From: Psychroserpens luteolus
Lineage (GTDB): Bacteria; Bacteroidota; Bacteroidia; Flavobacteriales; Flavobacteriaceae
Assembly (NCBI RefSeq): GCF_021032705.1
Contig: NZ_JAHVXI010000003.1
Location: forward strand, 364,142-428,141
Length of the DNA: 64,000 nucleotides
Reading direction: 5' to 3'
The notes under the pieces are model-generated. The model had not been told where the DNA came from, did not search any database, and worked only from the letters and a program-made list of their open reading frames with translations. Shown here piece by piece: positions 1-64,000 of the stretch (the first letter of the stretch is position 1; each line of letters starts with the position of its first letter). The translations under genes were made by a program, and so were the position numbers.

Positions 1-3000
1 CATCACTAGTGGTTCCTGTTAGCGTTCCTGAACAGTTATCACTTGTTGTTGGCGCTGTTGCTGTGGCTGAGCATTCACCTGTCACATCAGCTAGTGTTGG
101 TATGGTTGGATCTGTGACATCATCGACAATCACATTCTGTGGTACGACAATCACATTACCATTGCCATCATCAAAGGTCCAATTGATTACAAAGGTTCCT
201 TGGGTGTTATAAGTCAGTGCGTCACTGGTTGTTCCTGTTAGTGTTCCTGAACAGTTATCACTAGTTGTTGGAGCGGTTGCTGTGGCTGAACATTCACCTG
301 TCACATCAGCCAGTGTTGGTATGGTTGGATCTGTGACATCATCGATAATCACATTCTGTGGTACGACAATCACATTACCATTTCCATCATCAAAGGTCCA
401 GTTGATCACAAAGGTTCCTTGGGTGTTATAAGTCAGTGCATCACTGGTGGTTCCAGTTAGCGTTCCTGAACAATTATCACTTGTTGTTGGTGCTGTTGCT
501 GTGGCTGAACATTCACCTGTCACATCAGCTAGTGTTGGTATGGTTGGATCTGTGACATCATCCACAATCACATTTTGTGGTACGACAATCACATTACCAT
601 TTCCATCATCAAAGGTCCAGTTGATCACAAAGGTTCCTTGGGTGTTATAAGTCAGTGCATCGGATGTTGTGCCTGTTAGTGTTCCTGAACAGTTATCACT
701 TGTTGTTGGAGCGGTTGCTGTGGCTGAACATTCACCTGTCACATCAGCCAGTGTTGGTATGGTTGGATCTGTGACATCATCAACAATCACATTCTGTGGT
801 ACGACAATCACATTACCATTACTATCATCAAAGGTCCAATTGATTACAAATGTCCCTTGGGTGTTATAAGTCAGTGCGTCACTAGTGGTTCCTGTTAGTG
901 TTCCTGAACAATTATCACTGGTTGTTGGAGCGGTTGCTGTTGCTGAACATTCACCTGTCACATCAGCTAGTGTTGGTATGGTTGGATCTGTGACATCATC
1001 GACAATCACATTTTGTGGTACAACAATCACATTACCATTTCCATCATCAAAGGTCCAGTTGATCACAAAGGTTCCTTGGGTGTTATAAGTCAGTGCATCA
1101 CTAGTGGTTCCAGTTAGTGTTCCTGAACAATTATCACTTGTTGTTGGTGCTGTTGCTGTGGCTGAACATTCACCTGTCACATCAGCTAGTGTTGGTATGG
1201 TTGGATCTGTGACATCATCCACAATCACATTTTGTGGTACGACAATCACATTACCATTTCCATCATCAAAGGTCCAGTTGATCACAAAGGTTCCTTGGGT
1301 GTTATAAGTCAGTGCGTCACTAGTGGTTCCTGTTAGCGTTCCTGAACAATTATCACTGGTTGTTGGTGCTGTTGCTGTGGCTGAACATTCACCTGTCACA
1401 TCAGCTAGTGTTGGTATGGTTGGATCTGTGACATCATCGACAATCACATTCTGTGGTACGACAATCACATTACCATTTCCATCATCAAAGGTCCAATTGA
1501 TCACAAAGGTTCCTTGGGTGTTATATGTTAGTGCATCAGATGTTGTGCCTGTTAGCGTTCCTGAACAGTTATCACTTGTTGTTGGTGCGGTTGCTGTGGC
1601 TGAGCATTCACCTGTCACATCAGCTAGTGTTGGTATGGTTGGATCTGTGACATCATCAACAATCACATTCTGTGGTACGACAATCACATTGCCATTACTA
1701 TCATCAAAGGTCCAATTGATTACAAATGTCCCTTGGGTGTTATAAGTCAGTGCGTCACTAGTGGTTCCTGTTAGTGTTCCTGAACAGTTATCACTGGTTG
1801 TTGGTGCTGTTGCTGTTGCTGAACATTCACCTGTCACATCAGCTAGTGTTGGTATGGTTGGATCTGTGACATCATCAACAATCACATTCTGTGGTACGAC
1901 AATCACATTACCATTGCCATCATCAAAGGTCCAGTTGATCACAAAGGTTCCTTGGGTGTTATAAGTCAGTGCATCACTAGTGGTTCCAGTTAGTGTTCCT
2001 GAACAATTATCACTTGTTGTTGGTGCTGTTGCTGTGGCTGAACATTCACCTGTCACATCAGCTAGTGTTGGTATGGTTGGATCTGTGACATCATCCACAA
2101 TCACATTTTGTGGTACGACAATCACATTACCATTTCCATCATCAAAGGTCCAGTTGATCACAAAGGTTCCTTGGGTGTTATAAGTCAGTGCGTCACTAGT
2201 GGTTCCTGTTAGCGTTCCTGAACAATTATCACTGGTTGTTGGTGCTGTTGCTGTGGCTGAACATTCACCTGTCACATCAGCCAGTGTTGGTATGGTTGGA
2301 TCTGTGACATCATCAACGATCACATTCTGTGGTACGACAATCACATTGCCATTTCCATCATCAAAGGTCCAGTTGATCACAAAGGTTCCTTGGGTGTTAT
2401 AAGTCAGTGCATCGGATGTTGTGCCTGTTAGCGTTCCTGAACAGTTATCACTTGTTGTTGGCGCTGTTGCTGTGGCTGAACATTCACCTGTCACATCAGC
2501 CAGTGTTGGTATGGTTGGATCTGTGACATCATCGACAATCACATTCTGTGGTACGACAATCACATTACCATTTCCATCATCAAAAGTCCAGTTGATTACA
2601 AAGGTTCCTTGGGTGTTATAAGTCAGTGCGTCACTGGTGGTTCCTGTTAGCGTTCCTGAACAGTTATCACTTGTTGTTGGTGCTGTTGCTGTGGCTGAAC
2701 ATTCGCCTGTCACATCAGCTAGTGTTGGTATGGTTGGATCTGTGACATCATCGATAATCACATTCTGTGGTACGACAATCACATTACCATTTCCATCATC
2801 AAAGGTCCAGTTAATCACAAAGGTTCCTTGGGTGTTATAAGTCAGTGCGTCACTGGTTGTTCCTGTTAGCGTTCCTGAACAGTTATCACTTGTTGTTGGA
2901 GCGGTTGCTGTGGCTGAACATTCGCCTGTCACATCAGCTAGTGTTGGTATGGTTGGATCTGTAACATCATCAACAATCACATTTTGTGGTACAACAATCA

Positions 3001-3398
3001 CATTACCATTTCCATCATCAAAGGTCCAGTTAATCACAAAGGTTCCTTGGGTGTTATAAATCAGTGCGTCACTGGTGGTTCCAGTTAGCGTTCCTGAACA
3101 GTTATCACTTGTTGTTGGAGCGGTTGCTGTGGCTGAACATTCACCTGTCACATCAGCCAGTGTTGGTATGGTTGGATCTGTGACATCATCGACAATCACA
3201 TTTTGTGGTACGACAATTACATTACCATTGCCATCATCAAAGGTCCAGTTGATCACAAAGGTTCCTTGGGTGTTATAAGTCAGTGCATCGGATGTTGTGC
3301 CTGTTAGTGTTCCTGAACAGTTATCACTTGTTGTTGGAGCGGTTGCTGTGGCTGAACATTCACCTGTCACATCAGCCAGTGTTGGTATGGTTGGATCT
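1..3398 (-). repeat. Tandem array of 219-bp units (about 15.5 copies) encoding HYR-like domains
   Basis: The same 219-bp unit recurs with anchors at 9, 228, 447, 666 and so on every 219 bases up to 3294. The period is exactly 73 codons, so frame is kept. Copies differ by only a few bases, for example GGC/GGA/AGT in the DDGN codon and alternative spellings of TTSD. The variants are shuffled among copies, as expected from gene conversion or unequal crossing-over. Homogeneity stops sharply near 3399, where a related but clearly diverged unit begins. Copy number is likely to vary between strains and to be difficult to assemble with short reads. Confidence 0.95.
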
Positions 3399-4465
3399 GA
3401 AATATCATCAATAACCACATTTTGTGTTTGCGTGCTAGTATTACCATTTCCGTCGTCATAAGTCCATGTTACCACAGTCGTTCCTTGAGTTGAAATTGGT
3501 AAGGTAGCATCATTGGTCACTGTTACAGTCCCTCCACAATTATCAGTAGCAGTTGGAGCTGTTAAACTAGTAACTTCACATTCGGCTGTGACATCTGATA
3601 AATTAGCAACGTCTGGTATTGGAGCCAAACTATCTTCAACTAAAACAGTTGCCGTACAGGTATCTGTTTGTCCGCTAGTATCAGTAACCGTTAATGTGAC
3701 TGTATTATTTCCAAGATTAGTACAATTAAAAGTATTAGGAGACACACTTAAACTGGCAATTCCAAAATCATCAGTACTACCTCCATCTACATTGGCAGCT
3801 GTTATAGTTACATTACCAGTAGCATCCAATTGCGCTGTAAAATTAGAACATACAGCTGTAGGCGGATTATCCATTCTGAATAGTGCCTTATAGTTATTTG
3901 GTGCAATAGGTCCAGCTCCATCCGGATCATTATTTGCAAAATGTGTTCCGTCCAAATCAGAATTTGTTCCTACGGTAATATCACTATCATAATCTGCATG
4001 CGTATACATTTCAATAATATAATCTCCAGAAGGTAATCCGTTAATAATATTTATACCAGCTCCTGAAGACTCCCAAGTTTGATCAGTACTAGTGCCTCCA
4101 CAAAAATTAGATGTAGGGTCATTTGCCCCAAATAGAATTGCAGATGATGTAAAAACTGGAGGAGTAGCCGAAGCCAAATAAACTCTATAGTTAAACCAAC
4201 CATTAAATATATTATGCACACCACATTTGTATACCTTATTCTGAGCGCCATTTAATATGAATGTACTAGTAGGTGTGAACGTTCCTAGGTTTGCTCCATC
4301 AAAATCGATATTTGCGGTTGTGGCTTGTAGATCGTAATAGGTATTTCCAGATCCTGTATCTAAAATAGCATAACTCTCATAAATTCCAGATTGGGCATTT
4401 GAGGCTATATTTCCGAAGATAAAAAACGCAAAAGCGTATACAATTAAACGTACTCCTTTCATCAT
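1..4465 (-). CDS. Giant secreted HYR-repeat adhesin-like protein (3'-truncated by window edge)
   Basis: The reading frame is open without a stop from the ATG pair at 4465/4462 to the left window edge, so at least 1488 codons are present and the C-terminus is missing. The N-terminus (MMKGVRLIVYAFAFFIFGN...) is a typical signal peptide ending near NAQS. Residues about 25-190 form a unique domain of unknown type. One diverged HYR (Ig-like) unit follows, with DNPP-TAVC and DTCTATV motifs. A second, 76-residue unit comes next, then about 15.5 near-identical 73-residue units. Each unit has two Cys (TGEC, SDNC) and an acidic DDGNGN loop, which fits a disulfide and perhaps calcium binding. HYR proteins of Flavobacteriia are usually surface adhesins exported by T9SS. 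The sorting domain would lie outside the window, so that part is inference. Short open frames on the opposite strand are shadows of the repeat. Confidence 0.88.
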   Translation of the reverse strand, partial: MMKGVRLIVYAFAFFIFGNIASNAQSGIYESYAILDTGSGNTYYDLQATTANIDFDGANLGTFTPTSTFILNGAQNKVYKCGVHNIFNGWFNYRVYLASATPPVFTSSAILFGANDPTSNFCGGTSTDQTWESSGAGINIINGLPSGDYIIEMYTHADYDSDITVGTNSDLDGTHFANNDPDGAGPIAPNNYKALFRMDNPPTAVCSNFTAQLDATGNVTITAANVDGGSTDDFGIASLSVSPNTFNCTNLGNNTVTLTVTDTSGQTDTCTATVLVEDSLAPIPDVANLSDVTAECEVTSLTAPTATDNCGGTVTVTNDATLPISTQGTTVVTWTYDDGNGNTSTQTQNVVIDDISDPTIPTLADVTGECSATATAPTTSDNCSGTLTGTTSDALTYNTQGTFVINWTFDDGNGNVIVVPQNVIVDDVTDPTIPTLADVTGECSATATAPTTSDNCSGTLTGTTSDALIYNTQGTFVINWTFDDGNGNVIVVPQNVIVDDVTDPTIPTLADVTGECSATATAPTTSDNCSGTLTGTTSDALTYNTQGTFVINWTFDDGNGNVIVVPQNVIIDDVTDPTIPTLADVTGECSATATAPTTSDNCSGTLTGTTSDALTYNTQGTFVINWTFDDGNGNVIVVPQNVIVDDVTDPTIPTLADVTGECSATATAPTTSDNCSGTLTGTTSDALTYNTQGTFVINWTFDDGNGNVIVVPQNVIVDDVTDPTIPTLADVTGECSATATAPTTSDNCSGTLTGTTSDALTYNTQGTFVINWTFDDGNGNVIVVPQNVIVDDVTDPTIPTLADVTGECSATATAPTTSDNCSGTLTGTTSDALTYNTQGTFVINWTFDDGNGNVIVVPQNVIVDDVTDPTIPTLADVTGECSATATAPTTSDNCSGTLTGTTSDALTYNTQGTFVINWTFDDSNGNVIVVPQNVIVDDVTDPTIPTLADVTGECSATATAPTTSDNCSGTLTGTTSDALTYNTQGTFVINWTFDDGNGNVIVVPQNVIVDDVTDPTIPTLADVTGECSATATAPTTSDNCSGTLTGTTSDALTYNTQGTFVINWTFDDGNGNVIVVPQNVIVDDVTDPTIPTLADVTGECSATATAPTTSDNCSGTLTGTTSDALTYNTQGTFVINWTFDDGNGNVIVVPQNVIVDDVTDPTIPTLADVTGECSATATAPTTSDNCSGTLTGTTSDALTYNTQGTFVINWTFDDSNGNVIVVPQNVIVDDVTDPTIPTLADVTGECSATATAPTTSDNCSGTLTGTTSDALTYNTQGTFVINWTFDDGNGNVIVVPQNVIVDDVTDPTIPTLADVTGECSATATAPTTSDNCSGTLTGTTSDALTYNTQGTFVINWTFDDGNGNVIVVPQNVIIDDVTDPTIPTLADVTGECSATATAPTTSDNCSGTLTGTTSDALTYNTQGTFVINWTFDDGNGNVIVVPQNVIVDDVTDPTIPTLADVTGECSATATAPTTSDNCSGTLTGTTSD

Positions 4466-4697
4466 TAATAACTTTAATAAGTAGATTAAATTACAGGCAT
4501 AAATGACTAACCTTGAGCGGAAAGAATCACTAAGACTGTAAATTTGTTCACTAAATTTGGGCTATTAATCAATGTAGGGATTATTAAAAGTAAGACGAAA
4601 CAACAGTATCTAGCAAATTATTCGCCAAACTACCAAAATTCACTTTTAACGTTGATTTTCAGGTATATAATTTACAAAATAACCGTTAAAATACCAA

Positions 4698-6104
4698 CTA
4701 AACTTGTTTCAATTTCCAACGTCCTTTTTTAAACCAGACAATAGCAATAATAGAGATTAAAACTTCTGCCAAAACGATAGCTAAAAACACACCCATTGGA
4801 CCAAAATCAAAGGTGATGGCCATGAGATAAGCGAAAGGTAACTGGAACAACCAGAAACATATAAAATTGATAATAGTTGGCGTTATTGTATCTCCGGCAC
4901 CATTGAATGAATTAATGACTACCATTCCGTAGGCATAGAAAATATAGCCAGCAGCAATCACTCGTAAACAGAGACTTCCATTTTCGACCACATTAGGCTC
5001 TTGAGTAAACCACGAAATAATTTGAGGTGCAAAAACGAGATAAGCGACTGAGACAATTCCCATAAAATAGGCGCAGTATTTCCCTGTTTTCCAAACCGAT
5101 TGTTCGGCACGATCTGGCTGTTTTGCTCCTAAGTTTTGTCCTACTAAGGTTGCTGCAGCATTACTCATTCCCCAAGCAGGCATAAAGGTAAACATCATCA
5201 CACGAATAGCTATGGTATAACCTGCGAGAACCTCACTTCCGAATTCACTCATAATACGCATTAAGAAGACCCAAGATGATGTTCCGATAAGGAACTGTCC
5301 GATACCTCCTAAAGAGACTTTGATCAAGTTGAGCATCACACCCACTCTAAGGACGACATCTTTAAATCTGACTTTAATTTTACTCCAGCCATAGAACAGT
5401 ACTAGCAGTTGGAATATGACTGCAGATCCACGACCAATTGTCGTTGCAATGGCGGCACCTTCAACACCAAAAGCTGGTATGGGACCGAATCCAAAAATAA
5501 ACATTGGATCAAGGATAATGTTGAGCCCGTTAGATAAAATCAACGTCCACATCGCAATCGATGCATCGCCAGCACCTCTAAATATCGCATTGATCAAAAA
5601 CAGTAACATTATGGTCACATTTCCACCCAAAAGCACTTGTGTATAACCGTAACCTTCAGCAATAAGATCGGGTTCACCTCCCATAAGTCCTAAAATTTCC
5701 TTCGGAAATAGGATGCCGATCACACTAATAACAGCAGCGACAGCTATACCCAAAATAATCACTTGAACAGCGGCTCGTGAAGCACCTTCCTCATCTTTTT
5801 CACCAATACGACGTGCAACAATAGCCGTTGCTGCCATACTAAGACCAATAGCAACGGCATAAACGAGTGTCACAACAGATTCGGTTAAACCGATGGTTGC
5901 GACAGCGTTTACACTCACCTTTGATACGTAGAAGATATCGACAACAGCGAAAATGGATTCCATGAGCATTTCCAGAATCATAGGAATGGATAGCATAAAG
6001 ACTGCTTTTCGAATACTACCTGATGTAAATTCTTGCTCTTTACCAGAAACTGCTTGTTTAAGGTATTTAAAAAATTGTGGGATTGATATGTTTGATTTTG
6101 ACAT
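4698..6104 (-). CDS. MATE family multidrug/sodium antiporter
   Basis: This 468-residue integral membrane protein has about 12 predicted hydrophobic segments and the two-fold MatE layout. Near the N-terminus it reads SIPMILEMLMESIFAVVD, typical of the first MatE half; the second half begins around GQFLIGTSSWVFLMRIMSEF. MATE proteins export cationic drugs and metabolites in exchange for Na+ or H+ across the inner membrane. The start at 6104 (MSKSNISI) is preferred over an in-frame one 12 codons upstream because it gives the usual N-terminus and leaves room for a promoter. The gene stands alone, with an inverted repeat upstream that could be an operator. Substrate cannot be told from sequence. 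Confidence 0.9.
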   Translation of the reverse strand: MSKSNISIPQFFKYLKQAVSGKEQEFTSGSIRKAVFMLSIPMILEMLMESIFAVVDIFYVSKVSVNAVATIGLTESVVTLVYAVAIGLSMAATAIVARRIGEKDEEGASRAAVQVIILGIAVAAVISVIGILFPKEILGLMGGEPDLIAEGYGYTQVLLGGNVTIMLLFLINAIFRGAGDASIAMWTLILSNGLNIILDPMFIFGFGPIPAFGVEGAAIATTIGRGSAVIFQLLVLFYGWSKIKVRFKDVVLRVGVMLNLIKVSLGGIGQFLIGTSSWVFLMRIMSEFGSEVLAGYTIAIRVMMFTFMPAWGMSNAAATLVGQNLGAKQPDRAEQSVWKTGKYCAYFMGIVSVAYLVFAPQIISWFTQEPNVVENGSLCLRVIAAGYIFYAYGMVVINSFNGAGDTITPTIINFICFWLFQLPFAYLMAITFDFGPMGVFLAIVLAEVLISIIAIVWFKKGRWKLKQV

Positions 6105-6162
6105 GATTGTTAGTTGAAATATGAAAACTACCAAAAGCAAAAATGCTAATGGCTACTATAAA

Positions 6163-6180
6163 ATCACTGTAGTAAGTGAT
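6163..6180. promoter_or_regulatory. Inverted repeat upstream of the MATE gene, possible operator
   Basis: ATCACT and AGTGAT form perfect 6-bp arms around a 6-base centre, about 60 bases upstream of the MATE start. The spacing suits a dimeric repressor of the TetR or MarR kind, which often control such exporters. No regulator gene is adjacent, and a short palindrome can arise by chance. Confidence 0.3.
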
Positions 6181-6327
6181 GTATGGCGAAGTGTGAGCTT
6201 AAACAATCATGAGTCAAAGATGCAATTTTCTTTTTAAATATCAAAAAATTGAATTTTATTCTTTTTTCTTATACTCTAAAATCGACCCTAAGATTTAGCA
6301 GACGAGCGGCAACACAAAGTAGATGCC

Positions 6328-6715
6328 GTTAAAAAATGAAATGCTGTTTGAGTGCAGCGAGTTCATTTTATTTAACCAGCGTGTAGAAACTTGAATGCCG
6401 AAAACCCAGGTTTTAAAGTTTTCTGATACTTTTTTTAGCAATGAAAAATTGATTAATTAATTCTTTCATTCATTTTGTCTTGATACAAAACGAACCAAAA
6501 AATCAAAACCGTTTGTTAGGAAATTACTGCGTATCGCTCGCTCTTTATATAAATGAAATATGCTTATTGATTATAATATCTGACTGTGTCCTAATGTCAT
6601 CTTTTAAATTTAAAATAGTTGCTCACTATTTCTTAAAACGGCTATATTGGGCAAACAAGACAATTATTATCCGAAATTTAAAGCTTGTGACACTTCGTCG
6701 AACTTAAACGCACCT
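6328..6715 (+). repeat. Structured intergenic repeat, copy A
   Basis: This stretch fills most of the 700-bp gap between the MATE and HAD genes. It matches the gap at 11.3-11.7 kb in inverted orientation. Two parts are seen. A hairpin at 6328-6376 has AT-rich arms enclosing CTGTTTGAG. A core at 6471-6715 contains a TTTTGT-CTTGAT-ACAAAA hairpin, the word CGTTTGTTAGGAA, and a 41-base block (6600-6640) identical to 11501-11541 on the other strand. That block holds the hairpin AAATAGT-TGCTC-ACTATTT. No convincing coding frame is present. Function is unknown; a mobile non-autonomous element or a structured RNA are both possible. Confidence 0.8.
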
Positions 6716-6804
6716 CAACGCCTTGTCTATACATTTGTCTACAGAATGTATTGATTATCAATATGTATTTACATATATTCGTTGTGCTAATTAATTCAAC
6801 CAAT

Positions 6805-7470
6805 ATGTTCAAAGCTGCCTTATTTGATATGGACGGTGTAGTTGTAGACTCCGAGCCATTGCACAATAAAGCCTACTATCAAATGTTTGACGATGTCAAC
6901 ATCCAAGTCTCAGACGAACTCTATGCCTCATTTACGGGTCAGTCTACTTTAGAGATTTGTAAACAACTCATATCGCATTTCGATTTACCTTTAGGTCCGC
7001 AAACCTTAGTCGATATCAAACGTCATCATTTTAAACACCTTTTTGACACTGATACCTCTTTACATTTATTAGATGGTGTATTAGACCTCATCAAAGATTA
7101 TTATAGTCATGGTATGGCTTTAGTTCTGGCCTCTTCGGCGTCGATGGTCAATATCAATCGTGTTTTTGAGCGTTTTGACTTGGACCAATATTTTGTGGCG
7201 AAGATTTCTGGTGCTGATCTTAAACAATCTAAACCACATCCTGAAATTTTTGAAAAAGCTGCTGAATTGTCTGGTCACGATCCAAAAGACTGTTTTGTGA
7301 TAGAAGATTCTACCAATGGAATTGCTGCTGCGAAAGCCGCTAATATCTATTGCATTGGCTACGATAGCTTGCATAGTGAAGATCAGGATTACTCCAAAGC
7401 CGATTTGGTGGTTTCAGATTTTGCTGATATTAGTTTTGATCGTTTAAAAGCAAAACTTGCAACGGCCTAA
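6805..7470 (+). CDS. HAD-superfamily phosphatase, beta-phosphoglucomutase-like
   Basis: This 221-residue cytoplasmic protein carries all HAD motifs. DMDGVVVDSEP near residue 8 holds the nucleophile and acid/base Asp. LASSAS supplies the motif-II Ser, KQSKPHPEIF the motif-III Lys, and FVIEDSTNGIAAAKAA the metal-binding acidic residues. The helical cap inserted after motif I places it with the beta-phosphoglucomutase / phosphoglycolate phosphatase subfamily. The start at 6805 (MFKAALFD) is chosen because the upstream in-frame codons add an unrelated hydrophobic stretch absent from the family. The substrate is probably a small sugar phosphate, but this is inference. It has no operon partners. 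Confidence 0.85.
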   Translation: MFKAALFDMDGVVVDSEPLHNKAYYQMFDDVNIQVSDELYASFTGQSTLEICKQLISHFDLPLGPQTLVDIKRHHFKHLFDTDTSLHLLDGVLDLIKDYYSHGMALVLASSASMVNINRVFERFDLDQYFVAKISGADLKQSKPHPEIFEKAAELSGHDPKDCFVIEDSTNGIAAAKAANIYCIGYDSLHSEDQDYSKADLVVSDFADISFDRLKAKLATA

Positions 7471-7596
7471 GTACGAAAATTTTTATATCTTTATATAACT
7501 TCCCTACAAGCAGGTACTAGCTTTGTAGTTTGTATTAACTAGACTATAGACATTACTGAAAGACTAATAGCTATCTATAATTAGCATCTCATATTT

Positions 7597-7612
7597 TACC
7601 CAACATTGGGTA
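7597..7612. promoter_or_regulatory. Palindromic site TACCCAA-CA-TTGGGTA upstream of secreted protein operon
   Basis: Two perfect 7-bp arms flank a 2-base centre, 62 bases before the start at 7674 and just upstream of an AT-rich promoter-like stretch containing TATCTTTA. This compactness suits a dimeric activator or repressor. The cognate regulator is not identifiable from the window. Confidence 0.4.
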
Positions 7613-7673
7613 TGTTTTCTAATGTGTTTTGCTATTATCTTTATACTGTTAATATACTAACTAAACCAGCTTG

Positions 7674-8618
7674 ATGAAAACTAAATTTATACTTTCGATA
7701 CTGTTAATGCCTGTTCTATTGGTTGCTCAAAACGACTTTTCTTTTTCCAGCTCAGATTTTTCTTATGGTATTGGAACCAAGTTAACTATAGAGTTATTGC
7801 ACAAAAACAGACCAGATTTTAAATTAAGTATTACGGGTGGCGTAGGTTATAATGCTTCAATTAATGATGATTATGGTATTACGCCGTCAATTCACGGAGG
7901 TATATTACTTTTTAATAAAGGTATGGTTGGTGCTAATCAAAGTAAAAAATGGTACAAAATTCAAGCACACACCTTCCTTAATACCACAGCGACCTTTCAA
8001 TTAGATAAGTTAGATTTCAACCCACTAGTGAGACCAGTACCACTTTATCATTTTGCCGAATTTACCGCTAACCCGTTACAAAATCCATTTAAATCATCTA
8101 TCAGCTATGGTATGAATCTAATTTTAGTGCAAGACAATATCCTTCAGCGAACAGGTTTTTTTAATTTAAACATCGCAGGCAGATTTCAAATTAGTTATTA
8201 TAATGATGGTGGTCCTGTTTTGGGTTGGGCAGGTGACAACAGAGATCGATATTATACTGGAGGATTAGTGTTAAGCTATCATGGTTATATAAATGACGTT
8301 TTAAATCTTATCGAATTAAGCTATCATAAGTATACAGGATATCAAGAATATGCTTTTGATGTTGGTGAACATTTACAAATAGATTTTATCAATTACTACG
8401 ATACAACTCAATTTACATATAATCAACAGCGCTGGCGTTTAAACTTTTCAAATTTAGATAATGGTTTTGGCGGAAGCATTTCCTGGTATAATAAAAACCG
8501 GATCGATCTTCAAGATTTTCTGCATTTTACTACTAATGTGCCCTATCATCCTGATTATTTTACAAAATCACGTTGGATGTTTGGAATCAGACATGAATAT
8601 AATAACTCAAAACTATAA
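7674..8618 (+). CDS. Secreted or outer-membrane protein of unknown function
   Basis: This 314-residue protein has a clear signal peptide (MKTKFILSILLMPVLLVAQ). ATG at 7674 is preferred over the TTG just before it. The mature part is rich in Tyr, Gly and alternating hydrophobic residues (YGIGTKLTIEL, GGVGYNASI, GGILLFNKG), giving a beta-rich, possibly barrel-like pattern. The segment NRDRYYTGGLVLSYHGY followed by IELSYHKYTGYQEYAFDVG resembles Bacteroidota proteins that databases label polymorphic toxin type 23. I recall that label rather than having tested it, and no toxin delivery module is visible. The lipoprotein gene 2 bases downstream is surely co-transcribed. Confidence 0.7.
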   Translation: MKTKFILSILLMPVLLVAQNDFSFSSSDFSYGIGTKLTIELLHKNRPDFKLSITGGVGYNASINDDYGITPSIHGGILLFNKGMVGANQSKKWYKIQAHTFLNTTATFQLDKLDFNPLVRPVPLYHFAEFTANPLQNPFKSSISYGMNLILVQDNILQRTGFFNLNIAGRFQISYYNDGGPVLGWAGDNRDRYYTGGLVLSYHGYINDVLNLIELSYHKYTGYQEYAFDVGEHLQIDFINYYDTTQFTYNQQRWRLNFSNLDNGFGGSISWYNKNRIDLQDFLHFTTNVPYHPDYFTKSRWMFGIRHEYNNSKL

Positions 8619-8620
8619 CG

Positions 8621-9451
8621 ATGAAAAAAATAGCATACATGATACTGATATTGGCTTTTTTATCTTGCCGAACTGGGTTAAAACTGGTTAGCGATAGTTA
8701 TTATTTACAAGAGGATAGAAAAACGAAAGTCAAAACAAAAATACCTTTAAAATCGTTTGCTCTTAATGGTTTTGATATCTACGTTTTTAATATTTGCGAA
8801 AAGCTTCAAGTAGATGATCCTAAGGATCGATTTTGTGAATGCCCATCTGACTTTTACAATAGTGAATTATCTTCAAACATGAAAAAGGTTGAAGAGCTCT
8901 ATCTTCTAAAACATAAGAAAACAGATCTTATTATTTATCTAACGACCTTTTCTCATAAATACATAAGTCAACATAGTGGTTTTCTTAATGATCCAAAATT
9001 CTATGAAAACAATATTGTTCTAGATCAAATAGAATTCGCCTATATTGGTAAAATAGATGACATTGAAAATGTGATTCACTTTCCTAGTCATAATGATTCC
9101 GAAGATATTATTCTGCATTATGACCCTCAAGTATTTAGCAAAGAACTATTATTTACTAAGGCCAATGTAGCTACAGCAGAAAATAATTATACGATTTTCA
9201 AACCCATATCATTAGACAAAGTATTCAAGCAGCAGTTTTCATACCACAAGAGAGATTATAGTATATCCTACTATCATGGGTCGAATAACATGGAAAGCGT
9301 CAATCCAAAAGTTGTTGATACCTTAAAGTTGTTTGTCAAAAAAGATAAGGTCGAGCTCTCTTTTTCATTTAATAATTTTGATAAAGATTATAAAATGTCA
9401 AAAAAAAGAATAAAATACTTACCTAACTTTTATTTAATACAGGAAAATTAA
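8621..9451 (+). CDS. Predicted lipoprotein of unknown function
   Basis: The 276-residue product starts MKKIAYMILILAFLSC, a lipoprotein signal with Cys at residue 16, so it should be anchored in the outer or inner membrane. The rest is hydrophilic with a paired Cys region (NICEK, FCECPSD) and no domain that I recognise. It begins 2 bases after the stop of the upstream secreted protein, so the two form an operon and may act together at the cell surface. Confidence 0.7.
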   Translation: MKKIAYMILILAFLSCRTGLKLVSDSYYLQEDRKTKVKTKIPLKSFALNGFDIYVFNICEKLQVDDPKDRFCECPSDFYNSELSSNMKKVEELYLLKHKKTDLIIYLTTFSHKYISQHSGFLNDPKFYENNIVLDQIEFAYIGKIDDIENVIHFPSHNDSEDIILHYDPQVFSKELLFTKANVATAENNYTIFKPISLDKVFKQQFSYHKRDYSISYYHGSNNMESVNPKVVDTLKLFVKKDKVELSFSFNNFDKDYKMSKKRIKYLPNFYLIQEN

Positions 9452-9522
9452 ATATTAATTATTTGGTCCTTGTTTACTGGAGTGCTTTTATTATTTTAAC
9501 AGCGTAAGACTAAACTATAATC

Positions 9523-9810
9523 ATGGCCAAACGAAATACCATTGCAGACGATATCCAAAAACTCATTCAGGCTATTCTCAAAGCCCTTGGTTATGATACC
9601 AAACGCAAACGTACCTGGCACCAACATGTTGTGCCTTATGAAGATGGCTGGGCTGTACGACGTGAAGGTAATCAACGTATCACCTCCAAACACCGCAAGC
9701 AAAGTACTGCGATACGTAAAGCCAAAACTTTAGCGAAACGTTATAAAGCTGATGTGATTATTCATCGTGAAAGTGGTGGGATTCGGGATCGGGTTAGTTA
9801 TGGGGATTAG
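9523..9810 (+). CDS. DUF2188 domain protein
   Basis: This small basic 95-residue protein has the DUF2188 pattern HVVPYEDGWAVRREGNQR, then a helical segment rich in Lys and Arg (TAIRKAKTLAKRYKAD) and the terminal IHRESGGIRDRVSYG. The family resembles a small beta-beta-alpha domain seen in many bacteria, and its role is unknown. The N-terminal 30 residues (IQKLIQAILKALGY) add a helix. It stands alone, convergent with the genes to its right. Confidence 0.8.
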   Translation: MAKRNTIADDIQKLIQAILKALGYDTKRKRTWHQHVVPYEDGWAVRREGNQRITSKHRKQSTAIRKAKTLAKRYKADVIIHRESGGIRDRVSYGD

Positions 9811-9835
9811 CAATATGAAAGTCTACCGAAATAAT

Positions 9836-9916
9836 TCATCTATAATCCCAATCCACCATATCATAAGTCCGAATTAACCACATGCAACAAAGTATGACGC
9901 ATACCAATACAAACCC
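9836..9916 (-). pseudogene. Decayed 3' fragment of the 37-residue membrane protein gene
   Basis: Read on the minus strand, this stretch encodes GFVLVCVILCCMWLIRTYD... and ends in TGA. It parallels GFVSVCVVIWAIWLIRAYD... of the intact small gene at 10495-10608. The DNA is about three-quarters identical by eye over 78 bases without gaps. Only the 3' two-thirds is present and there is no start codon. It lies directly after the TAG stop of the DUF4255 gene and in the same frame. Confidence 0.7.
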
Positions 9917-10432
9917 CTAACCTTTAACAGAAGGTAGATCTTTAGTACTACCGTCATCAGAGCTTACCATGACACGTAATTTATACACTGCTGAAGGCTG
10001 GTACCCTGCGCCTAATCCTTGCCAAAGTAATGCTTGTCCATCTAAAGTTTGTGTATAACTTTCAATAGTTATACGTTCTATAGGCTCTGGTAAGTCTGAA
10101 TGGACTTGTCGGTTTAAGAGTTGATTTTGATCTAACCAATTGGTAGTGGCTTCCAATAATTTAAGCGCTTCCTCATAGGATACCTCAGGATTGGTAGAAA
10201 TCAAGATATATAGTTGTTTTTGTGTAGGCGCACTAGTTGCCGAACGCGTTCTACCAATAGCTACATGATGTGCATGCTCAGGGTCAATATTAACCAAGGT
10301 TAACCGCAATGGCGTTTGCACCGATGATGTGTTTACACCTCCCAAACTCATAATTGGAGGTGGCACACCCAGTTCATTTTGGAGTACCCTATTTAAAATG
10401 GTATTGATAAAACGTAAGCTGTCTAGTATCAT
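9917..10432 (-). CDS. Lone DUF4255 / Pvc16-type protein
   Basis: The 171-residue product fits the Pvc16 N-terminal family (DUF4255), proteins of extracellular contractile injection systems. Supporting features are the start MILDSLRFINTILNRVL, LTLVNIDPEH, the LYILISTNPEVSYEEALKLL segment, RITIESYTQ and the closing WQGLGAGYQPSAVYKLRVM. In known clusters this gene sits beside tube, sheath and baseplate genes, but none is present here. ATG at 10432 is chosen; a GTG at 10498 would add 22 residues outside the domain and overlap the upstream gene. It is bracketed by an intact and a broken copy of the small gene, so its arrival may be tied to that duplication. Confidence 0.75.
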   Translation of the reverse strand: MILDSLRFINTILNRVLQNELGVPPPIMSLGGVNTSSVQTPLRLTLVNIDPEHAHHVAIGRTRSATSAPTQKQLYILISTNPEVSYEEALKLLEATTNWLDQNQLLNRQVHSDLPEPIERITIESYTQTLDGQALLWQGLGAGYQPSAVYKLRVMVSSDDGSTKDLPSVKG

Positions 10433-10494
10433 GTGTATTGGCTTTATAATGCGAAAAGGTGTATTTGATTGTGTTGGCCGCTGTTTAGAGAAGT

Positions 10495-10608
10495 TCACCT
10501 ATTATCCCGATCCACCTTATCATAAGCGCGAATCAACCAGATGGCCCAAATGACAACGCAAACAGACACAAACCCTGAAAAGTATAATACGATATCGTTA
10601 GCGTCCAT
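10495..10608 (-). CDS. 37-residue single-span membrane protein
   Basis: ATG at 10608 opens a frame coding for MDANDIVLYFSGFVSVCV..., with one hydrophobic span (residues about 6-26) and a charged tail ending in YDKVDRDNR. The start lies inside the end of the upstream 61-residue gene (11-base overlap), which points to translational coupling. A degraded second copy of its 3' part at 9836-9916 shows that this frame has been under duplication and supports it being a real gene. Function is unknown. Confidence 0.65.
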   Translation of the reverse strand: MDANDIVLYFSGFVSVCVVIWAIWLIRAYDKVDRDNR

Positions 10609-10783
10609 TTTTTATTTGTTTTATAAAGATGACTATTCCTAAAAGTGTTGGTGCCCAAAGTCCTATAAATATGGCGTGTAATTGATCGCCTTTTAAAAAT
10701 AAGTACTCGGCTACAATAATAATAAGTGCACAAAGCACCAGCATAAAGATATTAGCAGGTCCTAACTTTTTTATTAAATTCAT
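10598..10783 (-). CDS. Small two-span membrane protein
   Basis: This 61-residue protein begins MNLIKKLGPANIF and has two hydrophobic spans (residues about 12-30 and 36-54) with a basic C-terminus KQIKNGR. ATG at 10783 is preferred to one two codons upstream. It is the first gene of a minus-strand micro-operon followed by the overlapping 37-residue gene and the DUF4255 gene. I do not recognise the family. Confidence 0.65.
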   Translation of the reverse strand: MNLIKKLGPANIFMLVLCALIIIVAEYLFLKGDQLHAIFIGLWAPTLLGIVIFIKQIKNGR

Positions 10784-10831
10784 TATCAATTGATTGGTTG
10801 ATTGCTCTAAGTTAGTGAAAATTTTAACGTC

Positions 10832-10859
10832 TTGTTAACGTTTATGAACTTTATCTTTG
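10832..10859 (+). promoter_or_regulatory. Flavobacterial promoter for the DUF2452 gene
   Basis: TTG at 10832-10834 and TATCTTTG at 10852-10859 are 17 bases apart and match the TTG/TAnnTTTG pattern exactly. Transcription would start about 7 bases later, giving a short leader before the ATG at 10878. Confidence 0.65.
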
Positions 10860-10877
10860 CAAAATAATTTTGCTTCT

Positions 10878-11285
10878 ATGGCTACAGACAAAAAACCAGA
10901 CCAGATCGTATTTAATGAAGACACGCAACGCTACGATGCGTCTATAAAACCCTATGCCACCAATGTTGGTGCACCTGCGATTCAAGTCACTGGCAATTCT
11001 ACGTGGAAAAATCGCAACATCAATAAGGCCAATAAGCAGATTCAGGCCAAGTACCTAGAACTTAAAGCCGAGTATGATAAAATGATGCAAGAGCTAGAAT
11101 ACAATAATCTTGTCTATAATGCACGCTACAATTTTGAGCCAATCGTTGGCGAGACCTATCATCTCTATCGCGATACACAGGAGAAACCCTTCTTATCGAT
11201 TATTGCACCTAGTGATTGTAATTTTGATTTTATGGGGAGCTTTCTTTTAAATAGTGAACTGATTTGGAAAAAAGTTGATAACTAA
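10878..11285 (+). CDS. DUF2452 domain protein
   Basis: This 135-residue cytoplasmic protein shows the DUF2452 layout. It has an N-terminal DQIVFNEDTQRYDASI segment, ATNVGAPAI, a central Lys-rich coiled-coil-like helix (AKYLELKAEYDKMMQEL) and a C-terminal part with the GETYHLYRD and LSIIAPSDC motifs. The start MATDKKPDQ at 10878 follows a strong promoter by 18 bases. An alternative upstream start would overlap the promoter -7 box. Function is unknown; it is monocistronic and ends just before an intergenic repeat. Confidence 0.8.
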   Translation: MATDKKPDQIVFNEDTQRYDASIKPYATNVGAPAIQVTGNSTWKNRNINKANKQIQAKYLELKAEYDKMMQELEYNNLVYNARYNFEPIVGETYHLYRDTQEKPFLSIIAPSDCNFDFMGSFLLNSELIWKKVDN

Positions 11286-11291
11286 TTCTAT

Positions 11292-11725
11292 TTTCTTTTT
11301 TCCATTGATGAAAAAAGAAACAAAAAAATCTAGCCTTAATTTTAAATCTTACCCAATTCCGAATTGAAAGCTAAACAAAAATAACTCCATTTTGCTACTC
11401 GCAAAATCTCAAACAGATTTTTGTTTTTAACGCTTTCTACTTCGATTGGGTCCCAAGCTTTAAACTTAGGGCAGTTATTATCAATCTAGACTTTAATAAT
11501 CGTTTTAAGAAATAGTGAGCAACTATTTTAAATTTAAAAGACGACACTTGGAAACAATCAGATACTATAATGAATAAGCATATGCCATCTAAAAAAAAAG
11601 CGAGCGTTACGCAGTAAATGCGAAGCATTCACGAATACTTATGAAAAACAAATTAATTCAATGAGTAATTCCTAACAAACGATTTTGATTTTTTTGGTTC
11701 GTTTTTTTATCAAGAAAAAAATGAA
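11292..11725 (-). repeat. Structured intergenic repeat, copy B (inverted relative to copy A)
   Basis: This fills the gap between the DUF2452 gene and mscL. On the minus strand it repeats the core of copy A: CTTGAT hairpin, CGTTTGTTAGGAA, ACTGCGTAACGCTCGC and the identical 41-base block (11501-11541). Next comes a long hairpin (11366-11437) with CTGTTTGAG in its loop region and an inner stem ATTTTGC-TACTC-GCAAAAT. An extra insert of about 50 bases, absent from copy A, lies near 11590-11680. A separate perfect 11-bp hairpin (11292-11320) follows the DUF2452 stop. The arms of the CTGTTTGAG hairpin differ from copy A but remain complementary. Confidence 0.8.
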
Positions 11726-11737
11726 CAAAAGAAAAGT

Positions 11738-12178
11738 TTATTTCCCTTTCAACAACGCATTTTGCTCTTCCATTAAATCGGTGAGTTTTGAAAGCAACTC
11801 AATATCTTTAGGTGTCGCGACGACCTCATTTTTTGGGTCTTGGGCTTTACTTCTCAATCGATTCATCGCTTTAACTACTAAAAAGACTGTAAGTCCAACA
11901 ATAACAAAGTCCAGAAAGGTTTCAAAGAGCACTCCATATTCAATAGCGACCTCCTCCACTGTAATCTGACCTTCTGCATTAGTAACCGCATCTCTCATCA
12001 CATATTTCTGATCTTGAAAGTTGAGTCCGTCGGTCATTAAGGTTAATGGTGGCATAAATATCTTTTTTACCAGCACATCTATCACTTTATTGAATGCGGC
12101 TCCTATAATGATACCAATAGCCATATCCATCATATTTCCTTTAACTGCAAACTCTTTGAATTCCTTTAAAAACTTCAT
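11738..12178 (-). CDS. mscL: Large-conductance mechanosensitive channel MscL
   Basis: This 146-residue protein has the MscL signature MKFLKEFKEFAVKGNMMDMA followed by the Gly/Ala-rich first membrane helix (GIIIGAAFNKVIDVLV). A periplasmic loop, a second helix (FLDFVIVGLTVFLVVKAM) and a cytoplasmic C-terminal helix (LLSKLTDLMEEQNALLK) follow. The homopentamer opens under membrane tension to release solutes on osmotic downshock. Length and motifs are normal. It is monocistronic, with its own promoter at 12205-12235. Confidence 0.97.
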   Translation of the reverse strand: MKFLKEFKEFAVKGNMMDMAIGIIIGAAFNKVIDVLVKKIFMPPLTLMTDGLNFQDQKYVMRDAVTNAEGQITVEEVAIEYGVLFETFLDFVIVGLTVFLVVKAMNRLRSKAQDPKNEVVATPKDIELLSKLTDLMEEQNALLKGK

Positions 12179-12204
12179 TGCATCGTATTTTAATTACACG
12201 ATGT

Positions 12205-12235
12205 CAAAGGTATTTCAATCTGCTATGAGATACAA
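12205..12235 (-). promoter_or_regulatory. mscL: Flavobacterial promoter for mscL
   Basis: On the minus strand, TTG (12235-12233) is followed after 20 bases by TACCTTTG (12212-12205), an exact TAnnTTTG match. The leader to the ATG at 12178 would be about 20 bases. Confidence 0.6.
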
Positions 12236-12339
12236 TAGTTATATTGGTTTTGTAGGCTGTTACTGTTAATCCATTAGGATATGCGCCAGATTTAAGCAGA
12301 TAATTGTATTTTTAATTTACTTTTCAGAAACTGTAATTG

Positions 12340-13725
12340 ATGAAGACACGACGAGGCTTTTTAAAACTTATAAAACAATTCCTGCTATGGTATGTCATAG
12401 GTATTCTTGCCTTAATTGTGTTCGTTTTGGTTATTGTACTTATTAGTGATTTAGAGAATAGCAATCGGACCTCCATTTTTTTTCAAGTACTTGGACGCTT
12501 CTTCAAATTTATACCAACGTATTTTGTATTGCTCCTGCCCTACTTTTTGTTCTTACTTATTCGCTCAATTGTAAGAGATTATAAAAAACGAAAAACCTCA
12601 GGTCTGCTAAAAGGCATCGGTTTAAAAATACTGTTGCCTGCGCTTGTTATTTGGGTTGCTAAGGAAAGTATCAGCCAATACCGATTAACCGAAAACTTCG
12701 ACTACGTTTGGGATTATAGTATTGAAAACAAAGGGTCTAGTATTAGAAACCTATATGCGAAAGACAAAAAGCAACGCGGCTTTCACGTTTTTGGACGTGC
12801 AAATGATTCGCTTTCATTTGAAATTTTAAAAACCAATAATGTCGAATGGTTGACCTATGTGCCTTTTATTTCTCAGGAGTATTATGATAAACCTTCCTTA
12901 AGAAAACGATCTGTTCTTGACGATGCAAATGGAAGACTTCAATATTGGAAAAGTATAAAACAGCGTGCTGAGGCTTACGGATTTAAAATCATGCTAAAAC
13001 CACATATCTGGCTTCAAAACCGAGAGAATGGCGCCTGGCGATCAGATATTAATATGTCTACCGAAAAAGAATGGGATCAGTGGTTTGAAGAGTATAGCCA
13101 ATATATGTTGGACTATGCGACTCTAGCGGAAACGTTAAATATCGAATTGTTTTGCATTGGTACCGAATTACATAAAACCGTTTTAGAGCAACCTGAGCGA
13201 TGGCACACGCTTATTTCTAAAATTAGAACCATCTATTCTGGAAAACTAACTTATGGTGCTAACTGGAATCAGGAGGTTGATGATATTCCGTTTTGGGCTG
13301 CTCTAGACTTTATTGGTGTTCAAGCTTATTATCCGATTGCAAAAAACGAAAATCCTGAATTGTCAGAACTTGAAAATGGTTGGGAACAACACACATCCGA
13401 TTTAGAAGTTCTGCATAAAAAATATAAAAAGCCAATTCTCTTTACCGAATTAGGTTATAAATCCACAGCAGATGCTGGTATTAAACCCTGGGAATGGAAT
13501 AACCTGAGCAATTCATTTCATAAAAAAATCTCTAAGCGCACACAAGCCTTGTGCTACCAAGCTTTTTTTAATACCATATGGCAAAAACCATGGTTAGAAG
13601 GTGTGCATTTATGGGAATGGCAATCGTCCAGCAATGATAGCGATGGTAATAATAATGCCTTTGTGGTTCAAGGAAAACCAGCGCTTAATGTTATTGCCAA
13701 GGAGTTTAAAAAAGTAATCGATTAG
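12340..13725 (+). CDS. Membrane-anchored GH113-like glycoside hydrolase
   Basis: The 461-residue protein opens with about three hydrophobic segments (residues about 15-100), followed by a TIM-barrel of the GH113 type, a family whose characterised members are beta-mannanases. Visible motifs are WLTYVPFISQEYY, KIMLKPHIWLQN, ELFCIGTELHKT with the likely acid/base Glu, FIGVQAYYP, and PILFTELGY with the likely nucleophile Glu, ending at HLWEWQSS. ATG at 12340 is preferred to the TTG before it. The membrane anchor suggests action at the cell envelope. Exact substrate is not known. It converges on the ccsBA gene with 11 bases between. Confidence 0.75.
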   Translation: MKTRRGFLKLIKQFLLWYVIGILALIVFVLVIVLISDLENSNRTSIFFQVLGRFFKFIPTYFVLLLPYFLFLLIRSIVRDYKKRKTSGLLKGIGLKILLPALVIWVAKESISQYRLTENFDYVWDYSIENKGSSIRNLYAKDKKQRGFHVFGRANDSLSFEILKTNNVEWLTYVPFISQEYYDKPSLRKRSVLDDANGRLQYWKSIKQRAEAYGFKIMLKPHIWLQNRENGAWRSDINMSTEKEWDQWFEEYSQYMLDYATLAETLNIELFCIGTELHKTVLEQPERWHTLISKIRTIYSGKLTYGANWNQEVDDIPFWAALDFIGVQAYYPIAKNENPELSELENGWEQHTSDLEVLHKKYKKPILFTELGYKSTADAGIKPWEWNNLSNSFHKKISKRTQALCYQAFFNTIWQKPWLEGVHLWEWQSSSNDSDGNNNAFVVQGKPALNVIAKEFKKVID

Positions 13726-13736
13726 TAAAACCCTAT

Positions 13737-16700
13737 TTACTTTCTGTAATATTTCGTGTATTTACGATACGCCAAGAATCCAAGAATAGTAACCGCTCCT
13801 AAGGCTATGGCAATATATTGATAACTTAAGATTTGTTGCCCGCTTTGATACGAATGTAATCCAGAGAGGTAGAAATTCACACCAAAATAGGTAAACAATA
13901 TAAATGAAAATGAAATGATTGATGCGAGGTTAAATCCGTAACGACCTCGAAGTCCAGGGATTAATCGCATATGAATCACAAACGCATAAGCCATAATACT
14001 AATCAGTGCCCAAGTTTCTTTTGGATCCCAGCCCCAATAACGTCCCCAACTTTCATTGGCCCACATACCTCCTAGGAAATTTCCAATGGTTAACATCACC
14101 AAACCAACCGTTAAGGCCATTTCATTTATGATGGTGAGCTCTTTAATATTGATTAGCATTTTGTCTTTATTAGAACTTGTGGTAAAGGCCATAAGTAGTA
14201 AGACTGTTATTCCTAAAATCATTCCTAAAGCAAATGGTCCATAACTCGCTACGATTACAGCAACGTGAATCATCAACCAGTAACTATCTAAAACAGGTTG
14301 CAGATTCGCAATGGCTGGGTCCATCCAGTTCCAATGTGCTACCATTAAAATCATAGACGTCACGAATGCTCCAGCTGCTGTCGTTAAATACGACGTATTC
14401 TTTCCACTAAAAAGCCCCTTAAGAATGGAAATAAAATTAGAACTTACCGAATTAGATAGTAACAATCCAAATAACATGGTTGCCCAAGCCACATAGATCA
14501 TCGATTCGTAGGCATCACTCCAAGGTGCATGACCAGAAATATACCAGCGTACAATTAAACCTGCAGTATGTAACAAGAACAAGCCTAAAATAGTATAACC
14601 TAATACTTTAACACTAACATCAACAAATTTACTCTTACTACTAAATATTTGAATAATTAGTAAAACAAACAATAAGGTTCCTGCATACATATACCAGCTA
14701 AATAGCTTCTTAAAGATATCATACTTATTGTAGAGAATCTCTGTTTTAATCTTGTCGTCAGTTAGCATAACTTCAGTACCTAATTTGGACTGACTACTTT
14801 TAAATCCGCTCAATAATTTATTAGCCAATTCAAAATCTCCACTTTGTTTTGCTTTGTATAATTCTCCCAAGTAGAACCCAAAACTGTTTTGGATATATTT
14901 TCCGTAGATAGAATCCTTTATTTGAGGTTTGTACTGCTCATTATATTCTACTGGTGAAATCCATGTATTCTTCTCATCACCAGGAATAGGAAATATTTTA
15001 AGTGAGCGACCATCGAGTGTATTAAAGAGTAAACTCATACGATCATACGCTTCTTTAAATTCCTTCTGAAAACCGTTAGGCACCTCAGCTGCGTAAGCCT
15101 CTTCGAGGTAAGGTCCAAGTTTATTACGACCATCATCCGTTAGAAAATCGGTAATCGACACATACTTTTTATCTTTTGAAACACCGATGATATTTCTAAT
15201 TGAATCCCCTTTTCGTTTTGGTAAATAGATAATAGGAACGTTATACCAAAATAACGGACTTTCCTGCATGGATAGTAACACCTGATTCGCATCAAATTCT
15301 TCGTAGTGATCACGTTTACTTAGCTTACGTAATACTTCGGACGCAAAGGTATTCATTGGCATCATTCGTCCGCTATAGTCCTGTATTACCAATTCTCCAA
15401 ATTGATCCGAATGCGCTTTAGGTGCAATATTGGCTCTAATCACAGAATCAATAGTTGCTTTTGTCGGACGTTGTATTTTTGTTTGTGTAGTTGTTGTACT
15501 TGGTCCATGATTATGACCATCGTTTTCCGAATGTTCCTCTTGTGCAAAACCAAATAATCCAAAACAGAGTAAGACTATTGTAAGCATCTCAGATCTTTTC
15601 TCTTTTACTTTTCTCAGCATTTTCTTTAAATCTGCGAAGCGCGTATTACGATCAAATAAAATCGCCATTAAGCCAAAGTATAAAAGCATATATCCAAAAT
15701 AAGTTACCCAAGTTCCCCATTGATCATGGTTTACTGAAAGCTTGGTTCCTTTTTCATCTGGGTAGAAACTCGCCTGAAAGAAACGATAGCCACCTTCATC
15801 TAAGATATTATTCATAAAGATGCGGTAATCATAAGCCTCTTCATTAGGTTTCACAACAGTAACTTCGCTAGCAAAAGCTGAAAAATTATCTTCTGTGCCA
15901 GGATAACGTTCGGCAATAAAGTCGTTGAGTTTTATACTAAATGGTAGTTCTTTAACAATAGACCCATACTTTACGGCAACATCTAAACCACCAAGATTTA
16001 CTTGTTCAAATCGGCCGTTAACGTATTGTCCGCCTAAAAGATTTAAGGTTTTTGTTTCGCCATTGGCCGTAACATCGACGACGATACCATCTTCTCTACT
16101 TCTTAATAGTTGAGATTTTTTCACCACACCAAATTTCCCTTGCAGCACTGGATTTGGAAATACCATAGTCATATTACCAATTTGATAAGTTGATCTCAAG
16201 GCTAATGGTTGTATCGAATCTTTAATGAGTTTCCCTGTCGCTTGAGTCGCCATGGTCCTATAGTCGCCCTCAAAAGGAGACTCAATAAAAATTTGGTTGC
16301 CTTCTGTCGTTATATTGATGGCGCCATTCTTAGGGCTATTCAACGTAAAGACAACATTATGAATAAGTGCTTCATCTCCATCTTTTATAAAATGACTATG
16401 AGATGCTTCATTGCCTGCTTCTACTAATTTTAGGTATCGATCACCTTCATCTCCCGGAATAATATCTAATTCGGCATCTTTAACAAACTTCTTCACTTCA
16501 ATAGACACTGGTGTGCCGTTGTATTCGGTATTGACTTCAAAATCATTAGCTAAACGTTCAGAAAAATCGACACGCTCTTGTACCACACGACGCTGCTGTT
16601 GTCCGTCAACAACTAGATCGCCATCAATAAATGCTGTGATATAAATATCTCGCGTGAGGTAGGTATTTTGAGTTTCCCCTTCTCTAATTGGCATCCAACC

Positions 16701-17015
16701 TTCAAAACCTACATATCTTGTAATTCCGGCACCAATCAGAATAAAAATAAAGGCCAAATGCAAGATAAGTGTTGCCCACTTTTCTTTTCTGAGTAATCTG
16801 TATCTAAAGATATTTCCGATGAAATTAATCATAAAAAGTACCATAATGGCTTCAAACCACCAGGCATTATATATGTAATGTCTTGTAAATGGTGTTGGCG
16901 ATGTTTCTTGACCAGCGTCTAAAAACGTACCTGTTATCATAGCAACAGCATAAACAATAAATAAAATACCAGTAAGACGTGTAGAAAAGAGAATGTTAGC
17001 AAGTTTCTTTTGCAT
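13737..17015 (-). CDS. Fused cytochrome c biogenesis protein CcsB-CcsA
   Basis: This protein of about 1092 residues joins a ResB/CcsB half to a CcsA half. The N-terminal half has three early membrane spans and then a large periplasmic domain. The second half has multiple spans and the tryptophan-rich haem-handling motif WGRYWGWDPKETWAL, followed by HMRLIPGLRGRYGF. It delivers haem to apocytochromes c outside the inner membrane (system II). The fused form is usual in Bacteroidota. MQKKLANIL at 17015 is the likely start: an in-frame ATG at 17045 would overlap the TATCTTTG promoter box at 17043-17050. A His-rich stretch (HSENDGHNHG) lies in the loop before the CcsA part. Confidence 0.93.
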   Translation of the reverse strand: MQKKLANILFSTRLTGILFIVYAVAMITGTFLDAGQETSPTPFTRHYIYNAWWFEAIMVLFMINFIGNIFRYRLLRKEKWATLILHLAFIFILIGAGITRYVGFEGWMPIREGETQNTYLTRDIYITAFIDGDLVVDGQQQRRVVQERVDFSERLANDFEVNTEYNGTPVSIEVKKFVKDAELDIIPGDEGDRYLKLVEAGNEASHSHFIKDGDEALIHNVVFTLNSPKNGAINITTEGNQIFIESPFEGDYRTMATQATGKLIKDSIQPLALRSTYQIGNMTMVFPNPVLQGKFGVVKKSQLLRSREDGIVVDVTANGETKTLNLLGGQYVNGRFEQVNLGGLDVAVKYGSIVKELPFSIKLNDFIAERYPGTEDNFSAFASEVTVVKPNEEAYDYRIFMNNILDEGGYRFFQASFYPDEKGTKLSVNHDQWGTWVTYFGYMLLYFGLMAILFDRNTRFADLKKMLRKVKEKRSEMLTIVLLCFGLFGFAQEEHSENDGHNHGPSTTTTQTKIQRPTKATIDSVIRANIAPKAHSDQFGELVIQDYSGRMMPMNTFASEVLRKLSKRDHYEEFDANQVLLSMQESPLFWYNVPIIYLPKRKGDSIRNIIGVSKDKKYVSITDFLTDDGRNKLGPYLEEAYAAEVPNGFQKEFKEAYDRMSLLFNTLDGRSLKIFPIPGDEKNTWISPVEYNEQYKPQIKDSIYGKYIQNSFGFYLGELYKAKQSGDFELANKLLSGFKSSQSKLGTEVMLTDDKIKTEILYNKYDIFKKLFSWYMYAGTLLFVLLIIQIFSSKSKFVDVSVKVLGYTILGLFLLHTAGLIVRWYISGHAPWSDAYESMIYVAWATMLFGLLLSNSVSSNFISILKGLFSGKNTSYLTTAAGAFVTSMILMVAHWNWMDPAIANLQPVLDSYWLMIHVAVIVASYGPFALGMILGITVLLLMAFTTSSNKDKMLINIKELTIINEMALTVGLVMLTIGNFLGGMWANESWGRYWGWDPKETWALISIMAYAFVIHMRLIPGLRGRYGFNLASIISFSFILFTYFGVNFYLSGLHSYQSGQQILSYQYIAIALGAVTILGFLAYRKYTKYYRK

Positions 17016-17042
17016 AGCAAGAAGGCTTATTTTTTTGTTGTG

Positions 17043-17050
17043 CAAAGATA
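17043..17050 (-). promoter_or_regulatory. Promoter -7 element for the ccsBA gene
   Basis: TATCTTTG on the minus strand is an exact TAnnTTTG match 28 bases upstream of the chosen start. A well-spaced TTG element is not obvious. Its position argues against the longer annotation starting at 17045. Confidence 0.5.
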
Positions 17051-17113
17051 ACCAATTTAGTTCGTTTAGACTTGGACAATTGACACCAAAAATGTGTTAA
17101 ATAAAAACAAGCA

Positions 17114-17518
17114 TTAATTAGCCTGTCTAGCTTCAAAAATTTTGAGATAAATAAAGGTTCCCATTTTTCTAGATCTGCGTTTGGCATTCTCGGTAACTTC
17201 ACCAGTAAACAACTCATCTAAAGTCTCATACCAAAGGTTAAGCCAGATTCCAAAATGAAGTTCTGTAATACTATTATCAAATTGTTGATCTACCTTTATG
17301 TGTGCTTCTAATGGATTGCCATAGTATTTCTCTTTGAGCTTCCGAGTCATAAACAAACTCGTTTCCCAAAAGGTTGTTAATCGCTGTAAATGTGCATCCC
17401 AATCCTTTATCGTATCATTAAAAAAAGGTCCTAACACATCATTTGCCCTTACTTTTTCGTAAAACCTAGTTACCAATAAAAATATATCGTCTCTTGTTTG
17501 AATGTCTTTCTGTGCCAT
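17114..17518 (-). CDS. Group III truncated haemoglobin
   Basis: This 134-residue globin has the pattern of group III (P-type) truncated haemoglobins: RDDIFLLVTRFYEKVRAND, LGPFFND, HLQRLTTFWETSLF and the proximal-His helix ELHFGIWLNLWYETLDELF. These proteins bind O2 or NO and are linked to micro-oxic growth or NO detoxification. The start MAQKDIQ at 17518 is used; a TTG two codons earlier is less likely. It follows the 94-residue membrane protein by 15 bases, so both are probably one transcript read away from the Crp/Fnr gene. Confidence 0.9.
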   Translation of the reverse strand: MAQKDIQTRDDIFLLVTRFYEKVRANDVLGPFFNDTIKDWDAHLQRLTTFWETSLFMTRKLKEKYYGNPLEAHIKVDQQFDNSITELHFGIWLNLWYETLDELFTGEVTENAKRRSRKMGTFIYLKIFEARQAN

Positions 17519-17533
17519 AATCAAAGATAGTAT

Positions 17534-17818
17534 TTATAATACAGGATATGTAAGTAGTAATACAATGTTAGTTACCAAACTAATGATGAGCAAATTAAAG
17601 ATCCATGTCGTCTTTAATTGTGCCATAATGGAGGCATTATAACACATACAAACAATAGTGCATAGAGTAACTCTAATTAATGAACTTGTACTGTAAGGCA
17701 TTTGTGTTAAATAGAAAATAGAGATAGAGCCTAAACAACTCTGTAAAATGATACTGAGAGGAACATACAGGATTAAATGCTCTTTAAAATCTGTTAACCA
17801 TTTATTGTAAAGTGTCAT
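17534..17818 (-). CDS. Small membrane protein next to globin and Crp/Fnr genes
   Basis: This 94-residue protein has about three hydrophobic spans (residues about 15-35, 45-62 and 70-92) and no catalytic motif. It shares a 74-base divergent promoter region with the Crp/Fnr regulator and probably an mRNA with the truncated haemoglobin. A role in respiration or redox response is suggested by context only. I do not recognise the family. Confidence 0.7.
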   Translation of the reverse strand: MTLYNKWLTDFKEHLILYVPLSIILQSCLGSISIFYLTQMPYSTSSLIRVTLCTIVCMCYNASIMAQLKTTWIFNLLIISLVTNIVLLLTYPVL

Positions 17819-17833
17819 CTTTTTTTGTTTAAA

Positions 17834-17865
17834 TTGTTAACGCAAAATTGTTACAATTATCTTTG
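17834..17865 (+). promoter_or_regulatory. Promoter of the Crp/Fnr gene with embedded palindrome
   Basis: TTG at 17834-17836 and TATCTTTG at 17858-17865 are 21 bases apart, matching the flavobacterial pattern. Between them lies ATTGT-T-ACAAT (17847-17857), a perfect 11-base palindrome placed where a repressor or the regulator itself could bind and touch both divergent genes. Confidence 0.55.
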
Positions 17866-17892
17866 TTCTTTTATGATTGAAATCATAAGCCT

Positions 17893-18483
17893 ATGATCCC
17901 TGTAGAATTATTAGAAACTTATAACGCTAAGCTCAAAACGTACACTAAAGACACTACTGTTTTTGAAGAATTAGATACGCCGAGATTTTACTATCAAATT
18001 AATTCGGGAAGCGTAAAAATGATCAATCTATCTGAAGACGGTAAAGAGTTTGCTCAAGGCATTTTTTATGATGGTAATGCTTTTGGTGAGCCGCCTTTGT
18101 TTGGTGATTTTAAGTATCCAGCCACAGCATTGTGTGTACAAGAGTCTTCCATTTACATATTACCAAAAGACACATTCTTTGATTTGCTTAAAGCACATCC
18201 AGATATCCACTTAAGCTTTACAAAATTGCTTTGTAAACGTATGATATACAAAGCCAAAATCATGAAAGAAGTGTCTATTCATCCTCCAGAACATCGCATC
18301 ATGACTTTACTTGAGCACTTAAAAAATAACTTCGGAAATGAGATGCAAGACTATGAAGTTGAGTTAACCAGACAAGACATTTCAAATCTTACAGGTTTAC
18401 GAGTTGAAACGGTTATTAGATCCATAAAGAAACTAGAAAAAAACAATAAATTAAGTATACGAGACCGAAAAGTATATCTCTAA
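17893..18483 (+). CDS. Crp/Fnr family transcription regulator
   Basis: This 196-residue protein has an N-terminal cyclic-nucleotide-binding-fold domain (YYQINSGSVKMINLSEDGKE, GEPPLFGDFKYPATALC) and a C-terminal winged helix (LTRQDISNLTGLRVETVIR, then KLSIRDRKVYL). No Fnr-type N-terminal Cys cluster is visible, so direct 4Fe-4S oxygen sensing is unlikely. The divergent globin and membrane protein genes are natural targets. The start at 17893 follows a good promoter by 27 bases. Confidence 0.9.
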   Translation: MIPVELLETYNAKLKTYTKDTTVFEELDTPRFYYQINSGSVKMINLSEDGKEFAQGIFYDGNAFGEPPLFGDFKYPATALCVQESSIYILPKDTFFDLLKAHPDIHLSFTKLLCKRMIYKAKIMKEVSIHPPEHRIMTLLEHLKNNFGNEMQDYEVELTRQDISNLTGLRVETVIRSIKKLEKNNKLSIRDRKVYL

Positions 18484-18503
18484 ATTATCCTTATTTTAGC
18501 AGC

Positions 18504-19262
18504 ATGATTTCAGTAGTGATTTTAGGAGCAGGTAATGTTGCTCATCATTTATATAAAGCATTTGTTTCTTCGGAAACCGTTAGCGTTAAGCAACGTTATA
18601 ATCGACATATCAAGTCTTTAGAAGCCTATAAAGCAGACGTTGCTATTACAGATGACTTAAGTCAGCTTGTTGAAGCAGATATCTACATTATTGCAGTTAA
18701 TGATGATGCCATAGCCGAGCTTTCTGAACAATTGCCATTTGAAAATCGTTTTGTCGTTCACACTTCTGGAAGTGTAAGTGCTTACGATCTGGATAAAAAG
18801 AACAGACGTGGTGTGTTTTATCCATTACAAACCTTTTCTAAATCGGCTAATATTGATTTCTCTCAAGTCCCAATTTGTTTGGAAACCTTGATGAAGAAAG
18901 ATTATATGGCACTTAAAAATCTGGCAACAGCCATAAGTTCTATTACAAAACGTGTTAATAGTGATCAACGCGCAGCCTTGCATCTCGCAGCAGTATTTGT
19001 CAATAATTTTACGAATCAATTGTATCGCGTCGCCCATGAAATCACAGAATCACAAGGAGCAGAGTTTGATTTACTAAAACCACTTATACTAGAAACAGCA
19101 AACAAAGTACAAGACCATTCACCTTATAAGGCACAAACTGGCCCAGCAAAACGCAACGATAAAAAAACAATCAAGCGACATTTAAAGTTACTTGATAACG
19201 AACACCATAAAGATCTATACAAGCTATTAACCGCTTCAATAAAAAACACACATGGACGATAA
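18504..19262 (+). CDS. Rossmann-fold / DUF2520 domain protein
   Basis: This 252-residue protein has an N-terminal NAD(P)-binding Rossmann fold (VVILGAGNVAHHL, IYIIAVNDDAIAE, FVVHTSGSVS). Its C-terminal helical DUF2520 domain carries GVFYPLQTFSK and the AALHLAAVFVNNFTNQLY motif. Such proteins look like 6-phosphogluconate-type dehydrogenases, but no substrate is known. It is the first gene of a tight run with kdsC (11-base overlap), the UbiA gene and maf. Confidence 0.85.
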   Translation: MISVVILGAGNVAHHLYKAFVSSETVSVKQRYNRHIKSLEAYKADVAITDDLSQLVEADIYIIAVNDDAIAELSEQLPFENRFVVHTSGSVSAYDLDKKNRRGVFYPLQTFSKSANIDFSQVPICLETLMKKDYMALKNLATAISSITKRVNSDQRAALHLAAVFVNNFTNQLYRVAHEITESQGAEFDLLKPLILETANKVQDHSPYKAQTGPAKRNDKKTIKRHLKLLDNEHHKDLYKLLTASIKNTHGR

Positions 19263-19782
19263 AAGTTATAAAGAATACTTAGAAAATATAAGCACTTTCA
19301 TTTTTGATGTTGATGGTGTTCTTACCGATGGTACTGTAACCGTTATGACTAATGGAGACATGCTAAGACGCATGAATATTAAAGACGGTTATGCCCTAAA
19401 AACTGCTAAAGATGCTGGGTTTAAGATTTGTATTATTTCTGGTGGTAGTAATCTAGGTGTTCAAAAACGTTTGGAAGGTTTAGGTATTACAGATATTTAT
19501 TTAGGCGCACACCAAAAGGTCAATCAATTTAACGACTATCTATCGCAAAACAATATTGATACAAAAAATGTGTTGTATATGGGTGATGATATTCCTGATA
19601 TTCCTGTAATGAAATTAGTTGGCTTGGCGTGTTGCCCACAAGACGCTGCCATTGAAGTCAAAGGTATTAGTCAATACATTTCTCATAAAAATGGTGGAAA
19701 AGGTGCTGTTAGAGATATCATCGAGCAAGTCATGAAAGTTCAAGGCAAATGGGACGGAAACTTTGATGCGAAATACGATTAA
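19252..19782 (+). CDS. kdsC: KdsC-like HAD phosphatase (KDO 8-phosphate phosphatase)
   Basis: This 176-residue protein is a capless HAD phosphatase with FIFDVDGVLTDGTV (Asp19 and Asp21), MNIKDGYALKTAKDAGF, ISGG, and YMGDDIPDIPVMK. These are hallmarks of KdsC, which removes phosphate from KDO 8-phosphate to give KDO for lipopolysaccharide. The length is typical for the tetrameric C0-type enzymes. It overlaps the DUF2520 gene by 11 bases, so translation is coupled. A related sialate-phosphatase activity cannot be excluded. Confidence 0.88.
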   Translation: MDDKSYKEYLENISTFIFDVDGVLTDGTVTVMTNGDMLRRMNIKDGYALKTAKDAGFKICIISGGSNLGVQKRLEGLGITDIYLGAHQKVNQFNDYLSQNNIDTKNVLYMGDDIPDIPVMKLVGLACCPQDAAIEVKGISQYISHKNGGKGAVRDIIEQVMKVQGKWDGNFDAKYD

Positions 19783-19817
19783 TTAAACAACATAACTAAC
19801 CATACCTCTACTCTTCG

Positions 19818-20747
19818 ATGCAAAGCATTTTAAATCTTATTCGCTGGCAAAACTTGGTCATGATTATCATTGCGCAAATGCTTATTAAATATGCTTTTTT
19901 TGAACATTTTAATGCCCTTACAGCTCTTGATACATTACATTTTATAATTCTAGTTGTTGCCACTATTTGTATTGCAGCAGCCGGAAATATAATTAATGAC
20001 ATTTACGATGTCGAAACCGATACAATTAACAAACCTGATAAAGTTCTTATTGGAAAGCACGTATCAGAAAAGCTCGCTTATAATCTGTTTTTCGCATTAA
20101 ACATTATTGGTATACTATTAAGCCTTTATTTATCGCATAGTGTTGGAAAAAGTTCATTCTTTTCAATATTTGTCATGATTTCAATCGCGCTTTATATGTA
20201 TGCCTCTTATTTAAAAGGCACAGTGCTTTTTGGAAATATTCTCATTTCATTTTTGGTCGCTATGAGTTTACTTGTCGTTGGTATATTTGATATATTACCA
20301 GTTATGGTTCCAGAGAACAAACCCCTCTTATCTCCATTTTTAGATAAGTTAATCGACTATGCCATATTTGCATTTCTAATTAATTTGATTCGGGAAATCA
20401 TTAAAGATATTCAGGATGTAGATGGTGATTATAAAGCCAGCATGAATACCTTACCTATTGTTTTAGGTCGAGATCGAGCGACAAAAATTGCATTTGCTGT
20501 AAGTATGATTCCTATTGGTGCAGTTATCTATTTTGTGATTACGTATTTGTATCAATATCAGGTTGCTATTGGCTATTTTTTACTATGTATCATTGCGCCT
20601 CTTATTTATGCAACGATTAAGATTTTTGGAGCAGAACATCAACAGCATTACAAACATATTAGTACTATTTATAAATTAATAATGCTCTTTGGCATCTTAT
20701 CTTTGCTTCTCTATCCTTTTATTATTAATTTAAACGGCAATGCTTGA
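19818..20747 (+). CDS. UbiA-family prenyltransferase (geranylgeranylglycerol-phosphate type)
   Basis: This 309-residue membrane protein has about eight or nine spans. The two Asp-rich motifs of the family are present: NDIYDVETD (N60, D61, D64, D68) and DIQDVDGDYKASMNTLP. These bind the Mg2+ complex of the prenyl diphosphate. Bacteroidota members at this locus are usually named geranylgeranylglycerol-phosphate geranylgeranyltransferase. The acceptor is not provable here, and a quinone or other lipid acceptor is possible. It lies between kdsC and maf, overlapping maf by 8 bases. Confidence 0.85.
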   Translation: MQSILNLIRWQNLVMIIIAQMLIKYAFFEHFNALTALDTLHFIILVVATICIAAAGNIINDIYDVETDTINKPDKVLIGKHVSEKLAYNLFFALNIIGILLSLYLSHSVGKSSFFSIFVMISIALYMYASYLKGTVLFGNILISFLVAMSLLVVGIFDILPVMVPENKPLLSPFLDKLIDYAIFAFLINLIREIIKDIQDVDGDYKASMNTLPIVLGRDRATKIAFAVSMIPIGAVIYFVITYLYQYQVAIGYFLLCIIAPLIYATIKIFGAEHQQHYKHISTIYKLIMLFGILSLLLYPFIINLNGNA

Positions 20748-21327
20748 CACAAAACTAAATAACTTTAATATTATTCTGGCATCAGGTTCTCCCAGACGTC
20801 AGCAATTTTTTAAAGATTTAGGACTTACTTTTGAAATTCGGTTAAAGCCTGTAAAAGAGGAATATCCAAACCGACTACGTCACTTTGAAATTAGTGATTA
20901 TCTCGCACAACTTAAATCATTACCATTTAAAGATGAGTTAAATGATAATGATATCCTTATAACTAGTGATACTATTGTTTGGCATAACGATACAGCTCTT
21001 GGTAAACCGAAAAATCACGACGATGCGTTTAACATGTTATCCTCTATGAGCGATACGTCTCATGAGGTTATCACATCGGTATGTTTTACCATGTTGCATT
21101 CTCAAAAAACTGTGAATGCCATTACCAAAGTCACATTTAAAGCGCTTACTAAAAGTGAGATCAATTATTACATAGATACATACAAACCATTTGATAAAGC
21201 TGGCGCTTATGGTATTCAAGAATGGATTGGTCAAATAGGCATTACCAACATAGAAGGTTCATATACTAATGTCGTTGGTTTGCCTACACACCTCGTTTAT
21301 AAAACGTTAAACAGCATGGTTTTGTAA
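20740..21327 (+). CDS. maf: Maf-family nucleotide pyrophosphatase
   Basis: This 195-residue protein starts near IILASGSPRR (residues 11-20), the Maf signature, and continues with the SDTIVWHNDTALGKP and DKAGAYGIQEWIG motifs. Maf proteins hydrolyse non-canonical or pyrimidine nucleoside triphosphates and can arrest septation when overproduced. Its start overlaps the prenyltransferase gene by 8 bases, so the two are coupled. Length and motifs are complete. Confidence 0.93.
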   Translation: MLDTKLNNFNIILASGSPRRQQFFKDLGLTFEIRLKPVKEEYPNRLRHFEISDYLAQLKSLPFKDELNDNDILITSDTIVWHNDTALGKPKNHDDAFNMLSSMSDTSHEVITSVCFTMLHSQKTVNAITKVTFKALTKSEINYYIDTYKPFDKAGAYGIQEWIGQIGITNIEGSYTNVVGLPTHLVYKTLNSMVL

Positions 21328-21367
21328 GATTTCAGTTGTAATTTTATACTAAAGTAAAATTATAGTC

Positions 21368-22318
21368 ATGATCAAGATATTCAAATTAGAAATTCCCGTA
21401 TGTATTACTGTTCTTTTCTTCGGAACATTGGTGTCTTGCGGTGAAAAACAAACACATACAGACCAAGCTTTACGAACTGAAACTCCAGTGTCTTCAGAAA
21501 AATTACCTACAACATCACCTTTCGAACAATCTGAAGATTTTAAAAACTACTGGTATGCTGGTGAAGCTGAAATATCATCTTATAAGTTAGAGCAAGCACG
21601 ATATGGAGAACTTAGAGATGGTACAGCAGTTTTAGTCTACGTTACTGAAGATTTCCTTCCTGAAAAACAGGTTAAGGCAGATAGATATAGTAAAAGCAAT
21701 ACATCTATATTAAAACTCAATGCGACTAAGAAATTCAATACAGGAATATATCCGTATTCCATTATGCAATCCACATTTTATCCTGTGAGCAATACGAAAC
21801 ATGCCATTAAATTAAGCTGCTCTGTTCAAGAGTGGTGTGGTCATGTGTACTCTCAATTAAATAATAGAGATTTGTTTGAAATCAAGTCGCATAGTTATTT
21901 TGAGAGTGAGGCCGATCAAGATATAAAACTAGATAAAGCCATACTAGAAAATGAATTATGGACACAACTTAGACTGGATCCTGAAAGTTTGCCAGTAGGA
22001 AATTTAAAAGTCATTCCGTCTCTAGAATATGTAAGGTTAAAACATATAGAACTCAAAGCTTATAATGCTACTGCCGAACTTAAAAATGGTGTTTATAGCA
22101 TCTCTTATCCAGAACTCAACCGTACATTAGCAATTAACTTTAACGCACAATTTCCATATGATGTATTAGGATGGGAAGAGACATACAAAGATGGTTATGG
22201 CATTAACGCGAAAACGTTAACTACCGTTGCTACAAAATTAAAAACGATCAAATCACCTTATTGGAGCAAGAACTCAAATACTGATAGTGATTTAAGAAAA
22301 GATCTTAGTTTAGAATAG
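21368..22318 (+). CDS. Predicted lipoprotein of unknown function
   Basis: This 316-residue protein has a lipoprotein signal ending TLVSC followed by GEKQ. The mature part begins with a Thr/Ser-rich linker and then a domain with FKNYWYAGEAEISSYKLEQARYG, VLVYVTEDF, SVQEWCGHVY and FPYDVLGWEE. I do not recognise a named domain, though the protein seems conserved in Flavobacteriaceae. It sits 40 bases after maf, so annotation carried over from its neighbour should be avoided. Confidence 0.75.
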   Translation: MIKIFKLEIPVCITVLFFGTLVSCGEKQTHTDQALRTETPVSSEKLPTTSPFEQSEDFKNYWYAGEAEISSYKLEQARYGELRDGTAVLVYVTEDFLPEKQVKADRYSKSNTSILKLNATKKFNTGIYPYSIMQSTFYPVSNTKHAIKLSCSVQEWCGHVYSQLNNRDLFEIKSHSYFESEADQDIKLDKAILENELWTQLRLDPESLPVGNLKVIPSLEYVRLKHIELKAYNATAELKNGVYSISYPELNRTLAINFNAQFPYDVLGWEETYKDGYGINAKTLTTVATKLKTIKSPYWSKNSNTDSDLRKDLSLE

Positions 22319-22340
22319 CACATACAAGGTTGAACTATTA

Positions 22341-22348
22341 TATCTTTG
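22341..22348 (+). promoter_or_regulatory. Promoter -7 element before the MscS-type gene
   Basis: TATCTTTG is an exact TAnnTTTG match 20 bases before the ATG at 22368. A matching TTG element at the right spacing is weak. Confidence 0.45.
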
Positions 22349-22367
22349 TACTGGTAAATCAAAAATT

Positions 22368-22916
22368 ATGTCAGAGTTTTTTACTACCTACCATACACAA
22401 ATTATAAATTCATGTATTGTATTTGGTATTTTCTTTATTATTCAATTAATAGCTCGATTAGTTGTTAGGGTTATTGGAAATTCTAAAAAAATTCATGTTG
22501 GACGTGCAAAACTTGTTGGACGTTATATAACGATTTCATTTTTATTTATAGCGATCTTAATCGAAGCTTTTATTTTAGGCGTAAGTACCAGTGATCTGGC
22601 TTTAGTATTTTCATCGGTTTTTGCCGTTATCGGGATTGGATTATTTGCCATTTGGTCTATATTAAGTAATGTCACTTCTGGAATAATAATGTTCTTTTCA
22701 TTTCCATATAAAATTGGAGATAAAATAAAAATACATGATAAAGACTACGAAATTGAAGCTATCATTGAAGATATTCGTTCGTTTCAAATTCATTTGAGAA
22801 AAGACAATGGCAATTTGGTCACTTACCCAAATAATCTACTCTTGCAAAAAGCGATTACTTTAATTGAAAAAGATGCTTTTGAGAGTTTAGAGGACGATGG
22901 AAGTGATTATATTTAA
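22368..22916 (+). CDS. Small-conductance mechanosensitive channel, MscS family (short form)
   Basis: This 182-residue protein is a minimal MscS. It has three hydrophobic helices, the third (FAVIGIGLFAIWSILSNVTSGI) being the Gly/Ala pore helix, then the beta domain FSFPYKIGDKIKIHDKDYEIEAI, and finally the TYPNNLLLQKAI segment. The usual large C-terminal cytoplasmic vestibule is cut short. It probably relieves osmotic stress or passes small ions. A close VOC gene follows 12 bases later. Confidence 0.88.
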   Translation: MSEFFTTYHTQIINSCIVFGIFFIIQLIARLVVRVIGNSKKIHVGRAKLVGRYITISFLFIAILIEAFILGVSTSDLALVFSSVFAVIGIGLFAIWSILSNVTSGIIMFFSFPYKIGDKIKIHDKDYEIEAIIEDIRSFQIHLRKDNGNLVTYPNNLLLQKAITLIEKDAFESLEDDGSDYI

Positions 22917-22928
22917 TTCATCAAAACT

Positions 22929-23285
22929 ATGAGTGCAAAAAACAACCACATAAACTATATAGAGCTAAAAGCTAACAATCTTGAGCATATCAAAACATTC
23001 TATACCAAAGCTTTTGGTTGGACGTTTACCGATTATGGATCTGGCTATACGGCATTTGCTGATAGCGGACTTGAAGGTGGTTTTCAGCTAACAGATGAAG
23101 ACATCGTCAATGGTGTTTTAGTTGTTTTGTATCATAAAGACCTAGAAGTAATTAAAGACAAAGTCATAGCCTGTGGTGGGAAAATTTCGGTAGATATCTT
23201 CTCTTTCCCTGGAGGCAGACGGTTTCATTTCTTAGATCCTTCGGGAAATGAACTCGCCATTTGGAGTGAACCTGAAGCTGAGTAA
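22929..23285 (+). CDS. VOC family (glyoxalase/bleomycin-resistance-like) protein
   Basis: This 118-residue single-domain protein begins NHINYIELKANNLEHIKTFY, with FGWTFTDYGSGYTAF, GGFQ and the C-terminal RRFHFLDPSGNELAIWSE. That is the paired beta-alpha-beta-beta-beta fold of the vicinal oxygen chelate superfamily. The metal ligands expected in this family (His near position 8 and Glu near the end) are plausibly present. Substrate is unknown. Its stop overlaps the next start by one base (TAATG). Confidence 0.85.
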   Translation: MSAKNNHINYIELKANNLEHIKTFYTKAFGWTFTDYGSGYTAFADSGLEGGFQLTDEDIVNGVLVVLYHKDLEVIKDKVIACGGKISVDIFSFPGGRRFHFLDPSGNELAIWSEPEAE

Positions 23286-24157
23286 TGGATTCAAAACAAC
23301 AGGTAGGTATATTAGGAATTGGAGCCATTGGAACGGTTATTTCCTATCAACTACAACAAAACAATTTAAATGAACTGTTCTATTTCAGCAGAACAAAACA
23401 CACACATTTAAAACTAATTTCTGACGGTCTTCGATTTGAACTACCTGTAGATATCAAAACTACAATCTCAAAACCAATACCATTAGATTGGCTAATCATC
23501 TGCCTAAAAGAACATCAATATCAAGATGCTCAAGATTGGTTTCCAAAACTCATACATCCTCATACGAGAATTGCTGTGATTAGAAACGGACTTCAACTCA
23601 AGCATCCTCTATTAGCTTTTACAGATGATGACCATATTTTAGAATGTATGATTGATGCGCCAACACAACTTAGAAATGAAGGGTTCTATCAAAATTTAAA
23701 CGCACCTATTCTAACTGTTCCTCAAAATGATTTATCTAATGCGTTTGAATTACGTTTTAAGCATTCTAAAATCAATATAAACCAAGTTGAAGATTTCAAA
23801 ACCGAAAGCTGGAAAAAGCTTTGTGAAAGTGCCACACTTGGCGCTTTATTATGTTTACATAATGATACCTGCCATATATTTAAATCTGAAAAGCTACAGC
23901 ATGACTATAGAGAGCTAATGAACGAAAGCATTCAAGTTGCCAAAGCTGATGGTGCAATTATAGAAAAAGACTTCACAGATCAAATGCTAAGCAAATTAAT
24001 GAACTATCCCGACGCAAAAGGGAGTTCTATGCTTACCGATATGCGCAATGGTAAACCTATAGAACTAGGCGCCAAAAATGGTATCATCTCACAATTAGGT
24101 AAAGCATATCAGATCGACACTCCAATAAATGATATGATTATTAGAGCATTGTCTTAA
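23285..24157 (+). CDS. Ketopantoate reductase-like protein (ApbA/PanE family)
   Basis: This 290-residue protein has an N-terminal GILGIGAIGTVISY dinucleotide-binding loop, WLIICLKEHQ and VIRNGLQ. The C-terminal ApbA helical domain shows SWKKLCESATLGAL and the MNYPDAKGSSMLTDMRNGKPIE motif. Characterised members reduce 2-dehydropantoate to pantoate with NADPH. The family also has members with other substrates, so panE is not assigned. It is coupled to the VOC gene by a one-base overlap. Confidence 0.85.
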   Translation: MDSKQQVGILGIGAIGTVISYQLQQNNLNELFYFSRTKHTHLKLISDGLRFELPVDIKTTISKPIPLDWLIICLKEHQYQDAQDWFPKLIHPHTRIAVIRNGLQLKHPLLAFTDDDHILECMIDAPTQLRNEGFYQNLNAPILTVPQNDLSNAFELRFKHSKININQVEDFKTESWKKLCESATLGALLCLHNDTCHIFKSEKLQHDYRELMNESIQVAKADGAIIEKDFTDQMLSKLMNYPDAKGSSMLTDMRNGKPIELGAKNGIISQLGKAYQIDTPINDMIIRALS

Positions 24158-24217
24158 GTTAACATACATAATATAGGATGATGCACTCACGTTATGATTA
24201 GAAACTAACTTATCATA

Positions 24218-24961
24218 ATGAAAAAAACTATTACCGTTCTTATCACTTGCTTTATTATATCATCATTTTCAACTCAACTCAGTTTTAAGGACGCTCAATT
24301 AAAATACCCTAGAGTTAAACAAGCATACAAAGACAAATCTAAATGTATTAGTAAACTACTCAAATCCCATAATATTTCTAATGCTGAAATCTATATTAGA
24401 GCGTTCAAGCTTGAAGAAAAAATTGAAGTTTGGGCTAAAGAAAAAACAGATGTTACTTATAAATTAATTACCTCTTATCCGTTTTGCTTTAGTTCTGGCG
24501 GTTTAGGACCAAAACGACAACAAGGCGATTATCAAATTCCTGAAGGTTTTTATGTTATTGACAGATTTAATCCTGAAAGTAACTTTCATTTATCGTTAGG
24601 TATAAATTACCCAAATGCTTCAGATAAAATCAAGTCTAATCATCATCGATTAGGTGGTGATATTTTTATACATGGTTCCTGTTTTTCTGTTGGCTGCATA
24701 CCAATTACAGATGACTGGATCGAAGAACTCTATATTCTATCTGTAGAAGCAAAAAATGCAGGACAAACCAGCATTCCTGTTCATATATTTCCATTCTATT
24801 TAAACGAAGACAATTACGAAAAACATATTAAAGACACATCAATTTCTGGTAACCATTCAAAATTTTGGACCAATTTAAAAGAAGGTTATGCTTATTTTGA
24901 AACCAACAGAACGGTTCCCACTATAGAAGTTTCAGAAGAAGGACACTATATATTCAAATAA
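24218..24961 (+). CDS. L,D-transpeptidase family (YafK-like) cell-wall enzyme
   Basis: This 247-residue exported protein has an N-terminal signal-like segment (TITVLITCFIISSFS). Its YkuD catalytic domain has IFIHGSCFSVGCIPITDD, containing the conserved His and the catalytic Cys (SVGC). GPKRQQGDYQIPEGFYVID precedes it. The YafK/DpaA branch cleaves or forms lipoprotein-peptidoglycan links, while other members crosslink peptidoglycan. It stands alone and converges on guaB. Confidence 0.88.
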   Translation: MKKTITVLITCFIISSFSTQLSFKDAQLKYPRVKQAYKDKSKCISKLLKSHNISNAEIYIRAFKLEEKIEVWAKEKTDVTYKLITSYPFCFSSGGLGPKRQQGDYQIPEGFYVIDRFNPESNFHLSLGINYPNASDKIKSNHHRLGGDIFIHGSCFSVGCIPITDDWIEELYILSVEAKNAGQTSIPVHIFPFYLNEDNYEKHIKDTSISGNHSKFWTNLKEGYAYFETNRTVPTIEVSEEGHYIFK

Positions 24962-24963
24962 TA

Positions 24964-26436
24964 TTATCTCGAATAGTTAGGTGCTTCTTTAGTAATCGCA
25001 ACATCATGTGGATGACTCTCATTAATACCAGAAGCGGTTATTTTCACAAAGCGTCCAGTATCTTTTAAAGTAGCAATGTCTTTAGCACCACAATAGCCCA
25101 TTCCAGCTCTTAATCCGCCTACAAATTGATGTATACTTTCATACAACTCACCTTTGTAAGGCACACGACCAACAATACCTTCAGGAACTAATTTTTTGAT
25201 ATCATCTTCAACATCTTGGAAATAACGATCCTTACTACCTTGTTTCATGGCTTCTACTGAACCCATACCACGATACGATTTAAACTTACGTCCTTCGTAA
25301 ATAATGGTTTCTCCCGGACTCTCTTTTGTTCCTGCCAGTAATGAGCCTAGCATCACACTATCTGCACCAGCAGCAATTGCTTTAGGAATATCACCAGTGT
25401 AACGTATACCACCATCGGCAATCACTGGCACACCAGAACCCTTAATGGCTGCAGCAACTTCTAATACTGCAGAAAACTGAGGAAACCCAACACCAGCAAC
25501 AACTCTAGTCGTACAAATGGAACCCGGTCCAATACCAACTTTAACGGCGTCAGCTCCTGCTTCAACTAAATATTTTGCTGCTTCTCCTGTAGCTATGTTA
25601 CCAACGATAACTTCAAGATTTGGAAATTTTGATTTGATGTCTTTAAGTACCGCAACCACGCCTTTTGTATGTCCGTGAGCTGTATCAATAATCACAGCAT
25701 CAACACCAGCTTTAACTAAAGCCGAAGCTCTATCTACAGCATCAGGTGTAACTCCAATAGCTGCTGCGACACGTAATCTTCCGTAAGAATCCTTATTAGC
25801 ATTTGGTTTTTGAGTAACTTTAGTAATGTCTCTAAATGTGATAAGACCAACTAACTTGTAATTATCATCTACGATTAATAATTTCTCAATTTTATTTTTC
25901 TGAAGAATCTCTTCGGCATCTTTTAAAGACGTTCCCACTGCAGATGTTACTAAGTTCTCACTTGTCATAACCTCAACAATTGGTCTTTCATTAGCATGTT
26001 CAAAACGTAAATCACGATTGGTAACAATACCTTTTAATTTACCATTATCGTCTACAATTGGAATACCACCAATCTTATGCTCGGCCATACTTTGTTTAGC
26101 ATCTATAACCTTAGCAGTTAATGGTAGCGTTACTGGATCTATGATCATACCACTTTCTGCTCGCTTAACCTTTCGTACTTTTTGAGCTTGTTGATCAATA
26201 GTCATATTTTTATGAAGTACACCAATACCACCTTCTTGTGCCATGGCAATGGCCATTTTACTTTCGGTAACAGTATCCATAGCTGCAGAAACCACAGGAA
26301 TATTTATAGTAATATTACGCGTGAATTTGGTTTGAATATTAACTTCTCTTGGTAAAACTTCGGAAAATGCTGGAACTAAGAGTACGTCGTCATAAGTAAG
26401 ACCTTCTCCAACAATTTTGTTTTCGTGTGCTGTCAT
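24964..26436 (-). CDS. guaB: Inosine-5'-monophosphate dehydrogenase
   Basis: The 490-residue enzyme converts IMP to XMP with NAD+, the committed step to GMP. It has [18 protein letters not shown] at the start, two CBS domains (residues about 95-210), the AAIGVTPD and [10 protein letters not shown] strands, and the catalytic Cys loop [25 protein letters not shown], the SYRGMGSV flap and [12 protein letters not shown] follow. All landmarks and the length are normal. A strong inverted repeat lies between its promoter box and start codon, so it is probably regulated. Confidence 0.97.
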
Positions 26437-26438
26437 GA

Positions 26439-26460
26439 TGCAATTACGGTTATAATTGCA
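26439..26460. promoter_or_regulatory. Inverted repeat in the guaB leader, candidate operator
   Basis: TGCAATTA and TAATTGCA form perfect 8-bp arms around a 6-base spacer. It lies between the TATATTTG box (26463-26470) and the ATG at 26436, across the expected transcription start. That is where a purine-responsive or other dimeric repressor would bind. As RNA it would be a short hairpin overlapping the initiation region. Confidence 0.5.
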
Positions 26461-26462
26461 TG

Positions 26463-26470
26463 CAAATATA
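26463..26470 (-). promoter_or_regulatory. guaB: Promoter -7 element for guaB
   Basis: TATATTTG on the minus strand matches TAnnTTTG exactly and is followed by the leader inverted repeat. A clear TTG partner at normal spacing is not evident. Confidence 0.5.
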
Positions 26471-26528
26471 CAACTTAAATAGAGAATAGTATTAAGACTT
26501 TATTAAATCTTAAGGGAAAAGAGTTTTA

Positions 26529-26672
26529 TTAAATTCTAGGACAACGTTTGCAGTTGGTTTTGCCCTTTTTCTTATACTTTTTACAGCATTTAGACTTCTT
26601 ATTGACCTCGCAGTACATGATACATGAAGTGATAATAATTGGAGAACTCTCTAAGGTTAATTCGTCTTGCAT
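26529..26672 (-). CDS. 47-residue Cys- and Lys-rich mini-protein
   Basis: ATG at 26672 opens a 47-codon frame beginning MQDELTLESSPI and ending in a dense Lys/Cys tail: KCCKKYKKKGKTNCKRCPR. Six Cys, four of them in the last 20 residues as CC and CxxC, suggest metal binding. It is the only frame in the gap that looks coding and has a TAAATTTG promoter box 26 bases upstream. It lies next to ferritin on the same strand, but a terminator hairpin separates them. Confidence 0.65.
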   Translation of the reverse strand: MQDELTLESSPIIITSCIMYCEVNKKSKCCKKYKKKGKTNCKRCPRI

Positions 26673-26697
26673 TATTTTAATTTATTCTAAATAAATG

Positions 26698-26705
26698 CAA
26701 ATTTA
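26698..26705 (-). promoter_or_regulatory. Promoter -7 element for the Cys-rich mini-protein
   Basis: TAAATTTG on the minus strand is an exact TAnnTTTG match 26 bases upstream of the ATG at 26672, just beyond the ferritin terminator. Confidence 0.5.
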
Positions 26706-26712
26706 TAAAAAA

Positions 26713-26734
26713 AAGATGCCAAAAAAGGCATCTT
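26713..26734 (-). terminator. Rho-independent terminator after ferritin gene
   Basis: AAGATGCC and GGCATCTT form an 8-bp stem around six A (T on the transcript strand). On the minus strand the stem is followed by a run of T. It lies about 30 bases past the ferritin stop. Confidence 0.8.
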
Positions 26735-26761
26735 AATTCATTAAGTTATTAACAGATAGCA

Positions 26762-27265
26762 CTATTCATTTTCATGAGCTGCTGCTATAGCATTGATATC
26801 ACGATCAAATAAATAATGACCAGATTTATCAGTTCCAATTATATTAAGTTTATCTAATAAAGTTCTAGCCATAGCTTCTTCTTCCAATTGCTCGGTAACA
26901 TACCATTGCATGAAATTATGCACGTTATAATCTTTATGTTGTAAACACTCATAAATCACATGATTGATTTGTTCTGTTACAAACATTTCACTTTCCAAAA
27001 ACTTTTCAAAAAGTTCGTTAAGCCCGCTAAATACAGGTTTAGGTTTATCGAGTTCAGGAATAATGACATTACCTCCTCTTTCATTGACAAACTTTATAAG
27101 TTTGGTCATGTGCAGACGTTCTTCTTCAGATTGACTGTAAAAGAAATCTGCTACACCATTATAACCTTCGGCATCTGCCCAAGAGGCCATAGCCAAATAT
27201 TGCATCGAAGCTTGTGCCTCATATTTGATTTGGCTATTTAATAAGTTTTCTATCGTTGTATTCAT
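26762..27265 (-). CDS. Ferritin (non-haem iron storage)
   Basis: This 167-residue protein has the bacterial ferritin four-helix pattern. It starts MNTTIENLLNSQIKYEAQAS with the first ferroxidase Glu near residue 16, then MQYLAMASWADAEGYNG, SQSEEERLHMTKLI with Glu and His ligands, and QWYVTEQLEEEAM in the third helix. It oxidises Fe2+ and stores Fe3+ in a 24-mer shell. It lies 31 bases downstream of the membrane protein gene on the same strand, followed by a clear terminator. Confidence 0.95.
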   Translation of the reverse strand: MNTTIENLLNSQIKYEAQASMQYLAMASWADAEGYNGVADFFYSQSEEERLHMTKLIKFVNERGGNVIIPELDKPKPVFSGLNELFEKFLESEMFVTEQINHVIYECLQHKDYNVHNFMQWYVTEQLEEEAMARTLLDKLNIIGTDKSGHYLFDRDINAIAAAHENE

Positions 27266-27296
27266 TCTGAAAGCTATTTTTTACGAAGATAGGTAT

Positions 27297-27800
27297 TTAT
27301 GTTTTAAGCACTTTCTTCGGCTTAATTAATTGATAGAGAATTATAAGTACAGAAGTGGTATAAGTTAAGGTCATTAAAGTTCCTGAAATCATTACAATAT
27401 ATTTCATCCAGAAGACACCTTTCCATAGAAAATAAATACCGCCAAAGGTTAGCAAAACTGAAATAAATGGCTCTACAATTAAAATTGCTTTTAATTTTTT
27501 TGAAAGCTTTGTAGTACTCAAAATAAGGCCTACCAAAAAGAAAATAATAGACATTGATAATATATGCCCATGCACTAATGTGAGCATTTGTTGCTCATTT
27601 TTTTTGAACTTCATCACAGTTGCATCTTCATCATCCTCGTTACCTAAATATTGTTCTTCTATACCATTTGGATTGGCCGAAGATGTCTCTCCTACAAATA
27701 ATAGACCTGTGTAAAACCCTACACTTAAAACAATAATAAATGATGCAATTAGCAATTTTATTTCCTTAGGAAAAGTGTAAAGCATCCCGTTGAACTTCAT
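27297..27800 (-). CDS. Four-span membrane protein paired with FMN-binding protein
   Basis: This 167-residue protein has a first hydrophobic segment (IKLLIASFIIVLSVGFYTGLL), then an acidic extracytoplasmic stretch (YLGNEDDEDAT). Three more spans follow, with HGHILSMSIIFF carrying two His. I do not recognise a named family. It shares a one-base stop/start overlap with the upstream FMN-binding gene, so the two are translationally coupled and probably form one membrane unit. An electron-transfer role is inference from this pairing and from the ferritin next door. Confidence 0.75.
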   Translation of the reverse strand: MKFNGMLYTFPKEIKLLIASFIIVLSVGFYTGLLFVGETSSANPNGIEEQYLGNEDDEDATVMKFKKNEQQMLTLVHGHILSMSIIFFLVGLILSTTKLSKKLKAILIVEPFISVLLTFGGIYFLWKGVFWMKYIVMISGTLMTLTYTTSVLIILYQLIKPKKVLKT

Positions 27801-28327
27801 TACAGAATATTTTTAGATTGAAGCATTTTTAATGACCTCAATACATCATTTACTGCAGATGTCATTGAACGAACAGAAATTGTAGCACCAGATATAGCAA
27901 CAATATCTTGTTCATACTTGAGTTCATCTTCGGGTGTTTTACCTATAAATTGTCTCAACCATCGTTTGCTACCAATTTCTCCTCCATATTCTTCTCTATA
28001 AATAAGTACTTTAGCCTTCTTTACTATGAGATCGCTGTCTAATAAAATAAGATAATCAAACTGAGCTGTTTTACTTGGCGCTTTTGCTACATAAGCAAAA
28101 CCAATTCTATTATTTTCAGATCTGATTTCAAAAAAGTTGTCAGTTTCAAACTTGGATGGCAATTCTTTTGCAACAGTGTCAGAAATTTTGAATGCTGAAA
28201 ATTCAAATTTTTCAACATCGTATGTTGATTTGATCTCTTTGAACACCTTTTTTTTAATCTTTTCAGGTAATCCGAAAGACAAAAAAAACATGGATAAAAC
28301 TAAGATGAAGATATATCTAAAATTCAT
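27800..28327 (-). CDS. Exported FMN-binding domain protein
   Basis: This 175-residue protein has an N-terminal signal or anchor (YIFILVLSMFFLSFG) and a C-terminal FMN_bind domain. The segment VAISGATISVRSMTSAVNDVL holds the SGATxS motif, in which Thr is covalently flavinylated by ApbE in NqrC/RnfG-type proteins. EEYGGEIGSKRWLRQFIGK precedes it. This suggests an extracytoplasmic flavin carrier. No apbE gene is in the window. Coupled by a one-base overlap to the membrane protein that follows. Confidence 0.82.
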   Translation of the reverse strand: MNFRYIFILVLSMFFLSFGLPEKIKKKVFKEIKSTYDVEKFEFSAFKISDTVAKELPSKFETDNFFEIRSENNRIGFAYVAKAPSKTAQFDYLILLDSDLIVKKAKVLIYREEYGGEIGSKRWLRQFIGKTPEDELKYEQDIVAISGATISVRSMTSAVNDVLRSLKMLQSKNIL

Positions 28328-28436
28328 GTTACAAAAGTATTAATTATATAATCGTTAAAACAATTAAAATGCCAAATAGCCAATGTGATATTATACTTTC
28401 AACATTAGCTATTAGACACTCAAATTTTATTTTTTA

Positions 28437-29621
28437 TTAGAACCAAACACCGATACCAAAATTTAATCTATTATCGACATCACTGTTCTCTAGTGCATTG
28501 CTTCTAAATTGATAATCACCTTTTAATACAACTCCAGGTGCTATATGGTAACTTAAACCTGTTGTAATATCTGTTCTATTAAACGCATCGTTTCTTACTA
28601 GGTCTCCATCGGTATCAGCATGTGTGTCATAATTTTCAAATCGCGCAAATGCAAATAAACGCTGAGCCTTTGTTAAAGGAAGTAAGTTATAAGATACCTC
28701 TGCATAATACCCCATTAAAGCACTACCTAAATCTCTATCAGTTAAATTGTTATAAGCTTCAGTATCACTTAAAGATGCATAAATAAATTGACCACGAGCA
28801 GCAAATCTTCTAAAGGCATAACGTGCATCAAAACCTACCATTGAAACACCAATATTAGCACCATCAATATCTTCTACATCATCAGCAGCTTGCGTTTTTC
28901 CAAAATATCCTGACAATCCTAAACGTAAACCAGGCAAGCCGTAATATTCAATTTTAGTAGATAGCGTAGGACTATCGACAGTTGATTTAATTGCCTTTTG
29001 ACGACCGCCACGTAAACCGTTACTTCCTTTTAAAAATCCGGTTACTTCGCCATCATCATTTACGGTAGATTTAAATCCGTTAAAAATATAAGCTTGGTAA
29101 GTCAATGACTGTTCAGGTAAACGGCCTGTTACACCTACTCCAATTTCTCTCCAAGTTGTTGGGACAATGGCATTATCTACCGCTGGACGTTCAACACCAT
29201 TAAAAGTTGTAGGTTCGTGATATTCGTTTACAATTCCCATTGGTACCAACATAAGTCCTCCACGTAAACTAATATTATCACCTACAGCATAATTTACAAA
29301 GGCCTGTTCAACAAAAATCTCTTCCACATGCTCCATTTCAACTTCAGTAACAAATTGTGTTTTATCATTAAATCTATAACCAAATAATAACACTAGGCGT
29401 TGTACATCTAATTCTCCATTATTACCTTCTGGTTGGTTATAAGTAATTTCACCATAAGCACCAACCGTAACGGCTTTTCCATAATTACCAGATAAAATAC
29501 GTTGCGCTGCATTTAACTGTTGTTGTGGGTTAAAAGTGATGCTGTCTTGTGAGGTTGGGGTTACTTGAGCTATGGCTGTTGCACTGATTAAAATTATAAG
29601 AAAAGTAAGAAGCTTATTCAT
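28437..29621 (-). CDS. Outer-membrane porin, OprO/OprP-like
   Basis: This 394-residue protein has a signal peptide (MNKLLTFLIILISATAIAQ), then many alternating amphipathic strands and a C-terminal aromatic residue (FGIGVWF), as expected for an outer-membrane barrel. The pattern LRGGLMLVPMGIVNEYHEPTTFNGVERP is typical of the phosphate-selective porin O/P-like family of Bacteroidota, whose real substrates are mostly unknown. It is upstream of the FMN-binding gene on the same strand with a gap of about 109 bases holding an imperfect hairpin, so co-regulation is possible but not certain. Confidence 0.85.
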   Translation of the reverse strand: MNKLLTFLIILISATAIAQVTPTSQDSITFNPQQQLNAAQRILSGNYGKAVTVGAYGEITYNQPEGNNGELDVQRLVLLFGYRFNDKTQFVTEVEMEHVEEIFVEQAFVNYAVGDNISLRGGLMLVPMGIVNEYHEPTTFNGVERPAVDNAIVPTTWREIGVGVTGRLPEQSLTYQAYIFNGFKSTVNDDGEVTGFLKGSNGLRGGRQKAIKSTVDSPTLSTKIEYYGLPGLRLGLSGYFGKTQAADDVEDIDGANIGVSMVGFDARYAFRRFAARGQFIYASLSDTEAYNNLTDRDLGSALMGYYAEVSYNLLPLTKAQRLFAFARFENYDTHADTDGDLVRNDAFNRTDITTGLSYHIAPGVVLKGDYQFRSNALENSDVDNRLNFGIGVWF

Positions 29622-29796
29622 TTGTTTTTATTTAGACTTAATATAAATAGTTATTGATTTCTGAGTGCAAAAATAGAATAGAAAATTACTTACGCAAAGT
29701 TTATTTAGATTAATTTTAAATAAAAATAAAGTTAAAAAAACAACGCATTGAAAACGTGATAATTAGAATAGAATAAAAATGATATTAGGTGACAAA

Positions 29797-30660
29797 TCAG
29801 TGATAAGTCGTAAAGATTTTTGTCGCTTCATTATATGCACTCTCAAAACTCATCGCATTGAGATTGTTATTCTTTTTAGATGTGAAGTAAGACAACACCT
29901 TCTCTGTTGGCATATTACCTGTAAGCTCATCTTTAGCCATTGGGCAACCTCCAAAACCTTGGATGGCACCATCAAAGCGCCTACATCCTGCTTTATAGGC
30001 TGCATCTATTTTTTCAAACCATGTTGTAGGTGTGGTATGTAAATGTGCGCCAAATTCAATATCTGGATATTTCGGAATTAAATTAGAGAACAAATAATCA
30101 ATACTTTCAGGATTAGAACTTCCAATTGTATCACTCAATGATAGTATCTTCACTCCCATTTTACTCAACCGTTCTGTCCACTCTCCTACGATATCCACAT
30201 CCCATGGATCACCATATGGGTTTCCAAATCCCATAGAAATATAAACAACCACTTCTTTGTTGTGCTTATTAGCCATTTCTAAAATTTCGGAAAGCGTCAC
30301 TACAGATTGTGCTATTGTTTTATGCGTATTACGCATCTGAAAGTTTTCGGATATAGAAAACGGATAGCCCAAATAATCAATTTCTGGATGCTTACAAGCA
30401 TCTGTAGCTCCTCTTGTATTTGCAATAATCGCAAGAAGTTTACTTAGGGTTTCACTTAAATCTAATTGAGCTAAAACCTCAGCGGTATCCACCATTTGCG
30501 GAATCGCTTTTGGAGACACAAAACTTCCAAAATCTATCGTATCAAAACCGACGCGTAATAGCGATTGGATATATTGTACTTTCTTTTCAGTAGGAATAAA
30601 GTCCTTAATACCTTGCATGGCATCACGAGGACACTCAATTATTTTAACGGCTTTGCTCAT
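29797..30660 (-). CDS. mvaB: Hydroxymethylglutaryl-CoA lyase
   Basis: This 287-residue TIM-barrel enzyme cleaves HMG-CoA to acetoacetate and acetyl-CoA in leucine and ketone-body catabolism. It has the start KIIECPRDAMQGIKDFIPTE, the FGAHLHTTP metal-binding strand and the signature GAIQGFGGCPMAKDELTGN with the catalytic Cys. The conserved GNPYGDPWD segment is also present. The start at 30660 gives the normal length. It follows the LysE gene by 38 bases on the same strand. No gap in the motifs is seen. Confidence 0.93.
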   Translation of the reverse strand: MSKAVKIIECPRDAMQGIKDFIPTEKKVQYIQSLLRVGFDTIDFGSFVSPKAIPQMVDTAEVLAQLDLSETLSKLLAIIANTRGATDACKHPEIDYLGYPFSISENFQMRNTHKTIAQSVVTLSEILEMANKHNKEVVVYISMGFGNPYGDPWDVDIVGEWTERLSKMGVKILSLSDTIGSSNPESIDYLFSNLIPKYPDIEFGAHLHTTPTTWFEKIDAAYKAGCRRFDGAIQGFGGCPMAKDELTGNMPTEKVLSYFTSKKNNNLNAMSFESAYNEATKIFTTYH

Positions 30661-30698
30661 CTAGTTCAAAGATAGTAATTATGATGATTTTGAAGTCG

Positions 30699-31322
30699 TT
30701 ATTTTTCCGAAGTAAAAATGATAACTGCAATACCAACAAAGACAATGATTTGTAACCATTTAAGATAAACTCCAACACGTTCATGTTGTTTGATATATTT
30801 TGAAATGATACCTGCCAAAACTGCAATTCCTGAAAATATAATCGTTGATACGAACATAAAAAGTAATCCCAATACATAAAATTGAGTCACAGTACTCATC
30901 GTATCACTAAACAGAAATCCAGGAAAAAACGCTAAAAAGAAAATAGACACTTTTGGATTGAGTACATTCATAATGAAGCCTTGTTTAAATAATTGTCCTA
31001 AGTTTTTCTTCGGAATATGTTCTGAACCTAAACTCAATTTGTCACTAGACTTATAAACCTTAAACGCTAGATATAGTAAGTACATAGCGCCTAATAATTT
31101 TATAATGAAGAACAAGGTGTCATTTTCTTTGATGAGTGCCGATACACCAAAAGCAACTAACGTGGTGTGGACTAAGCATCCTGAGATTAATCCTGCAACG
31201 GTGGCCAACCCAAATTTTTTACCGTTTACAATACTTTGCATCAAGACATAAATGTTATCTGGTCCAGGCGATATGGCTAAGGCAGAAGTGGCTAAGGCAA
31301 ATGATATGAGCAGGTCGTAATT
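30699..31322 (-). CDS. LysE/RhtB family exporter with apparent non-ATG start
   Basis: The family hallmark AISPGPDNIYVLMQSIVNG lies partly upstream of the first ATG (31241). The frame runs back from there through YDLLISFALATSALA to a TGA at 31325-31323. The only codon that gives a full-length protein is ATT at 31322 (about 207 residues, the family norm); CTG codons also occur a little later. Six hydrophobic spans and the motif NVLNPKVSIFFLAFFPGF follow. These proteins export amino acids or similar solutes. Either ATT/CTG initiation, a substitution in the start codon, or a sequencing error explains the missing ATG. Confidence 0.8.
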   Translation of the reverse strand, partial: NYDLLISFALATSALAISPGPDNIYVLMQSIVNGKKFGLATVAGLISGCLVHTTLVAFGVSALIKENDTLFFIIKLLGAMYLLYLAFKVYKSSDKLSLGSEHIPKKNLGQLFKQGFIMNVLNPKVSIFFLAFFPGFLFSDTMSTVTQFYVLGLLFMFVSTIIFSGIAVLAGIISKYIKQHERVGVYLKWLQIIVFVGIAVIIFTSEK

Positions 31323-31415
31323 CAGTCTGTTAAATTTTTTATAAAAATAATTAAAAATTGATGTAAGTAAGGCCTATAGGTTTACGACTTAAATACCTTA
31401 AAAAACTATTCCACT

Positions 31416-32360
31416 ATGAAAAAAATTACTTTTACTTTAAAATCTTTATGCTCAATTACTTTACTACTCTTTACTACAGCAGCTTTTGCACAATCTACAG
31501 CGAGCTATAACATTACGTTTAGTAGTAATTGGGAAACCGAAACCGTAGATCCTGTTAAAGGAAATAGTACGATGACTATCCCAGGAAATGCACATTGGTC
31601 TGATCTTGTAGGTGCAACCCACAATAGTAACTATACACTGGTTGAAATGGGTACATTAGCATCTGTTGGTGTTAAAAATGTTGCCGAATTTGGTTCCAAT
31701 GGAGCTTTAATGTCTGAGGTTAATAGTACTGGAGATGCCAATCAATGGTTGCAGCAAAGCTTTTCTCCGTTTGCAGCCATTAGTTCTGCGACACTCAGTA
31801 ATGTTGTTGTGAGTTCTGATTATCCGTTATTAAGCTTAGTGTCTATGATTGCGCCTAGTCCAGATTGGATGATCGCTATTAATGGCGTTAACCTAAGAGA
31901 TGGAAATACTTGGCGAAATGAAATTATCATAGAGTTATTCCCCTATGATGCTGGTACAGATAGTGGTGCAACATATACGGCTGCTGATCAACCAACAGTA
32001 CCAAGTTTTCAGCCTGTTTCAGTATTAATAAATCAAGGACCTTTTAATGATAAACCTATTGGTACGATGACCATTAGCTTAAATCAGGTATTAAGTGTAG
32101 ATGAGGCCGATATCGATAAAGCTGTTATCTATCCTAACCCATCTAATGACGGTATATTTAATATTAACACAACAAATGCAAATCCGTTAAAAGAAGCTTG
32201 GGTTTACGATGTATTAGGAAAGCAAGTGTCAAAAATAGAAAACAAAAACGCCGATAACCAAGTACGTATGGATCTAAATGAATTAAACAATGGTATATAT
32301 TTGGTTAGATTAGTTCTTAAAGATGGTTCTGAATCCACAAAAAAGGTAGTAATCAATTAA
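31416..32360 (+). CDS. Secreted spondin-domain protein with T9SS sorting domain
   Basis: This 314-residue protein has a signal peptide ending AAFAQS. A spondin_N-type domain spans residues about 28-225: YNITFSSNWETETVDP, GNAHWSDLVGATHNSNYTL, SPDWMIAINGVNLRDGNTW and ELFPYDAGTDSGATYTA. A C-terminal type A T9SS sorting domain follows (IYPNPSNDGIFNINT, then NNGIYLVRLVLKDGSE and KKVVIN). It should be secreted and attached to the surface. The C-terminal mannose/glycosaminoglycan binding of spondins is known from eukaryotes; its role here is not. A second T9SS cargo gene follows. Confidence 0.9.
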   Translation: MKKITFTLKSLCSITLLLFTTAAFAQSTASYNITFSSNWETETVDPVKGNSTMTIPGNAHWSDLVGATHNSNYTLVEMGTLASVGVKNVAEFGSNGALMSEVNSTGDANQWLQQSFSPFAAISSATLSNVVVSSDYPLLSLVSMIAPSPDWMIAINGVNLRDGNTWRNEIIIELFPYDAGTDSGATYTAADQPTVPSFQPVSVLINQGPFNDKPIGTMTISLNQVLSVDEADIDKAVIYPNPSNDGIFNINTTNANPLKEAWVYDVLGKQVSKIENKNADNQVRMDLNELNNGIYLVRLVLKDGSESTKKVVIN

Positions 32361-32445
32361 CAAATATTGAGCATTTCGTCTATAAATTTGGTATTTAATC
32401 GATTTTTCGATATGTTTACGCCAATATTTAACCTACTATTTTGTT

Positions 32446-34197
32446 ATGAAAAAAGGAGTCCCAATTAAAAAGTTACTTTTACTTTTAACGATTTTTTGTT
32501 CAATTACCAATGCCGTTGCTCAACATGTTGAAGAATGCGGTACTGTGTTTACACCAGAATCTGAGTCTTATTTTAAAAAGATATTACCTCAGGTGAAACA
32601 GTATGAGGAAGCATATTTTCAAAACCTTGCATTAAGACGATCTTCAACTGCAATTAGCTCTGTTCCTATCAAAGCACATATTATTAGAAATACTGATGGA
32701 ACAGGCGGACTTACAGCTTCACAGCTAAATGATGCTATTGCAAACATGAATGCTTTTTATGCTAATGCATTATTAGAATTCTTCTTATGTGATGGTATCA
32801 ACTATATAGATGATTCAACCTATTTTGATTACGAAACAAATGAGGAAGCTGCATTAACAGCTGCCAATAATGTCAATAATGTGATCAATATCTATTTTGC
32901 CAATACAGTGGTTAATAGCTCATCTGGTAGCGGTCTTTGTGGTTATGCTTATTTCCCTGGCGGACCAGAAGTTATTCTCATGAATAATAATTGTGCTATG
33001 AATGGTAGTACACTTCCACATGAAATGGGACATTTCTTTGCACTATCACATACTCACGGACCAAGTAACAGTACTCAAACTACAGAATTAGTAGATGGGT
33101 CTAACTGTGATACAGATGGTGACTTCATTTGTGATACACCAGCCGATCCACAATTAGGTTACAGCAATGTATCTGCGTTTTGCGATTATACTGGAAATGA
33201 TACAGATGCGAATGGTGATACGTTTGCTCCAGCACCAAGAAATATTATGTCTTACTCTCGTAAAGAGTGTCGTGATGAATTTTCACCACAACAGTACGCG
33301 AGAATTTATGGAATTTATCAAGCATCACGTTCAGCAATGGCGTGTCCGAGTTTTAATGTGGACATAACTTCTAATTTTACTAGAGATTGTAGTAACTCAT
33401 TAGATGTTGATTTTACAGATAATAGTGTTGGTGCTACCTCTTGGGAATGGGATGTAGATGGTGATGACATCATCGATTATACAACACAAAATCCTTCTCA
33501 TACCTATACGAGTTCTGGTGCTTATGATGTTAGACTTACCATATCTAACGGATCGAGCTCATTAACTAAAGTGTATCAAGAATATATAGAGGTTGGTGGT
33601 GAAGACATTGCAACAACAGAAATCGTGTTAACATTAGTGACCGATGATTGGCCTGCTGAAACGTCATGGAATTTAAAAGATAGCAGTGGAACTATATTAT
33701 ATTCGAGTCCGACCTATACTGAAGGCGTTGATGACTTTCAAACGTTTACCGAAAACTTTGTTGTAACAGCAAATGAATGCTATACATTTGAAATGATTGA
33801 TGGTTATGGCGATGGTATTTGTTGCGCCTCTGGTGCTGGATCATATACCTTAACTACACTCGAAGGTAGTACAATTGTAACTGGTGGTGCTTACGGTTTT
33901 GGAGAGATCACTTATATGTCAAACAACGCTTTAAGTGTTGACGACTATTTTAATAATAATACCATGTCGGTATATCCTAATCCGACTAAGGCTATTTTAA
34001 ATATTAAATTGGCAAATACTAATGATTTACCTGATGCTTATACGATTTATAATGTATTAGGTCAAACAATCACAACTAAAACTATTTCTCAAGTTGCTGA
34101 TTTAAGTATTCCTACTGAAAGCTTTAGTGAAGGTGTATATTATTTAAAAGTATCTAAAGGAACAAATTCAAATACAATTCCGTTTATTAAGAATTAA
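32446..34197 (+). CDS. Secreted M43 zinc metalloprotease with PKD and T9SS domains
   Basis: This 583-residue exported protease has a signal peptide ending NAVAQ. The M43 (pappalysin-like) catalytic domain follows, with LPHEMGHFFALSHTHG (HExxHxxGxxH) and the Met-turn NIMSYSRKECRDEFSPQQY. A PKD domain comes next (about 300-390, SWEWDVDGDDIIDY, PSHTYTSSGAYDVRLTI). A beta domain with DGYGDGICCASGAGSYTL and a C-terminal T9SS sorting domain (VYPNPTKAILNIKL, GVYYLKV) complete it. It likely degrades external protein. The gap of 85 bases to the spondin gene leaves room for its own promoter. Confidence 0.93.
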   Translation: MKKGVPIKKLLLLLTIFCSITNAVAQHVEECGTVFTPESESYFKKILPQVKQYEEAYFQNLALRRSSTAISSVPIKAHIIRNTDGTGGLTASQLNDAIANMNAFYANALLEFFLCDGINYIDDSTYFDYETNEEAALTAANNVNNVINIYFANTVVNSSSGSGLCGYAYFPGGPEVILMNNNCAMNGSTLPHEMGHFFALSHTHGPSNSTQTTELVDGSNCDTDGDFICDTPADPQLGYSNVSAFCDYTGNDTDANGDTFAPAPRNIMSYSRKECRDEFSPQQYARIYGIYQASRSAMACPSFNVDITSNFTRDCSNSLDVDFTDNSVGATSWEWDVDGDDIIDYTTQNPSHTYTSSGAYDVRLTISNGSSSLTKVYQEYIEVGGEDIATTEIVLTLVTDDWPAETSWNLKDSSGTILYSSPTYTEGVDDFQTFTENFVVTANECYTFEMIDGYGDGICCASGAGSYTLTTLEGSTIVTGGAYGFGEITYMSNNALSVDDYFNNNTMSVYPNPTKAILNIKLANTNDLPDAYTIYNVLGQTITTKTISQVADLSIPTESFSEGVYYLKVSKGTNSNTIPFIKN

Positions 34198-34214
34198 CGG
34201 ATGGTCTCACTTTA

Positions 34215-34250
34215 AAAAAAGCGAATTGATTGGTTTCAATTCGCTTTTTT
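34215..34250. terminator. Bidirectional terminator between M43 protease and pyrD
   Basis: A-rich AAAAAAGCGAATTGA pairs with TCAATTCGCTTTTTT over 15 bp around a 6-base loop. The T-run on either strand can serve the two convergent genes. The left part of the pyrD stop codon lies inside the stem. Confidence 0.85.
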
Positions 34251-35273
34251 TATAAGTGCTTTATTGATCTTTTTTATCAGCTTAGGGCCTTCGTAAATAA
34301 AGCCAGTATAAACTTGCACTAGATCTGCTCCAGCGGCTATCTTTTCTAGCGCATCTTCAGCAGAATGAATACCTCCCACTCCAATTATTGGAAACGATTT
34401 ATTGCTTTTATCTGCCAAATATTTTATAACTCTGGTTGATTTTGATTTTATAGGTTGACCGCTCAATCCGCCATTTCCAATTTCTGCAAGTTGCTCTTTA
34501 GTAGCCTTTAAATCTGTTCTATCTGTTGATGTATTACTTGAGATTACGCCATCCAAATTGGTTTCATTTACCAATTCTACAATTTCATCGAGTTGATTAT
34601 TATTTAAATCTGGAGCAATCTTTAATAAAATTGGTTTTTGTTTTTCAAAGTTGGCATTCGCTTTTTGTACTTCGGAAATGAGCTCTAAAAGGTAATCTTT
34701 ATCATTTAGCTTGGCATGGCTTCCTACATTTGGACAACTCACATTAAGAACGAAGTAATCAACATAAGGATGCAATCCATTAAAACATTCGAGGTAATCC
34801 TTGGTATAATCTTCAGGTTTGGTATCTGTATTCTTACCAATGTTCCCGCCAATAATAAGCCTACCTTTATTCTTCTTTAATTGTGTAATAGCAGCTTCCA
34901 ATCCTTCATTATTGAAGCCCATTCTATTGATAATTCCCTTGTCGTCTTTTAATCGAAAAAGTCGTTTTTTAGGGTTACCCACTTGCCCTCTTGGTGTAAC
35001 TGTTCCTATTTCAATAAAACCAAAGCCAAAGTTAGCCAGCTCATTATACAATACAGCATTCTTATCAAAACCAGCAGCTAAACCAACAGGGTTTTTAAAT
35101 GTTAGTCCAAATAATTCACGCTCTAAAGTAGAATCATTAACCACATATAGGCTTCTAAATAAAGCACTCATACCTGGGATTTTTGAAAAATTCCGAATTA
35201 ATGAAAATGTAAAATAGTGAACTTTTTCTGGGTCAAAAGAAAATAATAGTGGTCTTAGCAGAAGCTTATACAT
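34236..35273 (-). CDS. pyrD: Dihydroorotate dehydrogenase (quinone), class 2
   Basis: This 345-residue enzyme oxidises dihydroorotate to orotate with FMN and quinone in pyrimidine synthesis. It has the class-2 N-terminal amphipathic helix ([17 protein letters not shown]), [49 protein letters not shown] with the catalytic Ser, and the Gly-rich FMN phosphate loops IGVGG and YTGFIYEGP. Length and motifs are complete. Its 3' end forms part of a terminator shared with the convergent protease gene. Confidence 0.96.
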
Positions 35274-35291
35274 AGGAAATCTTTTCTAGTG

Positions 35292-35299
35292 CAAAAATA
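35292..35299 (-). promoter_or_regulatory. pyrD: Promoter -7 element for pyrD
   Basis: TATTTTTG on the minus strand is an exact TAnnTTTG match 19 bases upstream of the ATG at 35273, giving a very short leader. Confidence 0.5.
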
Positions 35300-35397
35300 C
35301 TACAGATTTTGAATATAATCGCTAACTTTCGCTTGATTAATTATTCAACGATATTTAATCACAATGTAAACTTGTAAAAGAAAAGAAATTAAGCGTT

Positions 35398-36639
35398 ATG
35401 ATTACCAAAGAAGACATTACAAAACGTTTTATTAGTTATGTTACTGTAGATACCGAATCTGACCCAAAAAGTGATACAACTCCAAGTACAGAAAAACAGT
35501 GGGACTTGGCAAATGCATTAGTTGAAGAGCTAAAAGCTATTGGAATGAAAGATGTTAGCATTGATACTAACGCCTACATCATGGCAACTTTACCTAGTAA
35601 TGTTGATCATGACGTTCCAACTATTGGATTTATCTCTCATTTTGACACATCTCCAGATTTTACAGGCGCAAATGTAAAACCTCGTGTTATAGAAAATTAT
35701 GACGGTAAAGCTATTACGCTTAATGACGATCAGAATATTATTCTATCTCCAGATTATTTTGAAGATTTATTATTGTACAAAGGTCAAACATTGATTGTTA
35801 CAGACGGAACGACACTTTTAGGTGCCGATGATAAAGCTGGAATTACCGAAATAGTTTCGGCTATGGAATACCTTATCAACCACCCGGAAATTAAGCATGG
35901 AGATATTAAAGTTGGGTTTACACCAGATGAAGAAATTGGTCGTGGCGCACATAAATTTGATGTTGAGAAATTTGGAGCCGATTGGGCCTATACCATGGAT
36001 GGTAGTCAGATTGGTGAATTAGAGTATGAGAACTTTAATGCTGCTGGAGCAGAAGTGACCATTAAAGGTAAAATTGTTCATCCTGGTTATGCTAAAGGAA
36101 AAATGATAAACTCGATGTACATCGCAACTGAGTTTATCAACTCTTTACCTCGAATGGAAACACCAGAACATACTGAAGGCTATCAAGGCTTTTTTCATTT
36201 GCATCATATCGAAGGTAAAGTTGAGGAAACCACATTGCAATACATCATACGTGATCACGATAAAGACCATTTTGAAGCTCGTAAAGAAGTTATGGTAAAA
36301 CTTACCAATGATATCAACTCACAATATGGACGAGAAGTCATAACCATAGATATTAAAGATCAATATTTTAATATGAAAGAAAAGGTTGTCCCTGTAATGC
36401 ATATTGTAGATATTGCCGAAGAAGCGATGAAACAGCTTGGTATTGAACCATTGATCAAGCCCATTAGAGGTGGTACTGATGGTTCACAATTGAGCTATAT
36501 GGGATTGCCTTGCCCTAATATCTTTGCTGGTGGTCATAATTTCCATGGTCGTTATGAATACGTTCCTGTAGAAAGTATGATAAAGGCTACCGAAGTAATT
36601 TGTAAGATTGTAGAGCTAACAGCATTAAAAAATCAGTAG
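35398..36639 (+). CDS. pepT: Peptidase T (tripeptide aminopeptidase)
   Basis: This 413-residue M20 dizinc aminopeptidase removes the N-terminal residue of tripeptides in the cytoplasm. Metal and catalytic motifs are present: [24 protein letters not shown] (bridging Asp), [16 protein letters not shown] (general base Glu pair) and [25 protein letters not shown] and the final [17 protein letters not shown] supply the last His ligand. Length is typical. The next gene starts one base after its stop, so a two-gene operon is likely. Confidence 0.95.
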
Positions 36640-36640
36640 T

Positions 36641-38065
36641 ATGATACATATCAAGTCCATTTTAGCTATAGCCTTATTACTAATAGTTAACAAACTAAAT
36701 TCACAGGAATTTTCATCTCAAGTACAACGATTTATTACTGTTGATGATTCAAGCTATGCAATCACCAATGTTACTATTATTGATGGTACTGGAAATGCAA
36801 CCAAAACCAATCAAACTATAATTATCAACAACAATAAAATAGAAGCTATTGGTAATTCAAATAATATAGAGTTATTTGGAGGAATTAAAACAATAGATGG
36901 GAGCAATAAAACTATTATTCCAGGCTTAATAATGCTACACGAACATATGTTTTATACGAAGCCATTTGAAAATTGGTTTAGTGTGGGACAAATGACCTTT
37001 ACCTTCCCTCGCCTCTATTTGGCTGGTGGTGTTACAACTATGAGAACTGGTGGAAGTATTCAACCACAAACCGATTTAAACGTTATGAAATGGATTAATG
37101 AAGGAAAAATGACAGGTCCAAATATGTTTGTTACTGGACCTTTCATTGAACGCGAAGGCCCTAAAGTTCCAGAGTTAGGTTTTATTAATAACGCTGAAGA
37201 AGTCGCCTTTTTGGTCAATTACTGGGCAGATAAAGGAGTGACCTCATTTAAAGTTTATAATAATATTACTAAAGAGGATTTAGAAATTTGCGTTACGGAA
37301 GCTCATAAACGCGGACTTAAAGTCACTGGGCATTTATGTTCCCTTACTTATGCCGAAGCCTCAGAAATTGGCATAGATAACCTTGAACATGGTTTTATGG
37401 CATCTAGTGATTTTTCAACAGATAAAGTCGAAGATTTATGTGATCCATATAGCGCGAGACAGGGTCTGGCAAGTCAAGATGTAAACGGAAAAGCAATTAA
37501 TGAGCTCATCGATTTACTAATTAAAAACAAGACAGTAATTACCACTACTCCCAATGTATTTGAGCCTTATACAGATAGAGAAATTGTTCCTGGCGGAGGT
37601 TTAGATGCTTTAATTCCTCAAATACAAGAGCGTTTAAAAGCCAATTATGAACGTAGTCAAGGGCGAGATGCAAATAGCATTGCACTTTTTAATAAGAATC
37701 TAACTTGGGTCAAACGCTTTTATGACAAAGGTGGTTTTTTAGTTGCTGGAACAGATCCAACTGGAGCTGGACGAACTGTTGCTGGTTATGCCAATCAACG
37801 TACTGTGGAGATATTGGTAGAAGCTGGTTTCACAGTTGAAGAAGCCATAAAAATATGTACGCTGAATGGCGCTGTCTTTTTAAACATTAATAAAAATACA
37901 GGAACCATAGAAAAAGGAAAAACTGCAGATTTCATTTTAATAAATGGTAATTTAAATGACAACATCAAAAACATTAGAAACATGGAAACTGTATTCAAAA
38001 ATGGTGTTGGTTTCGATTCTAAAAAACTTTTTGAATCTGTCAAAGGACAGGTTGGCTTGAATTAA
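36641..38065 (+). CDS. Exported amidohydrolase-family protein
   Basis: This 474-residue protein starts with a signal peptide (LAIALLLIVNKLNSQE) and so is periplasmic or secreted. Amidohydrolase motifs in order are NVTIIDGTG, GLIMLHEHMF (the first two His), SFKVYNN (candidate carbamylated Lys), VTGHLCS, IDNLEHGFM and VAGTDPTGAG (final Asp). The imidazolonepropionase/prolidase-like subclass fits; the substrate could be a dipeptide or cyclic amide. Being one base from pepT suggests both act on peptides. Confidence 0.85.
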   Translation: MIHIKSILAIALLLIVNKLNSQEFSSQVQRFITVDDSSYAITNVTIIDGTGNATKTNQTIIINNNKIEAIGNSNNIELFGGIKTIDGSNKTIIPGLIMLHEHMFYTKPFENWFSVGQMTFTFPRLYLAGGVTTMRTGGSIQPQTDLNVMKWINEGKMTGPNMFVTGPFIEREGPKVPELGFINNAEEVAFLVNYWADKGVTSFKVYNNITKEDLEICVTEAHKRGLKVTGHLCSLTYAEASEIGIDNLEHGFMASSDFSTDKVEDLCDPYSARQGLASQDVNGKAINELIDLLIKNKTVITTTPNVFEPYTDREIVPGGGLDALIPQIQERLKANYERSQGRDANSIALFNKNLTWVKRFYDKGGFLVAGTDPTGAGRTVAGYANQRTVEILVEAGFTVEEAIKICTLNGAVFLNINKNTGTIEKGKTADFILINGNLNDNIKNIRNMETVFKNGVGFDSKKLFESVKGQVGLN

Positions 38066-38098
38066 TCAATTGATCAAATTATTGTATCTTGATTTGAT

Positions 38099-38455
38099 AT
38101 GAACACAGCACAATTAGTAAATATCTGGTTTGAGAAATGGAATACTGGTGATTTTCAAAACTTGCCAATTACGGATAGCTTTGAGCACACTAGTCCTTTT
38201 GGGATTGTAAAAGGGAAACAAGTATACATTAATTTGGTGCACGAGAACAAGGATAAATTTTTAGGCTATGTGTTCGACATACATGATGTTATTTATATGG
38301 TAGATAGTGCTTGCGTGCGCTATACGGCTAAACAAGGAAATGACTTTTCTTTAGACGTAAGTGAATGGTATTATTTTAAAAACAACCTTATAGATAAAGT
38401 ATTTGCGTATTACCATATTGGAGATATTCGAGAGGAAAGATCTTATAAAAATTAA
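38099..38455 (+). CDS. NTF2-like / SnoaL-like small protein
   Basis: This 118-residue cytoplasmic protein has the cone-shaped alpha+beta fold pattern: LVNIWFEKWNTGDFQNLPITDSF, FEHTSPFGIVKGKQVYINLV, then three strands ending SEWYYFKNNLIDKVFAYYHIGD. NTF2-like proteins bind or isomerise small hydrophobic molecules. No catalytic residue set is clear enough to predict an activity. It probably shares a transcript with the YdeI-like gene 5 bases downstream. Confidence 0.8.
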   Translation: MNTAQLVNIWFEKWNTGDFQNLPITDSFEHTSPFGIVKGKQVYINLVHENKDKFLGYVFDIHDVIYMVDSACVRYTAKQGNDFSLDVSEWYYFKNNLIDKVFAYYHIGDIREERSYKN

Positions 38456-38460
38456 ATATT

Positions 38461-39060
38461 ATGAAAAAAATATATTCTGTAGAAGAGTACATAGAGGAAA
38501 ATCCCCATTACGCAGAAGAACTTTCTATATTGCGACGCATTATCAATTCCACAGAACTTGAAGAAACAGTAAAATGGAGCATGCCTACCTATTGTCTAAA
38601 CGGAAAGAATGTTTTAGGCATTGGCGCCTTTAAAAACCACTTCTGTTTGTGGTTTCATCAAGGTGTATTTTTAAAAGACGAGCATGACTTACTCATCAAT
38701 GCTCAGGAGAATAAAACCAAAGCTTTACGGCAAATGCGTTTTGATTCTAAGTCAGACATTAATAAAGATGCAGTATTGACCTACGTCAAAGAAGCCATTG
38801 AAAATCAACGCTTAGGTAGAGAAATAAAACCTGTTCGTAAAGCGAAGGAAGTCATTATTCCTCCAGAATTACAAGAGGCTCTAAAAGGAAATTCTGAATT
38901 CGATACTAGCTTTAAAGCATTAACTCCTGGAAAGCAACGTGAATATTGTGAGTATATAGTTGAAGCCAAAAGAGAAGCCACTAAACAATCTCGGCTAGAA
39001 AAAATAATGCCAATGATCATTCAGGGTGTTGGACTTCATGACAAGTATAAAAACTGCTAA
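38461..39060 (+). CDS. DUF1801 / YdeI-OmpD-associated family protein
   Basis: This 199-residue protein combines an N-terminal DUF1801 domain (LRRIINSTELEETVKWSMPTY, GIGAFKNHFCLWFHQG, ALRQMRFDSKSDI) with a C-terminal YdeI-like tail (IIPPELQEALKG, FDTSFKALTPGKQREYCEYI, RLEKIMPMI). E. coli YdeI was linked to polymyxin and oxidative-stress tolerance, but function here is unknown. It ends just before a strong terminator shared with the convergent yajC. Confidence 0.85.
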   Translation: MKKIYSVEEYIEENPHYAEELSILRRIINSTELEETVKWSMPTYCLNGKNVLGIGAFKNHFCLWFHQGVFLKDEHDLLINAQENKTKALRQMRFDSKSDINKDAVLTYVKEAIENQRLGREIKPVRKAKEVIIPPELQEALKGNSEFDTSFKALTPGKQREYCEYIVEAKREATKQSRLEKIMPMIIQGVGLHDKYKNC

Positions 39061-39071
39061 ATACAGTGCAA

Positions 39072-39104
39072 AAAAAACTCCGAAAGTAACTTTCGGAGTT
39101 TTTT
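39072..39104. terminator. Bidirectional terminator between the YdeI-like gene and yajC
   Basis: AACTCCGAAAG and CTTTCGGAGTT pair across a three-base loop, extended by an A-run and a T-run, about 15 bp in all. It lies between two convergent genes. Confidence 0.88.
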
Positions 39105-39121
39105 ATGAATATTATTATATT

Positions 39122-39412
39122 CTATTTTGTTGTCGCTGGAGCATTTAACTTTCTACTTATTTCCATAGAAATTGCAGAACGTTCAAATTTTATTTTTCCA
39201 GCTAGTGTTTCAATTACACAGCTATTGTCTTTATCATTGATATCAACTATTTTACCGTGCATTCCACTCTTAGTTACAACTTTATCACCTCTTTTTAATG
39301 CTGCGGCAAACGCTTTTTCTTGTTTTGCTCTTTTCATTTGCGGTGCGATCATAAAGAAATACACCACAGCAAACATTAAAATAAAAGGTAGAAAATCTCC
39401 AATTGATCCCAT
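39122..39412 (-). CDS. yajC: Preprotein translocase accessory protein YajC
   Basis: This 96-residue protein has one N-terminal membrane span (FLPFILMFAVVYFFMIAPQ) followed by the conserved cytoplasmic domain QMKRAKQEKAFAAALKRGDKVVT and VDINDKDNSCVIET. YajC associates with SecDF in the Sec holotranslocon. The DUF1573 lipoprotein gene lies 3 bases upstream and nusB before that, all on one strand, an order common in Bacteroidota. Confidence 0.93.
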   Translation of the reverse strand: MGSIGDFLPFILMFAVVYFFMIAPQMKRAKQEKAFAAALKRGDKVVTKSGMHGKIVDINDKDNSCVIETLAGKIKFERSAISMEISRKLNAPATTK

Positions 39413-39415
39413 AAA

Positions 39416-39916
39416 TTATTTTCCTACAGGTTTAATTGCAGCTGAACCAGCTTTTTTGTTTGCAGCATTTGGATCTGGTTGTACAAAAGCTTTAATTTTA
39501 ACTACTTCAGAACCTTTTTCAGTATTTGTAGTTAACGTAATAGATTTTTGTACTTGGTTAGTTCCTTTTCCGTTGAATTTTACAGTAAACTCAGCAGACT
39601 CTCCTGGAGCTAAAGGATCTCTGTTCCAATCTGAAGGTACAGTACATCCACAAGTACTCTTAATATTACTAACAACTAAAGGTGTTTTTCCTGTGTTAGT
39701 GTATTTAAATTTTGTTTCAACTGCAGTACCATTTACGATTGTACCAAAGTCATGTTCAGTTTCGTCAAAAGATATTACTGGATAATCTTGAGATTTTGCA
39801 TCTCTCTCTGCAGCCGATGCTACATTGTCAGAATTAATCTTTGCTGTTGCATCTTCTTTACAAGATGTGAAAGCCACTAAACATAATGCGCTTAACGCTA
39901 AAATTGCTTTTTTCAT
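39416..39916 (-). CDS. DUF1573 domain lipoprotein
   Basis: This 166-residue protein starts MKKAILALSALCLVAFTSC, a lipoprotein signal. ATG at 39916 is chosen over a longer form that would run into the promoter box. The mature part has the DUF1573 Ig-like pattern: HDFGTIVNGTAVETKFKYTN, NIKSTCGCTVPSDWNRDPLAPGES and FNGKGTNQVQKSITLTTN. Function is unknown. It sits 3 bases before yajC and so is probably co-transcribed with it. Confidence 0.9.
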   Translation of the reverse strand: MKKAILALSALCLVAFTSCKEDATAKINSDNVASAAERDAKSQDYPVISFDETEHDFGTIVNGTAVETKFKYTNTGKTPLVVSNIKSTCGCTVPSDWNRDPLAPGESAEFTVKFNGKGTNQVQKSITLTTNTEKGSEVVKIKAFVQPDPNAANKKAGSAAIKPVGK

Positions 39917-39952
39917 TGCTATGATTTTTAAATTATTGTTGATTCGAGAAGC

Positions 39953-39960
39953 CAAATGTA
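39953..39960 (-). promoter_or_regulatory. Promoter -7 element for the DUF1573-yajC operon
   Basis: TACATTTG on the minus strand is an exact TAnnTTTG match 37 bases before the ATG at 39916. Confidence 0.45.
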
Positions 39961-40041
39961 CTAATTATTTCATCTAATTAAAATTTTTAGTGCATTTTCA
40001 AAGAAAACATTAACAGTCTATAGCCTATAAAACCTAGAAAC

Positions 40042-40986
40042 TTAGAGTAAACCTCTTCCTATTTTATTTAATTTTCCTTCAGCTGTGTATTCTTTTATGA
40101 TTTTATCTAAAATACCATTAATAAAGTTACTACTCTTTGGTGTTGAATATTCTTTAGCAATTTCCAAATACTCATTAATAGTTACTTTTATTGGTATTGA
40201 TGGAAATTTTTGAAACTCACAAATAGCCATTTGCATTAAAAGAGTGTCTATTTGAGTGATACGCTCTGCATCCCAATTTTTTGTTTTTAATGCTATTTCA
40301 TCACTAAAAGTTCCTTGATTCAATATTGTTTTCTTAAGTAAATCAACACCAAAATCTCTGTCTTCCAAATCCTTGAATAATTTAGGTGTAAAGAATTTCC
40401 CTTCGGAAGACACTTTAACTTTCTTAAACAATTTTAGAATGGAGGTATTTACAACTGGCAAATCATCTAGCCATGTAATTCGTTTATCTTCAAAGTAATC
40501 ATACAATTTATCGTTAGGTGCAATGATTTCGGTAAATATATCAATAACAAAATTTTTATCCTCTTTAAAAGTAGACGTCTTTGTAGACATATAATCTTTA
40601 TAAATATCGCTTTCTAAAATGGCTTTAAAAATGACATCGATATATTCAAAATCTAAATACCAAGGATTTTCTTTTTGATCTTCTAAATGCGCTTGTAACG
40701 CTTCATTAGAATTGAGCAACTCTAACACTTCATTATTGACAAACTTAGCATTAGGATTCTTCTCTTCTTGTGTAGCTAAAAACTTTTTTTGTGATTTCTC
40801 TAATCTGTCCTTAGACTTTTTATGCACTTCAGCCAATAATGCTAATTGGGCCAAAAACAGGTCATACATACTATCTAGACTTTTAAGCAGAAAATTTTCA
40901 TAGGTTTTGATATTATCACTCTCACTTCCTTTTGAAGCGTAAAGCGTTTGCATAACCTTGATACGAATGTGACGTCTATTTAACAT
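40042..40986 (-). CDS. nusB: NusB-type transcription antitermination factor (extended form)
   Basis: This 314-residue protein begins MLNRRHIRIKVMQTLYAS, the usual NusB start, and ends with the NusB helical domain (INEYLEIAKEYSTPKSSNFINGILDKI). Between them is a long helical insert, so it is about twice the size of E. coli NusB; this is the common Bacteroidota version. NusB joins NusE on boxA RNA to support rRNA transcription. A strong hairpin lies in its leader. Confidence 0.92.
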   Translation of the reverse strand: MLNRRHIRIKVMQTLYASKGSESDNIKTYENFLLKSLDSMYDLFLAQLALLAEVHKKSKDRLEKSQKKFLATQEEKNPNAKFVNNEVLELLNSNEALQAHLEDQKENPWYLDFEYIDVIFKAILESDIYKDYMSTKTSTFKEDKNFVIDIFTEIIAPNDKLYDYFEDKRITWLDDLPVVNTSILKLFKKVKVSSEGKFFTPKLFKDLEDRDFGVDLLKKTILNQGTFSDEIALKTKNWDAERITQIDTLLMQMAICEFQKFPSIPIKVTINEYLEIAKEYSTPKSSNFINGILDKIIKEYTAEGKLNKIGRGLL

Positions 40987-41009
40987 GTTTCCAAAGAGCT
41001 AATAATTAA

Positions 41010-41039
41010 CAAAGCGAAAGATTACTGTCTTTCGCTTTG
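41010..41039. promoter_or_regulatory. Strong hairpin in the gap between the amino-acid dehydrogenase and nusB genes
   Basis: CAAAGCGAAAGA and TCTTTCGCTTTG form a perfect 12-bp stem around a 6-base loop. On the minus strand it is followed by TTAATTATT, a weak T-tract, so it may terminate the dehydrogenase transcript. Alternatively it may sit in the nusB leader as an attenuator. It starts 24 bases upstream of the nusB ATG. Confidence 0.6.
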
Positions 41040-41090
41040 CAAAAATACTATTATTTTAAAGGTATAAAAATATTTAAATGGGGATTTAGG

Positions 41091-42194
41091 TTATTTTCCC
41101 TGTTCTTTTTTTCTTGTTTCTATACGTTCTTTTGCAATCTTTAATGCAGAAACATTTGTAGTCACGTTATTTTGTTTCGCTCCTTCAAAAATTTCTAAAG
41201 TCGTATTATAGATATTTTCTGTTTTACGAATAATTTCCTGTTTTCCGTAATTTTCTAATTCTGCATAAACATTAATAATACCACCAGCATTAATTAAGAA
41301 ATCTGGCGCATATAGAATACCTCTGTCTTGAAGCATTCTTCCATGTTTTGACTCGTCTGCTAATTGATTATTTGCTGCTCCTGCAATAATATCAGCACGT
41401 AGTTTATTAATCGTATCATCATTAATTGTTGCTCCAAGAGCACAAGGTGCATAAATATCCATAGATTCACTATAAATATCATTTCCCTTATAAATGGCAA
41501 CATTATATTTTGAACTAACCTCTTCTAAACGCTCTTGATTAATATCAGCAATTGTAACATTAGCACCTTCGTTTGTTAAATGTTCAACCAATGATTCTCC
41601 AACATGACCAATCCCTTGAACAAATACAGACTTATCTTCAAGTATATCACTTCCATATTTAAATTTAGCAGCAGCTTTCATTCCCATAAAGACACCATAA
41701 GCTGTGATAGGTGAAGGGTTTCCAGCACCTCCTTTACTTTCAGAAATACCTGTAACATAAGGCGTCACTTCTCTAACTGTATCCATATCAGCTGTAGTCA
41801 TTCCAACATCTTCAGCAGTAATATATCGTCCACTCAAAGAATGTACAAATTCACCAAATTTCCGCATTAATTCTGGTGTCTTTTGTGTTTTTGCATCTCC
41901 AATAATGACTGCCTTACCTCCTCCTAGATTAAGTCCAGTTATTGCCGATTTAAACGTCATACCTCGAGACAATCTTAGTACATCATTAAGAGCTTCCCAT
42001 TCATTATTATAAGTCCACATTCTTGTTCCTCCTAATGCAGGTCCCAAAACTGTATTGTGTATACCAATTATTGCTTTTAATCCAGTATCTTTGTCGTTGC
42101 AAAACACGATTTGTTCATGATTATCAAAAGATAATTGCCCAAAAACTGGATCTATTTTTGAAAGTTCCTTAGAACTGATAAGGTCTGATGTCAT
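41091..42194 (-). CDS. Glu/Leu/Phe/Val family amino-acid dehydrogenase (leucine-type)
   Basis: This 367-residue enzyme shows the leucine/valine dehydrogenase pattern: GIHNTVLGPALGGTRMW, LSRGMTFKSAITGLNLGGGKAVI with the catalytic Lys, ITAEDVGM, and the Rossmann motif VFVQGIGHVGESLVEHL. The late PCALGATINDDTI and INAGGIINVYAEL also match. It deaminates branched-chain amino acids with NAD+, in reverse when needed. It is monocistronic with a very good promoter at 42241-42274. Confidence 0.9.
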   Translation of the reverse strand: MTSDLISSKELSKIDPVFGQLSFDNHEQIVFCNDKDTGLKAIIGIHNTVLGPALGGTRMWTYNNEWEALNDVLRLSRGMTFKSAITGLNLGGGKAVIIGDAKTQKTPELMRKFGEFVHSLSGRYITAEDVGMTTADMDTVREVTPYVTGISESKGGAGNPSPITAYGVFMGMKAAAKFKYGSDILEDKSVFVQGIGHVGESLVEHLTNEGANVTIADINQERLEEVSSKYNVAIYKGNDIYSESMDIYAPCALGATINDDTINKLRADIIAGAANNQLADESKHGRMLQDRGILYAPDFLINAGGIINVYAELENYGKQEIIRKTENIYNTTLEIFEGAKQNNVTTNVSALKIAKERIETRKKEQGK

Positions 42195-42240
42195 TTGAAT
42201 TTAGATTAAGTCTATTTTACATTATACATAAAATAGCGTG

Positions 42241-42274
42241 CAAAAATAACTCAATATTGGAGTATTAGCAAAAA
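42241..42274 (-). promoter_or_regulatory. Flavobacterial promoter for the amino-acid dehydrogenase gene
   Basis: On the minus strand TTTTTG (42274-42269) and TATTTTTG (42248-42241) are 20 bases apart, a near-ideal match to the TTG/TAnnTTTG pattern. The spacer contains a near-palindrome AATACTCCAATATT. Confidence 0.65.
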
Positions 42275-42324
42275 TTAATACGTTAAAATGTCAAATTGCT
42301 AAAAATCAAGCCTCAAAATAGTAA

Positions 42325-44079
42325 ATGAAAGAACTAAAACATATTAATAAGTATTTCTACAAGTATAGAAGCCGACTCCTATTAGGTATTCTAATAACAA
42401 TTGGCGCAAAAATATTTGCATTGTTTATGCCTAGATTTATAGGTAAGGCGATTACCGTTATTTCTAAAGCAAATAAAGAAGAGATTTCAGAAGTTGTTTT
42501 TAGAGAACAACTGGCTTTAAATATTCTATATATCATTGGTGCTGCTATTATCACTGGAATATTTACATTTTTAATGCGTCAAACCATCATTAATGTGTCA
42601 CGATATATTGAATATGATTTAAAGAATGAGATCTATAAACAATACCAAAATCTATCATTAAATTTTTATAAGGCTAATAGAACTGGTGATTTGATGAATC
42701 GAATTAGTGAAGATGTTGGAAAAGTTCGTATGTATTGCGGACCGGCTATCATGTATACTATCAATACTATTACGCTGTTCATTGTTGCATTAATCTATAT
42801 GCTAAGTGTTGCTCCTAAATTGACGCTTTATACGGTATTGCCTCTTCCAATTTTGTCGTTTATTATTTACAAGTTGAGCAGAGTTATTAATAAACGTAGT
42901 CGTATTGTTCAAGAATATTTATCACATTTATCTACGTATACGCAAGAATCATTTAGCGGAATTTCGGTAATCAAATCCTATGGTATAGAAAAAGATAATT
43001 TTGATGAGTTCAATAAACTCTCAGAAGAGAGTAAACAGAAGCAAATTGATCTTACCAAAGTACAAGCCTTATTTTTTCCTTCTATGATATTACTCATTGG
43101 TGTGAGTAATATTCTAGTCGCCTATATTGGTGGTATGCAATACATTAATGGAGAAATTGAAGAAATTGGAACTATTGCAGAGTTTTTGATCTATGTAAAT
43201 ATGTTAACATGGCCTGTTGCTACTGTAGGTTGGGTAACTAACTTAGTGCAGCAAGCAGAAGCCTCTCAAAAGCGTATCAATGAGTTTTTAAAGCAAGAAC
43301 CCGAAATCAAAAACAATAATGACACGCCATCTGAAATTAATGGAGTTATCGATTTCGATAAGGTAACCTACATCTACCCAGATACTAACATTAAAGCACT
43401 TGATGAAGTGAGTTTCTCTCTCAAAAAAGGAGAAACTTTAGCTATACTTGGCAAAACAGGCTCTGGAAAATCAACAATTCTAGATTTAATTGGAAGGCTT
43501 TATGACACTCAAGAAGGTCAAATTTCTATAGATGGCACACCAATAGATCAAATTCATTTAAAAAGTTTGCGCGATCATATTGGATATGTTCCACAGGATG
43601 CCTTTTTATTTTCTGATACCATTGAAAACAATATTAAATTTGGGAATGAAGATGCCACTGAACAAGAAATAGTCACTGCTGCTAAATATGCCGATGTGCA
43701 CAAAAATATATTAAACTTTAACGACGGTTATCAAACAAAATTAGGTGAACGGGGTATTACCTTATCTGGTGGACAAAAGCAACGTATCTCTATTGCGAGA
43801 GCTATTATCAAAACCCCAGAGATCATGTTATTTGATGATTGTCTATCGGCTGTCGATACTGAAACTGAAGAAAAAATACTAACCAGTCTTCGTGAAATTT
43901 CCCAAGGAAAAACAACTATAATCGTAAGTCATCGTGTGTCATCTGCTAAGGATGCAGATAAGATTATTGTATTAGAAGATGGTAAAATCATTCAAGATGG
44001 AACTCACGAATCATTAGTAAACACAGATGGTTACTACAAAGAGCTTTACTTAAAACAACTCAGTACAAAAGAATTATAA
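42325..44079 (+). CDS. ABC exporter half-transporter (permease fused to ATPase)
   Basis: This 584-residue protein has six membrane spans (residues about 15-310) and a C-terminal ATPase with Walker A GKTGSGKST, Q-loop YVPQDAF, signature LSGGQKQRISIARA, Walker B IMLFDDCLSAVD and H-loop VSHRVSS. Such half-transporters dimerise to export drugs, lipids or peptides. The residue after the Walker B Asp is Asp, not the usual catalytic Glu; this occurs in one subunit of some heterodimeric exporters. No partner gene is adjacent. Substrate is unknown. Confidence 0.92.
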   Translation: MKELKHINKYFYKYRSRLLLGILITIGAKIFALFMPRFIGKAITVISKANKEEISEVVFREQLALNILYIIGAAIITGIFTFLMRQTIINVSRYIEYDLKNEIYKQYQNLSLNFYKANRTGDLMNRISEDVGKVRMYCGPAIMYTINTITLFIVALIYMLSVAPKLTLYTVLPLPILSFIIYKLSRVINKRSRIVQEYLSHLSTYTQESFSGISVIKSYGIEKDNFDEFNKLSEESKQKQIDLTKVQALFFPSMILLIGVSNILVAYIGGMQYINGEIEEIGTIAEFLIYVNMLTWPVATVGWVTNLVQQAEASQKRINEFLKQEPEIKNNNDTPSEINGVIDFDKVTYIYPDTNIKALDEVSFSLKKGETLAILGKTGSGKSTILDLIGRLYDTQEGQISIDGTPIDQIHLKSLRDHIGYVPQDAFLFSDTIENNIKFGNEDATEQEIVTAAKYADVHKNILNFNDGYQTKLGERGITLSGGQKQRISIARAIIKTPEIMLFDDCLSAVDTETEEKILTSLREISQGKTTIIVSHRVSSAKDADKIIVLEDGKIIQDGTHESLVNTDGYYKELYLKQLSTKEL

Positions 44080-44151
44080 TTTTTGTTGTTTACTAACCTT
44101 TTTTTTTAGATTTTTGATGCACAATCAAACAAAAAAATAAAAAAAATAGCT

Positions 44152-44559
44152 ATGAGTGATCACGGAATGATGGAAAAAGAGGAAATATTTTCAAAAGTAT
44201 TGCGAGCAGGAAGAAGAACCTACTTTTTTGATGTTCGAGCAACTAAAGCTGGAGATTATTACCTTACCATCACAGAAAGTAAAAAATTTACTAACGACGA
44301 CGGATCGTTTCACTACAAAAAACACAAAATCTATTTGTATAAAGAAGATTTTTCTGAATTCAATGAGATTTTAAGAGAAATGACCGATTACATAATCGCG
44401 GAAAAGGGAGATGAAGTGATTAGTGAACGTCATCAAAAAGATTTTAAGAAAGAAGACTATTCATCAAATACTAATGATGACATAGCTAAAGATGAAGAAT
44501 CTACTTCAGATTCAGAATCTGCTGAAAAGTTTACAGACATCAATTTTGAAGACATCTAA
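44152..44559 (+). CDS. PUR-domain (DUF3276) nucleic-acid-binding protein
   Basis: This 135-residue protein has one PUR repeat: VLRAGRRTYFFDVRATKAGDYYLTITESKK, then HKIYLYKEDFSEFNEILREMTDYI. A disordered acidic C-tail rich in Asp, Glu and Ser follows. Bacterial PUR proteins bind single-stranded DNA or RNA. It has 72 bases of AT-rich leader after the ABC gene and ends at a strong terminator. Confidence 0.9.
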   Translation: MSDHGMMEKEEIFSKVLRAGRRTYFFDVRATKAGDYYLTITESKKFTNDDGSFHYKKHKIYLYKEDFSEFNEILREMTDYIIAEKGDEVISERHQKDFKKEDYSSNTNDDIAKDEESTSDSESAEKFTDINFEDI

Positions 44560-44583
44560 ATCCCATTTTTGTTAAATTATACT

Positions 44584-44617
44584 AAACCGCTATTCTAAGA
44601 CTAGCGGTTTTTTTATT
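44584..44617 (+). terminator. Rho-independent terminator after the PUR-domain gene
   Basis: AAACCGCTA pairs with TAGCGGTTT over 9 bp around a 9-base loop and is followed by a T-run on the plus strand. It lies 25 bases past the stop. Confidence 0.88.
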
Positions 44618-44642
44618 TTTATAATCTAATCTAAACCATAAT

Positions 44643-47141
44643 ATGAGACTAACTATCCTCCTACTCGTATTAAGCTGCTTTCAGCTTAATGCACAATCTA
44701 AACCTGATCTATCATATTACCTTCCGCAAAACACATCATACAACCAAAGTATTCCAACACCAGAATCTGTTATAGGTCACCAAGTTGGAGAATGGCATAT
44801 TACACATGATAAGTTGGTACAGTATATGCGCGCACTAGCAGCAGCGTCTGATAGAATTAGTATTGAAGACAGAGGAACAACATTTGAAGGTCGACCACTA
44901 CTTCTACTAACAATAACATCACCTACAAATCACAACAACCTTGAAACGATTAGACAAACGCATATAGCATCTACCGAAAACAATACCGTAGACACCAATA
45001 ACATGCCAATTGTTATTTATCAAGGCTTTTCAATTCATGGTAATGAAGCCAGTGGTTCTAATGCCTCAATGCTGGCAGCTTACCATTTAGCTGCTGCCCA
45101 AAGTAATGATGTTAAAGATCTATTGGATAATGCCGTTATTTTATTTGATCCTTCGTTGAATCCTGATGGACTGCAACGTTTTGCTTATTGGGCAAATACG
45201 AATAAAAGTAACAACTTAAATCCAGATCCAAACGATAGAGAATATCGCGAAGTGTGGCCTGGTGGACGAACCAATCACTACTGGTTTGATATGAATCGAG
45301 ACTGGCTACCTGTTCAGTTGCCAGAATCTCGTGCGCGAATAGCGAGCTTTCATAAATGGTTACCAAATATTCTGACCGATCATCATGAAATGGGAACCAA
45401 TGCCAGTTTCTTTTTCCAACCCGGAATTCCATCGCGTACACACCCTTTGACACCTAAATTAAACCAAGAGCTAACAAAGAGTATAGGTAATTATCACGCC
45501 AAAGCGTTTGATAAAATAGGATCACTGTATTACACCGAAGAAAGCTTTGACGATTTTTACTATGGAAAAGGATCTACCTTCCCAGATATAAATGGAGGTA
45601 TTGGAATCTTATTTGAGCAAGCCAGTTCTCGTGGGCATATCCAAGAAAGCGCAAACGGTATACTAACCTTTCCTTTTACAATCAGAAATCAATTAACTGC
45701 TGCATTATCTACACTCGAAGCGGGAAAAAATATGAGACAAGAAATCCTTCAATACCAGCACGATTTTTATAAGAATGCAAGAAAAGAAGCGTCTAAAGAA
45801 AATGGAAAAGGAATTGTTTTTGGAGACGAAAAGGATGCAGCTAAAACCTATCATCTCGCCGAAATATTAAAACGTCACAGTATTGGTTTTCATGAGATAA
45901 AGAGTGATTTCACGACCAATGGTAAGCGTTTTAAAAAAGGCTATGCCTATATCATTCCAAAGAATCAAAAAAATACGCGTTTGATCAACGCAATGTTTGA
46001 AAAACGCACCAAATTTCAAGATAGCTTGTTTTACGATGTTTCTGCTTGGACATTTCCACTCGCATTTGGATTGGATTATGCTGAAGGGGTTTCTACTTCA
46101 AACGCCGGAGCTCAAGTAAAAGAACTTAACATGCGTTCTGGAGTTGTTTCAGCAAAAAGCAATTACGCTTATCTCATGGAATGGCATGAATATTATTCAC
46201 CAAAGGCTTTAAACAAAATTTTAGAAAGTGGGCTACGTGCTAAAGTAGGTATGAAGCAATTTTCAATGAATGGAAAAACCTATGACTACGGAACCATATT
46301 GATTCCTATTCAAAATCAAAAGAAATCTGCCGATCAACTCTACAGTTTCCTTCAAAAAGTTGCTACAGATTGCCATATCAATATTGATGCTGTAAATACT
46401 GGATTAACTGAAGGTATTGACTTGGGAAGTAATCAATTTAGAGCATTAACACAACCTAAAGTAGCCATCATTGTTGGTGATGGTATTCGTAGTTATGATG
46501 CTGGTGAAATATGGCATTTATTTGATCAACGTTACGACATGCGCTTGACCAAACTCGATACAAGATCATTAAGTCGTGTGAACCTTAGTAGATATAATAC
46601 AATCATTTTACCAAGTGGTTCGGTGAGTGCTACTAAACAATTAAAGGAATGGGTTCAAAACGGAGGCACACTCATTGGATACCGAAGTGCATTAAACTGG
46701 TTAAAGCGAAATGAATTTATCAAATTGGATTTTAAAAAGATGGAACGCCAAGCTACAGATATTTCTTTTGAACAACGCGGTAATTTTAATGGTGCTCAGG
46801 TTGTTGGAGGTGCAATTTTTGAAGCTGAACAAGATCGCTCTCATCCTATAAATTTTGGCTATAAAAATGATAGAATAGCCTTATTTAGAAATAACACTAT
46901 GTTCATGAAAGCTGATAAGCAGAGTTATAACAATCCGATAAGATACACTAAAACACCTTTATTAAGTGGTTATATCTCAAAACCTAACTTAGATAGTTTG
47001 TCATTGACCGTTCCGTTTAAAGTCAATCGATTAGGTGGTGGTAATGTTGTTGTGTTTACAGACAATACTAATTTTAGAGCATTTTGGTATGGCACAAATA
47101 AACTTATGATGAATGCTATATTCTTTAGAGAAGAATTATAA
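44643..47141 (+). CDS. Secreted M14 zinc carboxypeptidase
   Basis: This 832-residue exported protein has a signal peptide ending FQLNAQ. The M14 peptidase domain lies within residues about 40-370: QGFSIHGNEASGSNASMLAAYH with zinc ligands His and Glu, FDPSLNPDGLQRFAYW and FDMNRDWLPVQ. The second half is a beta-rich domain and a GATase1-like region (VAIIVGDGIRSYDAGEIWHLFD), a frequent fusion in Bacteroidota. It likely trims extracellular peptides or cell-wall peptides. It overlaps the convergent acyltransferase gene by 6 bases. Confidence 0.9.
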   Translation: MRLTILLLVLSCFQLNAQSKPDLSYYLPQNTSYNQSIPTPESVIGHQVGEWHITHDKLVQYMRALAAASDRISIEDRGTTFEGRPLLLLTITSPTNHNNLETIRQTHIASTENNTVDTNNMPIVIYQGFSIHGNEASGSNASMLAAYHLAAAQSNDVKDLLDNAVILFDPSLNPDGLQRFAYWANTNKSNNLNPDPNDREYREVWPGGRTNHYWFDMNRDWLPVQLPESRARIASFHKWLPNILTDHHEMGTNASFFFQPGIPSRTHPLTPKLNQELTKSIGNYHAKAFDKIGSLYYTEESFDDFYYGKGSTFPDINGGIGILFEQASSRGHIQESANGILTFPFTIRNQLTAALSTLEAGKNMRQEILQYQHDFYKNARKEASKENGKGIVFGDEKDAAKTYHLAEILKRHSIGFHEIKSDFTTNGKRFKKGYAYIIPKNQKNTRLINAMFEKRTKFQDSLFYDVSAWTFPLAFGLDYAEGVSTSNAGAQVKELNMRSGVVSAKSNYAYLMEWHEYYSPKALNKILESGLRAKVGMKQFSMNGKTYDYGTILIPIQNQKKSADQLYSFLQKVATDCHINIDAVNTGLTEGIDLGSNQFRALTQPKVAIIVGDGIRSYDAGEIWHLFDQRYDMRLTKLDTRSLSRVNLSRYNTIILPSGSVSATKQLKEWVQNGGTLIGYRSALNWLKRNEFIKLDFKKMERQATDISFEQRGNFNGAQVVGGAIFEAEQDRSHPINFGYKNDRIALFRNNTMFMKADKQSYNNPIRYTKTPLLSGYISKPNLDSLSLTVPFKVNRLGGGNVVVFTDNTNFRAFWYGTNKLMMNAIFFREEL

Positions 47142-48167
47142 CTTAACTGAAAGCAAGGCCAGAACAATTACAATGATTACATATAATAGCGCTATTTGAA
47201 ACTGAAATACTAAAGATAGTATCAACATAACGACAAGAACAAAAATTGGTACTAAGGATATGGCGATAGCAAACCGGAACGTAGAAGTGAACTCTATTTC
47301 AGTAATTTTTGGCTGAGCTACCTTTTTCCAGATTATATATGGTATAAAGAGACTAATAATCAATAATATCTTAGATAAAAGTTGTATTAGATTTGGTTTT
47401 ACAGTTTCAACCTTTATACAAGTTTTAAAATCACTTTCAATACATCTATTGACATCCTCTGGCTTAGTAAAGTCTACATTTAAATCTTCAAGCGTTTTTA
47501 GTGTTGTCGCGTAATTTTCACTAGGAATATGCGTAGTAAGCTGGCTTAATTGTTCAAAAACAGTGGACTTGAGTTCTAAAACATTTTTGTTTTTTTCTGT
47601 AATAATATCAGAATCGATTACTGTGATATTTCCGAAGTTAATCAAGGTAGAATCTGCAAATTGAGTGGCATTCTGAAAATTTAATCCAACAGGAACTAAA
47701 TGAATTTTGGTATTAGGATACTGCTCTAGTGTTTCAAAAATAATACGTGTAAACCCTTTACTTAAAGGTCGAACAGTTCGTTTTAGATTATGACTACCCT
47801 CTGGAAAAATAACAATAGCATGCTTATTACTTAGCAATTTAGAGCTCTTGGAAAACACTGAGTTGTTCTTCGTCAAATTAGACCAACCGTCTCTAATACG
47901 ATACACAGGAAGCATCAATAAGCTTTTTAGTATCACACTCACAATTGGTTTACTAAACACACTTGCTCGTGTTAAAAAATATGAGAATCGACCATTCTTG
48001 GTGGCAATAAGTAAAGCATCTAACAACGCATTTTGATGATTTCCTAAAAACAAAATAGCCTCATTTTTTGGGATACGATCAGCATACTTCACTTCTATTT
48101 TCTTAAAATAAAAAAAGAGGCCTAGACGCAAATATGCTCTCATACTATATAACCATAATTGCTTCAT
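47136..48167 (-). CDS. Glycerol-3-phosphate / lysophosphatidate acyltransferase family protein
   Basis: This 343-residue membrane-associated protein has the acyltransferase block I as NHQNALLDALL, where His and Asp are five residues apart as in the SCT1/GAT-like branch, and block III as IFPEGSHNLKRTVRPLSKG. C-terminal hydrophobic spans (about 250-343) anchor it. It transfers fatty acyl groups to a glycerolipid. It overlaps by 4 bases the bile-acid symporter-family gene upstream, so the two are coupled. Confidence 0.88.
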   Translation of the reverse strand: MKQLWLYSMRAYLRLGLFFYFKKIEVKYADRIPKNEAILFLGNHQNALLDALLIATKNGRFSYFLTRASVFSKPIVSVILKSLLMLPVYRIRDGWSNLTKNNSVFSKSSKLLSNKHAIVIFPEGSHNLKRTVRPLSKGFTRIIFETLEQYPNTKIHLVPVGLNFQNATQFADSTLINFGNITVIDSDIITEKNKNVLELKSTVFEQLSQLTTHIPSENYATTLKTLEDLNVDFTKPEDVNRCIESDFKTCIKVETVKPNLIQLLSKILLIISLFIPYIIWKKVAQPKITEIEFTSTFRFAIAISLVPIFVLVVMLILSLVFQFQIALLYVIIVIVLALLSVKL

Positions 48168-49075
48168 GCTTTAACAACTTTAGAAGGTTTATAACTCCAA
48201 AAAAATGAAATTGCCAATCCTGAGATGATATGCCAAATACCCCAAAAAGCAGCCATTATAGCCATTCCTCCCAATCCATCAAAGAATGTAAAAATGAGTA
48301 ACAATCCTAAACCAGAATTTTGAATACCAGTTTCAATGGCTAATGTTTTTTGATCCTGAAAAGACAACTTAAACACTCTAGCTGTAAAGAACCCAAGTAA
48401 TATAGCTAGAAAATTATGAGCAATTCCAATAAATAACACATGATGAATATAAGTATTGAACACATCCATATTTTTCGAAAAGGCAATGACAACTATACTT
48501 ACAAATACAACAATAGAAATTGGCTTCAAAAGTTTAGAAAGTTTATCAGCTATGGTTTTGTTCTTATGTCTTACAAACATCCCTATTAACAATGGAATAC
48601 CTAAAATCAACAGGACTAGTTTCACAAGTTCAAAAGGTTGTAATTCTACACTTTTGAGTAGCTGTGCTGTAGGTTCATATAAGTTTCCATATAACTGAAA
48701 GTTTATAGGCGTAATTATCATTGCCAATAAGGTTCCAAAAGCTGTCAAACTAACAGATAAAGCCGTATTTCCATTGGCCAAATGGGTCATGAAGTTGGAA
48801 ATATTTCCGCCAGGGCATGCCGCAACCATAATCATTCCAAGTGCTATACTCGGTTGCGGTTTAATAAGTATGATAACTAAAAAAGTAAGTAAAGGCAGTA
48901 GTATAAATTGCGCTAAAACACCAACCAATACTAGTTTAGGTTGTTTAAATAAAGACTTAAAATCATGTATTGAAATTCCTAAAGCCACACCAAACATGAC
49001 AATCGCCAATGCAATGTTCAATACCCAAAGTCCGTTACTATCAAAGTTAATTTTTACGTTATCTAATTGCTCCAT
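48164..49075 (-). CDS. Bile acid:sodium symporter (BASS) family transporter
   Basis: This 303-residue protein has about nine or ten spans and the BASS motif AACPGGNISNFMTHLANGNTALS together with ETGIQNSGLGLLL. These proteins import organic anions with sodium. The bacterial substrate is usually unknown and may be pantoate or keto-acids. It overlaps the acyltransferase gene by 4 bases and follows csaA by 3 bases, forming a three-gene operon. Confidence 0.88.
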   Translation of the reverse strand: MEQLDNVKINFDSNGLWVLNIALAIVMFGVALGISIHDFKSLFKQPKLVLVGVLAQFILLPLLTFLVIILIKPQPSIALGMIMVAACPGGNISNFMTHLANGNTALSVSLTAFGTLLAMIITPINFQLYGNLYEPTAQLLKSVELQPFELVKLVLLILGIPLLIGMFVRHKNKTIADKLSKLLKPISIVVFVSIVVIAFSKNMDVFNTYIHHVLFIGIAHNFLAILLGFFTARVFKLSFQDQKTLAIETGIQNSGLGLLLIFTFFDGLGGMAIMAAFWGIWHIISGLAISFFWSYKPSKVVKA

Positions 49076-49078
49076 ATA

Positions 49079-49414
49079 TTATGACACTGTTGATCCGTTT
49101 TTTACTTTAATTTGCGGATTTAAAAGTATCACATCCTTTCCATCTACAGCACCAAGTACCAGACATTCGCTCATAAATTTTGCGATTTGCTTTTTCGGAA
49201 AATTCACTACAGCAACAATTTGTTTATGTAATAGATCCTCCTTTTCATAACGTGTAGTTATTTGGGCCGAAGACGTCTTAACTCCCAAATCTCCAAAATC
49301 GATCTTAAGTTGATATGCTGGATGACGAGCTTCAGGAAAATCATTCACTTCGACAATGGTTCCAATGCGCAAATCTACCTTTGTAAAGTCTTCGAAAGTT
49401 ATTATATTATCCAT
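49079..49414 (-). CDS. csaA: tRNA-binding domain protein CsaA
   Basis: This 111-residue OB-fold protein has the CsaA pattern: ITFEDFTKVDLRIGTIVEV, ARHPAYQLKIDFGDLGVKTSSAQIT, VVNFPKKQIAKFMSECLVLGA. CsaA is a dimeric chaperone-like tRNA-binding protein linked to export. It is the first gene of the operon with the BASS transporter and acyltransferase, and is divergent from the thioredoxin-like gene. Confidence 0.93.
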   Translation of the reverse strand: MDNIITFEDFTKVDLRIGTIVEVNDFPEARHPAYQLKIDFGDLGVKTSSAQITTRYEKEDLLHKQIVAVVNFPKKQIAKFMSECLVLGAVDGKDVILLNPQIKVKNGSTVS

Positions 49415-49450
49415 TCCTTAAACATACAAATTAATCTTAACATTTGCATT

Positions 49451-50005
49451 ATGGCATTAACACCTTCAAACATGTTGCCTTTAGGTACAATAGCGCCAAA
49501 TTTTGAATTGGTAAATACAGTTGATAACACATTAGTCACTTTAGAAAAAGCTAAAGGACTTAATGGCACAATTATCATGTTTATTTGTAACCATTGTCCA
49601 TTTGTAAAGCACGTTAATGAAGAATTATCAAAACTGGCAAAAGATTACATTTCAAAAGGCATAAACTGCATAGCTATATCAAGCAACGACGTTGATAACT
49701 ATCCAGAAGATGCACCACATTTGATGACTCAGAATGCTATTGAACATGACTTCATCTTTCCATATCTATACGATCAAACTCAACAAGTTGCCAAAGCTTA
49801 TGATGCGGCTTGTACTCCAGATTTTTATGTTTTCAACAATAATCTGAAACTAGTCTATAGAGGTCAGCTTGATGATTCAAGACCTGGTAATGGAAAACCA
49901 GTAACTGGAAAGGATTTGAGAAACACATTAGATCTCTTACTTGAAAATCGTCCCATTTCCGAAGTACAAAAACCAAGTATCGGCTGTAATATCAAGTGGA
50001 AATAG
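49451..50005 (+). CDS. Thioredoxin-fold family protein with CNHC motif
   Basis: This 184-residue cytoplasmic protein has an AhpC/TSA-like fold: LPLGTIAPNFELVNTVDNTL, MFICNHCPFVKHVNEEL with the C-x-x-C motif CNHC, ISSNDVDNYPEDAPHLM and TPDFYVFN. The CNHCP motif defines a common bacterial subgroup of unknown substrate. ATG at 49451 is selected because the longer reading overlaps the divergent csaA gene and adds non-family sequence. Confidence 0.85.
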   Translation: MALTPSNMLPLGTIAPNFELVNTVDNTLVTLEKAKGLNGTIIMFICNHCPFVKHVNEELSKLAKDYISKGINCIAISSNDVDNYPEDAPHLMTQNAIEHDFIFPYLYDQTQQVAKAYDAACTPDFYVFNNNLKLVYRGQLDDSRPGNGKPVTGKDLRNTLDLLLENRPISEVQKPSIGCNIKWK

Positions 50006-50051
50006 ACTGCCTTTTGCCAATCTTACGTTAAAGAAAAACTAAAAACAACTC

Positions 50052-50078
50052 TTGCGCTGATAGACTTCATTATATTTG
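50052..50078 (+). promoter_or_regulatory. Flavobacterial promoter for the PIG-L operon
   Basis: TTG at 50052-50054 and TATATTTG at 50071-50078 are 16 bases apart, close to the usual pattern. The start ATG follows at 50100. Confidence 0.55.
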
Positions 50079-50099
50079 GTTTTAGCTAACTATTTTATA

Positions 50100-52625
50100 A
50101 TGAAAACAAGATTACATTTATTCTTATTATTACTCTTTTCTTCATCGCTAATCATAGCGCAACAACCGAAAAAACCTACTGCTTCAGACATTCACGAATC
50201 TATAAAAAAACTTAATTTTTTAGGATCAGTATTATATGTTGCTGCGCATCCAGATGATGAAAACACACGTTTAATTTCTTACATGTCTAACGAAGTTAAA
50301 GCCAGAACAGCCTATTTATCATTAACACGTGGTGATGGAGGTCAAAATCTTATTGGCCCAGAAATTAGAGAGCTTTTAGGAGTTATTAGAACACAAGAAC
50401 TTCTAGCGGCTCGACGTACAGATGGTGGTGAGCAATTATTTACAAGAGCTAATGATTTTGGATACTCAAAACATCCAGATGAAACGCTAGCTATATGGAA
50501 TAAAGAGCAGGTACTGAATGATGTTGTGCTAGCTATTAGAAAATTTAAACCTGACGTGATCATCAATCGTTTCAATCACAGAACTCCAGGAACTACGCAT
50601 GGTCATCATACGAGCTCGGCGATGTTAAGTATTGAGGCTTTTGATCTAGTTGGTGATAAAAATGCGTATTCAAATCAATTATCAACGGTAGACACATGGC
50701 AGCCGAAGCGCTTGTTTTTTAATACAGGATGGTGGTTCTACGGAAGTCGTGAGAACTTTGAAAAAGCTGATAAAAGTGATTTAATTCAAGTTGATACTGG
50801 TGTTTACTTTCCTAGTAACGGATTAAGTAATCCTGAAATTGCTGCGCTAAGTAGAAGTCAGCATAAATCTCAAGGCTTTGGAAGTACTGGACGTCGCGGT
50901 TCACAAATTGAATACATAGAATTAATAAAAGGTGATTTACCTACAGATAAAAGTAATGTATTTGAAGGTATTGATACGTCATGGAATAGAATTGAAGGTG
51001 GTAAAGCAATTGGAGAGATTTTATATGAGGTTCAAAACAATTTTGATTTTAAGAACCCTTCTGCGTCAATACCACAATTAGCTAGAGCTTATAATGCAAT
51101 ACAAGGTTTAAAAGATACACACTGGAAAACGCTAAAAACTAAAGAAATTAAAGACATTATTGCTGCATGTGCTGGATTATATCTTGAAGTTACTGCAAAC
51201 ACTAATCACACCACAGCAGGAGCAACAGTGAATTTGAATCTTGAGGTCATTAACAGAAGTAATGCCAATATCACATTATTAAATATTACAGATCCTAACG
51301 GATTAATGATAGATAAGAATTTAAAATTAGACAATAATACTGGTTTTGATTTCAAGGAAACATTAGAGATCAGTGACAGTCAAATTGTGTCTACACCATA
51401 TTGGCTCACTAAAAAAGGAAGTTTAGGGATGTACATGGTTGAAGACAAAAACCTCATTGGAAAACCTGAAACACCAAGAGCATTAAATGTAACCTTTAAT
51501 CTCAATATCGAAAATGTAGCAATTCCATTTACTAAACCCATCGTCTACAAAACCAATGATCCTGTAAAAGGCGAAGTTTACAAACCATTTGAAATCATTC
51601 CTGAAGCTTCAGCAAAAATTTCAGAGAAAGTAATTATTCTAGATACTGATAAGCAACGAGACATCGAAGTTATTGTACAAGCTGGACGAGATAATTTAGA
51701 AGGTTTTGTGCAAATAGCTCATCCAAATAATTGGAGTGTTTATCCAGAAAAACAAAAAGTAAATATTACCAACAAAGGTCAAGAGCAGCGCCTAGTATTT
51801 ACAGTGATTCCTCCTAAAGAACAAAGTGAAGGCTTACTAACACCTATGGTACATATTGGAGATAAGACCTATACTAAAGAACTCATTGAAATTGATTACG
51901 ACCATATCCCATTTCAAACTGTTTTACTTCCAAGTGAGAGTAAAATTGTACGATTAGATATTCAAAAACGAGGAGAAAATATTGGTTATATTGAAGGTGC
52001 TGGTGATGTTGTTCCAGAAAGTTTAAGACAAATAGGTTATAATGTTGCCATTTTAAAACCAGAGGACATTACTCAAGACAATTTAAAGCGTTTTGATGCT
52101 ATAGTTGTTGGAATTAGAGCTTATAACACAATTGAAGCCTTAAATTTTAAACAACAAATCCTCTTTGACTATGTTGCTCAAGGCGGAAATATGGTTGTTC
52201 AATACAATACGCGACATCGTGTTAAAGTTGATCAAATTGCACCTTTTGATCTTAAATTATCACGAGATAGAGTGACTGATGAAAATGCAGATGTTAAACT
52301 ACTTGCAACAGATCATGAAGTATTAAATTTTCCAAATAAAATTACCTCAAAAGACTTTGACGGTTGGACCCAAGAACGCGGGCTCTATTTTCCAAATGAA
52401 TGGTCAAGTGAGTTTACGCCTATTCTATCTATGAGCGATAATGGTGAAACTCAAAAAACAGGAAGTTTGCTTGTTGCTGCTCATGGAAAAGGTCATTACG
52501 TTTATACAGGACTTAGCTTCTTCAGGGAGTTTCCTGCAGGTGTTTCGGGTGCATATCGCTTATTCGCAAATATGTTGTCTTTAGGAAAAAACAATATCAA
52601 TACTGATAAAAAATTTAACGATTAA
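50100..52625 (+). CDS. Secreted PIG-L family deacetylase with C-terminal GATase-like domain
   Basis: This 841-residue exported protein starts MKTRLHLFLLLLFSSSLII; ATG at 50100 is preferred to a longer form overlapping the promoter. The N-terminal third is a PIG-L/LmbE deacetylase with YVAAHPDDENTRLISYMS (zinc motif AHPDDE), LTRGDGGQN and THGHHTSSAMLSIEAF. The middle is beta-rich, and the C-terminal part has VAILKPEDIT and GIRAYNTIEALNFKQ of a GATase1-like domain. It may deacetylate amino-sugars or similar compounds outside the cell. The small membrane protein and symporter genes directly follow. Confidence 0.88.
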   Translation: MKTRLHLFLLLLFSSSLIIAQQPKKPTASDIHESIKKLNFLGSVLYVAAHPDDENTRLISYMSNEVKARTAYLSLTRGDGGQNLIGPEIRELLGVIRTQELLAARRTDGGEQLFTRANDFGYSKHPDETLAIWNKEQVLNDVVLAIRKFKPDVIINRFNHRTPGTTHGHHTSSAMLSIEAFDLVGDKNAYSNQLSTVDTWQPKRLFFNTGWWFYGSRENFEKADKSDLIQVDTGVYFPSNGLSNPEIAALSRSQHKSQGFGSTGRRGSQIEYIELIKGDLPTDKSNVFEGIDTSWNRIEGGKAIGEILYEVQNNFDFKNPSASIPQLARAYNAIQGLKDTHWKTLKTKEIKDIIAACAGLYLEVTANTNHTTAGATVNLNLEVINRSNANITLLNITDPNGLMIDKNLKLDNNTGFDFKETLEISDSQIVSTPYWLTKKGSLGMYMVEDKNLIGKPETPRALNVTFNLNIENVAIPFTKPIVYKTNDPVKGEVYKPFEIIPEASAKISEKVIILDTDKQRDIEVIVQAGRDNLEGFVQIAHPNNWSVYPEKQKVNITNKGQEQRLVFTVIPPKEQSEGLLTPMVHIGDKTYTKELIEIDYDHIPFQTVLLPSESKIVRLDIQKRGENIGYIEGAGDVVPESLRQIGYNVAILKPEDITQDNLKRFDAIVVGIRAYNTIEALNFKQQILFDYVAQGGNMVVQYNTRHRVKVDQIAPFDLKLSRDRVTDENADVKLLATDHEVLNFPNKITSKDFDGWTQERGLYFPNEWSSEFTPILSMSDNGETQKTGSLLVAAHGKGHYVYTGLSFFREFPAGVSGAYRLFANMLSLGKNNINTDKKFND

Positions 52626-52627
52626 AT

Positions 52628-52738
52628 ATGGATCACAAGTCACCACAAAAGCAACCTTGGCTTAAATCATATACACTTGTCCTTGTTGCAAACTTTATTT
52701 ACATCGTTTTGTTCTACCTCTTAATGAAAGTCTTTTAA
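52628..52738 (+). CDS. 36-residue single-span membrane protein of the symporter operon
   Basis: ATG at 52628 opens a 36-codon frame coding for MDHKSPQKQPWLKS..., with one hydrophobic span (TLVLVANFIYIVLFYLLM) and a short tail. It lies 2 bases after the PIG-L stop and 3 bases before the symporter start, so it is tightly embedded in the operon. The position suggests a small partner subunit of the symporter. It is too short to be found by most gene finders. Confidence 0.7.
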   Translation: MDHKSPQKQPWLKSYTLVLVANFIYIVLFYLLMKVF

Positions 52739-52741
52739 ATT

Positions 52742-54544
52742 ATGCAAAAATTAGATTGGATAGATTGGTTAGTATTGATCATTACTTTATTAACTATAGT
52801 AGGCTATGGTACTTGGAAGACCAGAGGTAGTAAAAACGTTCAAGATTATGTACGTGGTGGAAACACCTCAAAATGGTGGACGATAGGGTTATCTGTAATG
52901 GCTACTCAAGCTAGCGCAATAACATTTTTATCTACAACTGGTCAAGCGTTTTCTGATGGAATGGGATTTGTACAATTCTATTTTGGATTACCGATAGCAA
53001 TGGTAATTATTTGCCTTGTTTTTATTCCACTATACCATCGCTTAAAGGTATATACAGCATATGAGTTTTTAGAAAATCGATTTGATTTAAAAACTAGAAG
53101 TCTTACTGCGATTCTCTTTTTAGTTCAACGAGGTTTAGCTGCAGGAATTACGATTTTTGCTCCTGCTATAATTTTATCGGTTGTTTTAGGATGGAATATT
53201 ATAACCCTTAACATCATTATTGGTGTTCTGGTTATCATTTATACAGTATCTGGTGGTACCAAAGCTGTTACAGTAACTCAAAAGCAACAAATGTTTGTCA
53301 TTTTTGCAGGAATGTTAGCTGCTCTTTTTATTATTCTAAATTTAATTCCAAAAGATGTTTCGTTTACTAGTGCATTGGATATTGCTGGAGCTAGTGGTCG
53401 TATGGAAGTTTTAGACTTTTCTTTTGATTTAGAGAATAGATATACGGTTTGGACAGGTTTAATTGGTGGTACATTCTTAATGCTATCTTATTTTGGTACA
53501 GATCAAAGTCAGGTGCAACGTTATCTCTCTGGAAAATCTATGAAAGAAATGCAAATGGGGCTTATTTTTAATGGTCTATTAAAAGTACCTATGCAGTTTT
53601 TTATATTATTAGTAGGTGTAATGGTATTTGTGTTTTATCAGTTTAACCAGGCGCCTTTAAATTTTATTGATGCCTCTACAGAAACGGTTTTAGCCTCTCA
53701 ATATTCCGAAGACTATAAACAGCTCCAACTAAAACAAAATAACGTATTTGAGAAGAAAAAAGAATTGAGTATAGCCTTATCAAAAAATGAAAATGACGGG
53801 AAACTCAAGAAAGAACTATTCTACCTAGATAGTATAGAAAAAAATAATCGACTAGAATCTAAATACTTAATAAAGCGAGCGATTGATACAGCTTATGCCA
53901 ACAAGTATGACCAACTAAGTCTAGAGTTAAGCAAGTTAAATAAGGACAACGATTTATATTCTGGTAAAAAAGCAGAACTGACAGAGCTTTATAAAGCTTC
54001 GGCCAAAGACACAAAAACGAATGATAGAGATTACATGTTTATTACCTTTATTTTAAGGTATCTACCTAAAGGACTTATTGGTTTATTACTTGCAGTTATC
54101 TTATCTGCGGCAATGTCTTCAACGGCATCTGAGGTTAACGCTCTTGCTACAATCACATCGATAGATTTATATAGCAGAAATTTGAAAGAAGAGAAAGACG
54201 AAGCCCATATGGTAAAAGCAACTAAATTCTTCACATTAATTTGGGGACTTGTAGCCATTGTAATTGCTTGTTTTGCTAATCTTGCCGAAAATTTAATCCA
54301 ACTGGTAAATATTATAGGCTCCATTTTCTATGGTAATGTTTTGGGTATTTTCCTATTGGCTTTCTTTTTTAAATTTGTAAAAGCCAACGCCGTTTTTACT
54401 GCTGCCATAATTACCCAAGTCATAGTTATTATTGGTTGGTGGTTTGATTGGATGCCTTATTTATGGCTTAATCTATTTGGATGTATATTAGTAATGCTCA
54501 TTGCATTTGTTACCCAACTATCTTCGCCAAACAAAACGTCATAA
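52742..54544 (+). CDS. Sodium:solute symporter family transporter with coiled-coil insert
   Basis: This 600-residue protein follows the SSS (SLC5-like) fold with about 13 spans. Landmarks are SKWWTIGLSVMATQASAITFLS, VYTAYEFLENRFDLKTR, GGTKAVTVTQKQQM, YFGTDQSQVQRYLSGKS and SAAMSSTASEVNALATIT. Between spans near residues 310 and 440 is a hydrophilic, Lys/Glu-rich stretch of about 110 residues with coiled-coil character (VFEKKKELSIALSK, KYDQLSLELSKLNKDN). The solute is unknown; the PIG-L gene upstream hints at an amino-sugar-like compound, which is inference. Confidence 0.9.
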   Translation: MQKLDWIDWLVLIITLLTIVGYGTWKTRGSKNVQDYVRGGNTSKWWTIGLSVMATQASAITFLSTTGQAFSDGMGFVQFYFGLPIAMVIICLVFIPLYHRLKVYTAYEFLENRFDLKTRSLTAILFLVQRGLAAGITIFAPAIILSVVLGWNIITLNIIIGVLVIIYTVSGGTKAVTVTQKQQMFVIFAGMLAALFIILNLIPKDVSFTSALDIAGASGRMEVLDFSFDLENRYTVWTGLIGGTFLMLSYFGTDQSQVQRYLSGKSMKEMQMGLIFNGLLKVPMQFFILLVGVMVFVFYQFNQAPLNFIDASTETVLASQYSEDYKQLQLKQNNVFEKKKELSIALSKNENDGKLKKELFYLDSIEKNNRLESKYLIKRAIDTAYANKYDQLSLELSKLNKDNDLYSGKKAELTELYKASAKDTKTNDRDYMFITFILRYLPKGLIGLLLAVILSAAMSSTASEVNALATITSIDLYSRNLKEEKDEAHMVKATKFFTLIWGLVAIVIACFANLAENLIQLVNIIGSIFYGNVLGIFLLAFFFKFVKANAVFTAAIITQVIVIIGWWFDWMPYLWLNLFGCILVMLIAFVTQLSSPNKTS

Positions 54545-54588
54545 CATAAAAAAAGCACAACTTAATTGCTGTGCTTTTTTTATGTTAT
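54541..54588. terminator. Bidirectional terminator with a perfect 19-bp stem
   Basis: The arms at 54541-54559 and 54570-54588 are perfectly complementary over 19 bp, with GCACA/TGTGC next to the loop and A/T-runs outside, around a 10-base loop. It overlaps the symporter stop codon and serves the convergent DUF2911 gene too. Confidence 0.9.
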
Positions 54589-54601
54589 GAATACTATTTG
54601 A

Positions 54602-55450
54602 TTACATAGCTCCCCATTCTTTAAGAGACTCCATGTTTTGCTTTACATAGTTTTCGTTACCAGCTTCTTTGGCTGCTGCCATAGACTCTTTAGCTAATTT
54701 AATAGCACCATTCTTATCTCCTGCAGCGGCATAGATCAACGACTGTTGTCTCACTTGCCAGAATCCAGGTTTCTCGATCATAGACATCGCTTTATCAATC
54801 CACTTTTTAGCCTTATTCACATCTTTTCCTGCATTTAAATAGTATACAGCCGATGCGTAATAATCATTAGCACTTGGTCCAGCCATTACTTTATCAATTG
54901 CAGCAGAAACTGTTTTATCTGTAGGTACTGTAAAAGGAATACCAACATATGACTTTTCCCAGATGATATCAATAGTTCCTCCTGTAGCAGAAATATTATT
55001 AATATCGATTGTCATCGTTTCTACATTAAATGGAATAGCGTGCACATCTACTTTTGCAGTTGCAGCAACTTTACTGTCGTCCCAGTTTCTTGGTGTTCCC
55101 CAGTTATTAGTGTCGCTGTAGAACATAACATCCCATTGCGTAGCAGAATTCAATTTAGTGAACATAGCATAAGAACCTGCTTTTACATCTTGACCAGCAA
55201 TGGTAACATCATCACTAAACGTAATAATCGTATTCTTGTTAGCTCCTGTTCTCCAAACACCTCCAAAAGGTTCTAAATCTCCAAATATTGTTCTTCCTTT
55301 AACACTCGGACGAGAATATTCGATAGTAATATCAGTAAGGCCTACCTTCTGCTCCACTTTTGAAAATGGACTAGGTTGAGGCGTTTCAATTTGTGCGTAA
55401 GTTGTGAAAGTCATAGCAAACACTGCACATGCTAGAAATAATTTTTTCAT
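54602..55450 (-). CDS. Exported DUF2911 domain protein
   Basis: This 282-residue protein has a signal peptide (MKKLFLACAVFAMTFTTYAQ). The DUF2911 domain covers residues about 22-175: PSPFSKVEQKVGLTDITIEYSRPSVKGRTIF, GGVWRTGANKNTIITFSDDV, and NWGTPRNWDDSKVAATA. A short helical TPR-like tail follows (NDYYASAVYYLNAGKDVNKAKKWIDK). Function is unknown, and the protein should be periplasmic. It is monocistronic. Confidence 0.9.
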   Translation of the reverse strand: MKKLFLACAVFAMTFTTYAQIETPQPSPFSKVEQKVGLTDITIEYSRPSVKGRTIFGDLEPFGGVWRTGANKNTIITFSDDVTIAGQDVKAGSYAMFTKLNSATQWDVMFYSDTNNWGTPRNWDDSKVAATAKVDVHAIPFNVETMTIDINNISATGGTIDIIWEKSYVGIPFTVPTDKTVSAAIDKVMAGPSANDYYASAVYYLNAGKDVNKAKKWIDKAMSMIEKPGFWQVRQQSLIYAAAGDKNGAIKLAKESMAAAKEAGNENYVKQNMESLKEWGAM

Positions 55451-55564
55451 TTGTATTAGTATTTAATGATTAGTTTTAAATTTCACGTAAATTTACAAAC
55501 AAGCTGAGCCTTTGTTTGTTAAGAAAACCTTAAATTAAAACGGGGTCTTCGAGTATTTAATGAT

Positions 55565-56221
55565 ATGAAAAAATATTACGCAGAAATCATCGGAACTTTT
55601 GCTATGGTCTTTTGTGGTTGTGGCGCTATGACCGTAAACGAAATTACTAATGGAAGTATTTCACATGCTGGAGTTGCAATAACTTGGGGATTAATAGTCA
55701 TGAGCATGATCTATGCCTTTGGAGAAATATCGGGAGCTCATTTTAATCCTGCTGTTACCTTCGGATTTGCTTATGCAAAAAAATTCCCTTGGAATGAAGT
55801 CCCCAAATATATTCTAGCTCAAACCATTGGCGCTTTTCTTGCTTGTTTCATTCTTTGGTTCTTATTTCCCGAAAGCGAAACATTAGGTAGTACATTACCA
55901 GCCGAAAATTTCGAAGCATACAAAGCATTCATACTAGAAATATTACTCACATTCTTCTTGATGGTTGTCATCATAAATGTATCAACCGGAAGTAAAGAGA
56001 TTGGTACTATGGCAGCTATAGCAGTAGGAAGCGTGATTTTATTAGAAGCTATGTTTGCAGGACCTATGACCAAAGCATCCATGAACCCAATACGTTCACT
56101 AGCACCTGCTGTAGTATCTGGAAACTTGCAGCACCTGTGGTTATATCTTACAGCTCCTTTTATTGGAGCTTTTCTGGCTGTTGTGAGTTGCGCTCTTGTA
56201 AAAGAGGATAATTGTTGCTAG
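55565..56221 (+). CDS. Aquaporin/glycerol-facilitator (MIP) family channel
   Basis: This 218-residue protein has six spans with the two half-helix motifs. The first is HFNPAVTFGFAYA, a normal NPA. The second is SMNPIRSLAPAVVSG, where NPA is replaced by NPI while the following Arg of the selectivity filter is kept. MIP channels pass water, glycerol or small uncharged solutes. The NPI variant may alter selectivity. It is monocistronic, and its C-terminus has a Cys pair. Confidence 0.9.
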   Translation: MKKYYAEIIGTFAMVFCGCGAMTVNEITNGSISHAGVAITWGLIVMSMIYAFGEISGAHFNPAVTFGFAYAKKFPWNEVPKYILAQTIGAFLACFILWFLFPESETLGSTLPAENFEAYKAFILEILLTFFLMVVIINVSTGSKEIGTMAAIAVGSVILLEAMFAGPMTKASMNPIRSLAPAVVSGNLQHLWLYLTAPFIGAFLAVVSCALVKEDNCC

Positions 56222-56312
56222 CCTAAATACTGATAATGTCTTGTTAAATTATGTTTAACTTTTAATTTTAATGATTAAACATTTTGTATCTTTACAGTAC
56301 AATTTAACAGTC

Positions 56313-56969
56313 ATGGCAAAAAAGAAAACGATTACAAAAAACAACATCATTTCGATGTATATGGACTATGTTTTAGAACATAATCAACAACCCAATACAG
56401 TATACGCTTTTACTAAGGCCAATAACTTCGAAGAGCAAAAATTCTATGATCACTTTGGATCTTTTGATGCATTGGAAAAAGATGTATTTAATGCGTTCTT
56501 TCACAATACGATTAACGTTTTAGAAAAAAGTGAAGACTACCAAACCTTCGATGCTCGACATAAACTATTAAGCTTTTATTTTACCTTCTTTGAAAATCTT
56601 ACGGCTAATAGAAGCTACGTAAAATATGCCTTAGATCGTCACAAAAATAGCCTTAAAGGCTTGAGCTTACTTTCTGAATTAAAGGGCGCTTTTACAAATT
56701 ATATTGAACATCTTGGAATTGAACTTATCGAAATTAAACAAGAGCAAATTGATCGAATTCAACGTCGCGGACTTAAAGAATCTGCTTGGTTGCAGCTACT
56801 GCTAACTATGAAATTTTGGATTGATGACACTTCAGCTGGTTTTGAAAAAACAGATATTTTTATAGAAAAATCGGTAAATACGAGCTTTGATGTCTTAGAC
56901 ATTGCTCCACTCAAAAGCTTGATAGACTTTGGAAAATTTATTTTCAAAGAAAAAATTCACATGAACTAA
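56313..56969 (+). CDS. TetR-family-like transcription regulator
   Basis: This 218-residue all-helical protein starts MAKKKTITKNNIISMYMDYVLEHNQQPNTVYAFTKANNF, in which an atypical HTH resembles TetR, followed by KFYDHFGSFDALEKDVF (TetR helix 3-4 pattern). The rest is a Phe-rich ligand-binding core. ATG at 56313 avoids a longer start overlapping the promoter-like TATCTTTA. The ABC1-kinase gene starts 10 bases after its stop, and this pairing recurs in Flavobacteriia. A target is not known. Confidence 0.8.
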   Translation: MAKKKTITKNNIISMYMDYVLEHNQQPNTVYAFTKANNFEEQKFYDHFGSFDALEKDVFNAFFHNTINVLEKSEDYQTFDARHKLLSFYFTFFENLTANRSYVKYALDRHKNSLKGLSLLSELKGAFTNYIEHLGIELIEIKQEQIDRIQRRGLKESAWLQLLLTMKFWIDDTSAGFEKTDIFIEKSVNTSFDVLDIAPLKSLIDFGKFIFKEKIHMN

Positions 56970-56979
56970 TCTGTTCTTT

Positions 56980-58290
56980 ATGAAAACTATAGACAAAATA
57001 CCTACATCTAAAATACAACGAGCATCAAAACTAGTATCAACAGGTGCTAAAGTTGGTGTTAATTATCTCAAATACTATGGAGATAAACTGACAAAATCTG
57101 AAACTGAAGCCAAAGAACGACTCAATCAAAACAATGCAGAAGATATTTATGATGGCTTAAAACAGCTCAAAGGAAGTGCACTTAAAGTAGCGCAAATGCT
57201 AAGTATGGAAAAAAGTATTTTACCTCAAGCTTATGTTGAGAAATTTTCATTAGCTCAATTTTCAGTACCACCATTATCACCTCCATTAGTATTAAAAACA
57301 TTTAAAAAATACTTTGGTAAACTACCAAACGACATATATGATACCTTTAACGCAACTTCTGTGAATGCTGCAAGTATAGGACAAGTCCATATTGCAGAAA
57401 AAAATGGGAAAAAACTTGCTGTGAAAATCCAATATCCAGGAGTTGCTGAAAGTATCGCTTCAGATCTTGCAATGGTTAAACCCATAGCTATGAGTATGTT
57501 CAACATTAAAGGAAAAGATTCTGATAAGTACTTCAAAGAAGTTGAAGGTAAATTAATTGAAGAAACAAATTACATTCTAGAAGTTGAACAGAGTAAAGAA
57601 ATTGCTCAAAAATGCGCTCATATACCAAACCTTTTGTTTCCTCAATATTATGAAGACCTGTCTTCTGAGCGTATCATTACCATGGATTATATGATTGGTG
57701 AACACCTTTCTGAATTTTCAGCTCATAACACAAATCAAGAGTTTTCCAATCAATTAGGTCAAGCACTTTGGGACTTTTACATGTTCCAAATTCATAAGTT
57801 AAAGAAAGTACATGCCGACCCTCATCCAGGAAATTTCCTGGTGTCTAAGGACGGACAACTTATTGCTCTTGATTTTGGTTGTATGAAATCTATTCCTGAA
57901 GAGTTTTATGTTCCTTATTTTGAACTAGCCGAAAGAGAGAACATTAATAACCGTGAGTACTTTGTTGAAAAATTATATCAACTCGAAATATTGAGAACAG
58001 ATGATAGCCCTAAAGAAATAGCCTTCTTTACAGAGATGTTTCATGAAATGCTAAGTTTATTTACACAACCGTTCCATTCAGAAACTTTCGATTTCTCTGA
58101 TGGCGAATTCTTCGGAAAAATTGCCGAATTGGGTGAACGCTATTCAAAAAGTACAGAATTAAGAAAAATGAATGGTAATCGTGGATCTAAACATTTTATT
58201 TATATCAATAGAACATTCTTTGGTTTATACAATCTTATGTTTGACTTAAAAGCAAAAGACATAAAAATCAATAATTTCAATACTTTGTAA
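56980..58290 (+). CDS. AarF/ABC1/UbiB family kinase-like protein
   Basis: This 436-residue protein has the atypical protein-kinase-like fold: LKGSALKVAQMLSMEKSILPQAYVEKFS, GQVHIAEKNGKKLAVKIQYPG with the ATP-binding Lys, VHADPHPGNFLV in the catalytic loop and LIALDFGCMKSIP as the DFG equivalent. Family members control ubiquinone or prenyl-lipid homeostasis. The partner upstream is a TetR-like regulator. The start at 56980 is close to the preceding stop, indicating an operon. Confidence 0.92.
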   Translation: MKTIDKIPTSKIQRASKLVSTGAKVGVNYLKYYGDKLTKSETEAKERLNQNNAEDIYDGLKQLKGSALKVAQMLSMEKSILPQAYVEKFSLAQFSVPPLSPPLVLKTFKKYFGKLPNDIYDTFNATSVNAASIGQVHIAEKNGKKLAVKIQYPGVAESIASDLAMVKPIAMSMFNIKGKDSDKYFKEVEGKLIEETNYILEVEQSKEIAQKCAHIPNLLFPQYYEDLSSERIITMDYMIGEHLSEFSAHNTNQEFSNQLGQALWDFYMFQIHKLKKVHADPHPGNFLVSKDGQLIALDFGCMKSIPEEFYVPYFELAERENINNREYFVEKLYQLEILRTDDSPKEIAFFTEMFHEMLSLFTQPFHSETFDFSDGEFFGKIAELGERYSKSTELRKMNGNRGSKHFIYINRTFFGLYNLMFDLKAKDIKINNFNTL

Positions 58291-58473
58291 AGGCTTATAA
58301 GCTTAATGAACACAACTTGTATAATTTCTTTTTTTCCAAACTTTAACTTTTTGCAAATCAACAATTTACACTACTATAAACAAAACCTATAGTAATATGT
58401 TAAATTTTTGTTTAATAATATCTAAAAAACTTTAAACATTTTGTATTTTTGATTTGTATCAAAATTTTAAAAG

Positions 58474-58899
58474 TTGATTTTAGATTCTACACATTTTAAT
58501 AAAGAGCACAAAAAAATCATTATTGATTTGATTGGTAAACCTTTTTCATTTTTTGAGGTTCTCAAAATGAAAGGGATAGGATCTAAACGCATGATTATTG
58601 AAGATGCGAGTCCGAATATGACTCAATACCTAAACAAGGTTTCTGACATTAATTATGCTAACATAGAAATGCGATCGCATGGTATATTGATTTATATTAA
58701 TAAAGGGCTTAAAAACTTTACTTGGGTTATCCCTTATTATCAACTGGTGATATACAAAACAAATGGAACTAGCATTCATGCTCAAGGAAAGTATATTCAT
58801 TTCAGAAATAATAAAACCTTTAAAGAGAACAAACAGTTTTTTGATAAACTTTTACAAGCAAAAGTGAATTACGATGAACAATTTAATTTTCAGTTTTAA
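58474..58899 (+). CDS. Conserved hypothetical protein with TTG start
   Basis: This 141-residue cytoplasmic protein begins at TTG (58474) with MILDSTHFNKEHKKIIIDLIGK; no ATG is available that keeps the N-terminal part. The rest has ANIEMRSHGILIYINKG, FTWVIPYYQLVIYKTNGTSIHAQGKYI and FRNNK, alternating beta strands. I do not recognise the family. TATTTTTG at 58444-58451 may be its promoter. It lies in its own unit between the ABC1 kinase and folE. Confidence 0.65.
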   Translation: MILDSTHFNKEHKKIIIDLIGKPFSFFEVLKMKGIGSKRMIIEDASPNMTQYLNKVSDINYANIEMRSHGILIYINKGLKNFTWVIPYYQLVIYKTNGTSIHAQGKYIHFRNNKTFKENKQFFDKLLQAKVNYDEQFNFQF

Positions 58900-58964
58900 G
58901 TGTATGGTATTATATATGATAACGACTGAAAGAATTACGCACAACTCGATTTCAAAATGATAAC

Positions 58965-59002
58965 GTGCTTTGACTTAGGAGATGAGTTCCTAAGGACAGC
59001 AC
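58965..59002 (+). promoter_or_regulatory. Two-part hairpin in the folE leader
   Basis: An inner stem CTTAGGA/TCCTAAG (7 bp, 7-base loop) is stacked under an outer stem GTGCT/AGCAC (5 bp) with short internal loops TTGA and GAC. It ends 17 bases before the folE ATG. There is no T-run, so it is not a terminator. It could be a cis-regulatory RNA or a protein-binding site. I cannot match it to a named riboswitch. Confidence 0.6.
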
Positions 59003-59018
59003 ACTAAAAAGACAACAC

Positions 59019-59714
59019 ATGAGTACAAACACTTTAAACCTCAAAAAAAACGGTCACAACCTCAACGGATTTTCAACTACTGATATTGGTGACGACCATC
59101 TTTATACAGGATTAGAAACTCCAATGAAAAAGGATGCTTTTAAACTTAGTGATAACGAAAAAAAGCAACGCATTGCTATCTTATTTGAAGAGATTATGGA
59201 CGTTATGGGATTAGACCTTACTGACGATTCTTTAAAAGGTACACCCAAGCGTGTGGCAAAAATGTATATCGATGAAATATTTTCAGGTTTAAATCCTGCA
59301 AATAAGCCAAAAGTTGCACTTTTTGATAATAAGTACCAATATAATCAGATGTTGGTCGAAAAGAATATCACGTTTTATTCAAATTGTGAACATCATTTTG
59401 TTCCAATTATCGGCAAAGCACATGTGGCTTACATTTCATCTGGCAAAGTAATAGGCTTATCAAAATTGAATAGAATAGTTCAATATTATGCCAAACGTCC
59501 ACAAGTACAGGAACGTTTGACCAATCAAATAGCCGAAGAATTGAAAAGCGTATTAAAGACCGAAGATATTGCAGTAATCATAGATGCTAAGCACTTATGT
59601 GTTTCTTCTAGAGGAATTAAAGATGATACTTCGGCGACGGTAACGACCTATTATGGCGGACAATTTAATAAAGCAGAAAAAATTACAGAATTACACAACT
59701 ATATAAACAATTAA
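59019..59714 (+). CDS. folE: GTP cyclohydrolase I
   Basis: This 231-residue enzyme converts GTP to dihydroneopterin triphosphate for folate or tetrahydropterin synthesis. It has the zinc-binding FYSNCEHHFVPIIGKAHVAYI, GLSKLNRIVQYYAKRPQVQERLTNQIAE and CVSSRGIKD with the third Zn ligand. The N-terminal 50 residues are a variable extension. It is followed by a 74-residue helical protein after 4 bases and preceded by a leader hairpin. Confidence 0.96.
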   Translation: MSTNTLNLKKNGHNLNGFSTTDIGDDHLYTGLETPMKKDAFKLSDNEKKQRIAILFEEIMDVMGLDLTDDSLKGTPKRVAKMYIDEIFSGLNPANKPKVALFDNKYQYNQMLVEKNITFYSNCEHHFVPIIGKAHVAYISSGKVIGLSKLNRIVQYYAKRPQVQERLTNQIAEELKSVLKTEDIAVIIDAKHLCVSSRGIKDDTSATVTTYYGGQFNKAEKITELHNYINN

Positions 59715-59718
59715 GATT

Positions 59719-59943
59719 ATGGAATTAATAAATAGAGCATTAGAATTTGAGCAAAGAAAAATGCGATCATTATCTACTAGTGATCGTGTAAAAATTTCTC
59801 GTGAAGCCAAAGCGTTAATTTTAGATTTAAATCAAATCTATAAGCAGAAAAAAGACCAAAACATCATGGAAATCATGAAGCGTTTGACAGTAATAAAAAG
59901 AAAAGTTGAGAAGCGTCTAAAAGGAGCGCCTTTAACCGCATAA
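59719..59943 (+). CDS. Small helical protein co-transcribed with folE
   Basis: This 74-residue protein is predicted to be almost all helix and highly charged: INRALEFEQRKMRSLST, ISREAKALILDLNQIYK, MEIMKRLTVIKRKVEKRLKG. No domain is recognised. It lies 4 bases after folE, so they share an mRNA. A role in pterin or stress response is only a guess from position. Confidence 0.7.
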   Translation: MELINRALEFEQRKMRSLSTSDRVKISREAKALILDLNQIYKQKKDQNIMEIMKRLTVIKRKVEKRLKGAPLTA

Positions 59944-59962
59944 ACTTAACTTCATTTTAAAC

Positions 59963-60004
59963 GAGCGTAATGGATAGCTTCACTTACAGTTATCTATTAC
60001 GCTC
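59963..60004. terminator. Hairpin after the folE operon, probable terminator
   Basis: GAGCGTAATGGATA pairs with TATCTATTACGCTC over 14 bp (one G-U wobble) around a 14-base loop, 20 bases past the last stop. The T-tract after it is poor, so its strength as a terminator is uncertain. The rest of the gap up to 60158 holds no feature I can name. Confidence 0.5.
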
Positions 60005-60158
60005 AATTATTAATTAAATATTTTAGAAACATCATAGCATAAAAAATCACAGCCTAAGATGTTACTAGAATAACAAAATTTTGTTTTCTGAAAACAGATT
60101 CAACCTCTAAACATCTATTCGAAATGAAGTCTGTCTTAGTAATCTTTAAAATTTAATT

Positions 60159-60701
60159 ATGAAACCCTTACTTATTTTTATAACGACTCTTTTTTCAAAA
60201 CCTAAAACTCTGAAACCAATGGATAATGTATCGTTTTCTGATATAGAAATCAACCTTTTAAATGGGAAACCTTTGAACCTTTCTAAATACAAAGGAAAAC
60301 ACGTACTATTTGTAAATGTTGCTTCAAAATGCGGATTTACATCACAATACAAAGACCTACAAAAGCTCTACGACACTTACCAAGACACTTTGGTTGTTAT
60401 AGGTGTTCCATGTAACCAGTTTGGAAATCAAGAACCAGGAGGTCCTCGTGAAATAGAATCTTTTTGTGAAGTAAATTATGGAGTTACATTTCCTATAACC
60501 GAAAAAATTAATACTAAAGGGATACAACAACATTCACTATATCAGTGGTTAACCCAAAAACGAAGAAATGGTGTTAAAAACTCTAGTGTAAAGTGGAATT
60601 TCCAAAAATATCTGGTAGGACCCAATGGAGAACTTATCGATTTTTACTATTCGATGACATCACCAACAAGTTCAAAAATAACTAAACATCTAAAGCAATA
60701 A
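60159..60701 (+). CDS. Glutathione-peroxidase family (thiol peroxidase)
   Basis: This 180-residue protein has the GPx pattern: LSKYKGKHVLFVNVASKCGFTSQY with catalytic Cys in place of Sec, VIGVPCNQFGNQEPG with the Gln and a second Cys, and VKWNFQKYLV with the Trp-Asn pair. Bacterial members usually use thioredoxin to reduce peroxides. The first 20 residues may be a weak signal or a false extension; an internal Met at residue 21 is an alternative start. It heads a stress-related gene run. Confidence 0.92.
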   Translation: MKPLLIFITTLFSKPKTLKPMDNVSFSDIEINLLNGKPLNLSKYKGKHVLFVNVASKCGFTSQYKDLQKLYDTYQDTLVVIGVPCNQFGNQEPGGPREIESFCEVNYGVTFPITEKINTKGIQQHSLYQWLTQKRRNGVKNSSVKWNFQKYLVGPNGELIDFYYSMTSPTSSKITKHLKQ

Positions 60702-60704
60702 TCT

Positions 60705-60872
60705 ATGTTCGCATTATTTAAAAAAACATCTGAGTTGGACAAGCTTCAGAAGAGATACGAAAAACTAATGAAAGATTGGCATACATTATCAACTACAAAC
60801 AGAGGAGAAAGTGATAAAAAATATGCCGAAGCTCAAAAAATACTCGATCAAATAGAGGTGCTCCAAAAGTAG
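60705..60872 (+). CDS. Lacal_2735-family small protein
   Basis: This 55-residue charged protein reads MFALFKKTSELDKLQKRYEK with LSTTNRGESDKKYAEAQKIL, matching the small Lacal_2735 family I know from Flavobacteriaceae. It is helical, coiled-coil-like and of unknown function. It starts 3 bases after the peroxidase stop and lies 6 bases before tspO, so it is inside the operon. Confidence 0.78.
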   Translation: MFALFKKTSELDKLQKRYEKLMKDWHTLSTTNRGESDKKYAEAQKILDQIEVLQK

Positions 60873-60878
60873 ATTCTG

Positions 60879-61340
60879 ATGAAATTTTTGAAAACTTTTA
60901 TTGCATTCTTAATCATCAACTTTGGTGCATTGGGTATTGGCTCATGGCTCATGGCAGAAGGACCTCAAGGCGATTGGTATTTAACACTTGAAAAAGCCCC
61001 TTGGACACCAGATGGTTGGGTTTTTGGAGCGGCTTGGACTACTATAATGATTTGCTTTTCAATATATATGTCCTTTCTCTATTTAAAAAGACCAACACAA
61101 AAAATTATAGTATTATTTGCCATACAATTCATACTTAATGTAAGCTGGAATTTTATATTTTTTCACCAAAAACTGGTAGACATAGCTTTGATAGATATTG
61201 TGCTACTAACCATTATTGTTACTGCATTTTTATTTACGTATGTCAAAGATTTAAAAGCAAAATCTCTTTTCATACTTCCTTACTTAATTTGGTTGTGCAT
61301 TGCTACTTCACTTAATTTATACATTTTATTATACAACTGA
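60879..61340 (+). CDS. tspO: TspO/MBR family tryptophan-rich sensory protein
   Basis: This 153-residue protein has five spans with the TspO signature: WYLTLEKAPWTPDGWVFGAAWTTIM, NVSWNFIFFHQ and WLCIATSLNLYIL. TspO binds tetrapyrroles and cholesterol-like ligands and is linked to stress and light response in bacteria. It overlaps no neighbour, but the SRPBCC gene starts 1 base after its stop. Neighbouring photolyase supports a light-stress context. Confidence 0.93.
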   Translation: MKFLKTFIAFLIINFGALGIGSWLMAEGPQGDWYLTLEKAPWTPDGWVFGAAWTTIMICFSIYMSFLYLKRPTQKIIVLFAIQFILNVSWNFIFFHQKLVDIALIDIVLLTIIVTAFLFTYVKDLKAKSLFILPYLIWLCIATSLNLYILLYN

Positions 61341-61341
61341 T

Positions 61342-61809
61342 ATGAAAATTTACAGATTACACAAAAAACAGAACTTACCAATCTCTGTTGAAACGGCTTG
61401 GGATTTTTTATCAGACCCAAATAACCTTAAGACAATTACACCAGACTATATGGGATTTGAAATCTTGTCTGGAGCAGATCGTCCTATGTTTGCTGGTCAA
61501 ATCATTCAGTATATAGTGACTCCTGTTCTAGGTATTAAAACAAAATGGGTTACCGAAATCACTCATAGTATTGATAAACACTATTTTGTAGATGAACAAC
61601 GTTTTGGACCATACGCCTTGTGGCACCATAAACATTTCATTAAAGAAATAGAAGGTGGTGTGGAAATGGAAGATATTATTGATTACAAAGTTCCCTTCGG
61701 AATTATAGGTCAGCTTGTACATCCAATACTCGTAAAACCAAAATTGGAAGAAATTTTCAACTATCGTACTAAGAAATTGGAAGAACTATTCGGAACTTAT
61801 ACCAAATAA
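61342..61809 (+). CDS. SRPBCC-family (START-like) protein
   Basis: This 155-residue protein has the pattern of SRPBCC ligand-binding proteins often found beside photolyase genes: LPISVETAWDFLSDPNNLKTITPDYMGFEIL, WVTEITHSIDKHYFVDEQRFGPYALWHHKHFI and VPFGIIGQLVHP. It binds a hydrophobic ligand of unknown kind. ATG at 61342 is chosen because a longer reading overlaps tspO. The photolyase gene starts 16 bases after its stop. Confidence 0.88.
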   Translation: MKIYRLHKKQNLPISVETAWDFLSDPNNLKTITPDYMGFEILSGADRPMFAGQIIQYIVTPVLGIKTKWVTEITHSIDKHYFVDEQRFGPYALWHHKHFIKEIEGGVEMEDIIDYKVPFGIIGQLVHPILVKPKLEEIFNYRTKKLEELFGTYTK

Positions 61810-61825
61810 AACTATTGACCTTTTT

Positions 61826-63130
61826 ATGAAACAACCTCTTAGTATTTTTTGGTTTAGACGTGATCTTAGACTTGATGACAATGTAGGCTTATATAAAGCA
61901 CTTAAGAGTGATTATCCTGTCTTACCCATTTTTATCTTTGATTCTGAAATACTAAGTAAACTCCTAGAAAATGATGCTAGAGTCACTTTTATTCATGATA
62001 CATTGCAGAAAATGCGAGTGGCACTTCGTGAAGAATACGACAGTAGTATTGCCATGTTTTATGGAAAGCCAATAGATATTTATGAGCAGTTAGTAAAAGA
62101 CTATGATATCCAAGTTGTGTATACCAATCACGATTATGAACCCTACGCTAGAGAACGAGATAATGAAATAAAAGGGCTTTTATCCAAAAAAAATATTGAA
62201 TTCAAAACGTTTAAAGATCAGGTCATTTTTGAAAAAGATGAAGTGGTAAAGAAAGATGGTAATCCATATGTAGTTTATACACCTTACATGAAAGTATGGA
62301 AAGCCCAATTTAAAACTCGTAATCTGGATTTTTTTAATACAAACTCTCATTTAAAGAATCTAATCAAGCATACGCACTTGCCTAATTTGAGTTTATCTGA
62401 TATCGGATTTAAAACATCAAACCAAAAGATAGCTAAGTATGATGTAACACCTGCATTGATTCAAGACTACGAAGACACTCGTAATTTTCCAGCTAAAGAC
62501 TCGACATCTCGATTAGGTCCGCATCTACGCTTTGGAACTGTAAGTATCAGGAAAATGGTAGAGAAAGCCATTGCCGAAAACAATGAAATCTTCTGGCAAG
62601 AACTAATTTGGAGAGAATTTTTCATGCAGATATTATGGCATTTTCCACATACAGCAACAGAATCATTTAAACCTAAATACGACAGAATAGAATGGCGCAA
62701 TAACGAAGATGAATTCCAACTTTGGTGTGAAGGAAAAACAGGATATCCTCTTGTTGATGCAGGAATGCGACAACTCAATCAAACTGGATTTATGCACAAT
62801 CGTGTGAGGATGTTAGTTGGCAGTTTTTTATGTAAACACTTACTTATTGATTGGCGTTGGGGCGAAGCTTATTTTGCTGAAAAATTACACGATTATGACA
62901 TGGCAAGTAATGTTGGAAACTGGCAATGGGTTGCAGGTTCTGGAGTTGATGCTGCGCCATATTTCAGGATTTTTAACCCAACCTCTCAAATTCAAAAGTT
63001 TGACAAGGATCATACATACATCAAAACTTGGGTTCCAGATTACCAAGAATTCACCTATCCTAAACCTATGGTTGACCATAAAGAAGCCAGAGAGCGTTGC
63101 CTTAAAACATATAAAAAAGCACTGCAATAA
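61826..63130 (+). CDS. Deoxyribodipyrimidine photolyase / cryptochrome family
   Basis: This 434-residue flavoprotein has an antenna domain (IFWFRRDLRLDDN, FTYPK-like end) and the FAD domain: TSRLGPHLRFGTVSIRKM, WQELIWREFFMQILWHFP, GYPLVDAGMRQLNQTGFMHN and DYDMASNVGNWQWVAGSG. These motifs point to a class I CPD photolyase that repairs UV lesions with blue light. A 6-4 or cryptochrome function cannot be excluded. It lies with tspO and the SRPBCC gene as one unit. Confidence 0.93.
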   Translation: MKQPLSIFWFRRDLRLDDNVGLYKALKSDYPVLPIFIFDSEILSKLLENDARVTFIHDTLQKMRVALREEYDSSIAMFYGKPIDIYEQLVKDYDIQVVYTNHDYEPYARERDNEIKGLLSKKNIEFKTFKDQVIFEKDEVVKKDGNPYVVYTPYMKVWKAQFKTRNLDFFNTNSHLKNLIKHTHLPNLSLSDIGFKTSNQKIAKYDVTPALIQDYEDTRNFPAKDSTSRLGPHLRFGTVSIRKMVEKAIAENNEIFWQELIWREFFMQILWHFPHTATESFKPKYDRIEWRNNEDEFQLWCEGKTGYPLVDAGMRQLNQTGFMHNRVRMLVGSFLCKHLLIDWRWGEAYFAEKLHDYDMASNVGNWQWVAGSGVDAAPYFRIFNPTSQIQKFDKDHTYIKTWVPDYQEFTYPKPMVDHKEARERCLKTYKKALQ

Positions 63131-63201
63131 ATCCTAACATATTTTTAAGAGTCTGATGGCTGATTTTCACTAAATTTAAGTACTCAACTTTATGAATAAC
63201 T

Positions 63202-63903
63202 ATGCAGCTTCGTTTTATTTGGATTCTATTTATCTCATTATCAATTTATTCACAAGATAAATCTAAACAACTTTTATTCGTTGGAAACAGCTTAACATAC
63301 ACAAACGATCTTCCAAAAATTGTAGAGCATATAGCTTCAAATTTTAACGAAACTGTTGAAACAACAGCATTGTGTTATCCAAATTATGCTTTAGTAGATC
63401 ACTTAAAAGAAGGCAAACTTCAAAAGTTATTAAAAACAGGCACGTTTGATTATGTGATTGTGCAGCAAGGTCCTTCTTCACAAAACGAAGGGAAACAAAT
63501 GCTCTTGGATGATGGCGCAAAAATTAAAGTGTTATGTGATGCCAATGGAAGTCAGTTAGCTTTTTTCATGGTATGGCCGTCAAAATACTATTATCACACT
63601 TTTGATGCTGTGATAGCAAATCACAAATTAGCTGCCAAGACTAACAATGCTTTGTTATGCCCAGTGGGAGAATTATGGAAAGCTTACGATATGGTTAAAG
63701 GTCAAGAAACGTTATACAGTGCAGATGATTTTCATCCATCAAAAGCCGGAAGTTTTTTAGCTGCGTTAACTATTTTCAATACTATATATCCAGATAAAAC
63801 ATTAAAAGACCTACCGTTTGAAATGTCTCAGACGTGGATGACCAGTAAGGATTCATTTCATTCAATAATTAAATTAATCAATAATAAAAATCTAAAAAAA
63901 TGA
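63202..63903 (+). CDS. SGNH/GDSL hydrolase-like secreted protein
   Basis: This 233-residue protein has a signal peptide (MQLRFIWILFISLSIYSQD) and a hydrolase core: LLFVGNSLTYTNDLP (the block with nucleophile Ser in place of the GDS motif), DYVIVQQGPSSQN and DDFHPSKAGSFLAAL with the Asp-His pair. These hallmarks fit the SGNH esterase superfamily. The substrate is unknown. The ATG of the next gene overlaps its TGA (ATGA). Confidence 0.82.
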   Translation: MQLRFIWILFISLSIYSQDKSKQLLFVGNSLTYTNDLPKIVEHIASNFNETVETTALCYPNYALVDHLKEGKLQKLLKTGTFDYVIVQQGPSSQNEGKQMLLDDGAKIKVLCDANGSQLAFFMVWPSKYYYHTFDAVIANHKLAAKTNNALLCPVGELWKAYDMVKGQETLYSADDFHPSKAGSFLAALTIFNTIYPDKTLKDLPFEMSQTWMTSKDSFHSIIKLINNKNLKK

Positions 63904-64000
63904 ACACTAAAGACGTCGCACAACAATGGACTCAAATGTGCAGAGAAGGTAAAAACTTAGACTGCATCAATGAACTTTATGCTGAAAATGTAACAAGCAG
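63900..64000 (+). CDS. NTF2-like protein, 3'-truncated by window edge
   Basis: Only the first 33 codons are present: MNTKDVAQQWTQMCREGK, then LDCINELYAENVTS. This start, with an invariant-like LYAENV, resembles NTF2-like/SnoaL proteins. Its start overlaps the SGNH stop by 4 bases, so they are coupled. The rest lies outside the window. Confidence 0.7.
   Translation, partial: MNTKDVAQQWTQMCREGKNLDCINELYAENVTS

Follow-up and report, generated by a model that had tools for sequence, protein, structure and literature searches.

Two intergenic gaps in a 64-kb stretch of the Psychroserpens luteolus genome (hereafter the window; contig C32:364142-428141 of genome G000) hold members of a Bacteroidota-wide family of folded non-coding elements that is conserved by fold rather than by letters. 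The units are two linked hairpin classes carrying a similar tail, here called H1 and H2. The element described in the original prediction is H1, while H2, which it had missed, is the better conserved of the two. Because the helices are kept while the letters change, the folded shape is probably read by something in the cell.

The relationship between the two gaps, both intergenic on the list of open reading frames (ORFs), is as had been proposed. They are related in opposite orientation through a 41-base block that is identical at 41/41 bases, and all exact inverted 24-mers of the window (18, overlapping) stem from this one pair. The expected similarity of about 80% around the block was recovered (80% identity over 168 nt and 87% complementarity over 122 nt), as were the shared word CGTTTGTTAGGAA (6510-6522 on the plus strand, 11669-11681 on the minus strand) and the hairpin AAATAGT-TGCTC-ACTATTT (6613-6631 and 11510-11528). 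Protein coding, already doubted, is rejected: open frames of 75 and 63 codons do exist, but they are not kept in relatives, the frame being shifted by a one-base insertion in the orthologous copy 1 of G006 (the closest relative) and interrupted in the copies that lie on the mscL side in G006 and G010. A phage or plasmid origin was also set aside, the 471-base copy 2 having no DNA match. Of the proposal of a dispersed, structured element, the mobile-type class with a structure kept far beyond this genome stands, but the block as the dispersed unit does not: it occurs exactly twice in G000, 5 kb apart, with a single near-copy in G006, and the suggested search for further copies, run with up to 3 mismatches, found none in 298 other family genomes. 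Nor is the AAATAGT/ACTATTT hairpin a conserved feature, since by eye it is absent from the mscL-side copy of G006 and from G010.

Table 1. Coordinates of the paired elements, the inverted block and the bordering genes in the window.
Feature	Positions	Strand	Remarks
MatE-family transporter gene	4698..6140	-	borders gap 1; Pfam MatE 1.1e-66
H2-class element, copy 1	6284..6452	+	R1 match 6317-6389 (+), 61.5 bits; decayed tail ~6421-6452
H1-class element, copy 1	6465..6645	-	outer stem AGCCGTTTT/AAACGGTT; boxes AGAAAT, ATTTCCT; tail ~6465-6508
41-base block	6600..6640	+	inverted identity to 11501-11541; spans 5' arm side of H1
HAD-family hydrolase gene	6808..7470	+	borders gap 1; Pfam HAD_2 1.4e-29
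DUF2452 gene	10857..11285	+	borders gap 2; Pfam DUF2452 3.7e-09
H2-class element, copy 2	11291..11473	-	R1 match 11357-11442 (-), 86.0 bits; tail ~11291-11333
H1-class element, copy 2	11498..11726	+	outer stem AATCGTTTT/AAACGATTT; tail 11685-11726
41-base block	11501..11541	-	inverted identity to 6600-6640
mscL gene	11738..12178	-	borders gap 2; Pfam MscL 1.4e-35

Each gap contains one H1 and one H2 element, and each element is built from a long hairpin with imperfect pairing and, behind it, a T-rich tail of about 40 nt (Table 1; the ends in the window were placed by eye). H1 copy 1 takes in most of the interval 6471-6715 that had been singled out originally. The CTGTTTGAG box of H2 copy 1 lies at 6344-6352, and H2 copy 2 is a long hairpin with a closing stem GCC..GGC. 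Copy 1 is arranged tail to tail (H2 on the plus strand, H1 on the minus strand) and copy 2 head to head. The genes on either side of the latter converge, and each of their stop codons has a tail next to it, the H2 tail adjoining the DUF2452 gene and the H1 tail adjoining mscL. In G006, the mscL-side H1-H2 pair is inverted relative to that of G000.

The H2 core has the layout stem0-GTTAA-stem1-CTGTTTGAG-hairpin-CGAGTT-stem1'-TTTAG-stem0', and its stems covary strongly. In the seed alignment A2 (15 sequences from ten genomes and seven genera, aligned with MAFFT and chosen partly by flank pairing), 86.2% of the cells are paired versus 61.5% in shuffles, and the covariation score is 0.545 versus 0.180 in shuffled and at most 0.252 in slid alignments; L112, L127 and L128 (without the GTTAA word or the tail), L113 and L118 were excluded from the seed despite their ranking. 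A covariance model, which had been proposed as a check, finds relatives widely when built on the H2 core (R1): it matches 51 of 249 genomes (48 of 235 genera) within the Flavobacteriaceae and 22 of 395 across the Bacteroidota, nine of these 22 belonging to the same family, two to another family of the order and eleven lying outside the order. Copy numbers from R1 are lower bounds, with up to 18 (family) and up to 11 (phylum) candidates scored per genome; G000 has two H2 matches only, both inside the window. From 59 chosen loci we obtained 103 R1 matches, of which 52 were removed as at least 80% identical to a retained one, and in the alignment of the 51 non-redundant matches fitted to the R1 model (A3) the stem cells comprise 821 Watson-Crick, 42 G-U, 18 A-C and 76 other combinations. 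The bare pattern CTGTTTGAG..GAGTT proved useless on its own, its frequency in the genus being about equal to that of the reversed control, and a contig scan with a 20-mer from H2 picked up six stretches: three Psychroserpens isolates account for five of them, and a Paludibacter metagenome-assembled genome for the sixth.

In H1, the outer stem enclosing the boxes AGAAAT and ATTTCCT is what relatives keep; in the two window copies this stem shows a paired change, CCG/CGG versus TCG/CGA. Among 12 sequences, the two arms of one outer stem match over 8.0 bp on average, versus 4.2 bp when arms of different sequences are combined, and 0 of 100,000 permutations were as good; this test is weaker than that of H2 because the arm pairs were chosen by hand (L006, in which no matching 5' arm was seen, was excluded). 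The H1 interior was judged too variable in length for a covariance model. The plus strand of the interval 6471-6715 folds no better than shuffles (z +0.44). On the tail strand, the fold reaches z -1.25 for H1 copy 1 (25 of 200 shuffles being equally good) and z -3.20 for copy 2, and the small AAATAGT/ACTATTT hairpin is predicted there. For both classes the pairing statistics lean towards structure, because the seed was flank-chosen, A3 was model-fitted and the H1 arms were hand-picked. G000 has an additional H1-type element within a few hundred bases of its tmRNA gene (L004, C52, 1507-1550 region).

The tail, which is not part of R1, follows the hairpin at a fixed distance: it lies 24-28 nt downstream of the R1 match in 41 of the 51 non-redundant matches (the other 10 are without a tail under the fuzzy rule), versus 6/51 for the same sense upstream and 9/51 and 3/51 for its reverse complement upstream and downstream, respectively. 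It is also present in 9/9 phylum-search loci besides the window, three of them outside the family. Two helices that cross each other are possible in the tail: S1 (TTGNN or TAGNN with NNCAA) and the A/T-rich S2. When both helices were sought with a perfect S1 anywhere in the stretch, 20/60 tails fitted versus 35/600 shuffles and 6/59 nearby stretches; a subsequent test that allowed at most one S1 mismatch and required the fixed place gave 36/60 versus 20/1200 shuffles and 8/236 nearby stretches, so that 24/60 tails do not fit both helices. A grammar enforcing S1 pairing retrieves 47 distinct tails in ~1.02 Mb and 0 in the reversed sequence. When S1 pairing is not required, the two variable positions show full complementarity in 40 of 65 distinct tails, in five combinations, and lack it in 25 (22/30 of the TTG form are complementary and 18/35 of the TAG form, in which the frequent AC/GG and CG/GG pair only in part). 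The length of the loop U-run follows that of the helix A-run (rho 0.77 over the 47 distinct tails, which are related to one another and whose A-run also matches its own Watson-Crick T-run), a correspondence that is suggestive only as a sign of a triple helix. With the second loop almost nil, S1 and S2 may form in each other's place instead of together as a pseudoknot.

A tail of this kind accompanies no fewer than two hairpin classes, H1 and H2. In the loci, tails followed H2 (47), TTCC-box sequences (22, a group that mixes H1 with the class of L151-L170) and others (28, some of which are chance matches in genes). Two further classes were noticed. One of them, GGCCTCAGTTTTAG..CTAAAA..GCAGCC, has the same kind of tail (L088, 3695-3900 and 3995; L146, L092, L206 and L174) and adjoins the end of a DUF2188 gene in G010, G006 and G007, where the gene end is repeated. 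The other, GGCCTAAGAGAATTTT..GTAAGCC followed by the tail (L151-L170), has well-kept letters and occurs in many Flavobacteriaceae genera.

The excess of G-U over A-C suggests that the tail strand is the one that folds: on that strand the model-fitted A3 alignment has the 42 to 18 given above, and a hand count over helices 2 and 3 of the MAFFT seed gives 9 to 3. Folding energy does not decide the matter, because the complementary H2 strand folds about equally well (for H2 copy 2, -50 kcal/mol and z -3.38 on the tail strand, -48.5 kcal/mol and z -6.20 on its complement). Of the 77 copies (among 90 rows, related copies included) that have both neighbours called from ORFs, 34 lie in sense and 14 in antisense between co-directional genes, 16 have divergent neighbours and 13 convergent ones. 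No conserved promoter was seen upstream of the unit in G144, where the flanks diverge at the unit start; in G097 the upstream side is occupied by another repeat.

Alignments covering G097, G144 and parts of G066 show that the copies in G097, which are near-identical, and those in G144 end sharply at common points, with unrelated sequence beyond. Closely spaced series of copies on the same strand occur in G066, G059, G394 and G539. The MatE-HAD gap holds copy 1 in G000 and G006, a different element in G007, and no complete element in eight congeners (an H1-core-like stretch was seen in G001 and a tail-like stretch in G011). The neighbouring HAD-mscL interval is an insertion hotspot in Psychroserpens: HAD and mscL are spaced by ~20-50 bp in four congeners (G002, G013, G019 and G020) and by ~4 kb in G000, 14 kb in G006 and 24 kb in G007, and in each of the latter three H2 copies lie at both sides. 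The target-site duplication that the original prediction proposed to look for was not recognised on aligning filled with empty sites, where the flanks were too diverged to define the join. As to the cargo of the hotspot, PADLOC reports a type I restriction-modification set in G006 (L085, 6221-15912), together with PtuA-like ATPase, PDC-M01B/PtuB-like and PDC-S14 proteins, and ORFs that look similar by eye are found in G007 (L086, L087). In G000, an 82-nt direct repeat (77%; 9835-9916 and 10494-10575) flanks a Pvc16_N gene (9917-10498). Elsewhere in the window, positions 3-3426 consist of 15.6 tandem copies of a 219-bp unit (93% matches), and long open frames run through the array, perhaps encoding a repetitive surface protein on the minus strand.

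Among known systems, the elements work most like REP/REPIN hairpins, yet they fall outside that group by the features compared here. Like REP, BIME and REPIN sequences they are short intergenic folded repeats that keep structure over letters, sometimes form inverted pairs and are non-autonomous; the hairpins described here differ in being ~130-250 nt long with an added tail. REP palindromes are described in one account as 20-40 bp long with a conserved GTAG/CGTC-type tag (PMC3733652), while H2 is a long hairpin with the boxes CTGTTTGAG and CGAGTT and a tail. Mobilisation of the RAYT/IS200 type is unsupported in G000, which has 0 matches to the Y1 transposase family (PF01797); 5 of 23 genus genomes have one. 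Across the family, Y1_Tnp was found in 23/51 H2-positive versus 62/198 H2-negative genomes (lists compared by hand), and the 28 of 51 H2-positive genomes without it show that Y1_Tnp is not required for H2; any association is at most weak.

The Flavo-1 motif (Rfam RF01705) is likewise a structured motif dispersed in Flavobacteriaceae, with hits said in one source to occur alike in sense or antisense (PMC9723704). It is present in 19 of 25 tested genomes that bear H2 or are congeners, and G000 has four matches, all outside the window. Identity with Flavo-1 is rejected: its model matches neither in the window nor in the 17 and 18 element loci scanned, its sequence and shape are different, and eight Flavo-1 loci that we inspected have no such tail. 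By eye, none of the listed Flavo-1 matches overlaps a listed H2 match; at G107:C42:821628-821916 the two lie ~80 bp apart, head to head. At the gathering threshold, Rfam 15 yields 0 families in the window, and its sole passing match in the element loci is the tmRNA gene of L004, away from the element; below threshold, STnc410 appears near the tails of L001 and L164 (E 2 and 2.4) and Phe_leader in L147 (E 0.84). In a literature search to which subscription journals were mostly external, no description was recognised as the H1/H2 motif.

Taken as a whole, the data are best explained, at roughly even confidence, by non-autonomous, mobile-type units conserved by fold. Each unit comprises a hairpin of ~130-250 nt, with a few fixed internal-loop words and freely exchanging stems, and, at a fixed distance after it, a T-rich tail of ~40 nt able to form the crossing helices S1 and S2. 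The unit would be spread by a hypothetical enzyme recognising the folded single strand together with its tail, either as ssDNA or as RNA, much as REP/REPIN hairpins are handled by their transposase. Several parts of this account are observed, namely covariation, the fixed hairpin-tail spacing, units in two genomes that end sharply against unrelated flanks, dispersed copies that are nearly identical, close same-strand series, and presence or absence at one site between congeners. Mobility by single-strand recognition is what we infer from them, with an RNA role as the main rival. Against our account count the presence of only two H2 matches in G000, the about equally good folding of the complementary H2 strand, and the non-random orientation, which an RNA or terminator role would fit too. 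According to that rival, which we consider unlikely but worth serious attention, the units are cis-acting RNA elements in which a hairpin and a U-tract end, pause or protect transcripts (as a terminator or a stabiliser of 3' ends); ordinary duplication would have spread them, and their usefulness in mRNA would have preserved them. The U-run after the hairpin in 41/51 matches, the preponderance of sense over antisense copies between co-directional genes, the G-U excess on the tail strand, an example beside his-operon-like genes in G144 (ORFs named by eye) and the place of window copy 2, with a tail at each stop codon of two convergent genes, all agree with it. However, a terminator would be idle in the 14/77 copies that are antisense between co-directional genes and in the 16/77 between divergent genes, the conserved internal-loop words and the second tail helix are superfluous to a simple terminator, and near-identical copies with unrelated flanks point to dispersal.

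The small, non-coding, multi-copy and intergenic nature of the elements and their sharp ends also recall MITEs, and the H1-H2 pair could be a deletion derivative of an insertion sequence with a DDE transposase, the tails being its terminal inverted repeats. Outward tails do bound the pair in copy 2 and in G006, forming inverted repeats that match imperfectly (74% over 35 nt), and the orientation of the pair is reversed between G000 and G006; but the usual unit is one-tailed, with a reverse-complement tail upstream in just 9/51 H2 matches, covarying hairpin stems are not required for end recognition by a DDE enzyme, and target-site duplications were not recognised, leaving this origin improbable. 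We think it far less probable still that an integron-like cassette system operates in the HAD-mscL hotspot with the elements as its recombination sites. Integron attC sites are folded single-strand sites with variable stems that carry paired RYYYAAC and GTTRRRY boxes at the fold ends. The variable stems, the same-strand series in some genomes and a cassette-like interval that gains genes between flanking H2 copies resemble such a system, whereas the paired boxes were not seen by eye in the 51 aligned H2 cores, which are part of the unit, and the close series lie inside single gaps rather than as one site per gene. That the two copies stem from just one old duplication within the region, or encode a short protein, and have no element function is scarcely credible: the exact block is confined to two copies 5 kb apart in G000 and both frames are open, but the structure is conserved far beyond the genus, which contradicts a duplication without kept structure, and the frame is lost in G006 and G010. 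A more far-reaching reading is in our estimation improbable. In it, the elements would be modular across the phylum, one kind of tail serving several unrelated hairpin bodies as an enzyme handle. With its crossing helices and its matched U- and A-tracts, the tail might fold into a pseudoknot that contains a U.A-U triple helix. Any RNA or ssDNA ending in it might be copied in trans by an enzyme such as a reverse transcriptase or a single-strand recombinase. If true, the tail would be a bacterial analogue of the SINE tail.

With the covariance model and the tail rule, copies can be counted, insertions mapped and expression tested directly. H2 offers a test case for the spread of non-coding hairpins without a RAYT transposase, and, being present in about one fifth of the Flavobacteriaceae genomes sampled, it would account for many gaps that carry no annotation in this abundant marine family.
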